The translations under genes and the position numbers were made by a program. Source: Tilletia caries (taxonomy: Eukaryota > Basidiomycota > Exobasidiomycetes > Tilletiales > Tilletiaceae). From it: DNA of 64,000 nt. Numbering within the stretch: the first letter of the stretch is position 1; every line of letters begins with the position of its first letter. This document shows, in pieces, positions 1 through 64,000 of this stretch. The stretch spans positions 1,116,001 to 1,180,000 of the forward strand of contig JALUTQ010000045.1 in NCBI GenBank assembly GCA_032718865.1, in the 5' to 3' direction. The notes below the pieces were generated by a model. That model was not told where the DNA came from and ran no database searches. It saw nothing but the letters and a program-made list of their open reading frames with translations.

Positions 1-371
1 GCGCTCCAGTTTCGATCTCGAGCCTCAGGATTCGGTCTGTACTTTGTATCGCGTCCCCAGAAACAACTCTGTCTCCAGCCTCCAATGCCATTCACCCCTT
101 TATATCCATCTGAAGTCGATGTGTTCTCCTGTCTGAGATCGTTGTTCAGCGCCCAGCGAGTGCAGAGCCAAGCATCTTCCTCCTCATCATGCCGCAGATC
201 CTTCAAATCGACCTCGGCACTATCCGTATTTCCCACCCTGATCGAGCAGCCCAAAGGGTCGTTTCGCTGAAAAATATATCTGTATGTTTTGAGGGCTATA
301 CTCCAGTGACATGCTTGAGAATGGTGAAGGAAGAAGGATATGAGAAATCGAAGAAAGAGGGACGGCCCCTT
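1..371. other. Left-edge region without a recognisable gene
   Basis: Short open frames overlap here on the plus strand, but none has a recognisable domain or convincing splice signals, and the longest runs into the antisense of the neighbouring SPE2 coding exon. The stretch is best read as the 3' flank of SPE2 plus sequence belonging to something beyond the left edge. Confidence 0.4.
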
Positions 372-1989
372 TCAAGCCGCCACCGCCAATCCCGCCTGCT
401 TATGGACCTTGCGCGCGCCCAGACCGACATGTTCAAACGTGACAAAAGTCAGATCGTACCCCTCGAACTCGTATAAGATCCGATCCGTCCGGCGATAACT
501 GTTCAACACGAGCGCATCAAGCGCCATCGCGTTCGTCCCTGCTTCGCTCGTCGATTGTGGTGATGATGATGATGATGATGATGATGGTGGTGATGGTGAA
601 GATCCGGTGTGCTCGATGGCGGGTGAAGGGTCCGAGGCGGAGAGGAAGAGGGTGATGCTCATCTTGCCTGGTTGGAAGATTTCGACGACGCGTCGGATGA
701 GCGAGGTCAAGTTGTGTGGTGTCTGCTCTAGTTGCTTCTTCTCATCCGCTGACGAACCGGCCAAGAATCTGACATTCGTCTCAAAGCTCGCATAGCTGCA
801 TTCCGGCTCCGGCGTGACATGCACGGTCCAGTATCCCGCGGTGTGCTTGACGGCGTCCCCCGCGGCGGAGGGAGCGATGAGGGCATTGGCTGAATATCCG
901 CATGGCTCGAACGCGAAGGCGTCAAGCTGGTGCTGTTGGCCGCTGCTATGTGAGGACGAGGATGCAGAGGATGAGGATGAGAAGAGGGAGGCGAGTCCGA
1001 TGCTGGCGGAGGTCTGCGCTCCTAGCGCATGGCCACGGTCGCTGTCGTCGTTATCGCCTGAGGATCCTTCCGACGCGTGTCCGACGGACCCATTGGCCTG
1101 CTTACCCGATGCAGGCCCCAGATCCTGCTGAGGTGGGAAGTAAAAGGCCTGGGTGGCAGAAGAGTCGAGGTGTGTCATGAGGATTTCGAGTGTTTGGTCC
1201 TCTGTGTCGTTGTGGGGAGTGGAAGATGAGGAGGAAGCGGAGCAGGTCTGGATAGCTGCTAGTGGTGCTGGCGTGGTTAACGCGTGCGCACATGAAGATC
1301 CGCCGTCCTGGCCGGCCATGTAGAGCAGCCAGTGGTCTCCGTTCATCTTACCGACGGTGTATGCGGCGCCGTCGTCTGAGCGAGGATGAGGAAGATTCAG
1401 CATGGGCGACTCTGACGCAGCAAAGCGTAGGCTTGGGGAAGTACGTACCGAAGAAGTCGTCGAGCAAGGCTACCTCGAGCATCCAGTCCTTGTGTGGGCC
1501 CTTTTGGCGGTCGGGGAACATGAAGCTCTTGCGGGAGTAGAAGACGCGTTCGACGAGCTGTGCGCCTTGGCGTGCGTCTGTGCTGGATCCTGCTTGGAGC
1601 CCGAGCTCACCATTGAGAGCGGGTACGACGCCGAGAGCGAGGACGTGGTGTGCGAGATGGAGGATGTGCTCGAGGCCGAGGAGGAGGGTCGTCGTTCCGC
1701 AAGTCTTGAGGATGAGTTTGTGGTCGAAGACGAACATGCTGGACTCGCTGAGGAGGTAGGCATCGCACGGGGGACCGCCCTCGCCCTGCTGTTGAGGGGC
1801 GTGTGTGAGGGCGGAGAGGATGGTGCAGGACACGGTGTCGAGGATGGTCTGCCATGTGCTGCGGTCGACGGAGCGCAAGGAGTGGGAGGGCGATGGCTGC
1901 GAAGGCCGGAACCAGAGCTCGAGCAGCTTCTCCGGGCCTTCGAACGGGCCGGACGGATCTGCCGGCGGTCCATTCACCGGCGACACCAT
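372..1989 (-). CDS. SPE2: S-adenosylmethionine decarboxylase proenzyme (polyamine synthesis)
   Basis: Pyruvoyl enzyme that decarboxylates S-adenosylmethionine to supply aminopropyl groups for spermidine and spermine. Two exons: 1989-1449 and 1375-372. The intron 1448-1376 (73 bp) has a GTACGT donor and ends CTCAG; the protein is about 514 residues. The N-terminus has FEGPEKLLELWF, a family signature. LSESSMFV follows near residues 80-87; by analogy with the human enzyme the proenzyme self-cleaves between Glu82 and Ser83, and Ser83 becomes the pyruvoyl group. KTCGTT holds the conserved catalytic Cys (about 97). Exon 2 starts DDGAAYTVGKMNGDHW and contains GYWTVHVTPEPECSYASFETN-type sequence (near-invariant in eukaryotic enzymes). 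The protein is longer than the usual 330-400 residues because of Ser/Asp-rich inserts in exon 2, around plus-strand positions 540-600 and 940-1240. It diverges from LSM1 across a shared 500-bp upstream region. Confidence 0.95.
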
Positions 1990-2489
1990 TACTATACCGC
2001 AGCGAGGGCGAGGGCGAGAGTGTGTGTGTATCTAGAGAAGCACCGCTGGCAGCTGGCGAACACTTCTGGGGGGATTGTTGCGGAGAGCGACAGAAAAAAC
2101 AAGGACAAGGACAAGGGACGCCCCGATCACGACACTCACTCGACACGCCCGATCGCTTGGCAGGTGTCAGACCCTCAGACCCTCACACGGGTCTCAGGCA
2201 CAAAGGGAGCAGTGCAGCCTGCCCACACCGTGTTGCGAAAGCCGACCCACCCACCCTCCCCTCGCGCTCATCTTCCGCCTCGTCGAGCTCGTCGCCGCAC
2301 GGATTACACACAGTTTCTACAGAGCGAGTTCGCATATTGGGCGAGCAAACGAGCATAAATAGACTAAACGCAGTGATAAACGGAGGCGCGTGTGCGTTGA
2401 GACTCTCTCCTTCTCTCTCCTGTCTTGTCCCTATTCGCCGCTGACTGATTCCATCCCTTTCCTCCCCCCACCAAACCCAGGAAAACACA
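1990..2489. promoter_or_regulatory. Shared divergent upstream region of SPE2 and LSM1
   Basis: About 500 bp lie between the two divergent start codons, so both promoters and 5' leaders must sit here. Pyrimidine-rich tracts precede the LSM1 start on the plus strand. I saw no clear TATA box or named operator, and frames in this interval have no recognisable product. Confidence 0.45.
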
Positions 2490-3475
2490 ATGGCCGGGTC
2501 AAGACAAGGTCAGTTCTGGGGATGAGCAAGACGTGGCGCGAGTGTGCAAGAGAGCTCGGTGCGCGTTTACTCGGTCGACCCTGTCTTTGCTGAACATCCC
2601 CCCGTTACTGTTCCCCTTTTTTTGCCCCCCTTACCAACAGCGGCCGAGCTGCAACAGGCCAGCCAACTGGCGGAGTACATCTCCTTCACCACCTCCGGCG
2701 CCCTTGTCGATCTCACAGACAGTGCGTTTCTCCTCGCTGTTTCAAATTTCGAGCGGGGCCTTACCGAGGGGGAGACGATTTGACTACCTCAGGCCGGATC
2801 GTTCCTCGAGGCTTATATGCGTGTGTATCTGCTGACACACCTTTCCCCTTCGTGCCGGCCTTCCTCGCCTGCGCGCCGTCCCCGCAGAAAAAGTCATGGT
2901 CATCCTCAGAGACGGGCGGAAGTTGATCGGCGTGTTACGATCCTACGACCAGTTCGGTACGTTCCCCCCTTTTCTTCCTGACGAACCCTGGCGGTCTATG
3001 CTCAATACACCTCTGGTTCTCCTTTTTTTTTCTCCTTTTTTTTCCCGCGCCCCTTCAGCAAACCTCGTCCTGCAAGACACAATAGAGCGCATCTTCGTGG
3101 GGAACCGATTCGGAGACATCCCCCACGGCCTCTTTTTGGTACGGGGAGAGAACGTCGTCTTGATGGGCGAAATTGTGAGTAGAGAGAGAGAGAGAGAGCT
3201 GCATGCGTACCACTCCCTTTTTTTCCCCTAATGAATGGGAACATAACTCACAACCATCGCCATCGTTTCACCCTCTCCAGGATCTCGACGCCGAAGATGA
3301 CATCCCGCCCTCAATAGCAAGCCCCGTCGCACCCGCCGCCCTACCCCAACTCTTACAAGCACAGGCCGCCCACAAGGAGGCCAACGCCGTCATGGAGAGA
3401 AGGAAAGCCGAGATCCTCATCCAGACCGCAGGCTTCTGTCCCGAAGGCGCAGAAGGTGATCAGTACCTTCACTAA
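2490..3475 (+). CDS. LSM1: Sm-like protein LSM1 (mRNA decay)
   Basis: Subunit of the cytoplasmic Lsm1-7 ring, which binds oligoadenylated mRNA 3' ends and promotes decapping with Pat1. Five exons: 2490-2508, 2641-2721, 2888-2956, 3059-3174 and 3281-3475; about 159 residues. All junctions are GT..AG and keep frame. The Sm1 motif is [19 protein letters not shown] followed by [15 protein letters not shown]; the Sm2 motif is [17 protein letters not shown]. These follow the Lsm1 subtype closely, including the [12 protein letters not shown] lead-in. The last exon gives a helical, Ala/Gln-rich tail typical of Lsm1. The final residues ([14 protein letters not shown]) are the least certain part, since another splice near 3455 is possible. 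The short first exon (19 nt) places the initiator in MAGSRQ. Confidence 0.93.
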
Positions 3476-4461
3476 AAAGAACCCAGCCACGAGGAGACGC
3501 CGGATTTCCCCCCGCATCTTCATCTGCATTCTCTCTCATCGCGTTTTGTCGAGCTTCGACGTCGAAGCCGAAGCAGCCCGCGCGGCTCAGCGAATCGACC
3601 AGGCCCTTGGCGTACGTATGTATGTACCTGCTTCCCTTCCAAGTACGGTCTGTCCGTGCGTTCCTCCCACAGTCCACCACTGTTTCCCAGAATCGAACCA
3701 AGACGGAGGTCAAACCGACTCAGCCACGTCAGAGTCCTACAACGACGAGCGGGAAGAAAGACATCCTGTGAGACATTGTCATCAAAAAAAGAAAAATGGT
3801 ACAGAGGAAAGCAGAGCAGGGGCAGACCCGAAAGGAAAAGGTGTAAGATAAAAAAGTGTTGGAAGAAGGGAGGAGGGAGGGAAACGAAGAAGGCCGAGAT
3901 CTTTTTGGGGGGAGAGGTTGAGGGATTCAGAAACCAAAGGGGTTGGAAAGAAAAGAGGAAGGGAAGAAGAAAGGGGGAGCCAAGTGATAAAAGTGATGTC
4001 CGAGAGCAGGGAGACAGCGGGTCTTGAGAAGACGACGAGGAGATAGAGAGAGACCGGTAGAAAGGCGAGATCAGAGAGGAGAGGAGAGAAAAATTTTTTG
4101 GGGGAGTGTGTGTGTGTGTGTGTGTGAGAGAGAGGGGATTGCGTAAAGTGCGTGACAGGGGCGGGGGGGCGGAATACGGCGGACCCTGCAAGTCGTTTCG
4201 TCGATGAGGGCCGTCGAAGAAAAGCAAGGTGCATGGCAGAGATGAGCGAGGCCTCCGCGGTGGGTTTTTCTTGATAGCGTAATATATATATATATAATTC
4301 GGCCCCCCTCCGAACAGCTGCGCGAAAGAAGTCGAAAGGTGGAGGGGCGGGGGCCAAGTGTGTTGCCTGGGGCTTTTGCTTGTGGGTTTTTTTTTTTTTT
4401 GCGCTCGTGGAAATGGATCTTGCGAGGGAAGTCCAGGGGGCCGAAAGGAAGACGGGGATCC
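3476..4461. other. Intergenic region with simple repeats
   Basis: Tail-to-tail interval between LSM1 and the large minus-strand gene. It is purine-rich on the plus strand and holds a (GT)n run at about 4106-4126, an (AT)n run near 4285-4298 and a poly-T run near 4387-4400. Frames here are long only because of the biased composition. No gene or structured RNA was recognised. Confidence 0.6.
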
Positions 4462-7400
4462 TCATACCTCGTGCACACCAGGCAACGAGAGGTTAATGCT
4501 AACTTTCATATTCGACCCGCGCGAGCTCTGCCGGACCGGCAACCGCGGCGGCAGTCCATTCGCCGCATACTGCGTGAAAGAAGTCGCAATCGACGAACTC
4601 GAGCCTCCGAACGCCTGGTTCCCGTTCATCGGACTCTTCAGCAGATCCGCACTCAACTTGTTCCGAGAACCTCCCAGTCCCTTGCGCTTCGAGGCGAGCG
4701 GGTCGCGCCGCATCTCCGCGTCCGCCGCTTCGGCCGCGTCGTCCTCGTCAAAGCTGCGCGGCGAGGCCCAGGTGGGCCGGCCGAAGGGGAGCCCGCTCGT
4801 CGTGAACTTCTGCGAAGACAAGCGGCCCATGGCACTCTGCGCGCGAAGCGGTAAGCCACGCTCGTCCCGCGCACCGCTGAAATCGCGCATGGCAGGCATC
4901 GGATCATTGCTGCTAATCCCCTTCTCCAGCGACACCGGCTTGTCCATATTGTTGATCGAAGCCCGCGGCCTCAAGATCCTCGGGAGCGAGAACCCTCCTC
5001 CACCTTTGAGGAAGCCCGAGGCGCGCGAGGACGCGCCTCCGCGGTTGAACGGATCAAACTCCCCTGAGCGGCCCGAAGCCATGGACGTCCGCTTCTTGCG
5101 CGAGCTCGAACCGAAGAGCCCACCCAACAGTCGCTGGAATCGAGAAGCCGCCTTCTCCTCCCGAGCCCGTCCCAGCCCAGACCCTTCGCCATGTAGACCC
5201 ATCGACGTCATCGGTCGCGCAGGCATCACCCGCGGCGCCAGGTCCTCATCCTGATCAACCGACGGCATCCTGCTCCTCCGGAAGAAGAACGACCGCTTCC
5301 GCGGCGTGCTCCGCTGTTCGGACGGCTTCAGGAAGTCACTGTTCCGCGAAGTCGAGCCGCTCCGATTCCGCAACGAACGCGCAGGAACGGGCGTAGAGCT
5401 GAACTGCATCCGACTCGCAGACGCACTGTCGTCCGTGACCTCCCGAAGACTGGCCATGCTCGGCGTCGTACTGGCAAACTGAGCATCCCGCGCAGCCGAA
5501 GCCGAAGCCGCCGCCGCAGCCGACGACGCAGCAGTCGGCGAGTTCCGAACAGAAGACACCGACTTACGCGCAGCCTCGAGCGTCACGGACCCAATCGAGT
5601 GCGGCCGTGAAGTCGCGCCGGCGTTCGCGCTCCCATTCATGTTCGGACTGCTGGTAATGTTAATAACCGGCGACCCCGTTTCCGAGGACGTGCGAGTCAT
5701 CGACGCGCCCGCGTTGGAGTCCCGGGCAGGACGGCCCGGACGCGACGCAAGCTCCGCAACAATGTCGTCGTCCGCCCCAGCTGTTCGCGGCCGGTCTTCG
5801 GGCTGGGCAGGGAGACCCTTCTTGCGCTGCTGTGTCAGCGCCTTGCTCTCGAACCGCGGAGGCGGGACCGGGTTCTGGAACGGTCCAATGTCCAAACTGG
5901 ACTGGCTGACCGCCATGGCAGGATCGTTATAGTATCCACCCGGAGGCGACTTGACCTCTTTATACAGCTTATCCGCCGTGTCCGGATCCGGCGAGCGCGA
6001 ACGATCGTTCGGGCTCAGGTTCGCGTTCGGGCTCGGGCTCGCGAAACCCAACGCAGAAGCCGAACGCCTCTGGCCGTCGTTCACCACGCCGGCAAAGCGC
6101 GGAGCCAGCGGACTGCCATCGCCACTCTCCCGACCTTTACCATTCGAGATCTGAGAGGCCCGGTTCGGGTTCAGGCCCTCCTCCGCATCCACAGGTGCTG
6201 GTCTCTCCGGCATCTCCTCGCCAACGAGTTGCACAGGCTCGAGCAGACCGGGTACCGAACCTGGCCGGATCGACGCAGGCTCAAGCAGAACCGGAATCGG
6301 GGCCGTGTTTGGGCGGGCCATACCAGGCTCGGGCATGGCGGGAGCCCCCGGCGGGACCGGCGGCAGCTGTTGATTGAGCCTCGGCGCCAGCTCCGGATCG
6401 TACATAACCGACTGACGCTGGCTCGTCCGTTTACGCAAGTCCTGCGCCCGTACGATGTCCCGAGCCTTCTGCTCCTGTTCCGCGGGGTCCAGAACGACAT
6501 CTTCCATGTAGACGCCGTTGGCTTGACGAGCCTTCGCGTCTTGCACCGTCGCGCCCCGAATGATCTTGTTGTCGTACTTCACATTCGCGACTTGGGCTTG
6601 GGCTTGGCCTGACGCGACAGCGTCTCGCTCGGCCGCTGCAGCCGCCTCGTAGCGTGCTCGCTGTTCCATGGCGATGTACTTCGCTTGCGTCGCAAGGAAG
6701 TTCTGCAACGCCCGCCAACGATGTGACGACGCCGGGGGGTTCTTCACAGATAGACAGAAACACCAAGCGTCAGCATAGTCCCGCATTTACAAAAAAGAAA
6801 GAAATCGGAGAACTCACCATCTGAGTATGCAACTTCAATCGTTCAGCAGTAAGAGGATCCCCCTTCGCTATCCGCCTCACCCTCATCCGACTTCCCCCAA
6901 TCCGAACCAAGCCCATCGCATCACGCGGACTAATACTGACCCCCGTCTGGCCCACAACATGGCTCACCCCAAAGCCAGAAGAGGCCACAGCAGTGTCCAC
7001 CTTGGTCGATCCAGACTGGCCATTCGACGACCCGCCGCGGCTCGCAGCATCGTCCCCATCCGGGCCGCCCTCACCCTGATCACCGTCACCGCCGACCAGA
7101 CTCTCCTCCACGTCCGACTCCCGCAGGCCGTTAGCGGACGCAACGGCAGCAGTAGCAGCAGCAGCAGCAGCAACCGACTTCCTCTTATCCTCATCATCGC
7201 GTTCCAACCGGCACCCCTCTTCAAAGAGCGCATCGCTCTCCCGTTCCCAGAAGGACGCCGCATTCACATGGACGTCGATCATGTCCTCGTCTCGCATCAT
7301 GCACTCCAGGCACACCTCCGGATCGTTCAGACTTTTCCGGACACCGTCGGGCCCGATCATCGCCGAGGGCAGACCGTCGGGGCGATGCTGGAGCTCGAAG

Positions 7401-9613
7401 GGGGGTACGAGCGAGTGTTGCGGCCGGATACCGGGATACGTACTCGACTCGCGAGGCAAACCCGCCCGGGCAGCACTCATCATCGCCTGATTGTTCGCCA
7501 ATGCCTGTGCTTCGGCAGCCATGGCCGCAATCTCAGCAGGCGGACGCGTTCCCACGCCCGTGACAGCCTGCTGTTGCAAGAGCTGGACCTGCTCCAAGGC
7601 CGCACGCAGCGCCGCCGAGCTCGCAGCCAGCTTGTCCGGGACGGGCGCAGTGCCTGCGGCAGATGCAGCACGCGGCGGTACAGCCTGCGAGGGAGGGAGG
7701 GATGGGGCGTTGGATGCCAGCACCGTTCCCTGCGAGCCAGCACGAGAGCGTGCCTGGTCGGACATTTCAAGCGCGGCCCCACGTAAGGAAGGCGTAGCAC
7801 CTGGCTGACCAAGAGTTTGTTGGGACGGCGTATCCGGCTCTGCTGGGGAAAGTGGACGCTCGCTTTGGTTCACGTAGCCTAATGCTGAAGCCGAACGCCT
7901 TCTGTCGTTCACGAAGCCGGAAGGACGTGAAGCCAGCGGACTCTCCCGGCCCCTGCCGTTCGAGATCTGAGACGACCGTCTGTGGGCGAGGCCCTCCTGT
8001 TGAACCAACAGTGCTGGTCTATCGGGCGCCTCGTCGCCAACGAGTTGCACAGGCTCGCCCAGACCGGGAACCGGGGTCGGGCTGATAAACTTAGGTTCAA
8101 GCTTGGTGGGAGTACCACCACCGCTGCCCGGTGGGACCGGCGGGAGCTGCTGATTGAGCCGTGGTGCGAGGTCTGCACCGAAGAGAACGGATGTGCGTTG
8201 GCTGTTGCGTTTCACTCTGGCAATGTCGCGAGCCTTCTGTTCCTGTTCGGAAAGGTCCAGAACGACATCATCCCCGTTAATGCCGTTTGCCTGTCGAGTC
8301 TTGCCATCTTGCACCTCCCCAAACTGGCCAGTGCCGGGGCTGTGGAAAGCGTCGACAGCACTGGTGCCGGCTGCGGCCGCATTGACGAGGTGCAAAGGCC
8401 GAAGGCCGGCTTTCCCTCTCGACGTGCGCGGACTGGTTGTGGTGGATGGCGAAGACGCGTTCCCGGCACCGTTCATCATAAGACTCTGGCGGAAACTGTC
8501 GCGAAGACTGTCCCGATCCTGACTGGTCATGTTTGTGTTGCTGCTGAGCGGGGAGAAGCCCATGGTGGGACTGACCATCCGGTTCCGGATGGCCTGGTTT
8601 CGCTCCCACTCGGCTCGAGCCTCAACTTCGCCATCCGGGGGTGTGGAGGGCTCGCGGAGTGTGCTGTCGGGCTTTCTGCCGACAGGCGGTGGGAAGTCCG
8701 GGATGGCGACCTGGAGGGAATCTTCGGTCTGTGCGGTTGTGAGACCGGAGTGTGTAGAGAGCACGGGGTTTCTGAAGTTGGTGACGGTGTCTGAGGTCGG
8801 GAGGAGGCCGTTCTGCTGTTCTTGGTCGTCGGCATTGGTCTCTGCGGGGGTGGTGTCGAAACTTCGTAGCATTTCCTGTTTGGAGTACTCGTGACTTTCA
8901 TCGTTTCCGTTGGCGATAGGTGCACGATCTACATTGGTGCTGAGGATGCTGTTGCTGTTGTTGTTGCCGTTGCTATTGCTATTGCTGTTGCTGTTGCTGT
9001 TGCTGTTGGATTCCCTGTTGGAGGTGGAGTCGACGGATGTGGAGGGCAAGGGCTGTGACCTGTTGAGTGGACTGGATCTTGCACTTCCTGAGTCGTCTGC
9101 GGAGAGGTAGTTTGCGACGCTGCCGCTCAATGCGGTCTGGAAGCTGAGGACGGATGCGCGCTTGGTGTTGACGCTGACGGAGGTGGGGGTGCCGGCGCCA
9201 TACGCGTACGGGTTGTTGGCCATGGCGCGCTGGAGTTCGTCCTGCCCACCGAGGAAGTCGCGGGAGGAGGCGACGGAGTGAGCGAGGGACTTGGCGGAGA
9301 TGTTCTGTCTCCTGGTGGATGCTGCGGACTGTGTGGCCTGCTGCAAGTCTGTTGCGGACACAAAGGGCTGTGAGCGGGAGTGCTGGTGTCCGGGGGTGCC
9401 GAGGGGCGATGCGAGGGTGGGCGTCTGGTGCATCTGCGGGGTGGCTGACGCGGAGGACGCAGCCTGATGCTGATGGCGCTGCCACTGCTGCTCGGCGGGG
9501 GCGAGCTGCTCGAAGCTGCCGGTGCCGGTGCCGGTGCCGGTGCCGGTGGTGCTGACCGGCGAAAAGGTGGGCACGGCGGGCGACGACGGCTGCGAGGCGG
9601 AGTACGTCGCCAT
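4462..9613 (-). CDS. Large Ser/Pro-rich conserved fungal protein of unknown function, internally duplicated
   Basis: Function not recognised. Two exons: 9613-6818 and 6741-4462, joined across a 76-bp intron (donor GTGAGT, acceptor TGTGAAG), giving about 1,691 residues. The first in-frame ATG is at 9652; I prefer 9613 (MATYSASQ). The N-terminal half is Ser/Asn/Gln-rich with an SN repeat run (about 8950-9010). A block near 7270-7330 contains NDPEVCLECMMRDEDM, a CxxC-bearing motif I have seen only in uncharacterised fungal proteins; after it come acidic and Ala-rich stretches. The splice joins LTAERLKLHTQM to NPPASSHRWRALQNF, and the following helix (QAKYIAMEQRARYEAAAA) may be a coiled coil. About 150 residues occur twice, at 8310-7840 and 6545-5985. 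The C-terminal half is Ser-rich and basic, like a phosphoregulated scaffold; that role is inference. The upstream leader holds an (ACGAA)n tract. Confidence 0.8.
5985..8310 (-). repeat. Intragenic duplication, copies at 7840-8310 and 5985-6545
   Basis: Both copies encode the same ordered motifs: RQANG, then VVLD, EQEQKARDI, APRLNQQLPPVPPG, GLxEPVQLVG, QISNG with GRES, and RRSASALG. The DNA is still recognisably similar, so this is a segmental duplication within one gene and not independent low-complexity expansion. One copy lies on each side of the CxxC block and the intron. Confidence 0.85.
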
Positions 9614-9827
9614 CGTGTGCGAACTGCGAACTGCGAAGGTCGTCAGTCTCAACGACGGGGACGGACACGGGGACGGGGTCGACGCGAACGCGGACGAGGA
9701 CGAGGACGGGAGGGCCAGACGCAGACGTAGACGCAGCGAGACAGCAGAGAGAACGACGGGAGGCAGGCAGGAAAAGGAGCGCGAAGTCCTTCACTCGCAA
9801 TTCGAAACGATCCCACGAACCACCGGA

Positions 9828-9888
9828 CGAAACGAAACGAAACGAAACGAAACGAAACGAAACGAAACGAAACGAAACGAAACGAAAA
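9828..9888. repeat. (ACGAA)n pentanucleotide tract
   Basis: About 12 tandem copies of a five-base unit in the leader of the minus-strand gene starting at 9613. Long frames of FRFVS repeats on the minus strand are translations of this tract and not genes. Confidence 0.95.
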
Positions 9889-10200
9889 CAACGAACGAGT
9901 TACGACTTACGAGGGCCAGCTTCTGTCTGCACTTCATACGCGAGACCACCCGAAACAGATCTCCACACCACATTCGTATTCAGACCCCACGCACAGACTC
10001 CCAGTTTCACCTAGTCTCACCCTCCCGTTGTAATCGTTTCTCAGCATCGTTCTCACTTTAAGTGCATGCCATAATCTCACCACGTGCACGGATTCGGCTT
10101 TTAGTAGTATCCCCAGTCCCCACCCGTGAATCGTGATCCGAACCCGACGCAGCCATGCAGGAACAAAGCAATCCTCCAAGCAAGGCCATCGGCCATCAGC

Positions 10201-10320
10201 AATTCACCAACGTTGGCTGCCCCTCCCCAGTGCCGTTTAGACTAGACGCCACCAGCCAAAATATAAGCCCTAGAGGCACATGTTGGGGCCGCATTAACGA
10301 ATGGCCTCAACATTTCTCCA
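10201..10320 (+). repeat. Left copy of a diverged inverted repeat (partner 17125-17235)
   Basis: The core at 10236-10285 (starting TTTAGACTAGACGCC, then CACCAGC, ATATAAGCCCTAGAGGC) recurs in reverse complement at 17153-17202 with very few mismatches. Weaker similarity continues outward to about 10201 and inward to about 10320. The inner part can fold: an ATGTTG-containing 10-bp arm, a 14-base loop with TAACGAA, and a complementary CAACAT arm. The right copy keeps the same fold with changed arm bases. Confidence 0.8.
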
Positions 10321-11432
10321 GAATGAGCAGTAATGAAATTCCATCATGTCCACTCTCGTTCCCTCCCGCTTGTTACCCTACGCTGCTTCCCATTGCATCA
10401 ACCGGTCCGTCCATTCCCCCTCTCGCGAGCAGCTCTTCACACCATCCACGCCACCCGACTACAGAACAGACTGTGCTGGTACGCTACTTGCACCACGTGA
10501 TCCACACATGGTCTCTTCCGGCTTTTCCCTCACTTTCCTCTTCACTCCGATTCTCTCCGCACTTCTCCTTTCGGCCGAAAACTTTCCTCATTTCGCTCCT
10601 CATTCGTTGCGCAATGGCTCGACTCCCTCGCCATCGGCTTCTCTCCCTCGTTCCCTCTAACTCGCAAACCACTGCTAACAAGCAACACTCCCTATATATA
10701 TCTGCGACTTCCTTCTTGTTGCACTGAACCATTCAACATTTCCCTTCTCTCACTCTTGGTTTGCGTTGCATACCACTGGAACGCTGTTCCATTACTAGCC
10801 GCAGGTTAGTCTCTAGTCCTACTTACCTTGATACAGACGCGTTGGCGCACGCAGTACGCACCGGCGCAGCGCCCTCCTTTCAACCAACATCGTCTCGACT
10901 TTCGATCACGACTCATCTCACACTCTTTTAGGATCCACTCAGGGCCCGCCAGCTCTTTACCTCACCAGCAACGCTCCTTAAACACGTAAGGCGCGTCGCG
11001 ATGCGTGCCACGCTCACCCAACACCCCGCCCGCCACCCTCGCTGTGCTGTGTTGCCGCCCTACTTCCCTTATCCGCCGCGACCTCACCAACTCGCACGCT
11101 ACGCCAGGCTGACGCGCACGTTTCGGACGCGTTGGATGGCACTCCGCCAAAGTTCTGGTCCCTGGCCTCCCCTCTACGCCCAGCGGAAGACACGGCGAAG
11201 GGAAGGCGCAAGGCTAAGGCGAGCACGATAACGACGGGGAGCACGACAACGACGACGGGCACAATCACAACCACGACGACGCGACGAGGACAATCACAAC
11301 GACGACGACGAGGACGAGAGCATCATGGCCGAGCAGCAGTGTCCAACTAGGGAGAGGATTCTGCGTTGTCCATCACATCAAGAGCAGCAGCGGCAGTAGC
11401 GACGGGGGCAGCGACAGCAGCAGCGCGCTCCC
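10321..11432. other. No supported gene
   Basis: Pyrimidine-rich sequence followed by a purine- and ACGACGAC-rich stretch (about 11220-11330). Open frames on both strands look compositional. An ATG at 11324 in a favourable context opens only a short frame. Confidence 0.5.
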
Positions 11433-12029
11433 ATGTCGCAGCCGCGTGGCCTGCACTCACCCTTGCGCCTCGCTCTGCGCTCCCAGCATCCAGGAGCGAG
11501 CGGCAGGCGTCAACATCAGCACATACCCTCGATCCCATTCCACCACCAGCGTGTCCCTGTCATCGTCATCATCGCCATCATCAACAGCAGTAGCGACGAC
11601 ATCAGACGCCAGCGCAGTAGCCAAGTTTGTCGATCTCGGTCTGCCCCGGCCTCTCGCTCGGCAGCTCGTCGCAATCTTCTCAACGACGCCGCCGACGCCG
11701 AAGCCAACGCCGATGACGACGACGATGAAGCCGCCGTCGTCGTTGCCCAACCCGACGACGCTGACGCCAACGAGGGCGCTGGTGACGCCGGGTTGGCGGC
11801 GTACGACGCCGACTGGGACGACGTCTTCGCCCAGATCGACCAGGAAGAGCTCGTCGAAGAGGTCGACGCTGTCGGCACACCCCCCGCTCCCCCCCAAGCA
11901 CCCGCGTCCCCCGTCGACTCCGACTTCACGGTCGTCGGGGTGAAGCGCGCAGCGTGCTTCGTTCGCGGGACCTCTACCTCCCACGCAGATGTCTTTCCCT
12001 TGTGGAAGAAGTCTAAGCCCTCTCCCTAA
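11433..12029 (+). CDS. Possible small gene with acidic C-terminus, product unknown
   Basis: A 198-codon frame starting MSQPRGLH. Its second half is acidic (a run of Asp near the middle, then YDADWDDVFAQIDQEELVEEVDA). The first half is low complexity. An overlapping frame reads AVAKFVDLGLPRPLARQLVAIF around 11607-11675, which looks more protein-like than the same DNA in this frame. A splice or an old frameshift may therefore join the two. It lies inside the inverted-repeat-bounded block. No family recognised. Confidence 0.3.
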   Translation: MSQPRGLHSPLRLALRSQHPGASGRRQHQHIPSIPFHHQRVPVIVIIAIINSSSDDIRRQRSSQVCRSRSAPASRSAARRNLLNDAADAEANADDDDDEAAVVVAQPDDADANEGAGDAGLAAYDADWDDVFAQIDQEELVEEVDAVGTPPAPPQAPASPVDSDFTVVGVKRAACFVRGTSTSHADVFPLWKKSKPSP

Positions 12030-12445
12030 CCCATCTCCATCACACTCACTTGTACGCGTCTCAACCCGAATAACAGCCCATCTTTGATTTGATTTGCATG
12101 AGCCCGAGGGCGAGGACAGGCGCAAGGGTACGAGAGCACGACGAATAATGGCACGCGCAGACGACGATGGCGAGCGCGATGATGGGGCGGGCGCAGACGA
12201 CGAGCGCAGACGACGAGACGATGGGGCGAGCGCAGACGACGAGCGCGACGCCGGAGCGCATGCTGGACCGAGAGATGGGGGCGAGCGCAGACGACGATAA
12301 CGAGCGCGACGACGGCGAGCGCGGACGACGACGACGGGGCTCAGCGCGACGATGGCGAGGGAAAGGCGAGAGTTGAGAGAGCGATCGATTTCTGTCAGTA
12401 CGAACCAGCATCGGCACCAGGCGCTTCACTTCGGCCGACGGACTC

Positions 12446-13402
12446 ACATGACTCGGATGACCTCTTCCACCGTTGCCGCTCCTTTGATGTCGTCCTGGTC
12501 GCCAGCACCAGGGGGGGGAATGCCCGCCAGCGCGGGACGCTCCAGCAGCGCATGCGGCTCCTCCCATGCAATCAACCACGGGTCCACCATGTTAGCCGCA
12601 GCTGCCGCAATGCTCCCCGTCCCGCCCGTCGCCGCCTGCTGTTCCTGCAGCTAGCAGCAATTGCGCGTCTTCACCGCCTCCTGATGGTGTGACGTGGTAG
12701 GAGGCTGCCCCGAGTCGACAACGAAGACGATGGCGGAAGAAGGCAAAGGAGAGGGTCGTGAAGGTGGAGGATATCGACTTGGGTTGGCGTGGGACAAGTG
12801 AAGAGGAACAAGGGTGACAGATCCAAAACGCGCCCACAATGCCGGCAACGACGTCGTTCTTTGCCAGAGTTCCAACGGGCTCCTTGGACATGCCCTCCTT
12901 GCCATCGTTGTGCGGAAGCAACCTCCTCGTCGGTCGGGGTGGCCAAGTCCTCTTTCGCCTTCGGGTTGAACACCAGCGCACCACGGGGGATCCACCCTCC
13001 TTGACTGATGAAGGGAGACTACGGCAACTGAGGGGTAAATGAGCAGCGACGTGGTGGATGTTGTAGGAGATATCAGTACTTCTTGCCTAGAGCAAGCATG
13101 ATGGCCTACAGCTGGGAATACTCACATCCGAGAGCCGAGTAGCTTGAGATGGGTGGAGTCCCAGGAAGCGCAACACGATTCCAGCTCCGTTGCTTCGTTC
13201 GCGTGTCAGTGTGAGGGGACGTCGGAAGCGCACCCGCGAGCGTGAGACTGTAGAGAGTGGACTGAGAGATCAAGTCCTGCCACGGTCGTGCGTACAAAGC
13301 CTGAGGGGACGAACGAAGAGGTCCGGGATCGCTCCCGTCGTTTCTCCAGCGTTGGCGATGTTGTGGCCCGTCATGTGCGATGGGATGGCCAGGGAGGGGA
13401 TG
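12446..13402 (-). pseudogene. Decayed minus-strand exon fragments
   Basis: Several protein-like pieces read from right to left. One near 13320-13130 (ALYARPWQDLISQSTLYSLTL) ends at a GTGAG donor. One near 12985-12850 contains FNPKAKEDLATPTDEE and, in a shifted frame, GKEGMSKEPVGTLAKNDVV. One at about 12640-12446 (MVDPWLIAWEEPHALLERPAL) ends in VIRVM at a GTGAGT donor. The frame change inside the middle piece and the stops between pieces point to a broken gene. I do not recognise the protein. Below 12440 the sequence is GACGACGAGCGC-type low complexity. Confidence 0.35.
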
Positions 13403-13535
13403 GCACAGTGAGGGGTGATGGACAGGAAAACCATTTTTGGAGAACCTACAAGATTCTGGAAATTCTCGACAATGTCTACGCGTCTACGAGCAGCGGCCTC
13501 ATCTCATATTCCCCTTGATCGCCCCCCCGCACAAG

Positions 13536-16500
13536 ATGGCCTTCGCCGACGGGACCGGGACAAACGGAAATGGGTTCTTTTCGTTCAACGGGCCAGGCAA
13601 CCTCAACTACTCCCAGCAAGGACCAGGCGACCGCAACTCGCTGCTCTCTCTTGAGCCGGTGTCAGGCTCTACACAGCACAACCAAGGTGTAAGTACCATG
13701 AGCCTGGGCCATACCCCGTCCCCGTCTGCTTTGACCTGACCGCCAGACTTTTCGATTCCCTCAGCTTGCCCCTCAAGGTCTTCTCCCCGGGCACCAGCAG
13801 GGCCAACAGTTTCTCCAGCAGGGTCAACGAGGCCAGCAGGTCCAATCCCAGCACTCACAGGGCCAACAGGGACATCAGCAGGACCAACAACTGCCCAATC
13901 ATGGCCAGCGCGGCCAACAGGACTCCCGAGACGGTATCGGCCATCAGCAGGACCAGCACCGCCAATTTCAACACCATCATCAGCAGCGACTTCACCAACC
14001 GGGTCTCCAAGACCAATCCGGCCATCAGCAGGGTCTTCTTCGGCAGGATCCGTTTCAATCTGGCAACCAGCTAGGCCAACAACTTCTTCTAGGCCAACAA
14101 CTTCTTCACCAGAGCCTTTCAGGGTCTCAATTTGGCAATCACCAGCAAGACCAGCAACGTCATCAACAGGGCCATTCCCAGCAGGGACACGATTCGCAGC
14201 AACAAGATCGGCCAGATTTCTACGATAATCTACGACGGTCCACTAATCACTCGACAGCTGCTGGACGGGCCCTGGCGGAGTCTCTCTCGCGGGATCAACA
14301 CCCCAGACCGAATCACAGGGGTGGGTTGGACCTAGACCTGAATCTGCGCGCAGGGGCGCTGGCCAACGCGACTCACCCAGGAGAGTCTGCCAACGCTGCT
14401 CTGGCTCTGAATGGCGCGAGGCGCGGTGCAATCCAAAGCTCCCACGCCAATACCGGTGCACCGCGCCGCGTGGGTACCACAGGCGGACGTTCGGGTGTTA
14501 TATCAACAGCAGGGACGACGCAAGGCTTGGCGTCGCATTCGACTACAACCGCAACTTCGGCCGCAGGCGCCACTTCCCAAGCGAATGCAGCTGCACCGAC
14601 AACGGTCATACGAGGCCCTCCTCCCCCCCCCGCGATTCCCCATGGCTCGTGCCGCAGCGGGACCTGCATCCAACACGAACACAGGCGCTGGAACGGGCGC
14701 ATCTCCGAATGATCCTAGCACCCACGATGGTGGCCGACCGCAATTTCAGGCACGGGTAACGCCTTCTCAAGAGGGTCTCGCTGCATGCCGAGCCTTGCGG
14801 GACTACAACAGCCAAGTGGCGACCTGGATCCAAGACACGTTCAACATGTCCTTGATTCAAATCAGGGACACTATCATCGAGGGCAATGGTTGTTTCTCGG
14901 TGAAGACGATGAGCGATTACAATCAATTCCAGTCCTGGGCGTCCAAGACCGGTTTGGTTCCTCGCGAACGTGAGTAGACATCTGGATGTTCCAAAGCTGG
15001 CCGTTGTGCTGTATGCTCACACGCAGGTTTTTTTAACCCAGCTGGAGAGGATGTAAACGAGCACAATCGTACAATCGCATGTTACTGGGACAGTCTCAGG
15101 GACGATGAAATGGTCGAAGTGATGGAGAAGGTGAAGGCGTGGAACGGCGAGAACGCCAAAGGCATGAGCAAGGACAAGACAAAAGCCGCCGTAAGCCGAC
15201 TTCAAAAGCGGGTCCTGCCAGTGGTGAGTGCTTCTGACAATCTGACTCAGTCGTGAAGATCGCGCTCATAATTCGTAGCAACTCCCTACAGACCACGGAA
15301 GCGGAAGATCTGTGGGGGATCTCGATGGTGTCTTTCATCGCGTCCCATCATCATCAAGTGAAGTGCGTATATGTTGGTCGATCCCATGGTCTCGAAAGGT
15401 TCAAGAAGGCGCTGAGACGGGTTAACGGCCGGCCGGATCTGGACAAGTTGGCTTCGACGTTCTGGCATGCCTCCGTAGTCAAGCCTCCACCCGCTGCAAG
15501 AAAACCACATGACGCACAGAAGGAGAAACCGAAGCCCAAGCCAACTCCAGTTCGAATCGAGGCCGACTTCGATATAATGGAGCGGACGGATCACAACTGG
15601 AAACAGGTCTGCGACTTACTGGGGCCGGCGGTGGTCAAAGTACTACGTGAGTTTTCAGGGGACCTGATCAAGACCGACCGACTGCTGGGTACTGACGATA
15701 GACGTTTGAAACCCCCTTCCTCAGATGCGGCTCTGTCCGCGCACACTGACGAGTTCGAGGATACCCCTGCCAAGCAAGAAGCGTGGACAAAGTGGACGAG
15801 GAGGACAGACGGAGGACGCGTGGCCATGTATCGCCAGCTGTTTGGGTTCGTCGAGAAGATGGGCTTTGCGGTCGCAGGGTGGCCGGAGACAGCAGATAGG
15901 ATGCTATCGAAGGACAGCAAGCATCAACCGGGCGTCGCGACAAACACCCTCACCGTGATTTCAGGAGACCTGAAACACTACAAGGACTGGGACAGGGACC
16001 AGGCTAAACTGCTGCTGGCGCGACTCGTGCAGGACCCCTCTTTCCTCGCACTCAAACGGATCGACGCTGCTGGGAAGGAAGTGGAGTTGGAGATCGAGGG
16101 GACGACGGCTGGAGCTCCGACGGCGGTTGAGGGTGCACCGGCTGAATCTTCTGCGGCTTCTCATGCGGCGACGGACGCAGGTTCTACTGCGACAGGAGCT
16201 GCAACGCGTAAGGTCTCGAAGCGCAAGCGTAGGGAGACGGTCACGGTACGTTCAAAAGCGATGAGGAGGGACGTGGCCGACAAGGACGGTTCGAATGGCG
16301 GCGAGTTTTCGGAAGACTCGGACCCACAAAACGAACGTCGACCAACCCGTCGCTCAGGGCCTCGCCGCCGACGTCGGATTGTGGTCAACAGCGACGACTC
16401 GTCTGAGGAAGACTTCACGGTACGCTACGATAAGGAGCCACCTCCTGCTACTGAGCTGGCACGGCTTCGAATGGCTCAAGCGGCTCGGGCACGACGGCAA

Positions 16501-16821
16501 TCCGGCCTCGGCGAAGCAGGGACGTCAAATGGGAAGCAGAGGGCGGCATCGCCTTCTTCGTCCTCGTCCTCTTCGTCCTCTTCATCCTCTTCATCCTCTT
16601 TGTCCTCTTCTTCTTCTAGTGACGACAGTGATAAGGAGAAGGACGGGGACCCTTCCGATGGGGAGCCCGAGCCGGTAGAAGGGGGATCGATGGAAGGTGT
16701 ATTGCGAGGGGCTGTTGGATGGTGCGAGGGCGAACGTATCCAGCACATAGTACAACGAGGCACGACGACAACGACGGACAGGAAGAGGAAACAGTACCAG
16801 GAAAGCACAGCAATAAATTAA
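13536..16821 (+). pseudogene. Uncharacterised Gln-rich / Ser-rich protein gene with an apparent frameshift
   Basis: Not a family I recognise. Proposed exons: 13536-13688 (MAFADGTGTNGNG...), 13747-14969, 15042-15223 and 15292-16821, all with GT..AG borders. Exon 2 begins as a long Gln/Gly/His-rich frame with no stop until 14712, but the plausible continuation from about 14640 is in the next frame (RALRDYNSQVATWIQ). The shift coincides with a nine-C run at 14623-14631, so one base may be extra there or the copy is genuinely broken. A predicted globular part spans exons 2-4 (DYNQFQSWASKTG, RTIACYWDSLRDDEM, EDLWGISMVSFIASHHHQV). The C-terminus is basic (PRRRRRIVV), then poly-Ser and acidic. A 78-nt GTGAGT..CCTCAG stretch around 15647-15724 could be an optional in-frame intron. 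It lies inside the inverted-repeat-bounded block. Confidence 0.5.
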
Positions 16822-17124
16822 CGAATTTGAACGATATTGGTGGGGGATGAACTGCTGAGGGACGAAGTCCGAAGGAGAGCGGTTGAGTGGTAGGAGCGGT
16901 CCCAAGTCCCCATGCTGAAGCGCCCGCGCCGCGGATTCATACTGGATCTCATGCTGTCTCTTAATGCTGACTATGGAGGGAGACGCATTGTGATCCTGCC
17001 ACGCCGTCAGGCCGAATAGCGTCGCGACAGCCTTGGATACGATGATAGGGCAATGGGGGAAGTTAAGAGTCAGGAGCGATCAGGCGATCAAGTTGGAGAA
17101 GGTGACACGGGTTGTGGCTCAAAA

Positions 17125-17235
17125 ATGTTGGGGGCGTTCGTTACACTCGCCTCAACATTTGCCTCTAGGGCTTATATTTTAGCTGGTGGCGTCTAGTCTA
17201 AATGGCCAAGCGGAGGGGATGCCACAGGTCAATTC
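17125..17235 (-). repeat. Right copy of the diverged inverted repeat (partner 10201-10320)
   Basis: Reverse complement of the left copy: core 17153-17202 plus the inner hairpin segment around 17125-17158. Outside it, GAATTGACC-like sequence still resembles the left copy's AATTCACC. The region 16822-17124 between the Gln-rich gene and this repeat has no gene that I can see. Confidence 0.8.
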
Positions 17236-17370
17236 ACAGCATGCTGTATAATGTTGCTGGCTGCAGGGTTCCCGCGTTGACTCAGGTACATATGTACACG
17301 TCAATGTAGTCGTCTTCATTATGGATATCTGTACAAGTAGTACAAACGGGAAAGCCCCTTTTCCGCCTCT

Positions 17371-17584
17371 TCACGAAGCCTCGACCTTGGCCCGTCGCCC
17401 TGCCGAGCTCCCCGCCGTCGTCGTCTTCATCTTCGCCTTCAACGACGAGGAGGAGGCCGTCTTCTTGGCCTTCCCAGACTGATCTTGTCTCATCGCAGCT
17501 TTCGTCCGATTCCGCTCTTCCCGCTCCTCGAACTTGCCGTCGTGCAAAGCCTGGTCGGTGATGGGAGGGAGAATCCAAAGATGC

Positions 17585-17632
<48 letters not shown>

Positions 17633-19212
17633 CAGCGCTGTGGGAGGGAAAACACTCACCATGGTAGCCACCCGCTTCGCCGCCGACACCGCATTCAGCT
17701 TCTCCAGCACCTTGTCCTCCGTGTACGTCATCTCCTCCATCTTCACTCCCACATGCTCTTCGATCCCCTGCACAAGTTCGACGTCGCGCTCCGTCACGAA
17801 GCTCACCGCCCATCCGGGCCGGCCGTTACGCGCCGTACGACCGACGCGGTGCACGTAGTCTTGCCATGCCAGAGGCAGATCCCAGTTCACCACCATCCGC
17901 ACCTCGGGCACGTCCAACCCTCGACTGGCTACGTCGGTCGCAATCAACAATTTCACACGCTGTGCTCGGAAGGCGGCTAGGTTCGCTAGTCGTTGCGGTT
18001 GTGTGAGCCGGCTGTGAAGCGAGACGGAGGCGATCCCGAGTTCCTCTAGCATCTTGCTCAGCAGGGCAGCCGTGCGACAACGCGCGGTGAAGATGATCGT
18101 CGGCGGTACCGGTTTGGAATCATCGTCGTCGTCATCATCATCCTGTTTGTCGTCCCTTCTGCCTTTTGATGGTGCTTCGTCGCACGGCGCATGACGGAGC
18201 AGATGTAATAGGTACGGCTCTCGGACGTGCGAGGGGAGAAACAGATATCTCTGCTGTAATGTAGGAGGCGTCGTCGTGCTTTTCCACATGGTCAAAAGAA
18301 AATCAGTAACAAGGAGGCAAGCCTATCTTTGCAGAGTGCAGAAAGTCAACTCACTCGCCCTCGATCTTGCACACGAGCGGCGGCTCCTTGCCCTCGACTG
18401 GCTCGCGCTTGACGAGCTGTTCGACCTCGGCCGTGAGCGTTGCAGTAAAAAGGAGCGTCTGCCGTTGTCGGGCCGGAGGGAGTACCGAGAACAGGTACTG
18501 AAGCTCCGGAGCGAAGGTCGGTGTGAGCAGGCGATCGGCCTCGTCGAGAACCTGTGTTTTGCAAATCATGCCTGTTCAGTCTGCCTTTTTCCTCCAAGCA
18601 GCAGAAGAGGAGACAGCCTTTTGTACTCACGACAAAGCGACACCTTGACAGCCCATAGGCAGCGTCACCCTGACTCCGCAACAGGTCGCACAGTCTACCA
18701 GGCGTGGCAACAATAACATGCGGCAACCCCCTCGCCAGCTCCGTCGCCTGCGCCTGCATGTCCATCCCACCCAGCACCAACGCACACCTCATCCCCGCCA
18801 ACCCAGACCCACTCGCCGCCCCAGCAGCAACAGCAACGAACTGCTCATGCAACTGCACACCCAACTCCCGCGTCGGCGTCAGCACGATCGCGAACCCGCT
18901 CACCATGTCCCGGGTGAGTTGGTGCAGGATGGGTAGGGCGAAGGAGAGTGTTTTTCCCGAGCCGGTGCGGGCGCCGCCGATTACGTCGCGGCCGCGGAGG
19001 ATGTGAGGGATGGTTAGGGCTTGGATGGCCGTTGGGGCTGTGATGGCCAGGGCGGCGAGGGAGCGGATGAGGGAGGGGTGTAAGTTTAGCTCGGAGAAGG
19101 AGCGCATGGCTGGGGGCGCATCGGAAGCGGCCGCGGCCACCACGGCCTCTGCCCCGCTCGGAGCGGGGGCGGTAACGCTGGAAGACGAGCCTGCCTGGGT
19201 CAATAATGCCAT
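17371..19212 (-). CDS. DBP8: DEAD-box ATP-dependent RNA helicase DBP8 (DDX49-like)
   Basis: Nucleolar helicase needed for early 18S rRNA processing in the small-subunit processome. Four exons: 19212-18631, 18551-18355, 18278-17660 and 17550-17371; about 525 residues. The motifs appear in order: Q motif (SFSELNLHPSLIRSL..APTAIQ), I GARTGSGKT, Ia PTRELG, Ib TPGR, II VLDEADRLL, III as TAT in LLFTATLT, IV TIIFTARCRTAA, V LLIATDVASRGLD, VI HRVGRTARNGR. The context around II and III and the spacing best match DBP8/DDX49 among DEAD-box subfamilies. A poly-Asp insert follows LLRHAPC. The C-terminal exon is Lys/Ser-rich. An in-frame ATG at 19455 would add an implausible leader, so MALLTQ at 19212 was chosen. 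The last intron holds a GA-repeat tract. Confidence 0.93.
17587..17632. repeat. (GA)n microsatellite inside the last DBP8 intron
   Basis: An almost pure dinucleotide run making up much of the 109-bp intron 17659-17551. On the transcribed strand it is a long CU tract upstream of the acceptor. Confidence 0.95.
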
Positions 19213-20338
19213 CGATGCTTCCTGCTTCTTATACGAATACGAGTGCGAATGATGGCCAGTGAGCAACCGCCAACCTGCTGGCCCAAAAATTTCCTTGAGT
19301 GAGCTCCACACCGATTTGCTTACATAAGACATTTGTGCACTTACGGCCGTACAAATCTTCCTCCAAGACGCCGGAAAAACGCTTGCCTGCCAATTGCCAT
19401 CATAGCGATCCCTGTCGAGTACACGGACGCTTGCGGGCGCGTGAACGTCCTTCATCAGGCTTCAGGCTTCAGGCTTCCAATTTCAGCATCTGACACGACC
19501 TACTGACTGCAGCTTCGACTCTCCCTGATCCATGCTCCCAGCTCGAAGCCTTGAACGCGATCGCGATCCAAGCCCGACGACGCGAGTCGCGACGCATCGA
19601 GTTTCCCCCCATAACATATGCAACGTCCTCGGAACGCCGGGGATGACCGAAGACCTTCGCGCGGATCGCAACTCGCCTTTTTCCACTTCACTTCGGTCTG
19701 CGCCTTGCTTGCTCGCCCGCGCTTGCGCCGATCAGAATTTTTCTCCGGTCTCTGCCTAAAAACGAGCGTCTGCTGAAGCAGGGATGGGGGTGTCGGATTA
19801 ACCAGCCGGCGAGTAGTAGCTCTGGCGTCGGTGGGCGGGGGCGGGGGCGAGGAGGAACGAGTGCCGGAGGAGGTTCCTGGATCTTGCCGCTTGGACTTGG
19901 GATATGAGCTGCAACTTTGCAATTCGCCTGTCGCAAGATGAGCGATGAGCGATGAGCCTGAGACGCATGGCGCAACGCCGCAAGATGAGATGAGACACAT
20001 GCACTGAACGCTTTTTCTCATATTGGCGACAAGCCGTACCCGGACGCCCTGCGACCAAAAGTCGCCTGTCGCCTTGCTTGGTATTTCATCTTACTCGTAC
20101 CATGTCCCTTTCATTTCCTCCTTCCTGGTCGAGCCCTTCCCTCCTCTCAGCCCGTGGTCGTGCACTCAGTCGATGGGTGAACGGAGCCCGCCCCATAATA
20201 AAAGCTGACCTCGTTCTTCCCTCCTCTCTCCCCCTCTTAGCTTTCCCCATCTTCTCCTGACCCTGTCTCTTTCCCTACCTTTTCTCCCCGTCTCCCTCCT
20301 CTCTCCCCGCTCATCCCTCATCCCTCTTCTTCGCTAGA
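19213..20338. other. Divergent intergenic region between DBP8 and the GMC oxidoreductase
   Basis: About 1.1 kb containing both promoters. The last 200 bp before the GMC start are strongly pyrimidine-rich, as in many fungal promoters, and CATAATAAAAG at about 20193-20203 could be a TATA-like element. Open frames here have no recognisable product. Confidence 0.45.
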
Positions 20339-22847
20339 ATGCGTTGCAAACTCGTCCTCATCGCCTTCACCTCGGTCGTCCTTACCGGGCTCCCTTCGTA
20401 TGCGGCACCCTTCACCTCGGAGGACTTCAGGACCTCGGAGGACCTCATGAGGAGGGCCTCGGTGGTGACTACCGACCCGTCCATTGCTACGTCCCGAACC
20501 TTTGATGTGAGTTTGCCGAACGATGGCATGGGATAGATCAATGAAAGGGATCGGCGTGTTGGTCTGACTCTCACCTCTTGTCTTTCCGTCTATGGCTCCG
20601 CCAACAGTACATTATTGTGTGAGCATGATGTCGTCTGTGACATCTTGGGAAACTAGGTCCGACAATCTGACTCACTTCTTCTCTGCCTGCCACATTCTCT
20701 CTGTGCCCAGTGGAGGTGGTCTTGCAGGTCTGGTTGTTGCCAACCGACTGAGCGAGAAGGCCAACATCAATGTTCTTGTCATTGAAGCCGGCGCCGACAC
20801 CCGGAACGATGATCGCATTGCCAGCCTTGATGCGTATGGCTCTGTTTTCCTGTCCTCCAGCAAAGACATCGTGAGTTTTGGACGCTGACCCATTGCCCAG
20901 CGCAGTTCCTGCTTGACAGTCCAACATGGGCTGACTCGTGCATACTCTCAATCTTCAGAACTGGCAATTCACCACCACCAACGGCAAGACCATCAGTGCC
21001 GGCCGGGGCCTCGGTGGCTCGACGAGCATCAACGGCGGCGCAATCACCCGAGCCGACACCGCCCAGCTGGACAACATCGGCAAGCTCGGCAACCAGAACT
21101 GGGATTCCAACAGCTTGTTCCAATACATGAAGAAGGCCGAAACGTTCGTGACACCGAATACGGCCCAGGTCAACGCGGGTGCGCGATTTACTGCTGAAGC
21201 GCACGGCACCAACGGTCCTCTGACCATCCGTTTCGGAGAGGTCCAGAGCTCTTCACGCCGTGATCTTCTCTCCAACTCCTCTTCTGCCCAGTTGGAGAAA
21301 AGGTTCTACACGGGTCCGTACCAGTCCAGCTTTGTCCAGTCCGTCAAGACAGCCCTTGGCGTGGACCGCATCAACGACCTCTCCGACGGCCACACAAACG
21401 GAGTAGCATACACTCCCAACTCCATGCTGCCCGGATCCGGAAATCTCCGATCGTCATCCGCTACCGCATACCTGACGCCCATTGAGCAGAAACGGTCGAA
21501 TCTCGTCGTGTTGACGACGTGGCGAGGCTGGAAGACGACGTGGTCTTCGACGGCGAGGACCCCAACTGCGACTGGTGTCATTATTCAACAGAAGAACGGC
21601 GGACCTACGTACAATGTTAAGGCGTCTCGCGAGATCATCGTGGCTGCGGGCGCGATCCGCAGCCCGGTCTTCCTCGAGCACAGCGGTATTGGGTAAGCTA
21701 TATCCTCCCATGCGTACGAATACCCCTCCTTCAGGTCTCACCGCTCACACTTTTGAAATCATTCCCCGTCCCTGCGGCCCAGTGATGCCAACATTCTCCG
21801 AAACATCAACGTGCCCGTCAAGGTCGATCTTCCCGGCGTCGGCAAGAATTTGCAGGAACAGACCATGTCCGTGTTCGGCGCCTCCCGCAAGAACGGCGTC
21901 AGTTTCGGTGGAGTCGGTCCGTCGAACTTGATTGCTCAGCCTGCTGCGGGGCAGCTGTTCTCCAATGCGACTGCCGTGCGCTCTTACATTGAGTCGAACT
22001 ACCAGAACTGGGCCCAGGCTGCTGTCAGTGGAGGTGGGGCGGTGAACACGGATGGTTTGATTGCCCAGTGGCGCCTCCAGACCGAGGTTCTCTTCACTGA
22101 TAACGTTGGTGCCGGTACGTTCTCAGGTCCCCAGTGAACTTCGGGTAGAAACGGAGGAGCAGAATCTGACCTCGTCTCTCTCTCTTTCCCACTCTCACCC
22201 ACTCTCTCTCCAGTGGAAATGTTCGTCGACAGCGGCTACCCCAACAACGGCTTCGGTGTCGAGATGTGGCCCTTACTCCCATACTCCCGCGGCAGCGTCC
22301 ACACCTCCTCGGCATCCACCTTCGCCAAGACGATCGTCGACCCGCGCTACTTCAGCGTCCCCTTCGACATGGACATGCAAGTCGCTGGCTGCCGGGGCGT
22401 GCGACGGGTGTACCAGACGTCGCCTGTGTCGGATCTGTTCGCAGCGGGCGAGGAGATTCCGGGCTTTGATGTGTCCAGGGGTGGGATTCCAGATGGGCCT
22501 AAGCATGGCGCGTTTGCTCGATGGCAGAAGTGGATCTCGGAAGGCTATAGCTCCGTCGCCCACCCAGTCGGTGCGTTTCAGTACCCCCTTCGTCCCCGGG
22601 ACCCCTACCTCCTTTTTCTGCTCTTCTCGTAACTCACGTCTGGTTTTTCTACTCGGTCACAGGTACGTGTGCCCTTCTTCCTCGCCAGATGGGAGGTGTC
22701 GTGGACGCGAGCTTCAAGGTGTACGGCACGGCGAACGTTCGGGTCGTCGATGCGAGCACGCTGCCTCAGCTGATCTCGGCTCACCTGAGCTCGACGCTGT
22801 ATGGTATTGCGGAGCGTGCAGCGGATCAGATCAGCGCGTCGCAGTAG
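20339..22847 (+). CDS. Secreted GMC-family FAD oxidoreductase (aryl-alcohol oxidase / glucose oxidase-like)
   Basis: Extracellular flavoenzyme that oxidises an alcohol or sugar; the substrate cannot be told from sequence. Seven exons: 20339-20506, 20608-20618, 20711-20870, 20959-21692, 21783-22114, 22214-22570 and 22663-22847; about 648 residues. A signal peptide (MRCKLVLIAFTSVVLTGLPSYA) precedes the FAD-binding YIIVGGGLAG, which is assembled across an 11-nt microexon. Further GMC marks are GRGLGGSTSINGG, REIIVAAGAIRSPVFLEHSGIG and LPGVGKNLQEQ. The C-terminal HPVGT and SAHLSST supply the usual catalytic His pair (about His585 and His628). One stretch at 21512-21563 reads poorly in the main frame but fits the family in the +1 frame, as if two small indels compensate. 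Secretion suggests a role in lignocellulose or aromatic turnover by H2O2 production, which is inference. Confidence 0.9.
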
Positions 22848-23468
22848 TTTAAGTACTTACCCAAACTGCCCTTCGACAAAAGCCTTGGTCATCTTCGTCG
22901 GGCTTAAGCAAGATACATGGCAAGCCGGACAAACCCCGTCCTTTCACGGGACGGCTCGTCTACCAATCACCACTGTCCCGCCCCTGGTGCCATACAGACA
23001 ACACCTTCGACTTCTGGCCACTCTGGCCTAACCCACTCTCCTTTTTTCGCTTCGTTTTCACTCTTAGATTTCTCCAGGCTCGAGTCCTGCGATGCCTCAA
23101 CATATTCTCCCTGCTCTCTATATACCATATTTTGCTCTCTTTATCCGAATCAATACAGTCACCCTTCCTCCCTTCCTTCCTCCATGCTTTGCTTAATGCT
23201 GCCTGCACATGCAGAAGCATGGGCAATCCGTGTGAAGGACTTTTGGGGGACGCTTTGAACCGTTTTTAGGTCGCGACGCGTGACGCGCTTGTAAGTGTGT
23301 CCACGCGACGCGTTTTTGTGTTGGACTTTCTGGCAGAGGAGGAATATCAACACCTTGAGAACCATCATCCTCGCCAGCATACATACTCTGCTTGAATTCG
23401 CCCACTCGTTCTCTTAGCCGACTCATTCGTACCTGAGCTCAAGCTCTGGTCCTGTTTTTACTTCATCG
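22848..23468. other. Intergenic region upstream of POL12
   Basis: Between the GMC stop and the POL12 start. Besides the two ACGCGT boxes reported separately, it holds a pyrimidine-rich stretch (about 23020-23190). No gene recognised. Confidence 0.55.
23276..23313 (+). promoter_or_regulatory. Two MluI cell-cycle boxes (ACGCGT) upstream of POL12
   Basis: Perfect ACGCGT hexamers at 23276-23281 and 23308-23313, about 190 and 155 bp before the POL12 start codon, with extra CGCG-containing near-matches between them. In yeasts MBF (Mbp1-Swi6 type) binds this box to drive G1/S transcription of replication genes, POL12 among them. Use of the same site here is inference. Confidence 0.6.
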
Positions 23469-25637
23469 ATGGCCACGCCCGTACGTCCTGCTGGGCTACT
23501 GCTCGAGACATTGAACCCGCAGATCGAAAATCGGAGCAGCGGCCCTGGACAGACATCGCGCGTCAAGTTGTTCGTCAGCGTGGACCCCAAGCTATGGGAG
23601 TACCGGTATATGTTCGAGAAGCCAGCAGACAAAGGAGAAGGTGAGTTCCGTGACGCAGTAGTAGCAGGAGATAGTCGCAGCGACCTGACCCAGCATTTTT
23701 ATCTTGCGTAGCACTGGACAACCGAATCGATGAGCTTGCCCAGCTTGTGATCGATCACTACGAACTTGAGGAGGATCTGGGGGACCCAGCTCAGCAGACT
23801 CAGGAGGACATCTACGTGGTCGGTCGGATCTGTCCTGACGCTCCCGCCAATCCTGCTGTTGCGAGCTTTTCCAAGGTCGCCGACAACGCTGAAGATGCGG
23901 ACATGCTTGGCGGTGATCCGAACCTTGCGAAAAACAAGGGCCCACTGAGCCTGACGGACGCCATCTCTGTTGATGCCACAGCGACACCAACAGGCGGGAC
24001 ATCATCCGGATCCAAGGAGAGCGGCGGAGCCTATCCCCTCCTGCCCCGCTTGACGCCCCAGGGCATCTTCCTGGAGAGCTCCCGCGTTCTCGGCGGTGGC
24101 TCTCGTACCCGACTCGTCTTGAGCCCAACATGTACAGTGCGAGGTGCACCAGTCGGTGCTGCCAATCCAGTCGGTCTATTTCCTGGAATGATCGTCGGAT
24201 GTAAGGGTCGGAATGTCGGCGGAGACGCTTTCCGTGTAGAAGAACTGCTACTGGTGCGTACGTTCGCTGTGCCTTCCTCTTTTGGCGTCAAGAGTTCCAC
24301 CTAAATTGTTCTGCTTCCTTTGTTCAGGTTCCATCCCTGCCTCACTCCATCACTGCTATCCGGACGATGCTTTCGTTTCAGCACGAGGACGCGAAGCATC
24401 TACAAGGCGACGCTGCACGCATCATCGTCGCATCTGGACCCTTTGTGAATCTCCACAACAGCAAGGACCTAGACTTTGCGCCTTGGCATCGACTTCTCGA
24501 CTGGCTCGAGCAAGGAAGCCAGGCCGACGATCAGAGCCCAGAAGCACCCGGCCGACCCGATGTCCTGCTGCTGGTGAGTGTCCTCCGCAACGGGATTTCC
24601 GGTTCATCGCTTACCTCCCCCTTTTCTCTGCATGTGTAGCTCGGTCCGTTCATTCCCGCAAACCACCCAGCTCTGTCGTCGCCGACGCTATCTGCCTTGC
24701 CCACTGAACTGTTTGCAAGGCATATCTCTGGCCGGTTGCAGCGTCTCTCTCGGAACAGCCCGGGTACCTCCATCATTTTAGTGCCCAGCACTAACGATAT
24801 CTGCCACCGGCATACTGCGTGGCCTCAGCCTTCCTTTGATAAGGATGACGAGGATCTCGCCTTGCCAAAGGTATGTTGTTTGGTATACCTTGCTGATATG
24901 CTCGGCTCTCACTGACCATCCGAAAATGTTGTAATCCTCACTCTTGACAGCGTGTCAAGCGGCTTCCGAACCCGGCACTCTTCACTATCAACGAAGTGAC
25001 GATCGCGGTGAGCACGGCAGACGTGCTGAAGGATCTCAAGGCAGAAGAACTTGTGCAAAGAGTCAGCGACCCTGCGGCTGCACAAAGCAGGCCGAATGGA
25101 GAAAATGCTGCTGCGGCGCCGAAAGACCAGGTTGCACGATTGATCCGACACGTCCTGAGTCAACGCAGGTATGTTCTTTGACTTCTATCTTAAGGCTCAT
25201 CCACGCTATGTTCGACTTTGAGGCTGACTGCCCTCCTTCGTCCTTCCTGCAGCTTCTACCCTCTCTATCCCTCTTCTCCGGCGTCAGCTCTCACCCTGGA
25301 CGTGACCCACTCCAACTTGGCCACGTTCCCAAGTGTGACGCCCGACGTGCTAATCCTGCCATCCACCCTCAAGTCGTTCGCCCGCGTGATCGACTCGACC
25401 GTCGTTCTCAACCCGGGATTCGCAACTGCGACCTCCGCGACGAACTCAAGCCAATCCACCGCGGAGGGCAAAGAGGGCGGACAGCCCATGACCGTCGCCC
25501 GCATGATCGTCGCTCCACTTTCTCGCGAGGAACTCGAGGAGCTTGAGGGCACGCGCGGCGTCAATGAGGAGACAGGTCAAGACGGCGAACCTCATCGGAT
25601 CTACGAGCGTACCAGGGTCGACCTGATTCAAATCTGA
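23469..25637 (+). CDS. POL12: DNA polymerase alpha-primase subunit B
   Basis: Regulatory B subunit of the polymerase alpha-primase complex that starts Okazaki fragments. Six exons: 23469-23640, 23712-24253, 24328-24573, 24640-24870, 24951-25168 and 25253-25637; about 597 residues, a normal length. Exon 2 gives the OB-fold region (GIFLESSRVLGGGSR, LFPGMIVGCKGRNVGGDAFRVEE). Exons 3-5 give the inactive calcineurin-like phosphoesterase domain, with IIVASGPFVNLHNSKDLDF, RPDVLLLLGPFIPANHP and SIILVPSTND. The last exon has FYPLYP, DVLILPSTLKSFARVID and VVLNPG, all characteristic of POLA2. Every junction is in frame. The N-terminal helical domain is short compared with yeast, so an additional upstream exon cannot be excluded. 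Two ACGCGT boxes upstream suggest G1/S control. Confidence 0.93.
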
Positions 25638-25804
25638 ACGTGGCAGGTGTCCCTTCACGCTTTCCCTTCGCGCAGCAGCTGGCCTATTTGAACACTGGTG
25701 GCATGGTTCTTTCTCTATCGCAAACGAATCTTGGGATGGTTGATCTCATCCTTGGTCGTGTCGTCCTCATGTTTCACGTGTGATGTTCGCGTCCAGGCAA
25801 GGAG
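25638..25804. other. POL12 3' flank up to the palindrome
   Basis: Unique sequence between the POL12 stop and the first base of the left palindrome arm. It presumably holds the POL12 terminator; no signal recognised with certainty. Confidence 0.5.
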
Positions 25805-27923
25805 CGATCTCATCGTCGTTCATGCGTTCATGGCGGGAAAGAATCCAAAATCTCCGCGTCGCCATCGTGATCGTCATCGCCGTCGCCATGAGAGATGTCG
25901 TCGGCGCGCACAAGGACAGTTCAGGCAAACGAAGGAGGAGTTGACAGAGACATAGCTGAATTGCAAAGTAAGGTCTAAAGATACATGATGGGAAGAAAGA
26001 TGACTGCACAACCGAAAAGCATGTGCACCTTGGCGAGGTCGCGAGTTGTGTTCGTCGCTCAGGGTGGTGGAAGCGGTGGAGAGCGAGGGGACTCGACATG
26101 GTGCGATGAGGCGACGAGGTCGGGATGCGAGGATGTCGGAAGGCGAAGAGGTCGAGGACGAGGAGATCGAGACGCGAAGACGCCGGAGAGGAGAAGAGGG
26201 CGAGGGCGAGGGCGAGGGCGAGGGCGAGGGCGTCGGAGAGGGGAGAAGAGGTTGAAGCGTTGGAGGGCAAAATGAGTCGAAGGAGAAGTCGTAGCGAAAA
26301 GGCAGCAGAGAGAAAGAGAAGAAGTCATGGTGATCAGTATGAGAGTCCGAAGTGGAAGAAGGTGAGGGGGCCGAGAAAACTCACCCCTTGCGGGTCCGCG
26401 CTCTTCTCCTCGCCATCCTCAAAATAGGGGGCCAAGGCGCATCAGAGCAAGCTCCGAATTGCCCAGCGGCGGGTAGGTCATCAGAGAAGAGCGGAATAAG
26501 GAACCAAGAGCCCCCGAGCCATGGTTCCCTGCCTCCAACCCCGTCCGCCACATCCCCCTCCTCAAGTAATCGACCGCCGTCACCGACCAGGCCCGGCTTC
26601 CCTCGGCCAACTCCGTCCCACTAACCCAACTACGCTGCCAAGCAGAGCTCGTTCCCAGCCACACTCGCCTCTTGCCCTCCGCGGACCCCGGCCGCCACCC
26701 CCCACGGGGGCAGACCAGGGGTGGACAAGGATTGAGATGCTTGGCGTCGTAGTGGGCGTCGTGGGTTGGCGGTAGTTGGTCGAGCGTTCGCAAGACCTGA
26801 TGGTAGCAGCGGTCGAAAACCTAAAGAGGGGAGTGTGACGGGCGAAGAAGAAGGTAAGAAGAAAAAAATTTGATGAAAAGATGGGGAAAGAAGGGAAAGG
26901 GGGACAAATCAGCGTCTGGAGGCCCTCCTTTTTATGCCTTTTCCCGTCCGTTGAATGACCTGTTTCGACGGTGCTTCAGAAACAGAATCTTCGACTGTGT
27001 CGTGTTCTGAGGAGGAGAGGGGCGATCGGACGCTGAGACCAGCTGGGCGCTTTGCTGGCGCCTGGCGGGAGTCGGGACGAGGAAAGGTAAAAGACGAGTT
27101 CCCATCGCAGGTCGGGCGTGCGATCCAGTACGGTGCCTTGCCCTTAGCCCACGCGTTCCTGTGAGAGCCCCGTGTTACCGGCAGGGCGCCAAGGCAAGAG
27201 GACCAGAGGCAGGGTGCTGACAGGCCCTTCGGAACGAGCGAATGGCGAAATCGGTTCGCTGTCAATTGAGGATCCAGGAGCTGTTACTGGAAAAAGAAGG
27301 AGAGTCAACAAGAAGGAGGAAGCGATAAGCAGTCAGCACCCGTATGCTGTAACCATGAGCCATGAGGCAGAAGGGCAAGGCAGACAGCGAGGCAGGGAGA
27401 AAGGAAAGCAGGAGGGGATGATCAGCTGCCGATTGTCGTGCATGCCGTTTCCTTCCTGTCGCACCTGTCGCACCTGTCGCACACCGCCGCCCTTGCCGCG
27501 CCAAACGCCCCCCTGTGTAATAAATGAATGGCATCATACGGACAGAGCGGAAATGCCTGCAGTGGGACCGCCTTCAGCGAGGAATCTTCAAGGGCAGACC
27601 GGGAGGAGGACAGGCGTGTTTGTCCCCTGGCGCCCTGTGTGTTAGAGCCGATGCCAAAGATGCTGGAGGGAAGGAAGAAGGAAAAGGTTGTGCGGAGATT
27701 CGCACACAACGCAAAGTCCGCTTCACACCTCGCACAGTCGCACCCCTCGCTAGAGCTGGCAGACGGAAACAGAACGACTGCACATCAAACGGCCAGGTGC
27801 GGGATCAGCTATTTTTCTTCTCGCTGCCCATCCCATTGTCGCCGTGCTCGAGTGTCTTTGTGAGGGTGCGAACGAATAGGCTCTTCTGCAAATCTCACTT
27901 TTTCTGGCAGGCGCGTCCGACCC
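25805..27923 (+). repeat. Left arm of a 2.1-kb inverted duplication
   Basis: Near-identical in reverse complement to 28008-30953 once the 790-bp insertion in the right arm is set aside. Differences I could see: 6 versus 12 copies of GAGGGC (26196-26231 here), a short tandem GCATGAAC next to the outer end, six C versus five at 27508-27513, and five T versus four at 26939-26943. No gene with a recognisable domain lies in the arm. The empty site of the MITE found in the other arm is GCCATGGT at 26518-26525. Confidence 0.95.
26196..26231 (+). repeat. GAGGGC hexamer tandem repeat, 6 units
   Basis: Six perfect units; the mirror tract in the right arm has twelve. Because the unit is six bases long, all frames read as dipeptide runs (GE, RA or RG on one strand; AL, PS or RP on the other), which explains the long spurious frames here. 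Confidence 0.97.
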
Positions 27924-28007
27924 GCGCCTGGCCGAAGTCCCCTTCACACGAGTGTCAACTCCCTCATTCCGCATGATGATGGCTGCGAACGGAGGTGCAA
28001 GCGGCTC
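27924..28007. other. 84-bp unique spacer of the palindrome, with divergent ATG-initiated frames
   Basis: The only sequence not shared by the arms. A frame starting MMMAANGGASGSG runs rightward into the right arm, and one starting MRNEGVDTRVKGTSARRG runs leftward into the left arm. Both enter the same arm reading frame (GSDAPARK) just before a shared GTGAG donor-like site. In the right arm an acceptor at about 28157 would open a long continuation that includes EGCDCARCEADFALC. This could be a head-to-head gene pair differing only in its first codons, but no product is recognised. Confidence 0.3.
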
Positions 28008-30953
28008 GGGGTCAGACGCGCCTGCCAGAAAAAGTGAGATTTGCAGAAGAGCCTATTCGTTCGCACCCTCACAAAGACACTCGAGCACGGCGACAATGGG
28101 ATGGGCAGCGAGAAGAAAAATAGCTGATCCCGCACCTGGCCGTTTGATGTGCAGTCGTTCTGTTTCCGTCTGCCAGCTCTAGCGAGGGGTGCGACTGTGC
28201 GAGGTGTGAAGCGGACTTTGCGTTGTGTGCGAATCTCCGCACAACCTTTTCCTTCTTCCTTCCCTCCAGCATCTTTGGCATCGGCTCTAACACACAGGGC
28301 GCCAGGGGACAAACACGCCTGTCCTCCTCCCGGTCTGCCCTTGAAGATTCCTCGCTGAAGGCGGTCCCACTGCAGGCATTTCCGCTCTGTCCGTATGATG
28401 CCATTCATTTATTACACAGGGGGCGTTTGGCGCGGCAAGGGCGGCGGTGTGCGACAGGTGCGACAGGTGCGACAGGAAGGAAACGGCATGCACGACAATC
28501 GGCAGCTGATCATCCCCTCCTGCTTTCCTTTCTCCCTGCCTCGCTGTCTGCCTTGCCCTTCTGCCTCATGGCTCATGGTTACAGCATACGGGTGCTGACT
28601 GCTTATCGCTTCCTCCTTCTTGTTGACTCTCCTTCTTTTTCCAGTAACAGCTCCTGGATCCTCAATTGACAGCGAACCGATTTCGCCATTCGCTCGTTCC
28701 GAAGGGCCTGTCAGCACCCTGCCTCTGGTCCTCTTGCCTTGGCGCCCTGCCGGTAACACGGGGCTCTCACAGGAACGCGTGGGCTAAGGGCAAGGCACCG
28801 TACTGGATCGCACGCCCGACCTGCGATGGGAACTCGTCTTTTACCTTTCCTCGTCCCGACTCCCGCCAGGCGCCAGCAAAGCGCCCAGCTGGTCTCAGCG
28901 TCCGATCGCCCCTCTCCTCCTCAGAACACGACACAGTCGAAGATTCTGTTTCTGAAGCACCGTCGAAACAGGTCATTCAACGGACGGGAAAAGGCATAAA
29001 AGGAGGGCCTCCAGACGCTGATTTGTCCCCCTTTCCCTTCTTTCCCCATCTTTTCATCAAATTTTTTTCTTCTTACCTTCTTCTTCGCCCGTCACACTCC
29101 CCTCTTTAGGTTTTCGACCGCTGCTACCATCAGGTCTTGCGAACGCTCGACCAACTACCGCCAACCCACGACGCCCACTACGACGCCAAGCATCTCAATC
29201 CTTGTCCACCCCTGGTCTGCCCCCGTGGGGGGTGGCGGCCGGGGTCCGCGGAGGGCAAGAGGCGAGTGTGGCTGGGAACGAGCTCTGCTTGGCAGCGTAG
29301 TTGGGTTAGTGGGACGGAGTTGGCCGAGGGAAGCCGGGCCTGGTCGGTGACGGCGGTCGATTACTTGAGGAGGGGGATGTGGCGGACGGGGTTGGAGGCA
29401 GGGAACCATGGCTAAGGTTGTCCCCGGAGTTGACGCGGAGCTGGGGTTTTGCGGACTCCGTACTCCTCCGACGGAGGGCTCCGCCGGAGGCGGAGCGCGG
29501 AGCTCACTTTTGAGAGATTTTTGACCTTAAAAAAGCACGGAGTCCGCCTGGAGGACTCCGCCGGAATTTACGCGGAGCGCGGAGCCCAATCCTGGGCCCA
29601 CTAGTCAAAAGTACGGAGCGCGGAGTCGTCAAAATTGTGCGAAAATTCCGGCGGAATTTCCGCGGAATTCCGTCGGAGCTGTGAGGTCACGTGATCGTCG
29701 AAAATAGGGGTCACGTGACCTTATTTTTGGGTGCGCTCCGCCGGAATTCCGTCCAAGTTCCGCGGAAATGTGCGGAATTCCGAGAAAATAGGCATCGCCG
29801 AGACACGCGCAGGAGATAAAACAGGCATCATCATCCGTTGAGAGCTTCAGAATAGCACTGGAGTCAATACCGCAACAATGTCGGATGGTGAATGTATAGC
29901 TCTGATTGTGTTAGAGTCATTCTGAGAGCAAATTATACCACCACTGCGCTCCGACGGAGTTCCGCGGAATTCCGAGCTCCGCATACACGGAGCACGGAGG
30001 AGCATTATGAAAACGCACAGAAAAACGCGGAGCGCGGAGCTGGGATTTCAACTTTTTGTATAATTCCGTCGGAACGCGGAGCTGAGTTTTTTCAGCTCTG
30101 TCTTAGTCTGCGGAGGCGGAGCTCGCCTCAAAAAGTCAAAATTCCGGCGGAATTTGGAAGTGCGGAGGCGGAGCCCTCCGCGTTACTCCGGGGACAACCT
30201 TAACCATGGCTCGGGGGGCTCTTGGTTCCTTATTCCGCTCTTCTCTGATGACCTACCCGCCGCTGGGCAATTCGGAGCTTGCTCTGATGCGCCTTGGCCC
30301 CCTATTTTGAGGATGGCGAGGAGAAGAGCGCGGACCCGCAAGGGGTGAGTTTTCTCGGCCCCCTCACCTTCTTCCACTTCGGACTCTCATACTGATCACC
30401 ATGACTTCTTCTCTTTCTCTCTGCTGCCTTTTCGCTACGACTTCTCCTTCGACTCATTTTGCCCTCCAACGCTTCAACCTCTTCTCCCCTCTCCGACGCC
30501 CTCGCCCTCGCCCTCGCCCTCGCCCTCGCCCTCGCCCTCGCCCTCGCCCTCGCCCTCGCCCTCGCCCTCTTCTCCTCTCCGGCGTCTTCGCGTCTCGATC
30601 TCCTCGTCCTCGACCTCTTCGCCTTCCGACATCCTCGCATCCCGACCTCGTCGCCTCATCGCACCATGTCGAGTCCCCTCGCTCTCCACCGCTTCCACCA
30701 CCCTGAGCGACGAACACAACTCGCGACCTCGCCAAGGTGCACATGCTTTTTCGGTTGTGCAGTCATCTTTCTTCCCATCATGTATCTTTAGACCTTACTT
30801 TGCAATTCAGCTATGTCTCTGTCAACTCCTCCTTCGTTTGCCTGAACTGTCCTTGTGCGCGCCGACGACATCTCTCATGGCGACGGCGATGACGATCACG
30901 ATGGCGACGCGGAGATTTTGGATTCTTTCCCGCCATGAACGACGATGAGATCG
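28008..30953 (-). repeat. Right arm of the inverted duplication (carries a MITE)
   Basis: Mirror of 25805-27923, interrupted at 29413-30202 by a MITE. The GCCCTC tract at 30498-30569 has 12 units against 6 on the left. A frame at 28666-29109 (KGKAPYWIARPTCDGNSSF, then SEHDTVEDSVSEAPSKQ) looks protein-like and is present in both arms, but with a different end because of the 4/5-base A run (28998-29001). The outer end falls next to the remains of the coiled-coil gene that starts at 31034. Confidence 0.95.
29413..30202. mobile_element. hAT-like MITE, 790 bp, in the right palindrome arm
   Basis: The ends are perfect inverted repeats beginning TAAGGTTGTCCCCGGAGT. The 8-bp target duplication ACCATGGC sits at 29405-29412 and 30203-30210, while the matching place in the left arm is uninterrupted with a single copy, so the borders are exact. 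There is no transposase. The interior is packed with CGGAG / CTCCG motifs, which may be subterminal transposase-binding repeats as in hAT elements, and holds two TCACGTGA palindromes near 29694-29720. It closely resembles in size and plan the element at 32716-33507. Confidence 0.93.
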
Positions 30954-31400
30954 AGGATGAGATGGCGTATGACCATCATTTCCAAGTCCTTGCCCCGCGA
31001 GCGCGTTTGCTACGCAACTAACTGTGCGATTCCATGTCAGAAGGTCGCAATCGCGCTTCTCTGCCTAACAAGCCGGCGGCGAGCGCAGGGTCAGCGCTGG
31101 CTGTTCCAGCGTCACAGGTTGGCCAGCCGCGCTCGGCGAGGACCTCGACTTTGGCCAAGAGGACGTCTTCTGCGGCGGATCTGCCCATCGACGGAGCTGG
31201 TGAGTTTTCAGCAAGGTCTCTATTGGATGATGGTGATCTGAAGGCATCACTGACGAGGTGGGCATCTATTCTTTTGCTACAGGTGCTCCGAAACGACTGG
31301 TTGCGACGGCACCAGTGGCATCGCAGGCCAGCTCGCGCACATCCATAGCGTCCGCTGCGGGTTCGGAAACCAATACCAGCGAACCAGCGATCGACACTTC

Positions 31401-31459
31401 TATGGAACGCCGTTTGTAGCACCTCTTGAAAATGAGAAATCAAAAATCAAAAGCGGGAC
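31401..31459 (+). repeat. Left terminal inverted repeat of the 6.7-kb transposon
   Basis: 59 bp; the first 39 match the right end perfectly and two mismatches follow. The start (TATG..CGCCGTTT....CACC) is shared with the smaller element at 38154. Confidence 0.95.
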
Positions 31460-31553
31460 GCACTGCACCTCCATCACCCTCTTGACCACCAGCTACTTCA
31501 TCTCCTTGCGCACTGATTATTGATTCTTCGGCATCCACGCAGCACGCTTCATC

Positions 31554-34500
31554 ATGAGCGAAAACGAAGCTCCTGACGCAGAAGATGTTGCTACGTTCTG
31601 TGGCCAATTCGATGCTTTCGTGGACCCAGTCGAGTCCTTCATCACCAATCCAGCGCGCGATTTCCAGCTTCTTCCCATTCATCTCGAAGCTATACAAGAA
31701 GGCTTCGATCTCATTGCACCGATGGCGTATCTTCTACCTACCCGTATCTACGACGCAGCAGCAGCATCCTTGCGCATGCTGAGAGCTCAACTCGAAGAGC
31801 TTCACAATCGAGAAGACGTGGTGCCGCTGGTCCAAAAATGGGAGCAGAACGACAAAGGAATCTGGTCGCTGGATATCGACCAAGACATCCTTATTGAGCT
31901 CACCGAGCTGCGCATACCCGACAGTGCTTGCCAGGATATTATGACCGGAAGGAGTCATACATGTCATATGACCTAAATAAGAGTCATAAAGTCATAAGTC
32001 CAAAGATCTGCTTATATAATCGCCGCACCGGGAAGATCGACCCATAATCACCGCTCAACCTCCAAAGCACCGTCGATCACTGTGCCAAATGAAGTAGTTT
32101 CCAGTTGGTGGAAACTAATTGGAAATCCGCAGTTTCCAAGGGGTTTCCATGGCGCTGGAAACTAGACCAGTTTTCGGGCAGTTTTCTTTGGATCCGAATA
32201 CTGTGCAGTTTTTCGAAGGGTTTTTCGGTACTTGGAAACTTGAAGCGGGTCTGGGAGGTCGATGCCGGGCGAAGACCTCTTGGTTTTCCCAATTGGCATG
32301 ACCCCGCTCAACAGTCTCAGGGTTTCTAGGTAACCGGCTTCAACCTCAGAAAATTCATAGCTGCTTCCTGACCAAAACGATGCTCATGTCTGACGACAGA
32401 AACCGTGGAATTACTGTATTGCTACCCGTGTGTACTTGTGTTGAGACATGCACTTGTCAGTGGTGAGTGTGGATGTGTCGAGTGGCACGGGTAGGCCGTG
32501 CCTGGGCAGCGACACCCTGAGACCAGGCAGTGGTAGCGCTTGACCCCACCGCGGTAGCGTGGTCTACAGGAGGCTTACATAAGGTGGCCCGTGCTACACC
32601 AAAGGGTTTTCGACATAGGAAAACTGTAGGAAAACTGCTGCGCATTTTTTAGTTTTCGGCGGCGAAAACTATCGAGTTTTCACGGGGTTTCCACCAACTG
32701 GAAACTACCTCGGATTAAGGATGGGCGCGGAGTAAGCCCCGGAGTGGGTTTCCCGGAGTTCCCCGACTATTCGGGGCCTCACTCCGGGGGAGTACGGAGT
32801 GCGGAGTGCATTTTCGAGGATTTACTCCTGCTGATTGAATTCTGCAGGAGTACGGAGCGCAAGCCTGTCATGTCCCCGGAGTACGGAGTACGGTAAGGCT
32901 TGGAGCTAACTTTTCGCCGGAGTACGGAGTGACTAGCTCGAATGCCAGACGGAGTGCGGAGTTTCCCCCGAAACTCCGGGGCGCTCCGGGGCCTTGCATT
33001 TTTCAAAATCAGGTCGCAATTTTGGAAAATTTGGCCAGAAACGGGCAGATTTTGCTCTGTTTTTCAAAAACATTGGCAAGATTCATTTTCAGATATCTCA
33101 TTTGGGGTTCATATTGTGTGTTTGTGAGCTCTACGACCGCCAACGATGATTCTGCCGAACAAAAACATGGTTGGAAGAGGGGCAATCAATGGAAGGGTCC
33201 ACATTTCTCAAGTTTTGTAGGACCTCTGCGAACTTTCCCCGGAGTACGGAGTTTCGGGGGAGTAGTCGCGCTCCGTCACCCCCGGAGTACGGAGTGGACT
33301 TTGAAATTTTTACTAAATTCAGCCGGAATACGGAGCTGGCGCAATGAGATGGGAAGATTTTGTGCGGAGTGCGGAGTGGAATTGGGGCGACTGCCTAAAA
33401 ATGAGCGGAGTACGGAGTGCGAAAAAGAATCTCAAAATCAGCCGGAGTCAGCCGGAGTAGGGGCCGCGGAGTACGGAGCACTCCGGGGCCCTCCGCGCCC
33501 ATCCTTACCTCGGATGGCACAGTGGATGACGCCGCAAGGCCTTATTGACGAAAGTTTCTCGTGTGAATGGGCGTTTGATAGCTCTGAAGGACTTGCACAG
33601 CCGCCAAAGGAGGATTTTGAGCCAAAAATAGCGTTCTTCAGGTCATTTGGTGAATATGACCAGATATGACCTATAATAAGAGTCATATGACCTATAATAG
33701 GAGTCATGTCATATGACCAGGGTCCGGAGCGAAACTCAAATAGGAGTCATGTCATATGACCAGGCCTCAAAACCACACCATCTTGCGTCGGCGTGTGGCA
33801 TTGGGCCTTTCAAAACAGCATCAAAACGTCGATATGAATGAGCTCTGTCAGGTGAGTGGAACTTCGTCTCATTTGGCTTGGATGTTGGAATGAGGCCTTG
33901 TTCTGTTTTCTAATTTCTGTCTCTTTTATTGGAATCCAAAGGCGATTGAAGCGGTGCGCAATTTGAGCACCGGCGAGGCTGGCGAGCGGTGCCTTGCTGG
34001 AGCGCTCATCGCCGTCGGTCTATCGGTCAGCCGCGCCCAATTGCGCGAAGCAGTGCGGCTTCTCAATCCATTTCCTTTGCCCGCGCGCTGGCGTACTGCA
34101 CTTCAGAGACGTACATACTACGTACCATTCGTGAACTCGCTTTGGCATCTCGACGGCCATCACAAGCTCATTCGCTGGCGCTTCGTGATACATGGATGTA
34201 TCGACGGAAAAACTCGAACGGTCACATTCATGCGGGCCCATTCCGACAACACGGAAGCCAGCGTTACGGCAGCTTTCCGTACCGCCACGGACAGATGGGG
34301 CTGGCCGAGCCGGGTTCGTGGGGACTTTGGCGGCGAAAATTTGGGTGTGAAGGCTCTCATGGAGCAGCATCGAGGTCAGTCGCGCTGATACCTTCATGCT
34401 GGTGTTACCGTGCTTGAAGATGACTCATTTCACGCTTTGATATTCGATTTATGACTGTCGACTACTCAGGAGTAGGGAGGGGCTCATTCATTCAAGGCAG

Positions 34501-35098
34501 TTCCGTCCACAACCAACGAATCGAGCGTCTTTGGGTCGACTTACAACGCTTGACTACCGACAAGTACAGACGAGCATTTGAGCATCTGGAGGGAGAGCGC
34601 CTTTTGGACGTCTCCAATCCAATCCACAAGTGGGCCTTACATTTCATATATCTTCCACAGCTCAACTTCGCTTTGGATCACTTTGCCGTCATGTGGAACA
34701 ATCATGCGATTCGGACTCCTGGCCTCAACAACCGTTCTCCTTTACAGCTTCGAGCGGAGGGCATCATAGACGCCCGACAGCGCGGCGTCGTGATAATGGA
34801 TGGACCGCTGGACGATGCCCACCTTGGTGAGCAAGTGGAGAACGTCAATCAGGGTCTGCGCAATTTCGCCCTTTACGGTGTCGACTTTGTGGGACAAGGT
34901 CGCGAACGTAGAGACGACGATCCACATGTCCACATCGAGGCCATTGACCATCTCCTTCCCCCTGCGCTTCTCGACCATGAACTTCAGGCATACTGGCGAT
35001 CTCAGCTTCCTCCCGCTTGGCCGCCCTCCCAGGACTTTGGTGTCACTGCTTACACCAATCTGTTGGACATGATCTTTGAGCATCTTTCTCTTCAATGA
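31554..35098 (+). CDS. Integrase-core (DDE) transposase, probably interrupted
   Basis: Enzyme expected to cut and join the ends of the surrounding element. Pieces: 31554-31946 (MSENEAPDAEDV..), 33762-33851, 33942-34374 and 34470-35098; the last two introns are GT..AG. The first piece ends ELRIPDSACQDIMT and the next continues with a RRRVALGLS motif, so together they look like the helix-turn-helix N-terminus of this family; 1,815 bp of repeats separate them. The catalytic core has WHLDGHHKLIRWRF (first Asp), RVRGDFGGEN (second Asp) and SVHNQRIERLW (Glu), spaced as in retroviral-type integrases. If all pieces belong together the product would have about 514 residues. Alternatively a shorter protein (about 385 residues) starts at 33756. 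Eukaryotic proteins with the GHHKLIRW core are common in animals and Agaricomycetes. Confidence 0.85.
32095..32707. mobile_element. MITE with GTTTCC ends and TA target site, about 610 bp
   Basis: The ends are 21-bp perfect inverted repeats beginning TAGTTTCCAGTTGGTGG. TA at each end may be the target dinucleotide, as in Tc1/mariner-type elements. The repeat is itself partly palindromic (GTTTCC..GGAAAC), and further TTTCC/GGAAA copies lie inside. No coding capacity. No longer target duplication was found. Confidence 0.65.
32716..33507. mobile_element. hAT-like MITE, 792 bp
   Basis: Inverted repeats begin TAAGGATGGGCGCGGAG (17 bp perfect, with similarity beyond). The 8-bp target duplication CCTCGGAT lies at 32708-32715 and 33508-33515. 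The interior repeats GGAGTACGGAGT many times on both strands. Size, TAAGG start and GGAG-rich interior match the element at 29413-30202, so the two are probably one family with different terminal subtypes. It landed directly beside the end of the GTTTCC MITE. Confidence 0.92.
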
Positions 35099-37015
35099 CA
35101 ATTTTCATTGATGGCTTAGGTACATTCTGATGGCTTTGAGTGGTTGTGTTTGACGTTTGTGAACGAAAGGCGAGAGTGATCCGGAGGCGAGAGCGAGTCG
35201 GCGGCGAGAGAGAGCGAGTCGGAAACGGGTGTGATGTGATGCGTTCGGAGTCGCTAACGCGCGAGACGACGCCGCTGTGCCGTTCGCTGGCCCGCATTGC
35301 TGCCTGGTTCTGATCAATGACCTTGCAGAGCATGCATTCCCAGTCGCTGTCAGGCTCAAAGTCGTCCGCTAGTGCGGCCTCGACGCAGGGCTTGTGGTAC
35401 CAGCGGACCGGGCATTGATTCTTAGACACGCATTCCACCCACTCTCCTCTTTTTCCAAAGTGAATGCGACCAAGTCCTTGGCAGTAGCACCATTTGCAAG
35501 CGTCGTTCCACTCCGGAACGCCTTCGGGAAGCTTGCGGGCGCGCTGCTCTTCGGGCTGGAACAAGTCGTCAGGGTGGTGAATTCCTGCGAGGTCGCCCTT
35601 CCAGAATCGCTATGAAAGTCAATGATAGATGAATCAGTCAAAAGTTTATGGGAATATGCACCAATTCGTTGCAGGATCTTTCTTTACTCACGTCACTGTA
35701 ATCAAGAGACTTGGTTCCGCCCACCCTTCCGTGGAATCCGGGCTTTCGCGGAACCATGGGCTTGCCTAGGCGATCGCACTCTGTGGCATGCTCCTCGATG
35801 TATTTGCTCGGCATGACAAGCAGGCAGTAATTGCATTCCGCAAGTTCATGACGCTGCTGCTGGTCTGGAGTTGGATTGTCGTTGGTCACGAAGTAGTCCT
35901 GAAAGACCTTGTTGCACTGATCAGTGTCGCGGACAATCACACAACGGCTACCGCCGTACTCGATCTGAAGCTTGCTCGCATCGACGTATTCGGGTGCAAG
36001 TCCAGCAGGAAGGAGCTCGTGGTTGTTCCCGACAACCTTTCCGTATCTGAAAAGCAAACAACAATGAAGGATTTATCAGATAAAGAAAGAGACATGAAAG
36101 TGCAAGCGCCTGAGGCTTGAGCTTACCGAAACCCGTGTGTCGTAAGGTCCCAGTTCTTCTTCTTGAACTCGTCGATAATATACTCCATCACTTCAGCACT
36201 ACTCATCACCTTTCTGATACCCTTCGACGATATGATGCAAGAATGAGTCTGAAGAAAGACGGCAAGATCCAAGGGCTTGTTGTCTGTCCCTTTAGGCTTG
36301 TCGTGATTGTTCATGTGAAGATGCCATCCGTTGAAGGGGATAAGCCATATCTGATCACCAGGGGACAGTGATCAGTCGACAAGGGGAGAGACGGAAGAAA
36401 AAATGTACCATGAGCACACATTGATCCAAGATCAGAAGCGGAATAGCTATCCACTTGTTGAACTCACCTCGTGTCCTTTCAGGCTCACGGGAGCAGACGG
36501 CGGACCGCTCTGTCGACGGACCGTAGACTTTGCCTGTCCGGACGCAAAGTTGAGACGTGCAGCCGCAGCAGCTCCCGCACTGGCCGTAAACGGAGTTGCG
36601 CTTGCGTTAGAACGCCAATCAGCAGGGCCAGAAAATGTGCCGGACGTGTTGCGTTGAGATGAGCCGACATCAGGCGCAGCGGAAGCTCGACCCCATCTGT
36701 CATTGCCCGAACTCGACTGCTGTTGCTGCGCCTGCGGCTGCTGGTGTTGGGGCTGCTGGTTCTGCGACTGCTGCTGCTGCTGGGCTCCGGTGGCAGCGCC
36801 ATTCACAGGGGGGGCTGACGACTTCTCGAGGTTAGACATCCTCGAATCCATGGAACGCATAAACTGACGCTGTAGTTGAAAGGGGGAGCACCAGACGTGT
36901 ACATTGTCAGTAGCTGAATAGACTGGAAGAAGGACGACGTAGACGTCTCGACTCTCGACACATAACGCACCAATTCATCGCCGAGGATTTGATTGCCTTC
37001 GGACGCTCCAGACAT
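35043..37015 (-). CDS. PHD-finger protein carried by the transposon
   Basis: Five exons: 37015-36971, 36869-36468, 36350-36127, 36046-35692 and 35609-35043; about 530 residues, all GT..AG and in frame. Start MSGASEGNQILGDEL. Exon 2 is Gln/Ser/Ala-rich (QQQQQSQNQQPQ). Exon 3 (IWLIPFNGWHLHMNNHDK, AVFLQTHSCIISS) and exon 4 (YGKVVGNNHELLPAGLAPEYV, then CNYCLLVMPSKYIEEHATEC) form a globular part with a possible second zinc site. Exon 5 holds a C4HC3 PHD finger: CKWCYCQG, then GEWVEC, CPVRWYHKPC and WECMLC. PHD fingers read histone H3 tails, so the protein may tether the element's machinery to chromatin or choose targets; that is inference. Its 3' end overlaps the transposase 3' end by 56 bp, antisense. 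The C-terminal 70 residues are Ser/Arg-rich and least certain. Confidence 0.8.
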
Positions 37016-38013
37016 TGGGACTTGTTTGGCTGAAAGAGCCGAATGAGAATGAGTGGGTAGGAGATCTTGAAAGGAAAAAGGTCAGCTATATATGGTAATG
37101 TGGTAGTGGTTGTCCATTGCTGCTTCATCAAAGAAAAAATTCTTCATGCATGATTCTCTCTTGTTCTCAGTGATTCCCTTTGTGCCCAGCGTGATAGAAT
37201 TTCCTTTGTCCGAGCAGGGTCCTTTGTCTGACTCTGGGCTCCAGAGTTGACTGAGCTTTTGGCCCGCTCGGGCCAGGGAGCAGAACGGCAGCGAGCAGCG
37301 AACACATGCATGCAGGTCGTCGAGCGGTTGAGCCAGTCCTGATGAGGATTGGAGACGGTCGACACTCGGCAGTATGTATTCGCGTATGTATGGTACTGAA
37401 ATATGAGACGAGGATTGAGAATTATGAGCGTGTTGATCTCCTTGATCTGTGATCACCAGGCTCAGAAGGTAACGCACTCACAAGACACCAATGACTGGGC
37501 CATCCGGGATGGCGAGCGATTGCGCATCGGTGCCGTGAGCCGTCTGTCGAGCGCAGAAATCAGGATGGCCTGGAATGACTATCGATCAGCACTGCATGAC
37601 AATCAGAAGTCCAATGATTAGTTGCGTGTGCATGCGAAGAGAGACGCCCAAGAAGCATACTCAAAGTGCCCACGAGAACGAAAGCAAGCGCAATGAGAGC
37701 CATGCGCACGCCGGTCGCCGAGCACCGATGCCTCGTACCCGTGTATGCGACAAACTGGGGAGTGGGAAGGGAGGGAAAGAGCAATGGAGGCAGGGCAACT
37801 GAGAATGAAAGTTCAGCCGGTCAGCGGGAGGGGAATGGAGAACAGTCAGCAAGCTGTAGAGCAGCAAGGACACCGCGCACTGGGTGTTCGGAATGCTGGT
37901 GACTGCAAGATGCAGAACATCTTGATTGTTAGGCCTGTGAGCATTGACGATTGCTGCGCTGAGGCACCAAGAAGGCAGAGCAGTGGGTGTGGTTGGAGGG
38001 AAGGTGGTGAGGT
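37016..38013. other. Right part of the transposon, no recognised gene
   Basis: Upstream of the PHD gene and inside the element. Several frames of 60-130 codons exist on both strands, but none has a known motif or a matching set of splice sites. It probably contains the promoter of the minus-strand gene. Confidence 0.5.
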
Positions 38014-38072
38014 GTCCCGCTTTTAATTTTTGGTTTCTCATTTTCAAGAGGTGCTACAAACGGCGTTCCATA
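38014..38072 (-). repeat. Right terminal inverted repeat of the 6.7-kb transposon
   Basis: Reverse complement of 31401-31459 with two mismatches. It is followed by target copy CACTTC at 38073-38078. Confidence 0.95.
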
Positions 38073-38153
38073 CACTTCCTCTCCTCGTCCTCCGCCGCCG
38101 CAGATGCCGGCGTGCCCGACCACCTCCTCTCACTCAGGCCCACCCTCCGAGTC

Positions 38154-39366
38154 TATGACGCGCCGTTTTGATACACCTATTTTTGACAATTGCCTTTTGA
38201 CAAATGACAAATGACATTTGACATTTGCTATGTGACCACCCTGGATCCCCCACCATCACTGGCCACCACCACCGTATCATACAACCATACACATATGGAA
38301 CAACTGCAAGAAACACCTCGCACATACTTGGTACCCCTTCCGCTCCTTCAGCGCCCCTGCGCTCCGCTTTTTGTCACTCGCTGATCGCTCACCAGGCGCC
38401 AGCGCCCGTCGCTGACCTCTTCCCCCTTGCATTCCCGTTTTGCCCTCTCATCTTCTCACAGCTTCTTCAGGTATCTCTGCCATCGTTGCAAAGCACATCC
38501 GATATCCAAGTGAGCATATCTCTGCCACAAATGTGATTGCATGAGTATACTGACGTAGAGTTCCGCCCATCGCATTCCTCTCTAGACTTCGCTCAGCCTC
38601 CCACCCGCAACCTGCCCCTCGCGGCCTTCTTCCTCCAGAGCGGACAAGAGCAGCGAACGGATGCAGACCTGCAACGGCGGATGAAGCGGAAGGCGCGATC
38701 CGCGGAGTAGGAGCGGGGGAGCAGGAGCGGCAGGAGGGTAGCAGCTGCAGCGGGCGGAGAGGGCACAAGTCCGAGAGCAGCTGAGGCAGCAGCGGCGAGA
38801 GGCGGACGAGAGGCGAGGATGAATGGAAGATAGCACCGCTGTAAGAGTGAGAGGAGAGAGAGGAGTAGGAGGAGGAGTGGGGGGAAAGAAGAAGGGTCAA
38901 TTGGACGGATTGAGAAGAGGCGAAGGTCAGTTAGAATCAATGTCAACGGAGGCACGTAATCCAGTTATAGGTGCGCGCGGTGCGCGGGGTGACAGCCTGA
39001 CGTTATCCTCGTGATGGGACCAAAGAAGAGAAGGATGTGAACAAGTGTATGGTATATGGTGGTGGTGGACACTGATGAAATGGGAAAGCAAGGGGTCAGC
39101 GAGTGCTGGGGGTTAGTGAGCCATCAGCGAGCGAAACGACACGGAGCGCAGGGAGTCTAGAGGAGCGGCAGGTGAGCCCATGTATGCGCTAGGTGTTTCT
39201 TGAAGCTTTTCTATATGCGGATGGGCGTGATGCAGTGGGCTGGTGGGCAGCGGGGCAGCGGTGGTGCGAGGAGGAGGAGGTGGTCACATAGCAAATGTCA
39301 AATGTCAAATGTCATTTTGTCAAATGTCAATTGTCAAAAATAGGTGTATCAAAACGGCGCGTCATA
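38154..39366. mobile_element. 1,213-bp non-autonomous relative of the 6.7-kb transposon
   Basis: Ends begin TATGACGCGCCGTTTTGATA and match perfectly for 39 bp. Weaker inverted similarity continues for roughly 280 bp on each side, including TGACAAATG/CATTTGTCA repeats, an AAGAAACACCT block and a CCTGCGCTCCG block, so it is almost a foldback element. The 6-bp target duplication CGAGTC is at 38148-38153 and 39367-39372, and omitting the element keeps the host frame open. The terminal pattern TATG..CGCCGTTT....CACC and the 6-bp duplication are shared with the neighbouring large element. No transposase inside. Confidence 0.92.
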
Positions 39367-40564
39367 CGAGTCAGCCGAGGACACGCTCAGCCAGTTGAAG
39401 ACCGAGTTCGAGCGCCAGAGGCTCCTCCAAGAGAAACAGACGGCCCATCTCGAGAAACGGCTGGCGGCCAAGGTACGCGAGGTGGCCGAATTGGAGCACA
39501 AGCTGATCGACGCTATCGACGAGTTGGAAACGGCGAAGGAGACGATGAGCGCGCGGGAGGAAGCGGTGCAGACGAGGGAAGAGTTGAGCGCTGAGCTCGA
39601 AGCACTTAGGAAACGGTATGATTCCCTGAGTGCGCAGCACGAGAGTCTCGTCGCGGAGTCGATGCAGAGTTCGACGATGCAAGCGGAACTGGTGGAGCTT
39701 CGTTCTGGCTTGGCGCAGCTTCAGGCGGAGAAGGAGAAGTTGGTCGCGGAGGCGGGGGAGGCGAAGGAGAGGGCGGCTCAGGCGGAGGAGCAGCGGGAAA
39801 TGTTGAAGAAGGCTTTGGAGGAGCAGTTGGCGAAATTGGAGAGGCAGTAGAAGGCCCGAGAGGTTGCTACGGGCTGGGCAACGCCATAGGAGGCCGAGGC
39901 GGTATAGAAGGAGATCAAACGTGAGTCCAAGCTTTCATCGGCCACTCTTCCCTTCAGGTGTCTCGAGCTCTGGGATGACTGATATGTTTAACCCCTCGCC
40001 ATCTCCTTCTTCCAGCACAAGCACTCCATGTTCGAGCGCTTGAGGAGACGGTTGCCAAGCTCAAGGCGGAGAACAAGATTCTTGTGGAAACGGCGACGAA
40101 TCATTGAGCTTTTGCGCGAGGAGAAGCGGTCCTTGGAGTCCAGACGAGGAGCTGAGGCATTCGCATTGAGGGAATCCTTGCGGCCGGGCCCGACGCGCAT
40201 GTAGTAGTCGCGCAAATGCTCGAAGCAGGATCAGACGCTATCCCTCTGCCCGCTCCACCCGTCTTGCCCCCTGACTCGCTCCACCTTCCGGACATACCTC
40301 CGACAGCCTCCTCGCCGTTCACAGCGGCTTTTCAGCTCGCGTCTTCGCTGCGGCGCAGAGGGTGTCCGCGCTCAAGACGAGATTGGCGGAGACTCGTGAT
40401 ATCTTATATATAGTGACGTCTGCAGATTGATGGGGATAGGCTACAAGAGAAGAATGACAGGGAGAGAGAGGGAGAGAGTTGCAGGAGTGTAAGGGCATCA
40501 TAATCTGGTTTGAGGCATGATTTGGGGAAATTCTTCGGACAGCATGAGCCTGGATGCCGATGTG

Positions 40565-42502
40565 TCACGTTGTATCGCGACTTCGGAACAGGCGCATCTT
40601 GGATTTGCGAGTGGGTGGACTTGCCGACAAAGCCGCTGCCCCCGGGGTCGCAAGTTCCCTTTCCCGCGCTAAAGCCGCGCCAAAGATAAGCAGCTGGTCT
40701 GCCAGACTCAACTCCTCGTTGTTCGTCTCCGCGGACGAAGACGGCTTCGGATTCTCCATCGGCATTTTGCTGATCAGGGCAGGACTCTGGAGCAGGAGTT
40801 CCTCCGCACGGTTCAGGATCTGCTGAGCCGCCTCTCGGGACGTGACGCCGACGTCATAATTCCTGATCACTGTCTCCATAATTTCTTCGTCCTCCTCCTC
40901 ATGTGCGACATCAATGCTGTTCGTCGAGCTTTGGTCGGCCCCCGGCTGCGGGGTGCTCGTCGACGCCGCGTGTGATGCCGTGACTCGCTCAAAGAGACGA
41001 TCGCGGCTCTTCGTTGTCGTGCGTGACCGCATATGTGACTGGTTGGGAAGAAGTGGGGGCGGCATCCGATCACGAGAGTCAAACTCGGTCGAGCGCTGAC
41101 GTGAAACAGAAGTGGCTGGCGCTGGCATACTTCCTCCCCCTCCTCCTCCTCCCGCCGCCGAGGTAGAGGGCAAGCTGGGAGAAGGCTGTGACATATGCGA
41201 TTGAGAACCAAGCTTGCGCAAGATATTCGGAAAACTGCGCTTATTGCCGACCCGCTGAGCCCGATTCGGGCTCGGAGGCGGACCGTTAGATGCTTGCAGA
41301 AGAAGCGTCTGCATGCGTGGCGAGCGGTTCCAGCCTGAGAATGTAGCTTTCATGCCTGCTGCGATGTGTTCGAGCGAAGCCTGCTTTTTCAAGCCGCGGG
41401 TGGGGGTGGTGACGGGAGGAGGTCCCGCACCTTCCCTGATTTCGATAGGCGGTGGTGGTCTTCGTGTGCCGGTCAGAGCCCGCTCTCGCTTAAAAGTTGA
41501 TGACGAAGGACCGTTCGGGACGGGGGTTGTGCTGGAGGAATGCTCGAGGGAAGCTTGCTTTTTCAAGCCACGAGTGGGGGTGGTAAATGGAGGAGGTCCC
41601 GCGCCTTCCCTAATTTCGATGGGCGGTGGTGCTCTTCTTATGCTGGTCAGAGCCCGCTCTCGCTTGTATGTCGATGACGAGGGCGCATTCGGGACGGGCA
41701 TCGTGCTGGATGAGGACGAGGATGACATATGGGACGAAGGACCACCGCTGACAGAGCTAGGGTTGGCGGGTATGACTGGCACGATGGCGGGTCCTGCCGC
41801 AGCCTTGCGCAAGATTTCGGCACAAAGATTATGACCCGTGGCCGAGGCAAGCATTTCTGGGGTGATGCCTCGATTGTCCTTCGCATCTGCTCTGGCTCCG
41901 TGTTGGAGCAGGGCCACGATGACGGCTCGATGTCCTCCAGCGGCTGCGAAGTGGAGAGCGGTACTTCCGTCTTCGCCGGGCCCGGCTGGCTGAGGCACTG
42001 GCGGCGGTGCGCCAGTTGTTGAACCCCTCCTCGGCAAGTCTACAGATGCATTCCGGGTTTGTATGGGGGAAACGAAGAGAAGGGGCCGATAGAGGAGGGC
42101 ATTTGGGTCTGCGCCGTATGAGAGGAGCAAGGCGACGATATGCTCGTTCCCTCCTGAGGCGGCAGCATGGAGTGGCAAGACGCCGTGAAGGGGCTGAGCG
42201 AGGGCGGCTGCCAAGATGGTGGATTCGCTGGCGTATGACTTCAGGAGGGAGCGCGCAGCGGCGAGGTTTCCAGATGCCGCTGCGCTGTGGAGTGTGTGAT
42301 GCGCTTGCTGTTGCTGTTGTTGCTGTTGCTGCTGTTGCTGTTGCTGATGCTGTTGCGCTTGCTGCTGTTCTCGCTGCTGGGCATGAGAGGGGGTCGAACC
42401 GCCGAGCGAGGCTGCGGCAGGCGAGCTGGCCGAAGACGACGCGGCAGCGGAGTGGTAGGCAGCCGCAATGGCTGAAAAGCTGGCCTTGGTCCCGAGCGGC
42501 AT
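40565..42502 (-). CDS. Ankyrin-repeat protein with poly-Gln tract
   Basis: Function unknown. One main coding exon of about 645 residues from MPLGTKASFSAIAAAY. A GTAAGT..TTGCCAG intron of about 64 bp just upstream (about 42586-42523) would lie in the leader. A CAG/CAA run (about 42300-42380) encodes poly-Gln. Ankyrin units follow: HTLHSAAASGNLAAARSLL, LPLHAAASGGNEHIVALLL, TALHFAAAGGHRAVIVALL and a fourth beginning NRGITPEMLASATGH. After them, about 56 residues are present twice in tandem (41440-41730), each copy with KRERALT, PPPIEIREGAGPPP and TRGLKKQASLEH. The C-terminus is Ser/Pro-rich and ends in a helix (SLADQLLIFGAALAREREL). Ankyrin repeats mediate protein contacts; no enzyme domain is seen. 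Confidence 0.88.
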   Translation of the reverse strand: MPLGTKASFSAIAAAYHSAAASSSASSPAAASLGGSTPSHAQQREQQQAQQHQQQQQQQQQQQQQQAHHTLHSAAASGNLAAARSLLKSYASESTILAAALAQPLHGVLPLHAAASGGNEHIVALLLSYGADPNALLYRPLLFVSPIQTRNASVDLPRRGSTTGAPPPVPQPAGPGEDGSTALHFAAAGGHRAVIVALLQHGARADAKDNRGITPEMLASATGHNLCAEILRKAAAGPAIVPVIPANPSSVSGGPSSHMSSSSSSSTMPVPNAPSSSTYKRERALTSIRRAPPPIEIREGAGPPPFTTPTRGLKKQASLEHSSSTTPVPNGPSSSTFKRERALTGTRRPPPPIEIREGAGPPPVTTPTRGLKKQASLEHIAAGMKATFSGWNRSPRMQTLLLQASNGPPPSPNRAQRVGNKRSFPNILRKLGSQSHMSQPSPSLPSTSAAGGGGGGGSMPAPATSVSRQRSTEFDSRDRMPPPLLPNQSHMRSRTTTKSRDRLFERVTASHAASTSTPQPGADQSSTNSIDVAHEEEDEEIMETVIRNYDVGVTSREAAQQILNRAEELLLQSPALISKMPMENPKPSSSAETNNEELSLADQLLIFGAALARERELATPGAAALSASPPTRKSKMRLFRSRDTT

Positions 42503-43076
42503 CGTTCGGTATGCAGAGTGCGCGACGCTGGCAAGGGAAGCAGTCGAGTCAGCCGGCGTACTGCGATCCCGCTGCGGCCTGGACCACTTACAGTACACAG
42601 TCAGAGGCAGCGCCAGAGAGATCGAAGAGGATGAGTGAATGCGATGATTCAGACTGGGACGCAGCTGGGCATCGATCGTCCTTGCCTGCCTCAGGCCTCA
42701 GTTGGGGGGAACGCCCTGCTGGCTGAGTCGTTTCGTTAGTCGCTGGTACACAGGAAACGGGAGGCCTGTCTTGCTTGCTCGCTCGCTCGGTCCTTGCGCC
42801 TGGCTCGCCTTCCGCAGAGAGCTCAGCTGATGGCCGTCGTGGACGAGGATGAGGAACGAGTTGAAGCTCTGACCCAGATGAGGGAATGGCAATGGCAATG
42901 AACGATGGCCAGACGATCTTCAAGACCATCACCATCACCCATTCACTCTTTCGCACTCCGCACCCAGACCCAGACCAGCCCGGAGCGAGCGAGTCGCTAG
43001 CTGTCCCTTTCCCACTCTCCCGTGTTCATACATACATAGACCTTACAGACCGCGCGCTCAAGTTCCCTCGCCCAAG
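42503..43076. other. Divergent upstream region of the ankyrin gene and UBC12
   Basis: Holds the leader intron proposed for the ankyrin gene and the UBC12 promoter. No further gene is seen. Confidence 0.5.
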
Positions 43077-44194
43077 ATGATGAAAGTGAGTACCATGTCC
43101 TGACCTGCGCAATGCATACATACATACGGGACTGAATGCATGCTTCCTTATCCCCTATCTTGCCCAGATCTGGAGCATGAAGAAGGAGGAGGAGTCCAGC
43201 AAGAAGCGCAAGCCAAAGACAACCCCAGCGCAGCTACGCGTCCAAAAAGGTGAGTCTCTTTCCGTTATTGCTCAACTATCTCTGTCATCCTTGGGAGTCA
43301 AGCTTGATAACTGATGTCTGATGCTTGCTTCTAACCCTGTTCTTGGCTGACCCGCTCTCCGCCCGTTTCTCCATCAGACTTGACCGAGCTTGAGCTCCCT
43401 GCGACTATGAAGACCGAATTCCCAGATGCAGCCGACGTCCTCAACTTCAACCTTATCATCGAGCCCGACGAAGGTCAGTTTCTCGTATAAGCGCCGCTTC
43501 TCTATTTCACCGTCTTCGATAGGCGCATGCGCTTCAGATGCGCTTCTGATTGACCTCTCTCCTTCTTCTCCTTCTTCTCTCTTCTTCGTTGCTCAGGCAT
43601 GTACAAGAATGGCTCTTTCAAATTCACATTTGCCATCAACAGTAACTACCCTCACGACCCACCAAAAGTCAAATGTCTGCCCAAGGTATGATCGCATGCC
43701 TCGGTTTCGTTGACCTATGAATTTCTTCCCTGTGGGCATGAGGGGGATGATATTCACCTACGCCCTTTGATCTTTACCCACCTCTAGATCTATCACCCCA
43801 ACGTCGACCTGCAAGGCAACGTATGTCTCAACATTCTCCGAGAGGACTGGAAGCCAGTTCTCAACCTCAACGCAGTCATGGTCGGACTGCAATACCTCTT
43901 CCTCGAGCCAAATGCTGATGACCCGCTCAACAAGGGTACGTTCAGGTCCTGCCTCGTTCGCCAATTTGTTGTTCACATTCGCAAATTGACAAATCGGATC
44001 TTCCCTTTGCGCTCTGCTCAGAGGCCGCTGAGGACTTGAGAAGAGATCGAGTCGCGTTTGCGAGCAACGTGAAGCGGACCCTGGGCGGCGGTTCTTTCAG
44101 TGAGTTTCCCCCCTTTACCAGGCCAGACGCTTCCATACTGAACTCGATCGTCTCGCCGGCAGAGGGGACGTCTTACGACAAGGTGACCAAGTAG
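43077..44194 (+). CDS. UBC12: NEDD8-conjugating enzyme UBC12 (E2)
   Basis: E2 that takes NEDD8/Rub1 from the Uba3-Ula1 E1 and transfers it to cullins. Seven exons: 43077-43085, 43168-43249, 43378-43473, 43597-43685, 43788-43935, 44022-44099 and 44163-44194; about 177 residues, normal for the family. The first exon is only 9 nt (MMK). The N-terminal extension [15 protein letters not shown] resembles the E1-docking tail of UBC12. The UBC fold shows [30 protein letters not shown], with the HPN motif (95-97) and catalytic Cys at about 105, then [22 protein letters not shown] and [14 protein letters not shown], all UBC12-specific. All splice junctions agree with frame. Confidence 0.96.
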
Positions 44195-44789
44195 AGCAGG
44201 CCGATCCCACCTTTTCGAGACGGCGACCCGAGTGTCGGTCCCGTCCTCGCCAATACCACTCGATCTGTGTTTTCAGATCGATTTGCTGTTTTGATAATCC
44301 CCTTCCCCCCTGCAAGCTCCCTGCAATGTTACCCTCTCCACCCCCAAGCGGGCCTCTCTTCCTCAATCTGCATGGCGTGCCTCTCTTCCAGCTCCTTGCC
44401 CCTCACGTTCGTTGTCGTGCCTTGTCTCGGTTTGTAACACATCTCCTTGCCCTTGCCCGTTGCGTGAAGCATGCCGATAACCGCTTGAGTGTGGTCCCAC
44501 GTGAGGAAGCGCAACAGCGGGAAGGAACCCTGGGCAAAGGGGGCTCCCAAGTCCCAATAATCCTGCTCGCTGGAAGGCCCAATCGCAGTCAGTGGCCACC
44601 AGTTCTCATCGAAGTTTGCGACCCACACGGTTCCCGCCAGCCTTTTGTCTTTCCTTCCCGCTCTGATCCACGCCTGCTCCCGCCCCCGCCCCGGTCTCGG
44701 ACGGTCGAGGTTCACCGTTCACCGTTCACCCAACCGAAAGAAGGTCATTTGCCCCTCCGACTCCGGAAGGACACGCAGCAGCCGCAGCG
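44195..44789. other. Intergenic region UBC12 to MFS transporter
   Basis: Contains the UBC12 3' end and the promoter of the next plus-strand gene. No supported gene. Confidence 0.5.
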
Positions 44790-47471
44790 ATGGCACCCGC
44801 AGACGATCCTGTACGCTTCCCCTCCCGCCCGCGCCCGCGCACCCGCTCCCGCCCCTCCTCAAACTCAGTCACCCTCGCGCTCTACGCCAAAGCATCCGAC
44901 GAAGCGGAGAAGAACCCGAACCTGCGCCGTCTCTCGCTCCTGGGCTCCTTCCTCGTCGCGCTCTCGGCGGGGAGCAACTATGCGTTCTCGAGCTGGGCGC
45001 CGCAGATGCAGGAGAGTGCGCATCTTAGCAGTACCAGCTTGAATATCGTTGGCCTTGCGGGGAATGCGGGTGTCTATCTGAGTGGACCTGTCATTGGGCG
45101 ATGGGTGGACAAGTCGGGACCGAAGCAGTGCGTTTTACATATACACCCACGGGGCTTCAGATACATGCGTGCTGACACGTCTTTCCTTTCTCATCTCCCG
45201 CCCTCCCAGCGCTCTCCTGTTTGGCGCTGTTCTGGTCGCAGCAGGATATGCCTCACTCTCCGCCGCATACTCCGGATCGTGGTCCTTCCACTCGACTGCC
45301 GCACTTGCCTTCTTCAACCTTCTGACAGGCCTCGGCAACAGTGCCGCCTTCGCTGCCGCCATGAATGCGCAGGCGAAGAGTTGGGACGGGTCTAAGGTGA
45401 GAAGAAACTGGCGTCGCTCGAGCTGGACGTGCTGATGGGATCGCAGCATATATTGACTTACTTTTGAACTCATAACCCCCGAAAGCGAGGCACGGCGACC
45501 GCCTTTGTCCTCTCCGGCTTCGGTCTTTCCGCCTTCTTCTACTCAACCCTGTCTCACTCCCTCTTCCCAGGAAATACGGCCGACTACCTTCTCCTCCTCT
45601 CCCTCGGCAGCGCATCATTCTACATCCTCGGATACTTCATCATCAAAGTTCTCCCGCCCGCAGACAGTCCCATGCTCCGCCGTCATCGAACGATGTCCTC
45701 AACAGACGGTGCCTTGGAAGCCACATCTCAATCCGAAGATCCAGAAGATCTCCCCGGTCTCACTCGTTCGTCGTCCCAGAACGGGCACAAGTACAACCGT
45801 CGACGGAGCTCGTCCGACATCGGTGCTCGCGCGTGGCTCACACAGGACGAGCTATCGTCTGCCGGTGAGGAGGACGAGGACGAGGATGAAGAGGATGACG
45901 ACGTGTATGGGGCGCGGTCGAATGAACGTCAGGGTTTGCTCCGGCATGGAGCTCCTGCGACTGGCGAGGGCGCTAACGAGGGCGGCTTGGGTCGAGCGGA
46001 CGGCGCCTCCGCTCTGGCGAATGGAAAGGGCCGAATGATTCCTGGCATCGGTCGCCCCTTCTCCTCTTCCAACGGAGCAGGAGCAGGCTCGTCAAACGCA
46101 GCCCCAGCCGCAGCGGCCGCTCCCGCCTCCACGGGCTCGGTCGACATCACCGGCTGGAAGCTGATCCGAACGACGGACTTCATCCTGCTCTTCCTGATCA
46201 TGACCGCCATCTCCGGTTCGGGCCTGTTGCTGATCAACAACTGCGGGACGATCACTCGCACGCTGTACGACTACAACAAGCGCATTCACAACGGTACCTC
46301 CGAGAGCCTGGCACTTTGGATGGAGGAGTACCATGCAGACAAGATATTGACTGTTCCTACTTTCGCTGCCTTGCCTACTGTTTCGCTCCGCACGCAGTCG
46401 TCCAGCTCTGGGAATCGAGACTGGCCCGAGTTCCTGCACAAGACGCTCGGACTGTTCGATTCGAGCATGAACACGCACAAGATTGTCTACCGGCCGTCTC
46501 CGGATGTGCTGGCGTCCCTGGGAAGGCCATTCGGTCGGCGCGGCGACAACGCTACGATGTCTGCTGCGCCGATGTTGGGCAACCTGACAAGGCTGGCACT
46601 GGACGAACATGCGTTGGTGCAGCAAATGCAGGCTCATCAGGTCTCGGCGATCAGTCTTGGGAATGCATTAGGTCGCATTCTGATAGGTGAGTTCATTGGG
46701 GTTGGCGAGTTAGGACAAATTTAGGACACGCGTAGAAATTTTGAGGTTGTGCTGACGGGAAATGTGTCACCCCGCGTCCTTCTCTCGATTTTTTTCTTTT
46801 GGCCAGGACTGCTCTCGGACCTTCTGGTCAACTACACATCGCCTCCGATGCGAGTCTGGCTGCTTGCGCTCGTCTCGCTGCTAGCTGTGAGCTCGCAGGC
46901 GCTGGCGGCGATACCGGACGTGATCACGACCGTGAGCCGGTTGCTGATTGTCAGCTCGCTGACGGGGCTGATGTACGGCACCCTCTTCGGGATCTCGCCT
47001 TCGCTGGCGTTTGAGTGGTTTGGTGAGTTCTCACTCTCGCACGAATTTTCCGAGCGGATTGAGTCGTGTCAGGCTCGTTCTTATACGTTTTTCCCTCTTT
47101 TGCCAATTGTAGGGATGAAGCACTTCAGTCAGAACTGGGGTATTGTGTCGTTGAGTCCAGTCGTGGCAGGGAATGTGTTTAACATACTCTTCGGCCGGTG
47201 AGTTGATTACGCCCCCCTTGCCTGCCTTGTGCTCTTCGTATTTTGTCTGGGTGGAGAGCATGGCCCTGATATCCCCCACTTGGAAACCTTTCCTCTCAGC
47301 GTATTCGACGCCCACGTTCCCGCCGACGCGCCTTCGCACCAATGCCCGTATGGCGAGGAGTGCTACCGGAGCGTGTTCGTGGTGACGACGGTGTGCTGTC
47401 TGGTCGCAGCGGTGCTCAGTGTGGTCCTCATCATCCGGCGAGCGGGCTGGCCTGGCTCGGAGCGACGATGA
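44790..47471 (+). CDS. MCH1: MFS transporter, MCH1-like
   Basis: Multi-pass membrane protein of the major facilitator superfamily, closest in pattern to fungal MCH1 (a vacuolar relative of monocarboxylate permeases whose substrate is unsettled). Six exons: 44790-45127, 45210-45396, 45486-46686, 46807-47022, 47113-47197 and 47300-47471; about 732 residues. The N-terminal half has SLLGSFLVALSAGSNYAFSSWAPQM and NIVGLAGNAGVYLSGPVIGRWVDK (MFS motif between helices 2 and 3), then LAFFNLLTGLGNSAAFAAA. A long cytosolic loop of roughly 170 residues carries an acidic run and Ser/Ala-rich sequence. The C-terminal half has TDFILLFLIMTAISGSGLLLINNCGTI, SLGNALGRILIG and LLIVSSLTGLMYGTLFGISPSL, then MKHFSQNWGIVSLSPVVAGNVFN, typical of this subfamily. 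It ends with a Cys-containing loop and a last helix. Confidence 0.88.
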
Positions 47472-48140
47472 ACGCGGCGACCGACGACCCATCCCATGGG
47501 ATCCTGTTCCGACTTTTTTTGGAGACTCGGTACCCCTCTTTCTGCCAAGTCACCACTCACCACCCCACCTGCGCTCTTCTCAGCTTCTCCGGTTCACGGA
47601 TCGCCGACCCGAGGACGTACACAGCTCGAAGCCTCGAAAGCAAGTACGTACATTCTTTCGGCGTCCAAGATACGGTCGGGCTTTCCTTCTTCGCAGCGAC
47701 GGGGGCTCCGGGCTTGTGAGGACGGCGCACGTATGTATGTACACGGACATGCTCTAGAGCGCTGCGATGGGCCTCATCCTGTAATAATCGTCTTCCTTCG
47801 GGGGGTTCCACGCTTTGGAAACACACACACATTTCGCTCGGTTGTCATCTCCTTTGACCACAGCGCCAAGCACGCGTCAAATCCGGGAACGCGTCGAGCG
47901 AGCCGGGAAGCGGGAACGCGTCGAGTAGTGGCTATGTATAAGCGGGGCTATGTACTCGTAGATTATAGGACGGAGGGCGAGGACCCTACATACCCGAGTG
48001 CTTCATCTGGCATCTGACATTTCCCAGCATATGTAGTCTGCTGTCTGAACACCTACTTAACCCGAGCGCATTTCGATGGGATCTTCCCTCGCATTGATTT
48101 AGTATTCCTTCCGCCAAGTTCAGTAATCTTCTCAGCAAGG
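47472..48140. other. Intergenic region, no supported gene
   Basis: About 670 bp between two plus-strand genes. Overlapping frames have no motif. It contains the transporter 3' end and the thioesterase promoter. Confidence 0.5.
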
Positions 48141-49126
48141 ATGGTGCTCAAGGCGATGTCGCTCGAGGCGGCCCGCGAAAGCATCAAGGATTTCATGCAC
48201 AATCTCTCCAACGGCGACCGCGACACGTCCTTTTCTGCCGCTGCCCTCGACTCGGCCTCGCTCGAGCTGCTCGACCTGAGCAGGTCAGAGGATGGCAAGT
48301 ACAGCGAATTAGTGGTGAGTCCATGTACCATTGCTGTTGCGCTGCGCTGGCATGGAAGTTTGCAAAGATGAGGTTCAGAAGGGACGTTGCTGACTCTCTC
48401 TGTCTTTCATGGTTGCCGCGGGCGCGCGTTGGTCGTTGGGGCAGTGCGAGATGCAGGCCACGGACAAGATGGCGAACGGGCTCGGCAACGTGCATGGTGC
48501 GTTCTTCGTGATCCTCATCAAGTTCGTGCGCGTGCGGCTCACCGACTCCTCTCTCTCTCTCTCCTTCCCCAGGCGGCTGCGTTGCGACCATCGTCGACTG
48601 CATCACCTCCGCCTGCATCTACTGCCACACAACCGGCGAGATCCCAGACCCATGGTCCATGCTCGGCGTCTCCCAATCGCTCTCCATCGTCTACCTCAGT
48701 CCTTTGCCCATCGAGTCCTACATGGATATCATCATCACAGTCGCCAGTGTCGGGCGATCGATATCGGTCACGCAGGTGAGACAGGGAGGACAGAAGATGA
48801 GGTCTCGGAAGGGGGTTGGGACCCTTTGGAGCTCGCTGATCCTGTGGGTTCTGAACGTCCCTTTCTTTTGTGAAAACAGGCCGAGATTTGGGTCAAGGAC
48901 GGGAAAGGCGGGAAGCGGATACGCAAGGCTGCGCTGGGGACCCATACTAAGGTACGACCCTACCCTCCCTCCCTGCTTGACTCCCTCAATCTTTTCTTTC
49001 CTTCTCTCCGTCTCTTCGACCTCTGGACAGAAACTGATGCTTTTACACACACTTCCATCCATCCATTCTCGGCTCCCATACAAAAAACGTAAACAGGTCG
49101 ACAACAGCTCCCAAGCCAAGCTCTAA
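48141..49126 (+). CDS. Hotdog-fold acyl-CoA thioesterase (ACOT13/THEM2-like)
   Basis: Predicted to hydrolyse acyl-CoA thioesters. Five exons: 48141-48314, 48445-48496, 48573-48775, 48880-48951 and 49097-49126; about 176 residues, normal for the family. The core reads CEMQATDKMANGLGNVHGG, then CVATIVDCITS, matching the 4HBT pattern with the HGG motif and the downstream Asp. It continues with SLSIVYLSPLPIESYMDI and RSISVTQAEIWVKDGKGGKRIRKAALGTHTK, the usual last strands. The second exon rests on a CAG acceptor at 48442-48444. The tiny last exon (VDNSSQAKL) is the least certain part; a different acceptor at 49030 is possible. Confidence 0.88.
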
Positions 49127-49795
49127 ACCACCTCCAGCCGGTTTTCCCTTTTTCTTTGCCCAGCTTCCAGCCCTCCAGACAGCCTTACTTTCGCAGTAAA
49201 AATCGGTCGTCGCCCCCTCGGACTTGGTCACGGACAGACGTCAGGAACGGATGCCCAAGCACAAGTCTACTCGTCCATTCTGCGCGACAAATGTGTAACG
49301 AGTTAAACGACGGCTCTTTCTATTTCTAATCAACCTCCAATGGATTTTGCAAGATCATTCGTCGCCATGAACTTCTTTGAGGAATTTTCCTTGCGTTCCT
49401 GCTTGCATCCCTACACCTTCGTGCTCGAGGCCCCTTTCTTCGTCACTCATCAAAACCGCTCTGTCTCACTGACTCCCCTCAGCCTCTTCACTCTTGCAAT
49501 TCCAGAAGGGCCCGCCTCACAATTCCTATGGCTGCACATGCCACTTGGCGCTCAAGAATTGATATTTGAATACGTGAGATTGAAATCGACCTGAACCTGC
49601 TAGGGGGGAGGGGGAGGGGGAGGGGGGGGAAAGGGAAACCGGTGAAAATGAGCGTATGTACACCCGTACGTTCGTTGCTGAAGGAGAGGAGGAAGGGGGA
49701 GTGGGTAACCGAGATATGTTGTATTTTGGTGTGCGTAGGCATGCTGAGCAAAAAAAAAAAAAGCGACCAGACTTGAACGGAGTGCTGGATTTTGT
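49127..49795. other. Convergent 3' region
   Basis: Lies between the ends of the thioesterase and the C2-domain gene. It has a G-rich tract (about 49600-49630) and an A-run at 49750-49762. No gene recognised. Confidence 0.55.
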
Positions 49796-52195
49796 TCATT
49801 GTCCATAATTGTAGTACGGCTGATACTGCTGCTGCTGCCCAGGCGGCGGGGCATACTGCTGCTGCTGCGGCGGCGCAGGTGCGTACATCCCAGGTCCGGG
49901 CGTAGGAGGAGGAGGAGGCTGTCCGTACGCAGATGGCGCATTTGCCGTCCCGTTCGGATACGCGTATGGCAGACTTCCCGCTAATGACGACGGAATACCG
50001 TTGTTCTGCTGTTGCATGTACAGAGGCTGCTGCGGCGGCTGTGGCTGTTGTTGGAGATGGGGCGGGAACTGCCCAGCAGGCGGAGGTGCATTGTACATCT
50101 GTTGCTGTTGCTGCTGCTGCGGTGGTGGTTGCTGATACAAACTCGGCGCAGCCGGAGGAGGATATGATGACTGCTGTTGCAGATGGGCAGGGATCGAATG
50201 TATCGTCCCATACCCACCAACCGAAGGCGGGGGTGCATGGCTGTACGTCTGGAAACTCGACATCGACGCGATGCTCGCCATCGAGGGCGCCGGGGAGGAC
50301 GATCGCTGCGGACCACTGGGCATCGACATGGGCACGAGACCTGTGGGGGGAGGACCTTGCGATGCATACATCGAAGGGCCTGGCTGTTGCTGCTGCTGAT
50401 GATGCTGCTGTTGGGGAGGGAGCGTCGGCAGCGCATGGAAGCTCGCTGGGGAGTGGCTGTGCGCGGACGAAGGTCCCTGGCTCGGATCATGCGCCGGCGT
50501 AGTCGGGGCTGAATGTGGCTGGTGCTGATGCGCAGGCATAGGCGAAGGCGCGAGCGAGGTCGATGCTGGATTCGCAGCCAGTGGGTACGACGACTGGCGT
50601 AACGGTTGATGCTGTTGTTGGTGTGGTGATTGGTACTGATGCGGCACAGGACCCCCGGGAGGCGGTGTCCCGTGCATCGCAGGCCCAAGAGGCGGAAGCG
50701 GGTAATGACCATGCAGCGTAGGTGGAGTAGAATGCGCATATATGCTGCCCGGGGCTCCAGGGCCAGACTGGTAAGGACCGACGGGCGAAGGCGCAGGGGA
50801 GATCCCTGCATGACCATGGGGCAACATGGCTGGTGTGGGCGTGGCACTCGGTGGAGGAGGAGGGTACGCATACTGCGGCGCTTGGCTCATCGTGGGCGGA
50901 GGCGCAGCATTGGCATATGGCTGTTGATATTGCTGCTGTTGCTGTGGTGGAGGAGCATGGGCGGAAGGTGCAAAAGAGAGCGCGGCCATGGAGCGTGCGA
51001 TCTCGCTCGCTGCGTCCTGGTACGCTTCGGACGAGGTGATGGGCGTCGGAGGGACAACATTATAGTTCGGTTGAGCCTGATGTGCCGTATTCAACGAGGG
51101 CCACCCAGCATGACTTGACGCATTTGCGACGATTTGAGCCGCCTCGGAGTGGTGTGAATGCGGTTGATGCTGAGCATGCGGGTTTGACGACCCGTTCTCC
51201 GGCGGTTGAGGACTGGACACACGTTGGAGAGTCGGCTGAGCGTAGACAGGGGTGTACATGTCGATGTTGGCCATCGCCGAGCTCGGCCGGAGAATGGCAG
51301 GGATGTCTGACAGTCTCCGATTGTGAGCAGCTGGACTGGGCGAGTTCGATCGACCGGGCGCACCGAGGAGGTTGTTATAAGACAGCGAGCCAGTCATGCT
51401 GAGCCGATCGCTGCGGTTTCCATGGTCTCCGCCTGTTCGACCGACGCGTCCGTATTCGCTGACACCGCTGGGGCGAGGCATGTGCTTGCTGGGCGGGTGT
51501 GGTGGCGCCTCTGCGGAGTCTTCATCGACCTCGCCAATAAAGACGCCAGCGCCGCCGTAGGACTCTCCAGCTGCGCCGCCGATGGAGCTGCCGGCGACCG
51601 GCTTGGGGGCCTTCTTCTTCTTGGGCGGTGCCTTGTCGAGGTAGTAGGTGAGCTCGAGATAGACCTCGCCCGCATAGCGATCCTTTGCCTGGAGCGGCAC
51701 CCATTCGTCGAACTCTCCGCTCTTGAGGGTTTCTGTGAGATCGACGACGCCTTCGCCGATGAACTCGGGTTCACGCTGGTCGTCGGCATAGCAGGCGACC
51801 TTCATGACCTTCTTGACCGGTTTTGCTCTGGACTTTGCTGTTGAGGCTGAGACGGAGCCAGTCGTGGCGGCATCGAGGGCGAGCTGCTCCTTGGCGAGCA
51901 ACTCCTCGAGGTCGTCGTAGATGTCGAAGTGGAGCTGCTGGTCCCACTGCGGGTGCTGGCCGCCGCGCTTGTCGGGCGTGGTCTTGAGGGGCTCGTTGTT
52001 GACTGTGAGGACGCAGTATGGATCCTGCTTGCCGATCGAGCGCTTGTTGGGGAGATTTCTCTGCAGGACAGATACGAGCCGTCAGTACTGCGCACACTTC
52101 TGCTCTGCTCAGCTCTCCTTCCGTGCACTCACCGCCTTGAGGACGACGCAGACGAGGGTGCCCTTCTTCTGAGCACCAGGCAGCGGTGGGACCAT
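49796..52195 (-). CDS. C2-domain, Pro/Gln-rich protein resembling Inn1/Fic1 cytokinesis factors
   Basis: Two exons: 52195-52133 and 52060-49796; about 775 residues. An N-terminal C2 domain starts GTLVCVVLKARNLPNKRSIGKQDPYCVL and continues with TTPDKRGGQHPQWDQQLHFDIYDD; the next C2 strands include VACYADDQREPEFIGEGVVDL and GEVYLELTYYL. Then PPKKKKAPKP leads into some 550 residues rich in Pro, Gln, Ser, His and Tyr with many PxxP-like and QQQ segments. This architecture (C2 plus long proline-rich tail) is that of Inn1 (budding yeast) and Fic1 (fission yeast), which act at the division site and bind SH3 proteins. Orthology is inference. The gene ends in a run of Tyr/Asn/Gln (QPYYNYGQ). Confidence 0.85.
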
Positions 52196-53117
52196 GGTTG
52201 GGGGTATGCGATCCGCGTCGCTCCTGTGATGATGGGGCGAGCAGTGATGAGTAGAGTACGAGCAGCGTCGGAATGCGCACGACGATCGCAGCCGGGTCAA
52301 GGTGAGTGTGACTGTGAAGGAGAAGGAGAAGAAGCAGTGAATGAATGCGCAGACAGACGTTGGGAGGAACAAGCCAACATCAACACCACCGCCATTTCAC
52401 GACCGGGCGCGGAGGCGGGGCGGAGAGGAGTTCCTGATCATGATCACTCTACTCTCCTCATCAGCAACGCACGGCCATCAGATGGGGATGAGATGTAGAT
52501 GGATTTCACAGTGGGGACAGACAGAACACAGAGGGGAGAGAGAGACAGAGACAGAGAGAGGTTCTTCCTCCAAAGGTCCACAATGCCAGCGCCGAAGCCA
52601 GAGGTTACCAGTGCTGGGTATAAGAAGTTGGCGAGGGGGCGACAATATCGAGGGGGGAAAATAGGGCGGTGTGTGTATGAGTACCAGGGGGGGCGGAGAG
52701 CGAGCGAGCGAATGAACGAATGTTGCCGATCCGAAGAGCGTAGAAGGAGGTGCGTGATAGCAGAGTAGAGGCAAAGCAAGATCCAGGAGGAGGGGGACGT
52801 GGGCAAAGAGGGTCGATGCCAGATGGTCGATAGTGAAAGAAAAGGTGGAAAAAGAAGTCGAACGGTGGTGCGATATGGTAGGCAACGAGGAGGGCCGTTC
52901 CATAGCAAGGTTTTCCGGAAATGCCTTGGTTGGAGTGAAAGGAAAACGTCCGGGTTCGACGAAATGGCCTCGTTGAGAATCGTTTCGGCGTGAATAGAAA
53001 AGGGCCTGGCATAGATGTCGGCGGGAGAGGCGACCGTGTTCATATATATGTGTGTGCTGTCGAGTACCGTTCTGACTTCGGAGCGTTGATGCCCAGGTTT
53101 GTTTCCGTCCCCATCCA
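52196..53117. other. Intergenic region
   Basis: Upstream of the C2 gene and downstream of the next minus-strand gene. (GA)-rich around 52535-52560. Several overlapping frames have no domain. No gene supported. Confidence 0.5.
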
Positions 53118-54777
53118 TCACAAGCCCAGTCGTCGCGAGTAGTCGTGGTCATCCCGGAGCGAGGCCTGGCTGCCCGTATTCGCATTGCTCAACATGAACC
53201 GCGGATCCGGTCGGCCAGGAACCGCATCGTCATCCTCATCTCCCTCCACCTGCTCTTTGGAACCAGGAGCCGCATCTGACAGGGCTGTCGGCGCCGTATC
53301 GTGTGAATCCCCCGGGCTGACTCCACCAGCACCTGTGGGACCCGCGTGCAGGTATTGATGCGATGACCCACTGGCCACACCTGCACCAGCAGCCCCTCCC
53401 TCTGGTGTTGGGCCCAGGGGAGGCGATGGGCCCGCACCCTGTCCATAGCCAGCGTACGGGTTCGGCATCATGTTGGGGTCCATAGGAGGCGAGCCGGGCG
53501 GAGGCGAACCCGTGCTGGCAGGAACACCCCATGGTTGACCGGGCCCGACGGCACTGCCGCCGTACGAAGTCTGACGGTTGTGCTGCTCCGGGTGACCCTG
53601 TTGCTGTCCATGTTGACCATATGGGTCGTTGCCGTTACCATCATGCGCCTGACCGGCGTAGTAGGCACCATAGGCACCCGCTGCCGCACCCGCACCCGCT
53701 GCTGCACCAGCCGCGCCCATTGTGGGCCCATAGGCACCCATGCCCGCATACCCAGGTTGCGTGCCAGCAGAGAAGTGCGAAGGCTCGTAGCCCTCGGGCC
53801 CATACTTGTGGTTACCGTACGAGGAGCCAATGGTCCCCTGCGCGCCGTATGCGGTCGCAGCACCGGGCGTCGGCACACGGGGCGGGTACGAGTTCGGACC
53901 CTCGATCATCTCCGGATCATCATCGTCGTCGTCGTAGTCAAAGGGCGTCCGACTGTGGGCCGCAGCAGCTGAGGCCGCTGCCATGACGTCTGCGTCCATC
54001 TGTTTCTGACGACGACGGCGCATGAGGAGCCAGACCAGACCGGCGATCAGGAGGGCGACGAGGATGGCGACGACAGCAAAGACACCGCCGACGGCGCCCT
54101 TGTTGTCGAAGAAGCCGCCGCTGTTCGAGTTGGAATCTCTGGTGGAGGTGGGAGTGGAGACGGAGGTCCCGGTGGTTATGACCACGACGGTGGTCGTGAT
54201 GGTCGTCGGCTGAGCAAAGGAAGGGGTGATGATGATCACCGTCGGCGTCACAACCGTAGCACTGCCATCACAAGAACAGGGCATGGGTAAGCGGACATAG
54301 GTCAACCAAAATGAGAACGGGTATTTCGGCAGCGGGGGGGGGGGGGGGTTCACTCACGTGGTTACGACTGAAGTCGGCGTGAAGACGGTGGACGTAGTGG
54401 TCCTCGTGGTAGAGGCCGTTGTACGCGTTGATGTTGTAGTGGTCGTGCGCGTTGACCTTGTCGAGGACGTAGACGAAGTCGAGTTTGTCTCCGAATTGTC
54501 GCCCCCATCGGTAAGGCCTGAAGTAGGCGATTGGGTTGCGCTTGCGGTAGCGGTGTCCTGAGGGGTGAACAGATCGTCAGTACATGGGCAAGGCCGTAGG
54601 ATCAGAATCACGGAGGCAGAACACTCACGCTGTATGAGCATAGGTTAGACCCAGAGGAGACAGACGGAAAGTTGTTCAGTGGACCGATGAATTCGCGAGT
54701 TGGGATCGATAGGGACTTTCCCCTCGAACTTACGAGCGGGACGACATTACCGGCGAGCGATGTCTGGGATGCTGTGT
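53118..54777 (-). CDS. Single-pass membrane protein with Ser/Thr-rich ectodomain (N-terminus unresolved)
   Basis: Family not recognised; the plan recalls fungal cell-wall sensors (Mid2/Wsc-like), which is inference. Exons read with confidence: 54557-54358 and 54261-53118. An upstream exon ends at 54735 (SQTSLAGNVVPL) and begins at or beyond 54772. The ectodomain is Thr/Ser-rich (STSSTRSTRTTTTTSTRTT; ITTTVVVITTGTSVSTPTS). One transmembrane helix follows (GGVFAVVAILVALLIAGLVW) with a basic stop (RRRRQKQ). The cytosolic tail of about 270 residues is Gly/Pro/Tyr/Ala-rich and acidic in places. A 16-base G run sits in the intron before the last exon. Read without splicing, the sequence above 54777 encodes a hydrophobic stretch (LALALALALGLLPSLFLFY) that could be a signal anchor, but it has no ATG. 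Confidence 0.7.
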
Positions 54778-55583
54778 ACCACAAATAGAAGAGAAAGAGA
54801 GAGGGAAGGAGTCCAAGGGCGAGGGCGAGTGCAAGAGCGAGTATGTAGTAGTTGAGGTAACGAGTAATGTAGAGCAGAAGGGGAGCGAGTCAGCCAGTCA
54901 GACAGTCAGTCAAGGGAATGGGGATGATGTTGATGATGTCCAATGTCCATCGCGTCCATCCCGTTTGTTTGTTAGCTTAGTTAGTTTCGTAGAGGGATGC
55001 AGATCATAACCCGCAACAGAGTCTCAGCGTAACGCGTAACGGCCGGGGGGAAAGCGAAAGGGGTCACAGCACGCCGGAGGACGCCCGCTTCCCTCCACTT
55101 CACTCACACACAGCAGGCGAGTTCACACCATGGTGAAGCGAATGCTGGGAAACATCTCTCCACAAGCACACCAAGCAAGAAGGACAGAGCGCGAAGTAAC
55201 GAAAGGTCCAAGCGGGTGTTCGATGGCGAGGATGAAATGAGGCACAGAGATCTGCTTCGGTCTACGGGTTCCTAGGAAACCCCCTGGCGAGACTGCGAGA
55301 CCTCCACCCGGAGTCTCTCTCGTGCGAGAAGATTTTTTCTCTCCGACCCGAACAAAACTTTGGAATCTTCTTCCTCCGTCTTCCTTCTTCCTCTCCTCGA
55401 ACAATTTTACGGAGGTGAGTCGCATCGCAAGCTGCCCCGCTCACCTCACAGTCCCAACTCACCACCTTCCCCTCGCTCTTCCACCCACCACAGACACAAA
55501 AGTTCGAGCTCGTCTGGTTTTTCAGTGTCGCGTCTCGCGTTCCCGTCTCCAAGAAGAGTACTCTTCCCCGAGCCGTACCCCAC
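54778..55583. other. Region upstream of the membrane protein, no clear gene
   Basis: The missing 5' exon of the minus-strand membrane protein may lie here. On the plus strand a GTGAGT..CCACAG pair (about 55414-55493) could be a leader intron of the putative small gene that follows. Confidence 0.35.
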
Positions 55584-55900
55584 CATGGGGGCGTCGGGGG
55601 AGACCATCGGGGTCGCGCGGGTATCTTCCCCTGTAAAAAGGGGGGCCCGCGTAGCTCTCACCCCCGGTGAGCGTCTTTGATCTACAGCAGAACCTTCTCC
55701 TTTCCTCGATGCCGTTGTCAGTCCTTTCGGCGCTGGCGCCGTGGTCTGGTTCGGTCGAGCCTCTCCTTCGTCCATACCATTCCCCCCTTCGCATGCACTT
55801 CCTTCGGGAGAGTGCCCTCTCGTGTCCATGCAGCACCTTGCCCCTTTCCCATGCGGCCGCTTCTCGCTTGCACTCAACTCTTCCAAGACGCCCCGGCGGT
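55584..55900 (+). CDS. Putative small gene, product unknown
   Basis: An ATG in a strong context (CCACCATGG) opens MGASGETIGVARVSSPVKRG, ending at a GTGAGC donor near 55670. After an acceptor around 55689 or 55730 a frame continues either as VVSPFGAGAVVWFGRASPS or as LSALAPWSGSVEPLL. The pieces are short and no family is recognised, so this may be non-coding. From 55901 to 56555 I see nothing further. Confidence 0.2.
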
Positions 55901-56555
55901 AATGCGCTTCGGTCTCACTTCGCAAGAGGAGAGAGCTTCGGCGCTGAGGAGGGGAGCATGGCTGCTGGGAGGTCAGGCAGGTGCTGTATAGTTCGGGAGG
56001 CTGTGCGTTGGGGTGCGGGATGCAGGTCTGGAGGATGAGCGCTGATCATCAGATCGTGGTTTACGGTCTTTGCGGGAGGAGAAGATGCAGGCAAGACCGA
56101 CATTCTTTGCTCTTCCTCTTTTCTTCCTCTCGTCTCCACCAATCTCCTCCATCGACTCCACCGGATTCCAAGTCGTCGCATTAATGTGAGTTTGCAAACT
56201 ATCTCCGACCTCTCCACTCTCCCTCCCTCCTCCTCTTCCTCCTCCTCCCCACCGAAGTACCAAGATGAGCAAAAATGTGTCGCCCCAGGCAGCGTACAGT
56301 CGCTGAGTGACTAACTGGACCATAGCCAAACAAATGTGTCCGCCTCTGAACTTCCAACCCCTTTCCATTCCCCTCTCCACCCCCATCTACCTACAACCTT
56401 GCGAACGAGCCTATACTGACCCGCCCAATCTCTGTCCTCCCTCCCTTCGACTCAGGCCCTGTCACCCGCTTCAGACCTACCCACTCAGCAATATCTGTAC
56501 GAACAAACCTAAGGTCACTTTTTGTATTCTTCATGGTTTCAATCGATCGAGCATG

Positions 56556-58220
56556 TCATTCGCACTTGTCAAGTCTGTCCGGATCTTCTTCGCTTTTGAG
56601 AGATGCCTGTGTCTTGTGTTCGCGTGGCTCCTGCGTCTCGACGCTGGCTGGTTGCTCGCCATCTTCGCCGTTTGTTGGGGGGACATCGGCTTCTGCGGTG
56701 GGTCGCGGGATCGCGAGGGGATGCCACTGCTGGCCTTCTTCGATCTCGCCACCCCAGCTCAACGGCCGCGAATGGACGATGGAAGGAGGCCAGCGCGAGG
56801 AGGCTCCTCCGCTGCCCCAGTAATGCTCTGCTGCAGCAATTCCATCGAAGCCGAGCGTCGATGCCGGTCGACCTTGTATGCTGGGCGGCGGCGCCTGCCA
56901 GTGCACCGGCGTCGCATACGGGTGCAGTCCATACGAGCCGTGTGAGGTGAACCCATCTGCCAGTCCAGGCGCCGCCCCGAGCCACAACGCATGCGCATGA
57001 TGCGTCCCGTCCCAAGCCGTCGTCGTCGTCGTCGTCTCTTCAGTCAGGGGTGCCGGGCTCCTAGGTCGTGCTCGATCGGAGAAGAAGGCATGAGTGCCCA
57101 TGGGCGAGACGGGGCTGGTGGGAGCTGACTTGTGCAAGGGACGCGATGATGATGACGACGATCCGTCAGCCATACTGCCGCCGCCGCCGCCGCCTGTGAC
57201 TGTGTAGCCCTGGTACTGCGAGCTCTTGTCCCATGGCATTGTCGTCGTCTTCATCGAGACAGGCGAGCAGATGACCGTGTCGCTGGTCGAACTGGCCGAC
57301 CTCGTCTCGCTGTTGCCCATCGTCTGCTCCCCTAGGGTGGTGTAGCGAAGTCCTTCGTGCCCGGACTCATGTTGCTCTTGCGGCACGACAGCCGCGAGGC
57401 CGCGGACGTACGAGGACGACCGTTCCTGGTTCGAGAGATGGTTCAGATAGACGCCCGAATGGCCGGATGCTGTGGAGGGTGCTGCCGAGCTGCCGTGGTA
57501 GCCCATCCAGAAGGGAGGCGGCAGGGTCGGGTGCGGCAAGGTGGTCGGTCCGAAGGAGGACATCGAGTATGTTGGGGAGATGCTGGGTCCTTTGAGGATC
57601 CCCCGCGCTCTGTTCGGCAATTGGTCCACCTCCTCGTCGCTCTCGATCTCCATTCGATGAGTCCCGCGACTGGCAGTCGGCCGCTCCATTCCCGGGCCAT
57701 GTACGCCATCACGGTAGAAGCCGGCATCGCTCTCGTCCCCACCCAGCACAATCCCACCACCACCGCCGCCGCCGTTGTTGTCGCCGTCCTTGCGACCACC
57801 AAGGATGATCCGCGATGGCGAAAAGAGAGCGTTCGTCCCCCCGAGTGAGCCATGCCTGTCCCTGTCCGACGAAGCTCGTGCGGCCGTCCGACCGATGCGC
57901 AGCGCAATCCAGACAAGGATGACAACCATCAGCACACCCAGAATCGCCAAGCCCGTCGCGACCCCGAGCATGACAGCCTCCTTTCCCTCCGAACTCGGGC
58001 TCTCGAAGCTCTCGGGCACGGAGGGGATGCCCTTGGCTGTCGTCGGCATGGGCATGGGCACGGCCTGCTGCGGGGGAGGAGTCCGAGGGGGCTCGAGGGG
58101 TATAGGCGAGGAGGCGTGCGAGTCGGCGCCGACGTGGTGAGAGATGTTGGGCTGGTGCATGTTCTGAGAAGGAGAAGGAGAAGGAGGAGGAGGAGGAGAT
58201 AGAGAAGGTAGAGGGGACAT
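56556..58220 (-). CDS. Single-pass membrane protein, function unknown
   Basis: One uninterrupted frame of 554 residues. There is no classical signal peptide. The first 80 residues are Pro/Ser-rich, followed by one transmembrane helix at about 82-108 (VMLGVATGLAILGVLMVVIL) with a basic cytosolic start. The rest is Gly/Ser/Thr-rich, with poly-Gly runs, an EIESDEEVD acidic patch and many SP/TP sites. The overall plan matches the gene at 53118-54777 (short ectodomain, one helix, long disordered tail), but I saw no direct sequence similarity. The helix position suggests a type III or signal-anchor protein. Confidence 0.72.
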   Translation of the reverse strand: MSPLPSLSPPPPPSPSPSQNMHQPNISHHVGADSHASSPIPLEPPRTPPPQQAVPMPMPTTAKGIPSVPESFESPSSEGKEAVMLGVATGLAILGVLMVVILVWIALRIGRTAARASSDRDRHGSLGGTNALFSPSRIILGGRKDGDNNGGGGGGGIVLGGDESDAGFYRDGVHGPGMERPTASRGTHRMEIESDEEVDQLPNRARGILKGPSISPTYSMSSFGPTTLPHPTLPPPFWMGYHGSSAAPSTASGHSGVYLNHLSNQERSSSYVRGLAAVVPQEQHESGHEGLRYTTLGEQTMGNSETRSASSTSDTVICSPVSMKTTTMPWDKSSQYQGYTVTGGGGGGSMADGSSSSSSRPLHKSAPTSPVSPMGTHAFFSDRARPRSPAPLTEETTTTTTAWDGTHHAHALWLGAAPGLADGFTSHGSYGLHPYATPVHWQAPPPSIQGRPASTLGFDGIAAAEHYWGSGGASSRWPPSIVHSRPLSWGGEIEEGQQWHPLAIPRPTAEADVPPTNGEDGEQPASVETQEPREHKTQASLKSEEDPDRLDKCE

Positions 58221-58805
58221 GGAGCGGGGCGGAGGGGCCGGGAGGGAAGGGAAGTCTTTTGTGGAGGATCTCCTCCTTCTTGAAGGGAAAGGTAGACTAG
58301 ACGGAGTAATCTTGAGAGAAGAGAAGAAGAAGTGGACAAGCGCGGATCGGTAAGTCTATGAAGGAATAAGAGGGGGGAAGGGGGGTGTCAGCACCAGCGC
58401 GGGGTTGCCCCTGAGGAGGGGAGACGGAGAACCTGAAGAGGGGGGAAAGATGATGTCAAGAGCATATCCAATGCAGAGATGCGGAGCAGGACGGAGATAC
58501 CAAGCCTTCTTGCTTTCATTGGGGGAAAGCTCATATGCGAACGAGACCGACTTGCATGAATGTAATGTATGGCCATGTTCTCCTTCGGGAAGTGGAAGGC
58601 GTTTGCAGTGGGGAGGAGGGGGGAGGGGGGAGGGGGGAGGAGGAGGAGTACGGACCGCCTCAATCAGTATCTTCCCCCCTCTTCTAGCCAGGCGTCGCGT
58701 TCGGGAAGCGCCCCCGCACGCACGCACGACAGCCAAGCATGTGTCATGCAAATTCGGTCGAGACGGTGAAAGGTTTCTGCCCAGGGTTGTCTTCTTCGAT
58801 CAGCC
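58221..58805. other. Upstream region of the membrane-protein gene
   Basis: G-rich on the plus strand, with a GGGGAGG-type run at 58610-58645. No gene supported. Confidence 0.45.
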
Positions 58806-59072
58806 TCATGTGGCCATCTTGAACGGGCGTGATGTCGGCGTGTTGACGGGTCTTACACGCTGTCCTGGGTTCAAGGTGTCACCATTGTCACCGCTTGGGG
58901 AAGGTGATGGACCGGACGACGCTCTGTCGGACGTGAATCTGCGCAACATTCGAGCGCTTGACAATCTGCGACGCGCGGGAAAGGTGGCAGGTGTCGGTCG
59001 TGAAACAGGTTTGCCTGACGAGGGCGCGACGGACGTGTAGTTGAAGACATCCGAGCTGTTCTTCGTCGTGTT
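58806..59072 (-). other. Orphan exon-like segment
   Basis: Minus-strand open stretch starting after a CCCGTTACAG acceptor-like site at about 59073: NTTKNSSDVFNYTSVAPSSG, then basic and Ser-rich sequence, ending near GQR at a GTAAGA donor-like site (about 58858). It could be a 5' exon of the neighbouring minus-strand membrane protein or a separate gene. No partner exon was identified. Confidence 0.25.
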
Positions 59073-59402
59073 CTGTAACGGGTGGACAAGACAAATCATT
59101 GTTCAGCGAGCACAATGTCACTGTCTTGAAGAGACGTAAGAGACGATCTTGTGATTTGTCTGAACTTGAGACGGGGACAGCGCCGTCACCCTCTCTCTAC
59201 GGACTCTTTTCCGATAAGTTCTCGCTGCGATGTGTGCCTTCTGAACGCGTTTCCAGAAAGTGCGGGTCGGATCATCCTTGCCTAGTCTTGGGGACGATGT
59301 GTACGTGTACATAGGGGCTGAATTTCGTGTTAAAGATACTTCGAATGTCGAAAAAGGGGAACGGGGGCCGCAACACTGGAGCACTGGATCTGACGAGTGC
59401 GA

Positions 59403-61536
59403 TCACTCCAGAGGCAACTTTGGAGGCTCCTCGCCAGCCTTCCAGGTGTACCGACTCCCGTAGTGGTCCTCGCGCAGACGACGGGTGCCGTACAGCCGCT
59501 CACGCGCAGTAAGACCGATCTCCTCGCCCTCACCGAAACCCTTGGTGCCGGTGCTGAGCTTGTCCTGAGGAGCGGGAAGGGGCTGTTGGTAGTCGCCCCA
59601 GACGTGACCGCGCTTCTGTAGCTCGGGAACGAGGAGGTCGACGAGGTCGTTGAAAGAACCGGGTGTGATCGTGTATGCAAAGCTGGAGGACCGAAAAGGA
59701 GAGAGAAGATCTCGAAAAATGGTCAGTTCCTCTCTTTCATCTGCAGCTTTGCAGGAACGTCGCGCCCACGTCCTTTCAGGCGCGATTCTCCATCAACATG
59801 TTCGCAACTCACTTGAAGCCGTCGACACCAGCATCCCTGACCCACGCCTCCAGCTGATCGGCGATAGTTTCCGCAGAGCCGACAAGGTAAGGACCGAGAC
59901 CTCCAATCTTGAGCTGGTCCGCGACCTGCAGCTTGGTCCACTTGCCGACCGCCGGAGCTTGAGAGGCGAATGACTCGACCGCCTGTGGATGACGATTGAG
60001 AGCATGTAAGCGAACCAGTGGATGAGCTAAGGCGTCTCAGACGGTTTTTCACGAAGGAAACACGTCCCGCCTGCCCTTCCTTTGCTCTACAACTCACCGA
60101 CTTAATGGCGTTGCTCTCCACTACTCGAAGCTCCTCGTCATCGCCGTAGGGAGCGAGGTCCATGCCGGTCCAACCACCGAAGAGCGCGAGCGCGCCCTCC
60201 GCTGAGGCGAGCTTGTAGTACTCATCAAACTTCTTCTGAGCCTCTTCGTCAGTTTTACCAATCTAGGAATGACAGAACCCAGGACACGAACGCGTCAAAA
60301 TTGTGAGTACAAAGAACGCGTGACTTGATGATAGGGGGGTTCGAGAGGGCTGAGGCTCACAATGGGGCAGAGGAGGGCAAGGACCTTCAGACTGGCAGGG
60401 TCACGGCCGGCCTCCTTGGCACCAGCGCGTGCCTGGTCGACGCGCTTCTTGGCAAGCTCGGGCTTGTGAGCGCCGATGAAGATGACCTCGGCGTGCTTGG
60501 CAGCGAAGGCCATACCGGGGCCTGAGCTTCCCTGTGGCGTGGAGCCCGAATATGAGGCAAAGTTAGCACAATGTGTCTAGGCCGAGGTGTGTCAAGATGA
60601 ACGCAGGGAAAGGACTCACAGCCTGGAAGATGACAGGAGTGCGTTGCAGACTGGGTTCGCAGATGTGCGGGCCGGGCACGCTTGGGTAGAAAGTCCCCTC
60701 GTGGTTGATCTCACGGACGCGCTCGGGACGGGAGTACACTTTGCTCTCCCGGTCCAGCACGACGGCGTCGTCGGCCCAGGACGACTCCCAGAGCTTGTAG
60801 ACGACGTCCATATACTCGTGCGCAACCTCGCTGATCGAGGGCGCGAGGAAAATGCCAGGAATTTCTTCGAGTCAGCAAGCGTACGCGCGCAAGCCGAACA
60901 CGCGAATGACACTACTCACTAGCGCTTCGCGTGGAGATCCTGCTGAGGCTTTCCGAATTGACGGGCGGCCGAGTCAAGGTAACCAGTGACGACGTTCCAT
61001 CCGACGCGTCCGTTGGTCAGATGGTCAAGTGTGCTGAAGCGGCGCGCAAGGGTGTACGGAGGCTCGTACGAGGTCGTAGCCGTGATCCCGAACGCGAGAT
61101 TCTTGGTCACAGAAGCCATGGCGCCGATCGAGAGCAGAGGGTCGTTGACGGGGAACTGGGCTCCGGAGCGAATGGCCGCGTCTGCGTTGCCGCCGTAGAC
61201 GGAGTACGCGCCGAGGACGTCGGCGAGGAAGAGGAAGTCGAACTTGCCTGCCTCGAGCTTCTTGGCGAGGTCGGTCCAGTAGGTGAGCTTGTTGTACCGG
61301 TAACTCTTGTCCTCAGGGTGCGTCCAGAGACCAGGGGACTGGTGACCCGCGCAGCTACACAGAGGAAACCATATGATGCGGTGAGCGACGCGTTTTCCAC
61401 ATGCGAAACGGCCAGCAACCCATCATCCCTCGCCTCCCATTACCCGGACCTGTTTTGAAGATCCTACTCACGTCATGTCGAAGGCGGCCATAAGCCAGCG
61501 CTTGTCTTCGGGCTTCGATGTTCCGTCGCTAGCCAT
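59403..61536 (-). CDS. FMN-dependent NtaA/SnaA/DmoA-type monooxygenase
   Basis: Flavin-dependent (luciferase-like) monooxygenase of the nitrilotriacetate / dimethyl-sulfide monooxygenase family; the substrate is unknown. Seven exons: 61536-61472, 61354-60920, 60830-60620, 60531-60361, 60262-60098, 59982-59813 and 59682-59403; about 498 residues, slightly above the usual 440-470. Family signatures in order: GHQSPGLWTHPEDKSYRYN, YWTDLAKKLEAGKFDFLFLAD, FGITATTSYEPPYTLARRFS, LTNGRVGWNVVTGYLDSAARQ, YEVAHEYMDVVYKLWESSW, HEGTFYPSVPGPH..PSLQRTPVIFQAGSSGPG, and near the end GGLGPYLVGSAETIADQLEAWV, then FAYTITPGSFNDLVDLLVPELQKRG and LREDHYG. Such enzymes need a separate flavin reductase; none is next to it. 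ACGCGT occurs inside one intron, probably by chance. Confidence 0.92.
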
Positions 61537-62684
61537 CTTGAACTTTTTGGAAGCAGTTCGGTCTGAGGGGAAGAGGGGCAAATACGAGGTGGAAAAAGAC
61601 ACTGTAAGGGGGGAGCTAGAGACGAATGGAACAAGTGAACAGGGTCGTCTTTTTGTACACGGCGCTATGCTGGCACAACTGAAAGAAATCTGGAAGAAAG
61701 AGGGTTTGAGATGCCGAGCTCAGGGTAAAGAGGTTCGAGTCCTTCCACCCACCGTCCCACGCCCGCACGCGCGATGTCCTGACCTCCTGCCTGAGAATGA
61801 CGTGTTATGGCACCTCGCCTAACGCCTAACGCCAGCCTCGTCGAGTCTGGAGAGAGCGTTTGGGATCTTGGGACCGAACCCGGAAGCTGGATTGCAACGA
61901 AGGGAGCGTCAATGGCGACATGGTGTCCAAGCGGGTTGCGTGCTTCGAAAACTTCCGCGACCTGACCCGTCCTACCCCGCGGAGCATCGTTGCGCAACGA
62001 CTGCCTGAGCATGAAGCAGCGCTCCTCTCGATGGCATGGAATCGGTGGTCAGGAGAGGGAGGGAGTTATAAAGGGGCAGGTAAGAAGGTAGCTTGCGGTA
62101 TACGGGTACTAGGTGTAAAGTACATGAGAAACGGGAGTCGAGAGAAGGGAATCTCTCAGAGGCAGTGGAAAGGTGAGCGGTGAGCCAAGAAAGAGGAGTT
62201 ATAGAACCGAAGTTTTTGGGGGAGTATGTAGGTGGGGAGTAAGAAGGGTCCAGTCGAGAGGTCGGGTAAGCAAGGTTGTGGCAGAGGCCAGGAGGAGGAC
62301 GCGAGAGTCGAGTTGTGCAGAGAAAAGGGTTCGAAGCGGGTGTACATATGTAGTAGTCGAAGGAGAAAAAGGGTTGGACTGCCCCCTGCGTTCGGACCAG
62401 GGACGGGAGGAGGACCTGCCAGGAAAGGTGTCCCAGCTGGACGACGCCTGCGTCTTTTTTATGCCTCCCGGCCAAGCATGGTCGTTCGGTTCGGTCCGGT
62501 TGGGTCGATCGCTCTTGCATGCAACCGTTTTACACGCTCAACAAATTCCGCGTGGAAGTGAGAAAAGGTCGCGCCGAAAAATCGATGTGTGAATGGTATG
62601 TACCGAAATCCCGCAGGTCAGGGCGGGTGGACAGGACCGTATGGGACGTTGGAGAGTCGATGCCGTGCCCCCCACCCCGGAGAT
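61537..62684. other. Intergenic region, promoter of the monooxygenase
   Basis: About 1.1 kb. Frames on both strands lack motifs. GGTTCGAGTCC near 61735 resembles a tRNA T-arm, but the rest of a tRNA is absent. Confidence 0.5.
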
Positions 62685-64000
62685 TTACGTAGCACAGCAC
62701 GAGCTCCAGCCCGCCTCTTGATCTCGTCCCCGTCGATCGAGATGGACACTAGCCGGTCTGGACGGCCGCGTACTACCGCCACCGCCGTGCGTCGTGAAAG
62801 CGCTGCCCCCACCATGCATAACCCCAGCAAACCCACTCATCCCACCAGCGTCATTCCCGAGCCCAATCCCCTCAATGATCCCATCATCCTCGTCCTCGTC
62901 TGGCTCCGGCTGGTGCAAGAGGATACTCTGACGCGATGCCGAGCCGGCGCGTGTACCAGCCCCGCCGCCCCTCCGTCGTCGGAGGTGAGAATCCGCATCG
63001 GCAGCCGACAGTAGATGGCTATCCTCACTGCCGCCGAGCATGTTACTTCCCCTCCCCGACTCGCCCGCACCCGCACCCGCACCGCCACCACTCGCCTGTG
63101 AGACGCCCGAGCCCGAACAAGGCTGTTGCTGCTGCTGTTGCTCCTTCATCCGACGCTCAACAAGTTTCCGCGCGATCGCATTGAACACGTACTCGATCCC
63201 TTCGTCGTCCTTCGCAGACACCTCGGATAACTCGATTCCCTCCATGACCATGATCGGACCCTCGAGAACCGCCTTGTGAGAGGAGGAAGAAGGCCCAAGC
63301 TCGTCCATCCCAGGCGGCATGGAGCTCGTTGAGGTGTGGTGCGAGCAGTGCGACGAACTACCACCGCCGCCGCCGCCCGTGGAAGAAGGGGACCTCGAAG
63401 ACGAGGACGTCGCAGCCTCGCATTGGGCACACGGACCCGCACCCGGCGAGCCCGACTGTTGTTGCCCAGTAGAAGACGAGGAAGCAGTCATCAGACTCGG
63501 GAAAATGTTGATGGACGAATTGGTCCGCATTCGCGCTAGCAGTTGTCGACCTCCTCCTCCTCCCGTCAGGCTATTCTGACGGCCCATAGACGCAGATGCC
63601 GAAGGCAGTAGGTGACCATCGCCATAGCCCTCCGCGAGAGGCGGCGACGGGAAGGGTACGTTTCGAAGTGCATCCATTGAGGCACCCCTCGCCTGGATCA
63701 GGGGAGGCGCCCCGCCGGCAGTCGTGCTCGTCGTCCTCCCAGGAACAGCAACATGCGACGTCTTGCTCCTCGACAGGCTATTTGGCGCCGCGGAGCTGTT
63801 GTAACTCTTTGTGAACGAGTTGGCTCGCATTCCAGCCAGTCGGGTTGATACGGCCCGGGTCAGGCCAGAGACGGCATGAGAGGCTGCCTCGTTGGTAGAG
63901 GACGAGGGGAAGAAGAGAGATGAGGTAGACGCTGAAGGCCGTGGTGCTGGTTCTGGCGGCGGGGGTGGTGCAAACCACGACCTGATTGCGTCTCGAGCTT
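62685..64000 (-). CDS. Rab-like small GTPase, C-terminal part (runs off the right edge)
   Basis: The frame stays open to the window edge, so the N-terminal GTPase core (G1-G4) lies outside or in earlier exons. Visible near 63240-63140 is the G5 loop plus last helix of a Ras/Rab domain: ELSEVSAKDDEGIEYVFNAIARKLVERR. The protein ends CCAT, a CCXX-type prenylation motif as in many Rabs. Unusually, some 250 residues of Ser/Gly/Pro-rich sequence precede G5 where Rabs have only about 25, and another 170 low-complexity residues (poly-Gln, RRRRGGG, acidic EPDEDEDDG) lie between the last helix and the prenylated end. Membrane attachment is inferred from the CCXX end. The subfamily cannot be named without the core. 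Confidence 0.7.
   Translation of the reverse strand, partial: ARDAIRSWFAPPPPPEPAPRPSASTSSLFFPSSSTNEAASHAVSGLTRAVSTRLAGMRANSFTKSYNSSAAPNSLSRSKTSHVAVPGRTTSTTAGGAPPLIQARGASMDALRNVPFPSPPLAEGYGDGHLLPSASASMGRQNSLTGGGGGRQLLARMRTNSSINIFPSLMTASSSSTGQQQSGSPGAGPCAQCEAATSSSSRSPSSTGGGGGGSSSHCSHHTSTSSMPPGMDELGPSSSSHKAVLEGPIMVMEGIELSEVSAKDDEGIEYVFNAIARKLVERRMKEQQQQQQPCSGSGVSQASGGGAGAGAGESGRGSNMLGGSEDSHLLSAADADSHLRRRRGGGAGTRAGSASRQSILLHQPEPDEDEDDGIIEGIGLGNDAGGMSGFAGVMHGGGSAFTTHGGGGSTRPSRPASVHLDRRGRDQEAGWSSCCAT

What the first reader, a model, noticed from the sequence alone, without database searches (positions are those of the whole stretch)
31401..38072. Complete two-gene DNA transposon with integrase-type transposase, PHD-finger partner and 6-bp target duplication
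Seen directly: 39-bp perfect terminal inverted repeats starting TATGGAACGCC, flanking CACTTC copies, a plus-strand DDE integrase-core gene and a convergent five-exon gene with a C4HC3 PHD finger. The borders are confirmed because omitting the element leaves the host frame open. Integrase-core transposases of the GHHKLIRW type are widespread, but a defined element with exact ends and a chromatin-reader partner is, as far as I know, little described in basidiomycetes. The IS3EU group (6-bp duplication, TA-starting ends) is the nearest known fit.
Basis: partly seen in the sequence, partly recalled or inferred. Interest (0 to 1): 0.9.

Follow-up and report, generated by a model that had tools for sequence, protein, structure and literature searches.

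The report
IS3EU-type transposon with PHD-finger partner
A jumping gene in a bunt fungus (Tilletia) carries, besides its cutting-and-pasting enzyme, a second facing gene with a histone-reader-like zinc finger, and the same facing gene pair recurs in several related element families of the genome.

Summary
Window 31401-38072 is a 6,672-bp DNA transposon with 59-bp inverted ends (first 39 bp identical), a CACTTC duplication, an integrase-core (rva_4) transposase gene and a tail-to-tail five-exon partner gene. Three paralogous host sequences in the same genome show the empty site with one CACTTC. A second copy (98% identical, duplication CACCTG) lies elsewhere. The end motif TATGGAACGCCGTT occurs 184 times; 18 of 27 end pairs examined have exact 6-bp duplications. 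The host is a Tilletia. By termini, duplication length and transposase the element fits IS3EU; IS3EU elements ending TAYGG..CCRTA are already described from rusts. Two corrections: this copy's transposase exon 1 is broken by 1.85 kb of nested insertion, which also removed helix-turn-helix-like codons; and IS3EU in basidiomycetes is not undescribed. What looks new is the partner: in the protein collection searched it was found only in Tilletia; 15 of 18 partner loci lie tail-to-tail beside an rva_4 transposase; four families carry a PHD-like finger (clearest in a sibling family, where it is ING-like) and a C2HC motif. The layout resembles RAG1L/RAG2L transposons but is unrelated. Partner function (chromatin targeting or regulation) is inferred, not shown.

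The parts
31395..31400 (+). target-site duplication CACTTC, left copy
   Evidence: single copy at three paralogous empty sites
31401..31459 (+). left terminal inverted repeat, begins TATGGAACGCCGTTTG
   Evidence: 59 nt, 97%; first 39 identical
31554..31921 (+). transposase exon 1, first part (N-terminus up to the helix-turn-helix-like region)
   Evidence: 99.6% identical to L009; frame
31922..33772 (.). nested insertions inside transposase exon 1 (1,851 bp), in place of 33 bp present in L009; contains inverted-repeat arms at 32091-32115/32687-32711 and 32716-32732/33491-33507
33773..33851 (+). transposase exon 1, remainder
33942..34374 (+). transposase exon 2: first two catalytic Asp (LWHLDGHHK, RGDFGGEN); rva_4
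34470..35098 (+). transposase exon 3: catalytic Glu (QRIERLW), C-terminal part, stop
35043..35609 (-). partner gene exon 5 with PHD-like finger (CKWC...CMLC); 3' end overlaps the transposase 3' end on the other strand; tail after the finger doubtful
35692..36046 (-). partner gene exon 4 with C-x2-C-x11-H-x3-C motif
36127..36350 (-). partner gene exon 3, part of the core shared across families
36468..36869 (-). partner gene exon 2, Gln-rich
36971..37015 (-). partner gene exon 1 with start codon
38014..38072 (-). right terminal inverted repeat
38073..38078 (+). target-site duplication CACTTC, right copy

Best explanation
It is a member of an IS3EU-type group of cut-and-paste transposons in a Tilletia genome. 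The transposase (D-56-D-34-E integrase core behind a helix-turn-helix-like region) most likely binds the shared TATGGAACGCCGTT ends, cuts the element out and joins it to target DNA with a 6-bp stagger; that gives the 6-bp duplication. Several families carry a tail-to-tail partner gene whose product probably acts with or on the transposase at chromatin: its PHD-like finger, where present, would touch the histone H3 tail to guide or permit insertion, and the C2HC motif and N-terminal domain would bind protein or DNA. Shown: ends, duplications, empty sites, linkage and conservation of the two genes. Inferred: the catalytic steps, and every function of the partner. This window copy cannot make a whole transposase and could only be moved by another copy.
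For: Empty sites: left- and right-flank matches overlap by exactly 6 bp at C19, C1 and C7; aligned, one CACTTC each. Second copy L009 with its own TSD. TSDs: 18 of 27 neighbouring end pairs have exact 6-bp, 3 more 7-bp duplications. Catalytic spacing in L009; the spliced transposase model of a sibling family (L041) equals a public T. laevis protein over 500 aa. Linkage: 15 of 18 partner loci lie tail-to-tail within 5 kb of an rva_4 transposase; they fall into about five families. Between families: partner pN 0.29-0.44 against pS 0.66-0.97; transposase exon 2 has 84-90 synonymous against 44-58 nonsynonymous differences for 107 synonymous and 325 nonsynonymous sites. The intron between partner exons 3 and 4 keeps position and phase in L010 and L015. 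PHD of the L010 partner matches ING3 at E 8.5e-7 and PHO23 at 2.6e-6.
Against: The PHD finger is below Pfam's cut-off in the window protein and just below it in L010 (23.0 of 24 bits). The position aligned to the ING Tyr before GEM is Arg here and Ala in L010; that this Tyr is part of the methyl-lysine cage is recalled, so H3K4me3 reading is not assured. The part read of the L015-type partner, and P0125, show no PHD finger. No partner was found by my queries at 24 of the 39 rva_4 loci typed into. 9 of 27 end pairs lack the 6-bp duplication, among them L011 and L042, which carry both genes. L015 and L016 are near-identical including flanks, so they are one insertion counted twice. Both AlphaFold models are too poor to use (pLDDT 34 and 41). 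Both copies of this particular family have a damaged transposase frame, and window-L009 partner dN/dS is 0.62, raised by a shifted C-terminus, so recent selection on this family is not shown.
Confidence: 0.85

Rival explanations
1. The partner is a passenger or a self-regulator of the transposon (for example a repressor or anti-silencing factor) rather than a targeting subunit; the transposase alone does excision and insertion.
For: Rust TET+ IS3EU carry an alpha-kinase gene facing the transposase with a TET/JBP gene between; the TET/JBP gene is read as a means to escape silencing (PMC12730594, passages). No PHD finger was seen in the L015-type partner. The partner frame is open while the transposase is broken in the window copy.
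Against: Linkage, tail-to-tail order and pN below pS hold across families with about 21-54% partner identity, more than expected of idle cargo; this does not separate regulation from targeting.
Confidence: 0.45
2. The element belongs to IS481EU or another IS481-derived group rather than IS3EU.
For: NCBIfam scores IS481 (E 1.7e-7 to 9.9e-11) above IS3 (best 8.3e-5) for four relatives, all below curated cut-offs. Kojima 2023 could not separate IS481EU from IS3EU/GingerRoot in the tree, and IS481EU of T. vaginalis ends TNT..AYA, which TAT..ATA also fits (PMC10045372, passages).
Against: IS481EU makes duplications of about 4, 15 or 25 bp and is reported from parabasalids; here the length is 6 (18 of 27) or 7 (3 of 27). 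The ends fit the fungal IS3EU motif TAYGG..CCRTA.
Confidence: 0.08
3. The gene pair is a chance neighbourhood: host genes trapped between unrelated repeat ends.
For: One pair of ends in this genome (L017) does enclose an unrelated KDZ transposase without matching duplications.
Against: Second copy with its own TSD, empty sites, and recurrence of the pair in other families.
Confidence: 0.01

Closest known systems
IS3EU DNA transposons, notably those of Pucciniales rusts (Kojima 2025, PMC12730594; passages read)
   Same: 6-bp TSD, TIRs over 30 bp, ends TAYGG..CCRTA, IS3EU transposase, an accessory gene in opposite orientation
   Different: rust TET+ elements carry TET/JBP and alpha-kinase genes; here the facing gene encodes a C2HC/PHD-type protein. 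The held main text has no occurrence of PHD, Tilletia, Ustilagin- or smut
Styx of Zymoseptoria (PMC10853768; passages read)
   Same: IS3EU-related transposase, 36-bp TIRs, 6-bp TSD, more than one gene, degenerate copies moved in trans
   Different: ascomycete, 7.9 kb, four coding sequences, no PHD partner in the passages read
RAG-like (RAG1L/RAG2L) transposons (PMC7204232; passages read)
   Same: transposase and a PHD-bearing partner in tail-to-tail order between TIRs
   Different: RAG1/Transib-type transposase, kelch repeats in the partner, 5-bp TSD, animals; any likeness is convergence
Rehavkus elements (PMC6446971; passages read)
   Same: PHD finger encoded by a DNA transposon
   Different: PHD lies inside a MULE-like transposase; 9-bp TSD; one ORF

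Membership tests
IS3EU | 6-bp target-site duplication | tested here: met
   CACTTC here, CACCTG at L009; 18 of 27 end pairs exact 6 bp, 3 of 27 have 7 bp, 6 of 27 neither; empty sites
IS3EU | TA..TA termini; rust form TAYGG..CCRTA | tested here: met
   TATGG..CCATA; definition
IS3EU | TIRs longer than 30 bp (rust families) | tested here: met
   59 nt, 97%
IS3EU | DDE integrase-core transposase related to IS3/IS481 | tested here: met
   rva_4, D-56-D-34-E; for four relatives IS481 E 1.7e-7 to 9.9e-11 and IS3 up to 8.3e-5, all below curated cut-offs
IS3EU | transposase groups with Repbase IS3EU entries in a tree | not testable with these tools
   no Repbase sequences available
IS481EU | TSDs of about 4, 15 or 25 bp | tested here: not met
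   6 or 7 bp where a duplication of 4-9 bp was found; longer ones were not looked for
RAG-like transposon | RAG1/Transib-type transposase | tested here: not met
   rva_4 integrase core
RAG-like transposon | kelch repeats in the PHD-bearing partner | tested here: not met
   no kelch match in Pfam for P0001 or P0002
RAG-like transposon | 5-bp TSD | tested here: not met
ING-type PHD finger | C4HC3 zinc ligands and ING-like sequence | tested here: met
   L010 partner E 8.5e-7 to ING3, Pfam PHD 23.0 bits against cut-off 24; window partner only E 0.04 to ING2
ING-type PHD finger | aromatic cage for trimethyl-lysine | tested here: inconclusive
   Trp two before His kept in the window, L010, L039 and L041, His in P0002; Tyr before GEM replaced by Arg or Ala; cage roles recalled

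The most novel reading that the evidence does not exclude
Tilletia IS3EU elements are a second, independent invention of the RAG1L/RAG2L design: an integrase-type transposase paired tail-to-tail with a separate histone-tail reader (ING-type PHD plus C2HC finger) that guides or licenses the transposase at particular chromatin. The presence of partner types with and without PHD in one genome gives a built-in comparison.
Probability: 0.3. Interest if true: 0.78.

Novelty: new variant of a known kind. Interest (0 to 1): 0.55.

Why it matters
IS3EU is a little-studied superfamily. Exact ends, empty sites, a partner protein so far seen only in one genus, and short relatives sharing the same ends give a defined system in smut fungi. 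If the PHD partner steers insertion, it would be a parallel to RAG2 and testable by comparing insertion sites of families with and without the finger. The window also shows two such elements inserted 81 bp apart in one multi-copy host sequence of a crop-pathogen genus.

Tried and rejected
Chance gene neighbourhood: rejected by the second copy and empty sites. IS481EU and RAG-like membership: rejected on TSD length and transposase type. Structure of the partner: two AlphaFold jobs on shallow alignments (5 and 4 sequences) gave mean pLDDT 34 and 41, so no fold search was run. Reading the C2HC motif as a ubiquitin-binding UBZ4 finger: pattern recalled only; Pfam gave nothing of that kind and the PDB search (one query) only designed proteins without a passing stretch, so not claimed. 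Homologues of the partner outside Tilletia: none found in the collection of 5.8 billion proteins, with one sequence (2 hits; 2,125 candidates) or with a six-sequence profile (6 hits at E up to 0.01, all Tilletia; only 7,996 candidates were scored, so distant relatives may be missed). A wrong-frame piece of window exon 3 used as a query gave nothing. First hand coordinates for the partner were off and gave nonsense, corrected. My home-made protein-to-genome aligner can bridge damage with false introns (seen in L009's last partner exon, L014 and L042), so its exon lists there are not gene models. Word search for rva_4/PF24764: 55 papers, the 10 listed were unrelated.

Literature searched for the novelty claim: 'IS3EU' (35 papers, 30 listed), 'IS3EU'+'PHD' (1 paper, by its title unrelated), PHD/transposon/fungi terms (6 papers), Tilletia+transposase (1 paper, listing only), GingerRoot (4 papers). 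The library holds open-licence papers only, and Repbase is not searchable.

Full report
What is there. Window 31401-38072 is bounded by inverted repeats of 59 nt (97% complementary) whose first 39 bases are identical, and flanked by CACTTC on both sides. The window lies in contig C39 of a 38.1-Mb, 40-contig genome. The nearest named proteins are from Tilletia: the partner is 98% identical to a T. controversa protein, and a sibling family's transposase is 100% identical to a T. laevis protein. So the host is a Tilletia, probably of the wheat-bunt group (group recalled); the species was not determined.

Proof of insertion. The host sequence is itself repeated. The left flank (query 912-1000 or longer, ending at CACTTC) and the right flank (from CACTTC on) match contiguous places at C19:663490-663650, C1:1191778-1192108 and C7:1983097-1983486, and in all three the two matches overlap by exactly 6 bp. 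The fetched sequences carry one CACTTC and no element.

Copies. The inner end GTAGCACCTCTTGAAAA occurs four times in the genome, as the ends of two elements: this one and C7:600515-605408 (L009, 4,894 bp, TSD CACCTG). Their aligned parts are 98.4-99.6% identical; at window 31922-33772 (1,851 bp) L009 has 33 bp instead. That window stretch holds inverted-repeat arms of what look like at least two smaller insertions. It interrupts transposase exon 1 and removed codons that in relatives match helix-turn-helix models weakly. L009 in turn has a frame change in exon 3. So neither copy of this family has an undamaged transposase frame, while uninterrupted frames exist in sibling families.

The wider group in this genome. 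TATGGAACGCC occurs 202 times against 5 for the reversed control, TATGGAACGCCGTT 184 against 1. In the window plus 25 fetched loci (L009-L028, L039-L043) I examined the 27 neighbouring facing end pairs under 10 kb: 18 have an exact 6-bp duplication, 3 a 7-bp one, 6 neither. L015 and L016 are copies of one insertion, so 17 of 26 is the fairer count. Of the pairs whose two ends are alike, 17 of 24 have the 6-bp duplication. Short elements (1-2 kb) share ends with long ones: L026 and L019 share about 1.0-1.2 kb with L039; L023 and one element in L027 share about 170 bp ends with L010, another in L027 25 bp with L013, L022 about 50-70 bp with L041. Ten further loci (L029-L038) around mostly weaker transposase hits had no complete end pair, and 15 of the 30 further transposase places I asked for could not be fetched.

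The transposase. Pfam finds rva_4 (PF24764, integrase core) at E 1.6e-33 and 3.8e-31 on two window exon pieces; 82 exon matches in the genome, and none in the 14 control genomes. The catalytic residues lie D-56-D-34-E in L009. A three-exon layout came out for L009 and for 6 of 9 loci aligned; the other three (L042, L014, L015) gave four pieces. Relatives occur in Tilletia, Tremella, Trichosporon, Cryptococcus, Rhizophagus, molluscs, cnidarians and fish (575 proteins, 120 listed, 7,996 candidates scored). Bacterial IS481 and IS3 models match below their cut-offs.

The partner gene. Five exons on the minus strand give 530 aa without a stop. Its last exon overlaps the 3' end of the transposase on the other strand. 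The T. controversa protein ends earlier, shortly after the PHD finger, so the C-terminal tail of the window model is doubtful. Related partners lie opposite the transposase in L014, L039-L042, L010/L011 and L015; L013 has an opposite-strand gene with similar motifs by eye but no significant match to the others. In whole-genome searches I counted 18 partner loci, 15 of which lie tail-to-tail within 5 kb of an rva_4 match, in about five families; the other three (C32, C25, a fragment on C27) do not. I left out three matches that cover only the PHD part (C39:1543863, C34:1359638, C25:806835), and collapsed the 82 rva_4 exon matches by hand to 39 loci; at 24 of those no partner was found by these queries. 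L013-type partners were not searched genome-wide. In the protein collection the partner is found only in Tilletia.

Domains. Shared by the families: an N-terminal domain without a significant Pfam match, then C-x2-C-x11-H-x3-C (altered in L041), and in four families a C-terminal PHD-like finger. The L010 finger matches ING-family PHD fingers at up to E 8.5e-7; that of the window protein gives six PDB sequences, all ING fingers, at E 0.04-0.63, and Pfam PHD at E 0.013 on the isolated segment, below the cut-off; L010 is just below it too. The L015-type partner shows no PHD in the part read. Between families pN is 0.29-0.44 and pS 0.66-0.97, so the protein has been kept by selection over long times; within this family (window against L009) dN/dS is 0.62, raised by a shifted C-terminus, and shows nothing.

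How it works. Shown: exact ends, 6-bp duplication, empty sites, copies, linkage. From knowledge of DDE integrases: strand transfer with a 6-bp stagger, hence the duplication. Inferred: helix-turn-helix binding to the shared ends; the partner touching chromatin through the PHD finger to guide or permit insertion, or else regulating the element. The position aligned to the ING Tyr before GEM is Arg here and Ala in L010, so trimethyl-lysine reading is uncertain (cage role recalled).

What is known. IS3EU has TA..TA ends and usually 6-bp TSDs and has stood in Repbase since 2013 (PMC10045372, passages). Rust TET+ IS3EU end with TAYGG..CCRTA, have TIRs over 30 bp and a facing alpha-kinase gene with a TET/JBP gene between (PMC12730594, passages); the held main text has no occurrence of PHD, Tilletia or smut. 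Styx is a further fungal relative (PMC10853768, passages). RAGL transposons pair RAG1L with PHD-bearing RAG2L tail-to-tail (PMC7204232, passages). So the element is a new variant of IS3EU; the PHD/C2HC partner is the new part as far as the searches named in Tried and rejected reach.

Noticed in passing
window 38154-39366: A second, 1,213-bp element with related ends (TATGACGCGCCGTTT) and a 6-bp duplication CGAGTC, only 81 bp right of the first, in the same host sequence; 25 such ends in the genome against 0 for the reversed control; paralogues L044-L046 are empty for it too, with one CGAGTC.
   Followed up: partly
window 25825-30941: Near-perfect large inverted duplication: six arms of 194 to 583 nt, 99-100% complementary, 25825-27923 against 28009-30941, with about 0.8 kb extra at 29414-30213 on one side.
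   Followed up: no
window 31922-33772: Stack of nested short elements with repeated CGGAGTACGGAGT units and two inverted-repeat pairs.
   Followed up: partly
L017 (C12:35646-45640): A KDZ transposase with CxC4 cysteine cluster lies between two unlike TATGGAACGCC ends without matching duplications.
   Followed up: partly
L015 and L016 (C11): Two 9.2-kb elements in inverted orientation on one 48-kb contig, 97% alike including flanks and duplication, so a copied segment or assembly effect.
   Followed up: no
window 40565-42697: Long minus-strand ORF with ankyrin repeats.
   Followed up: no
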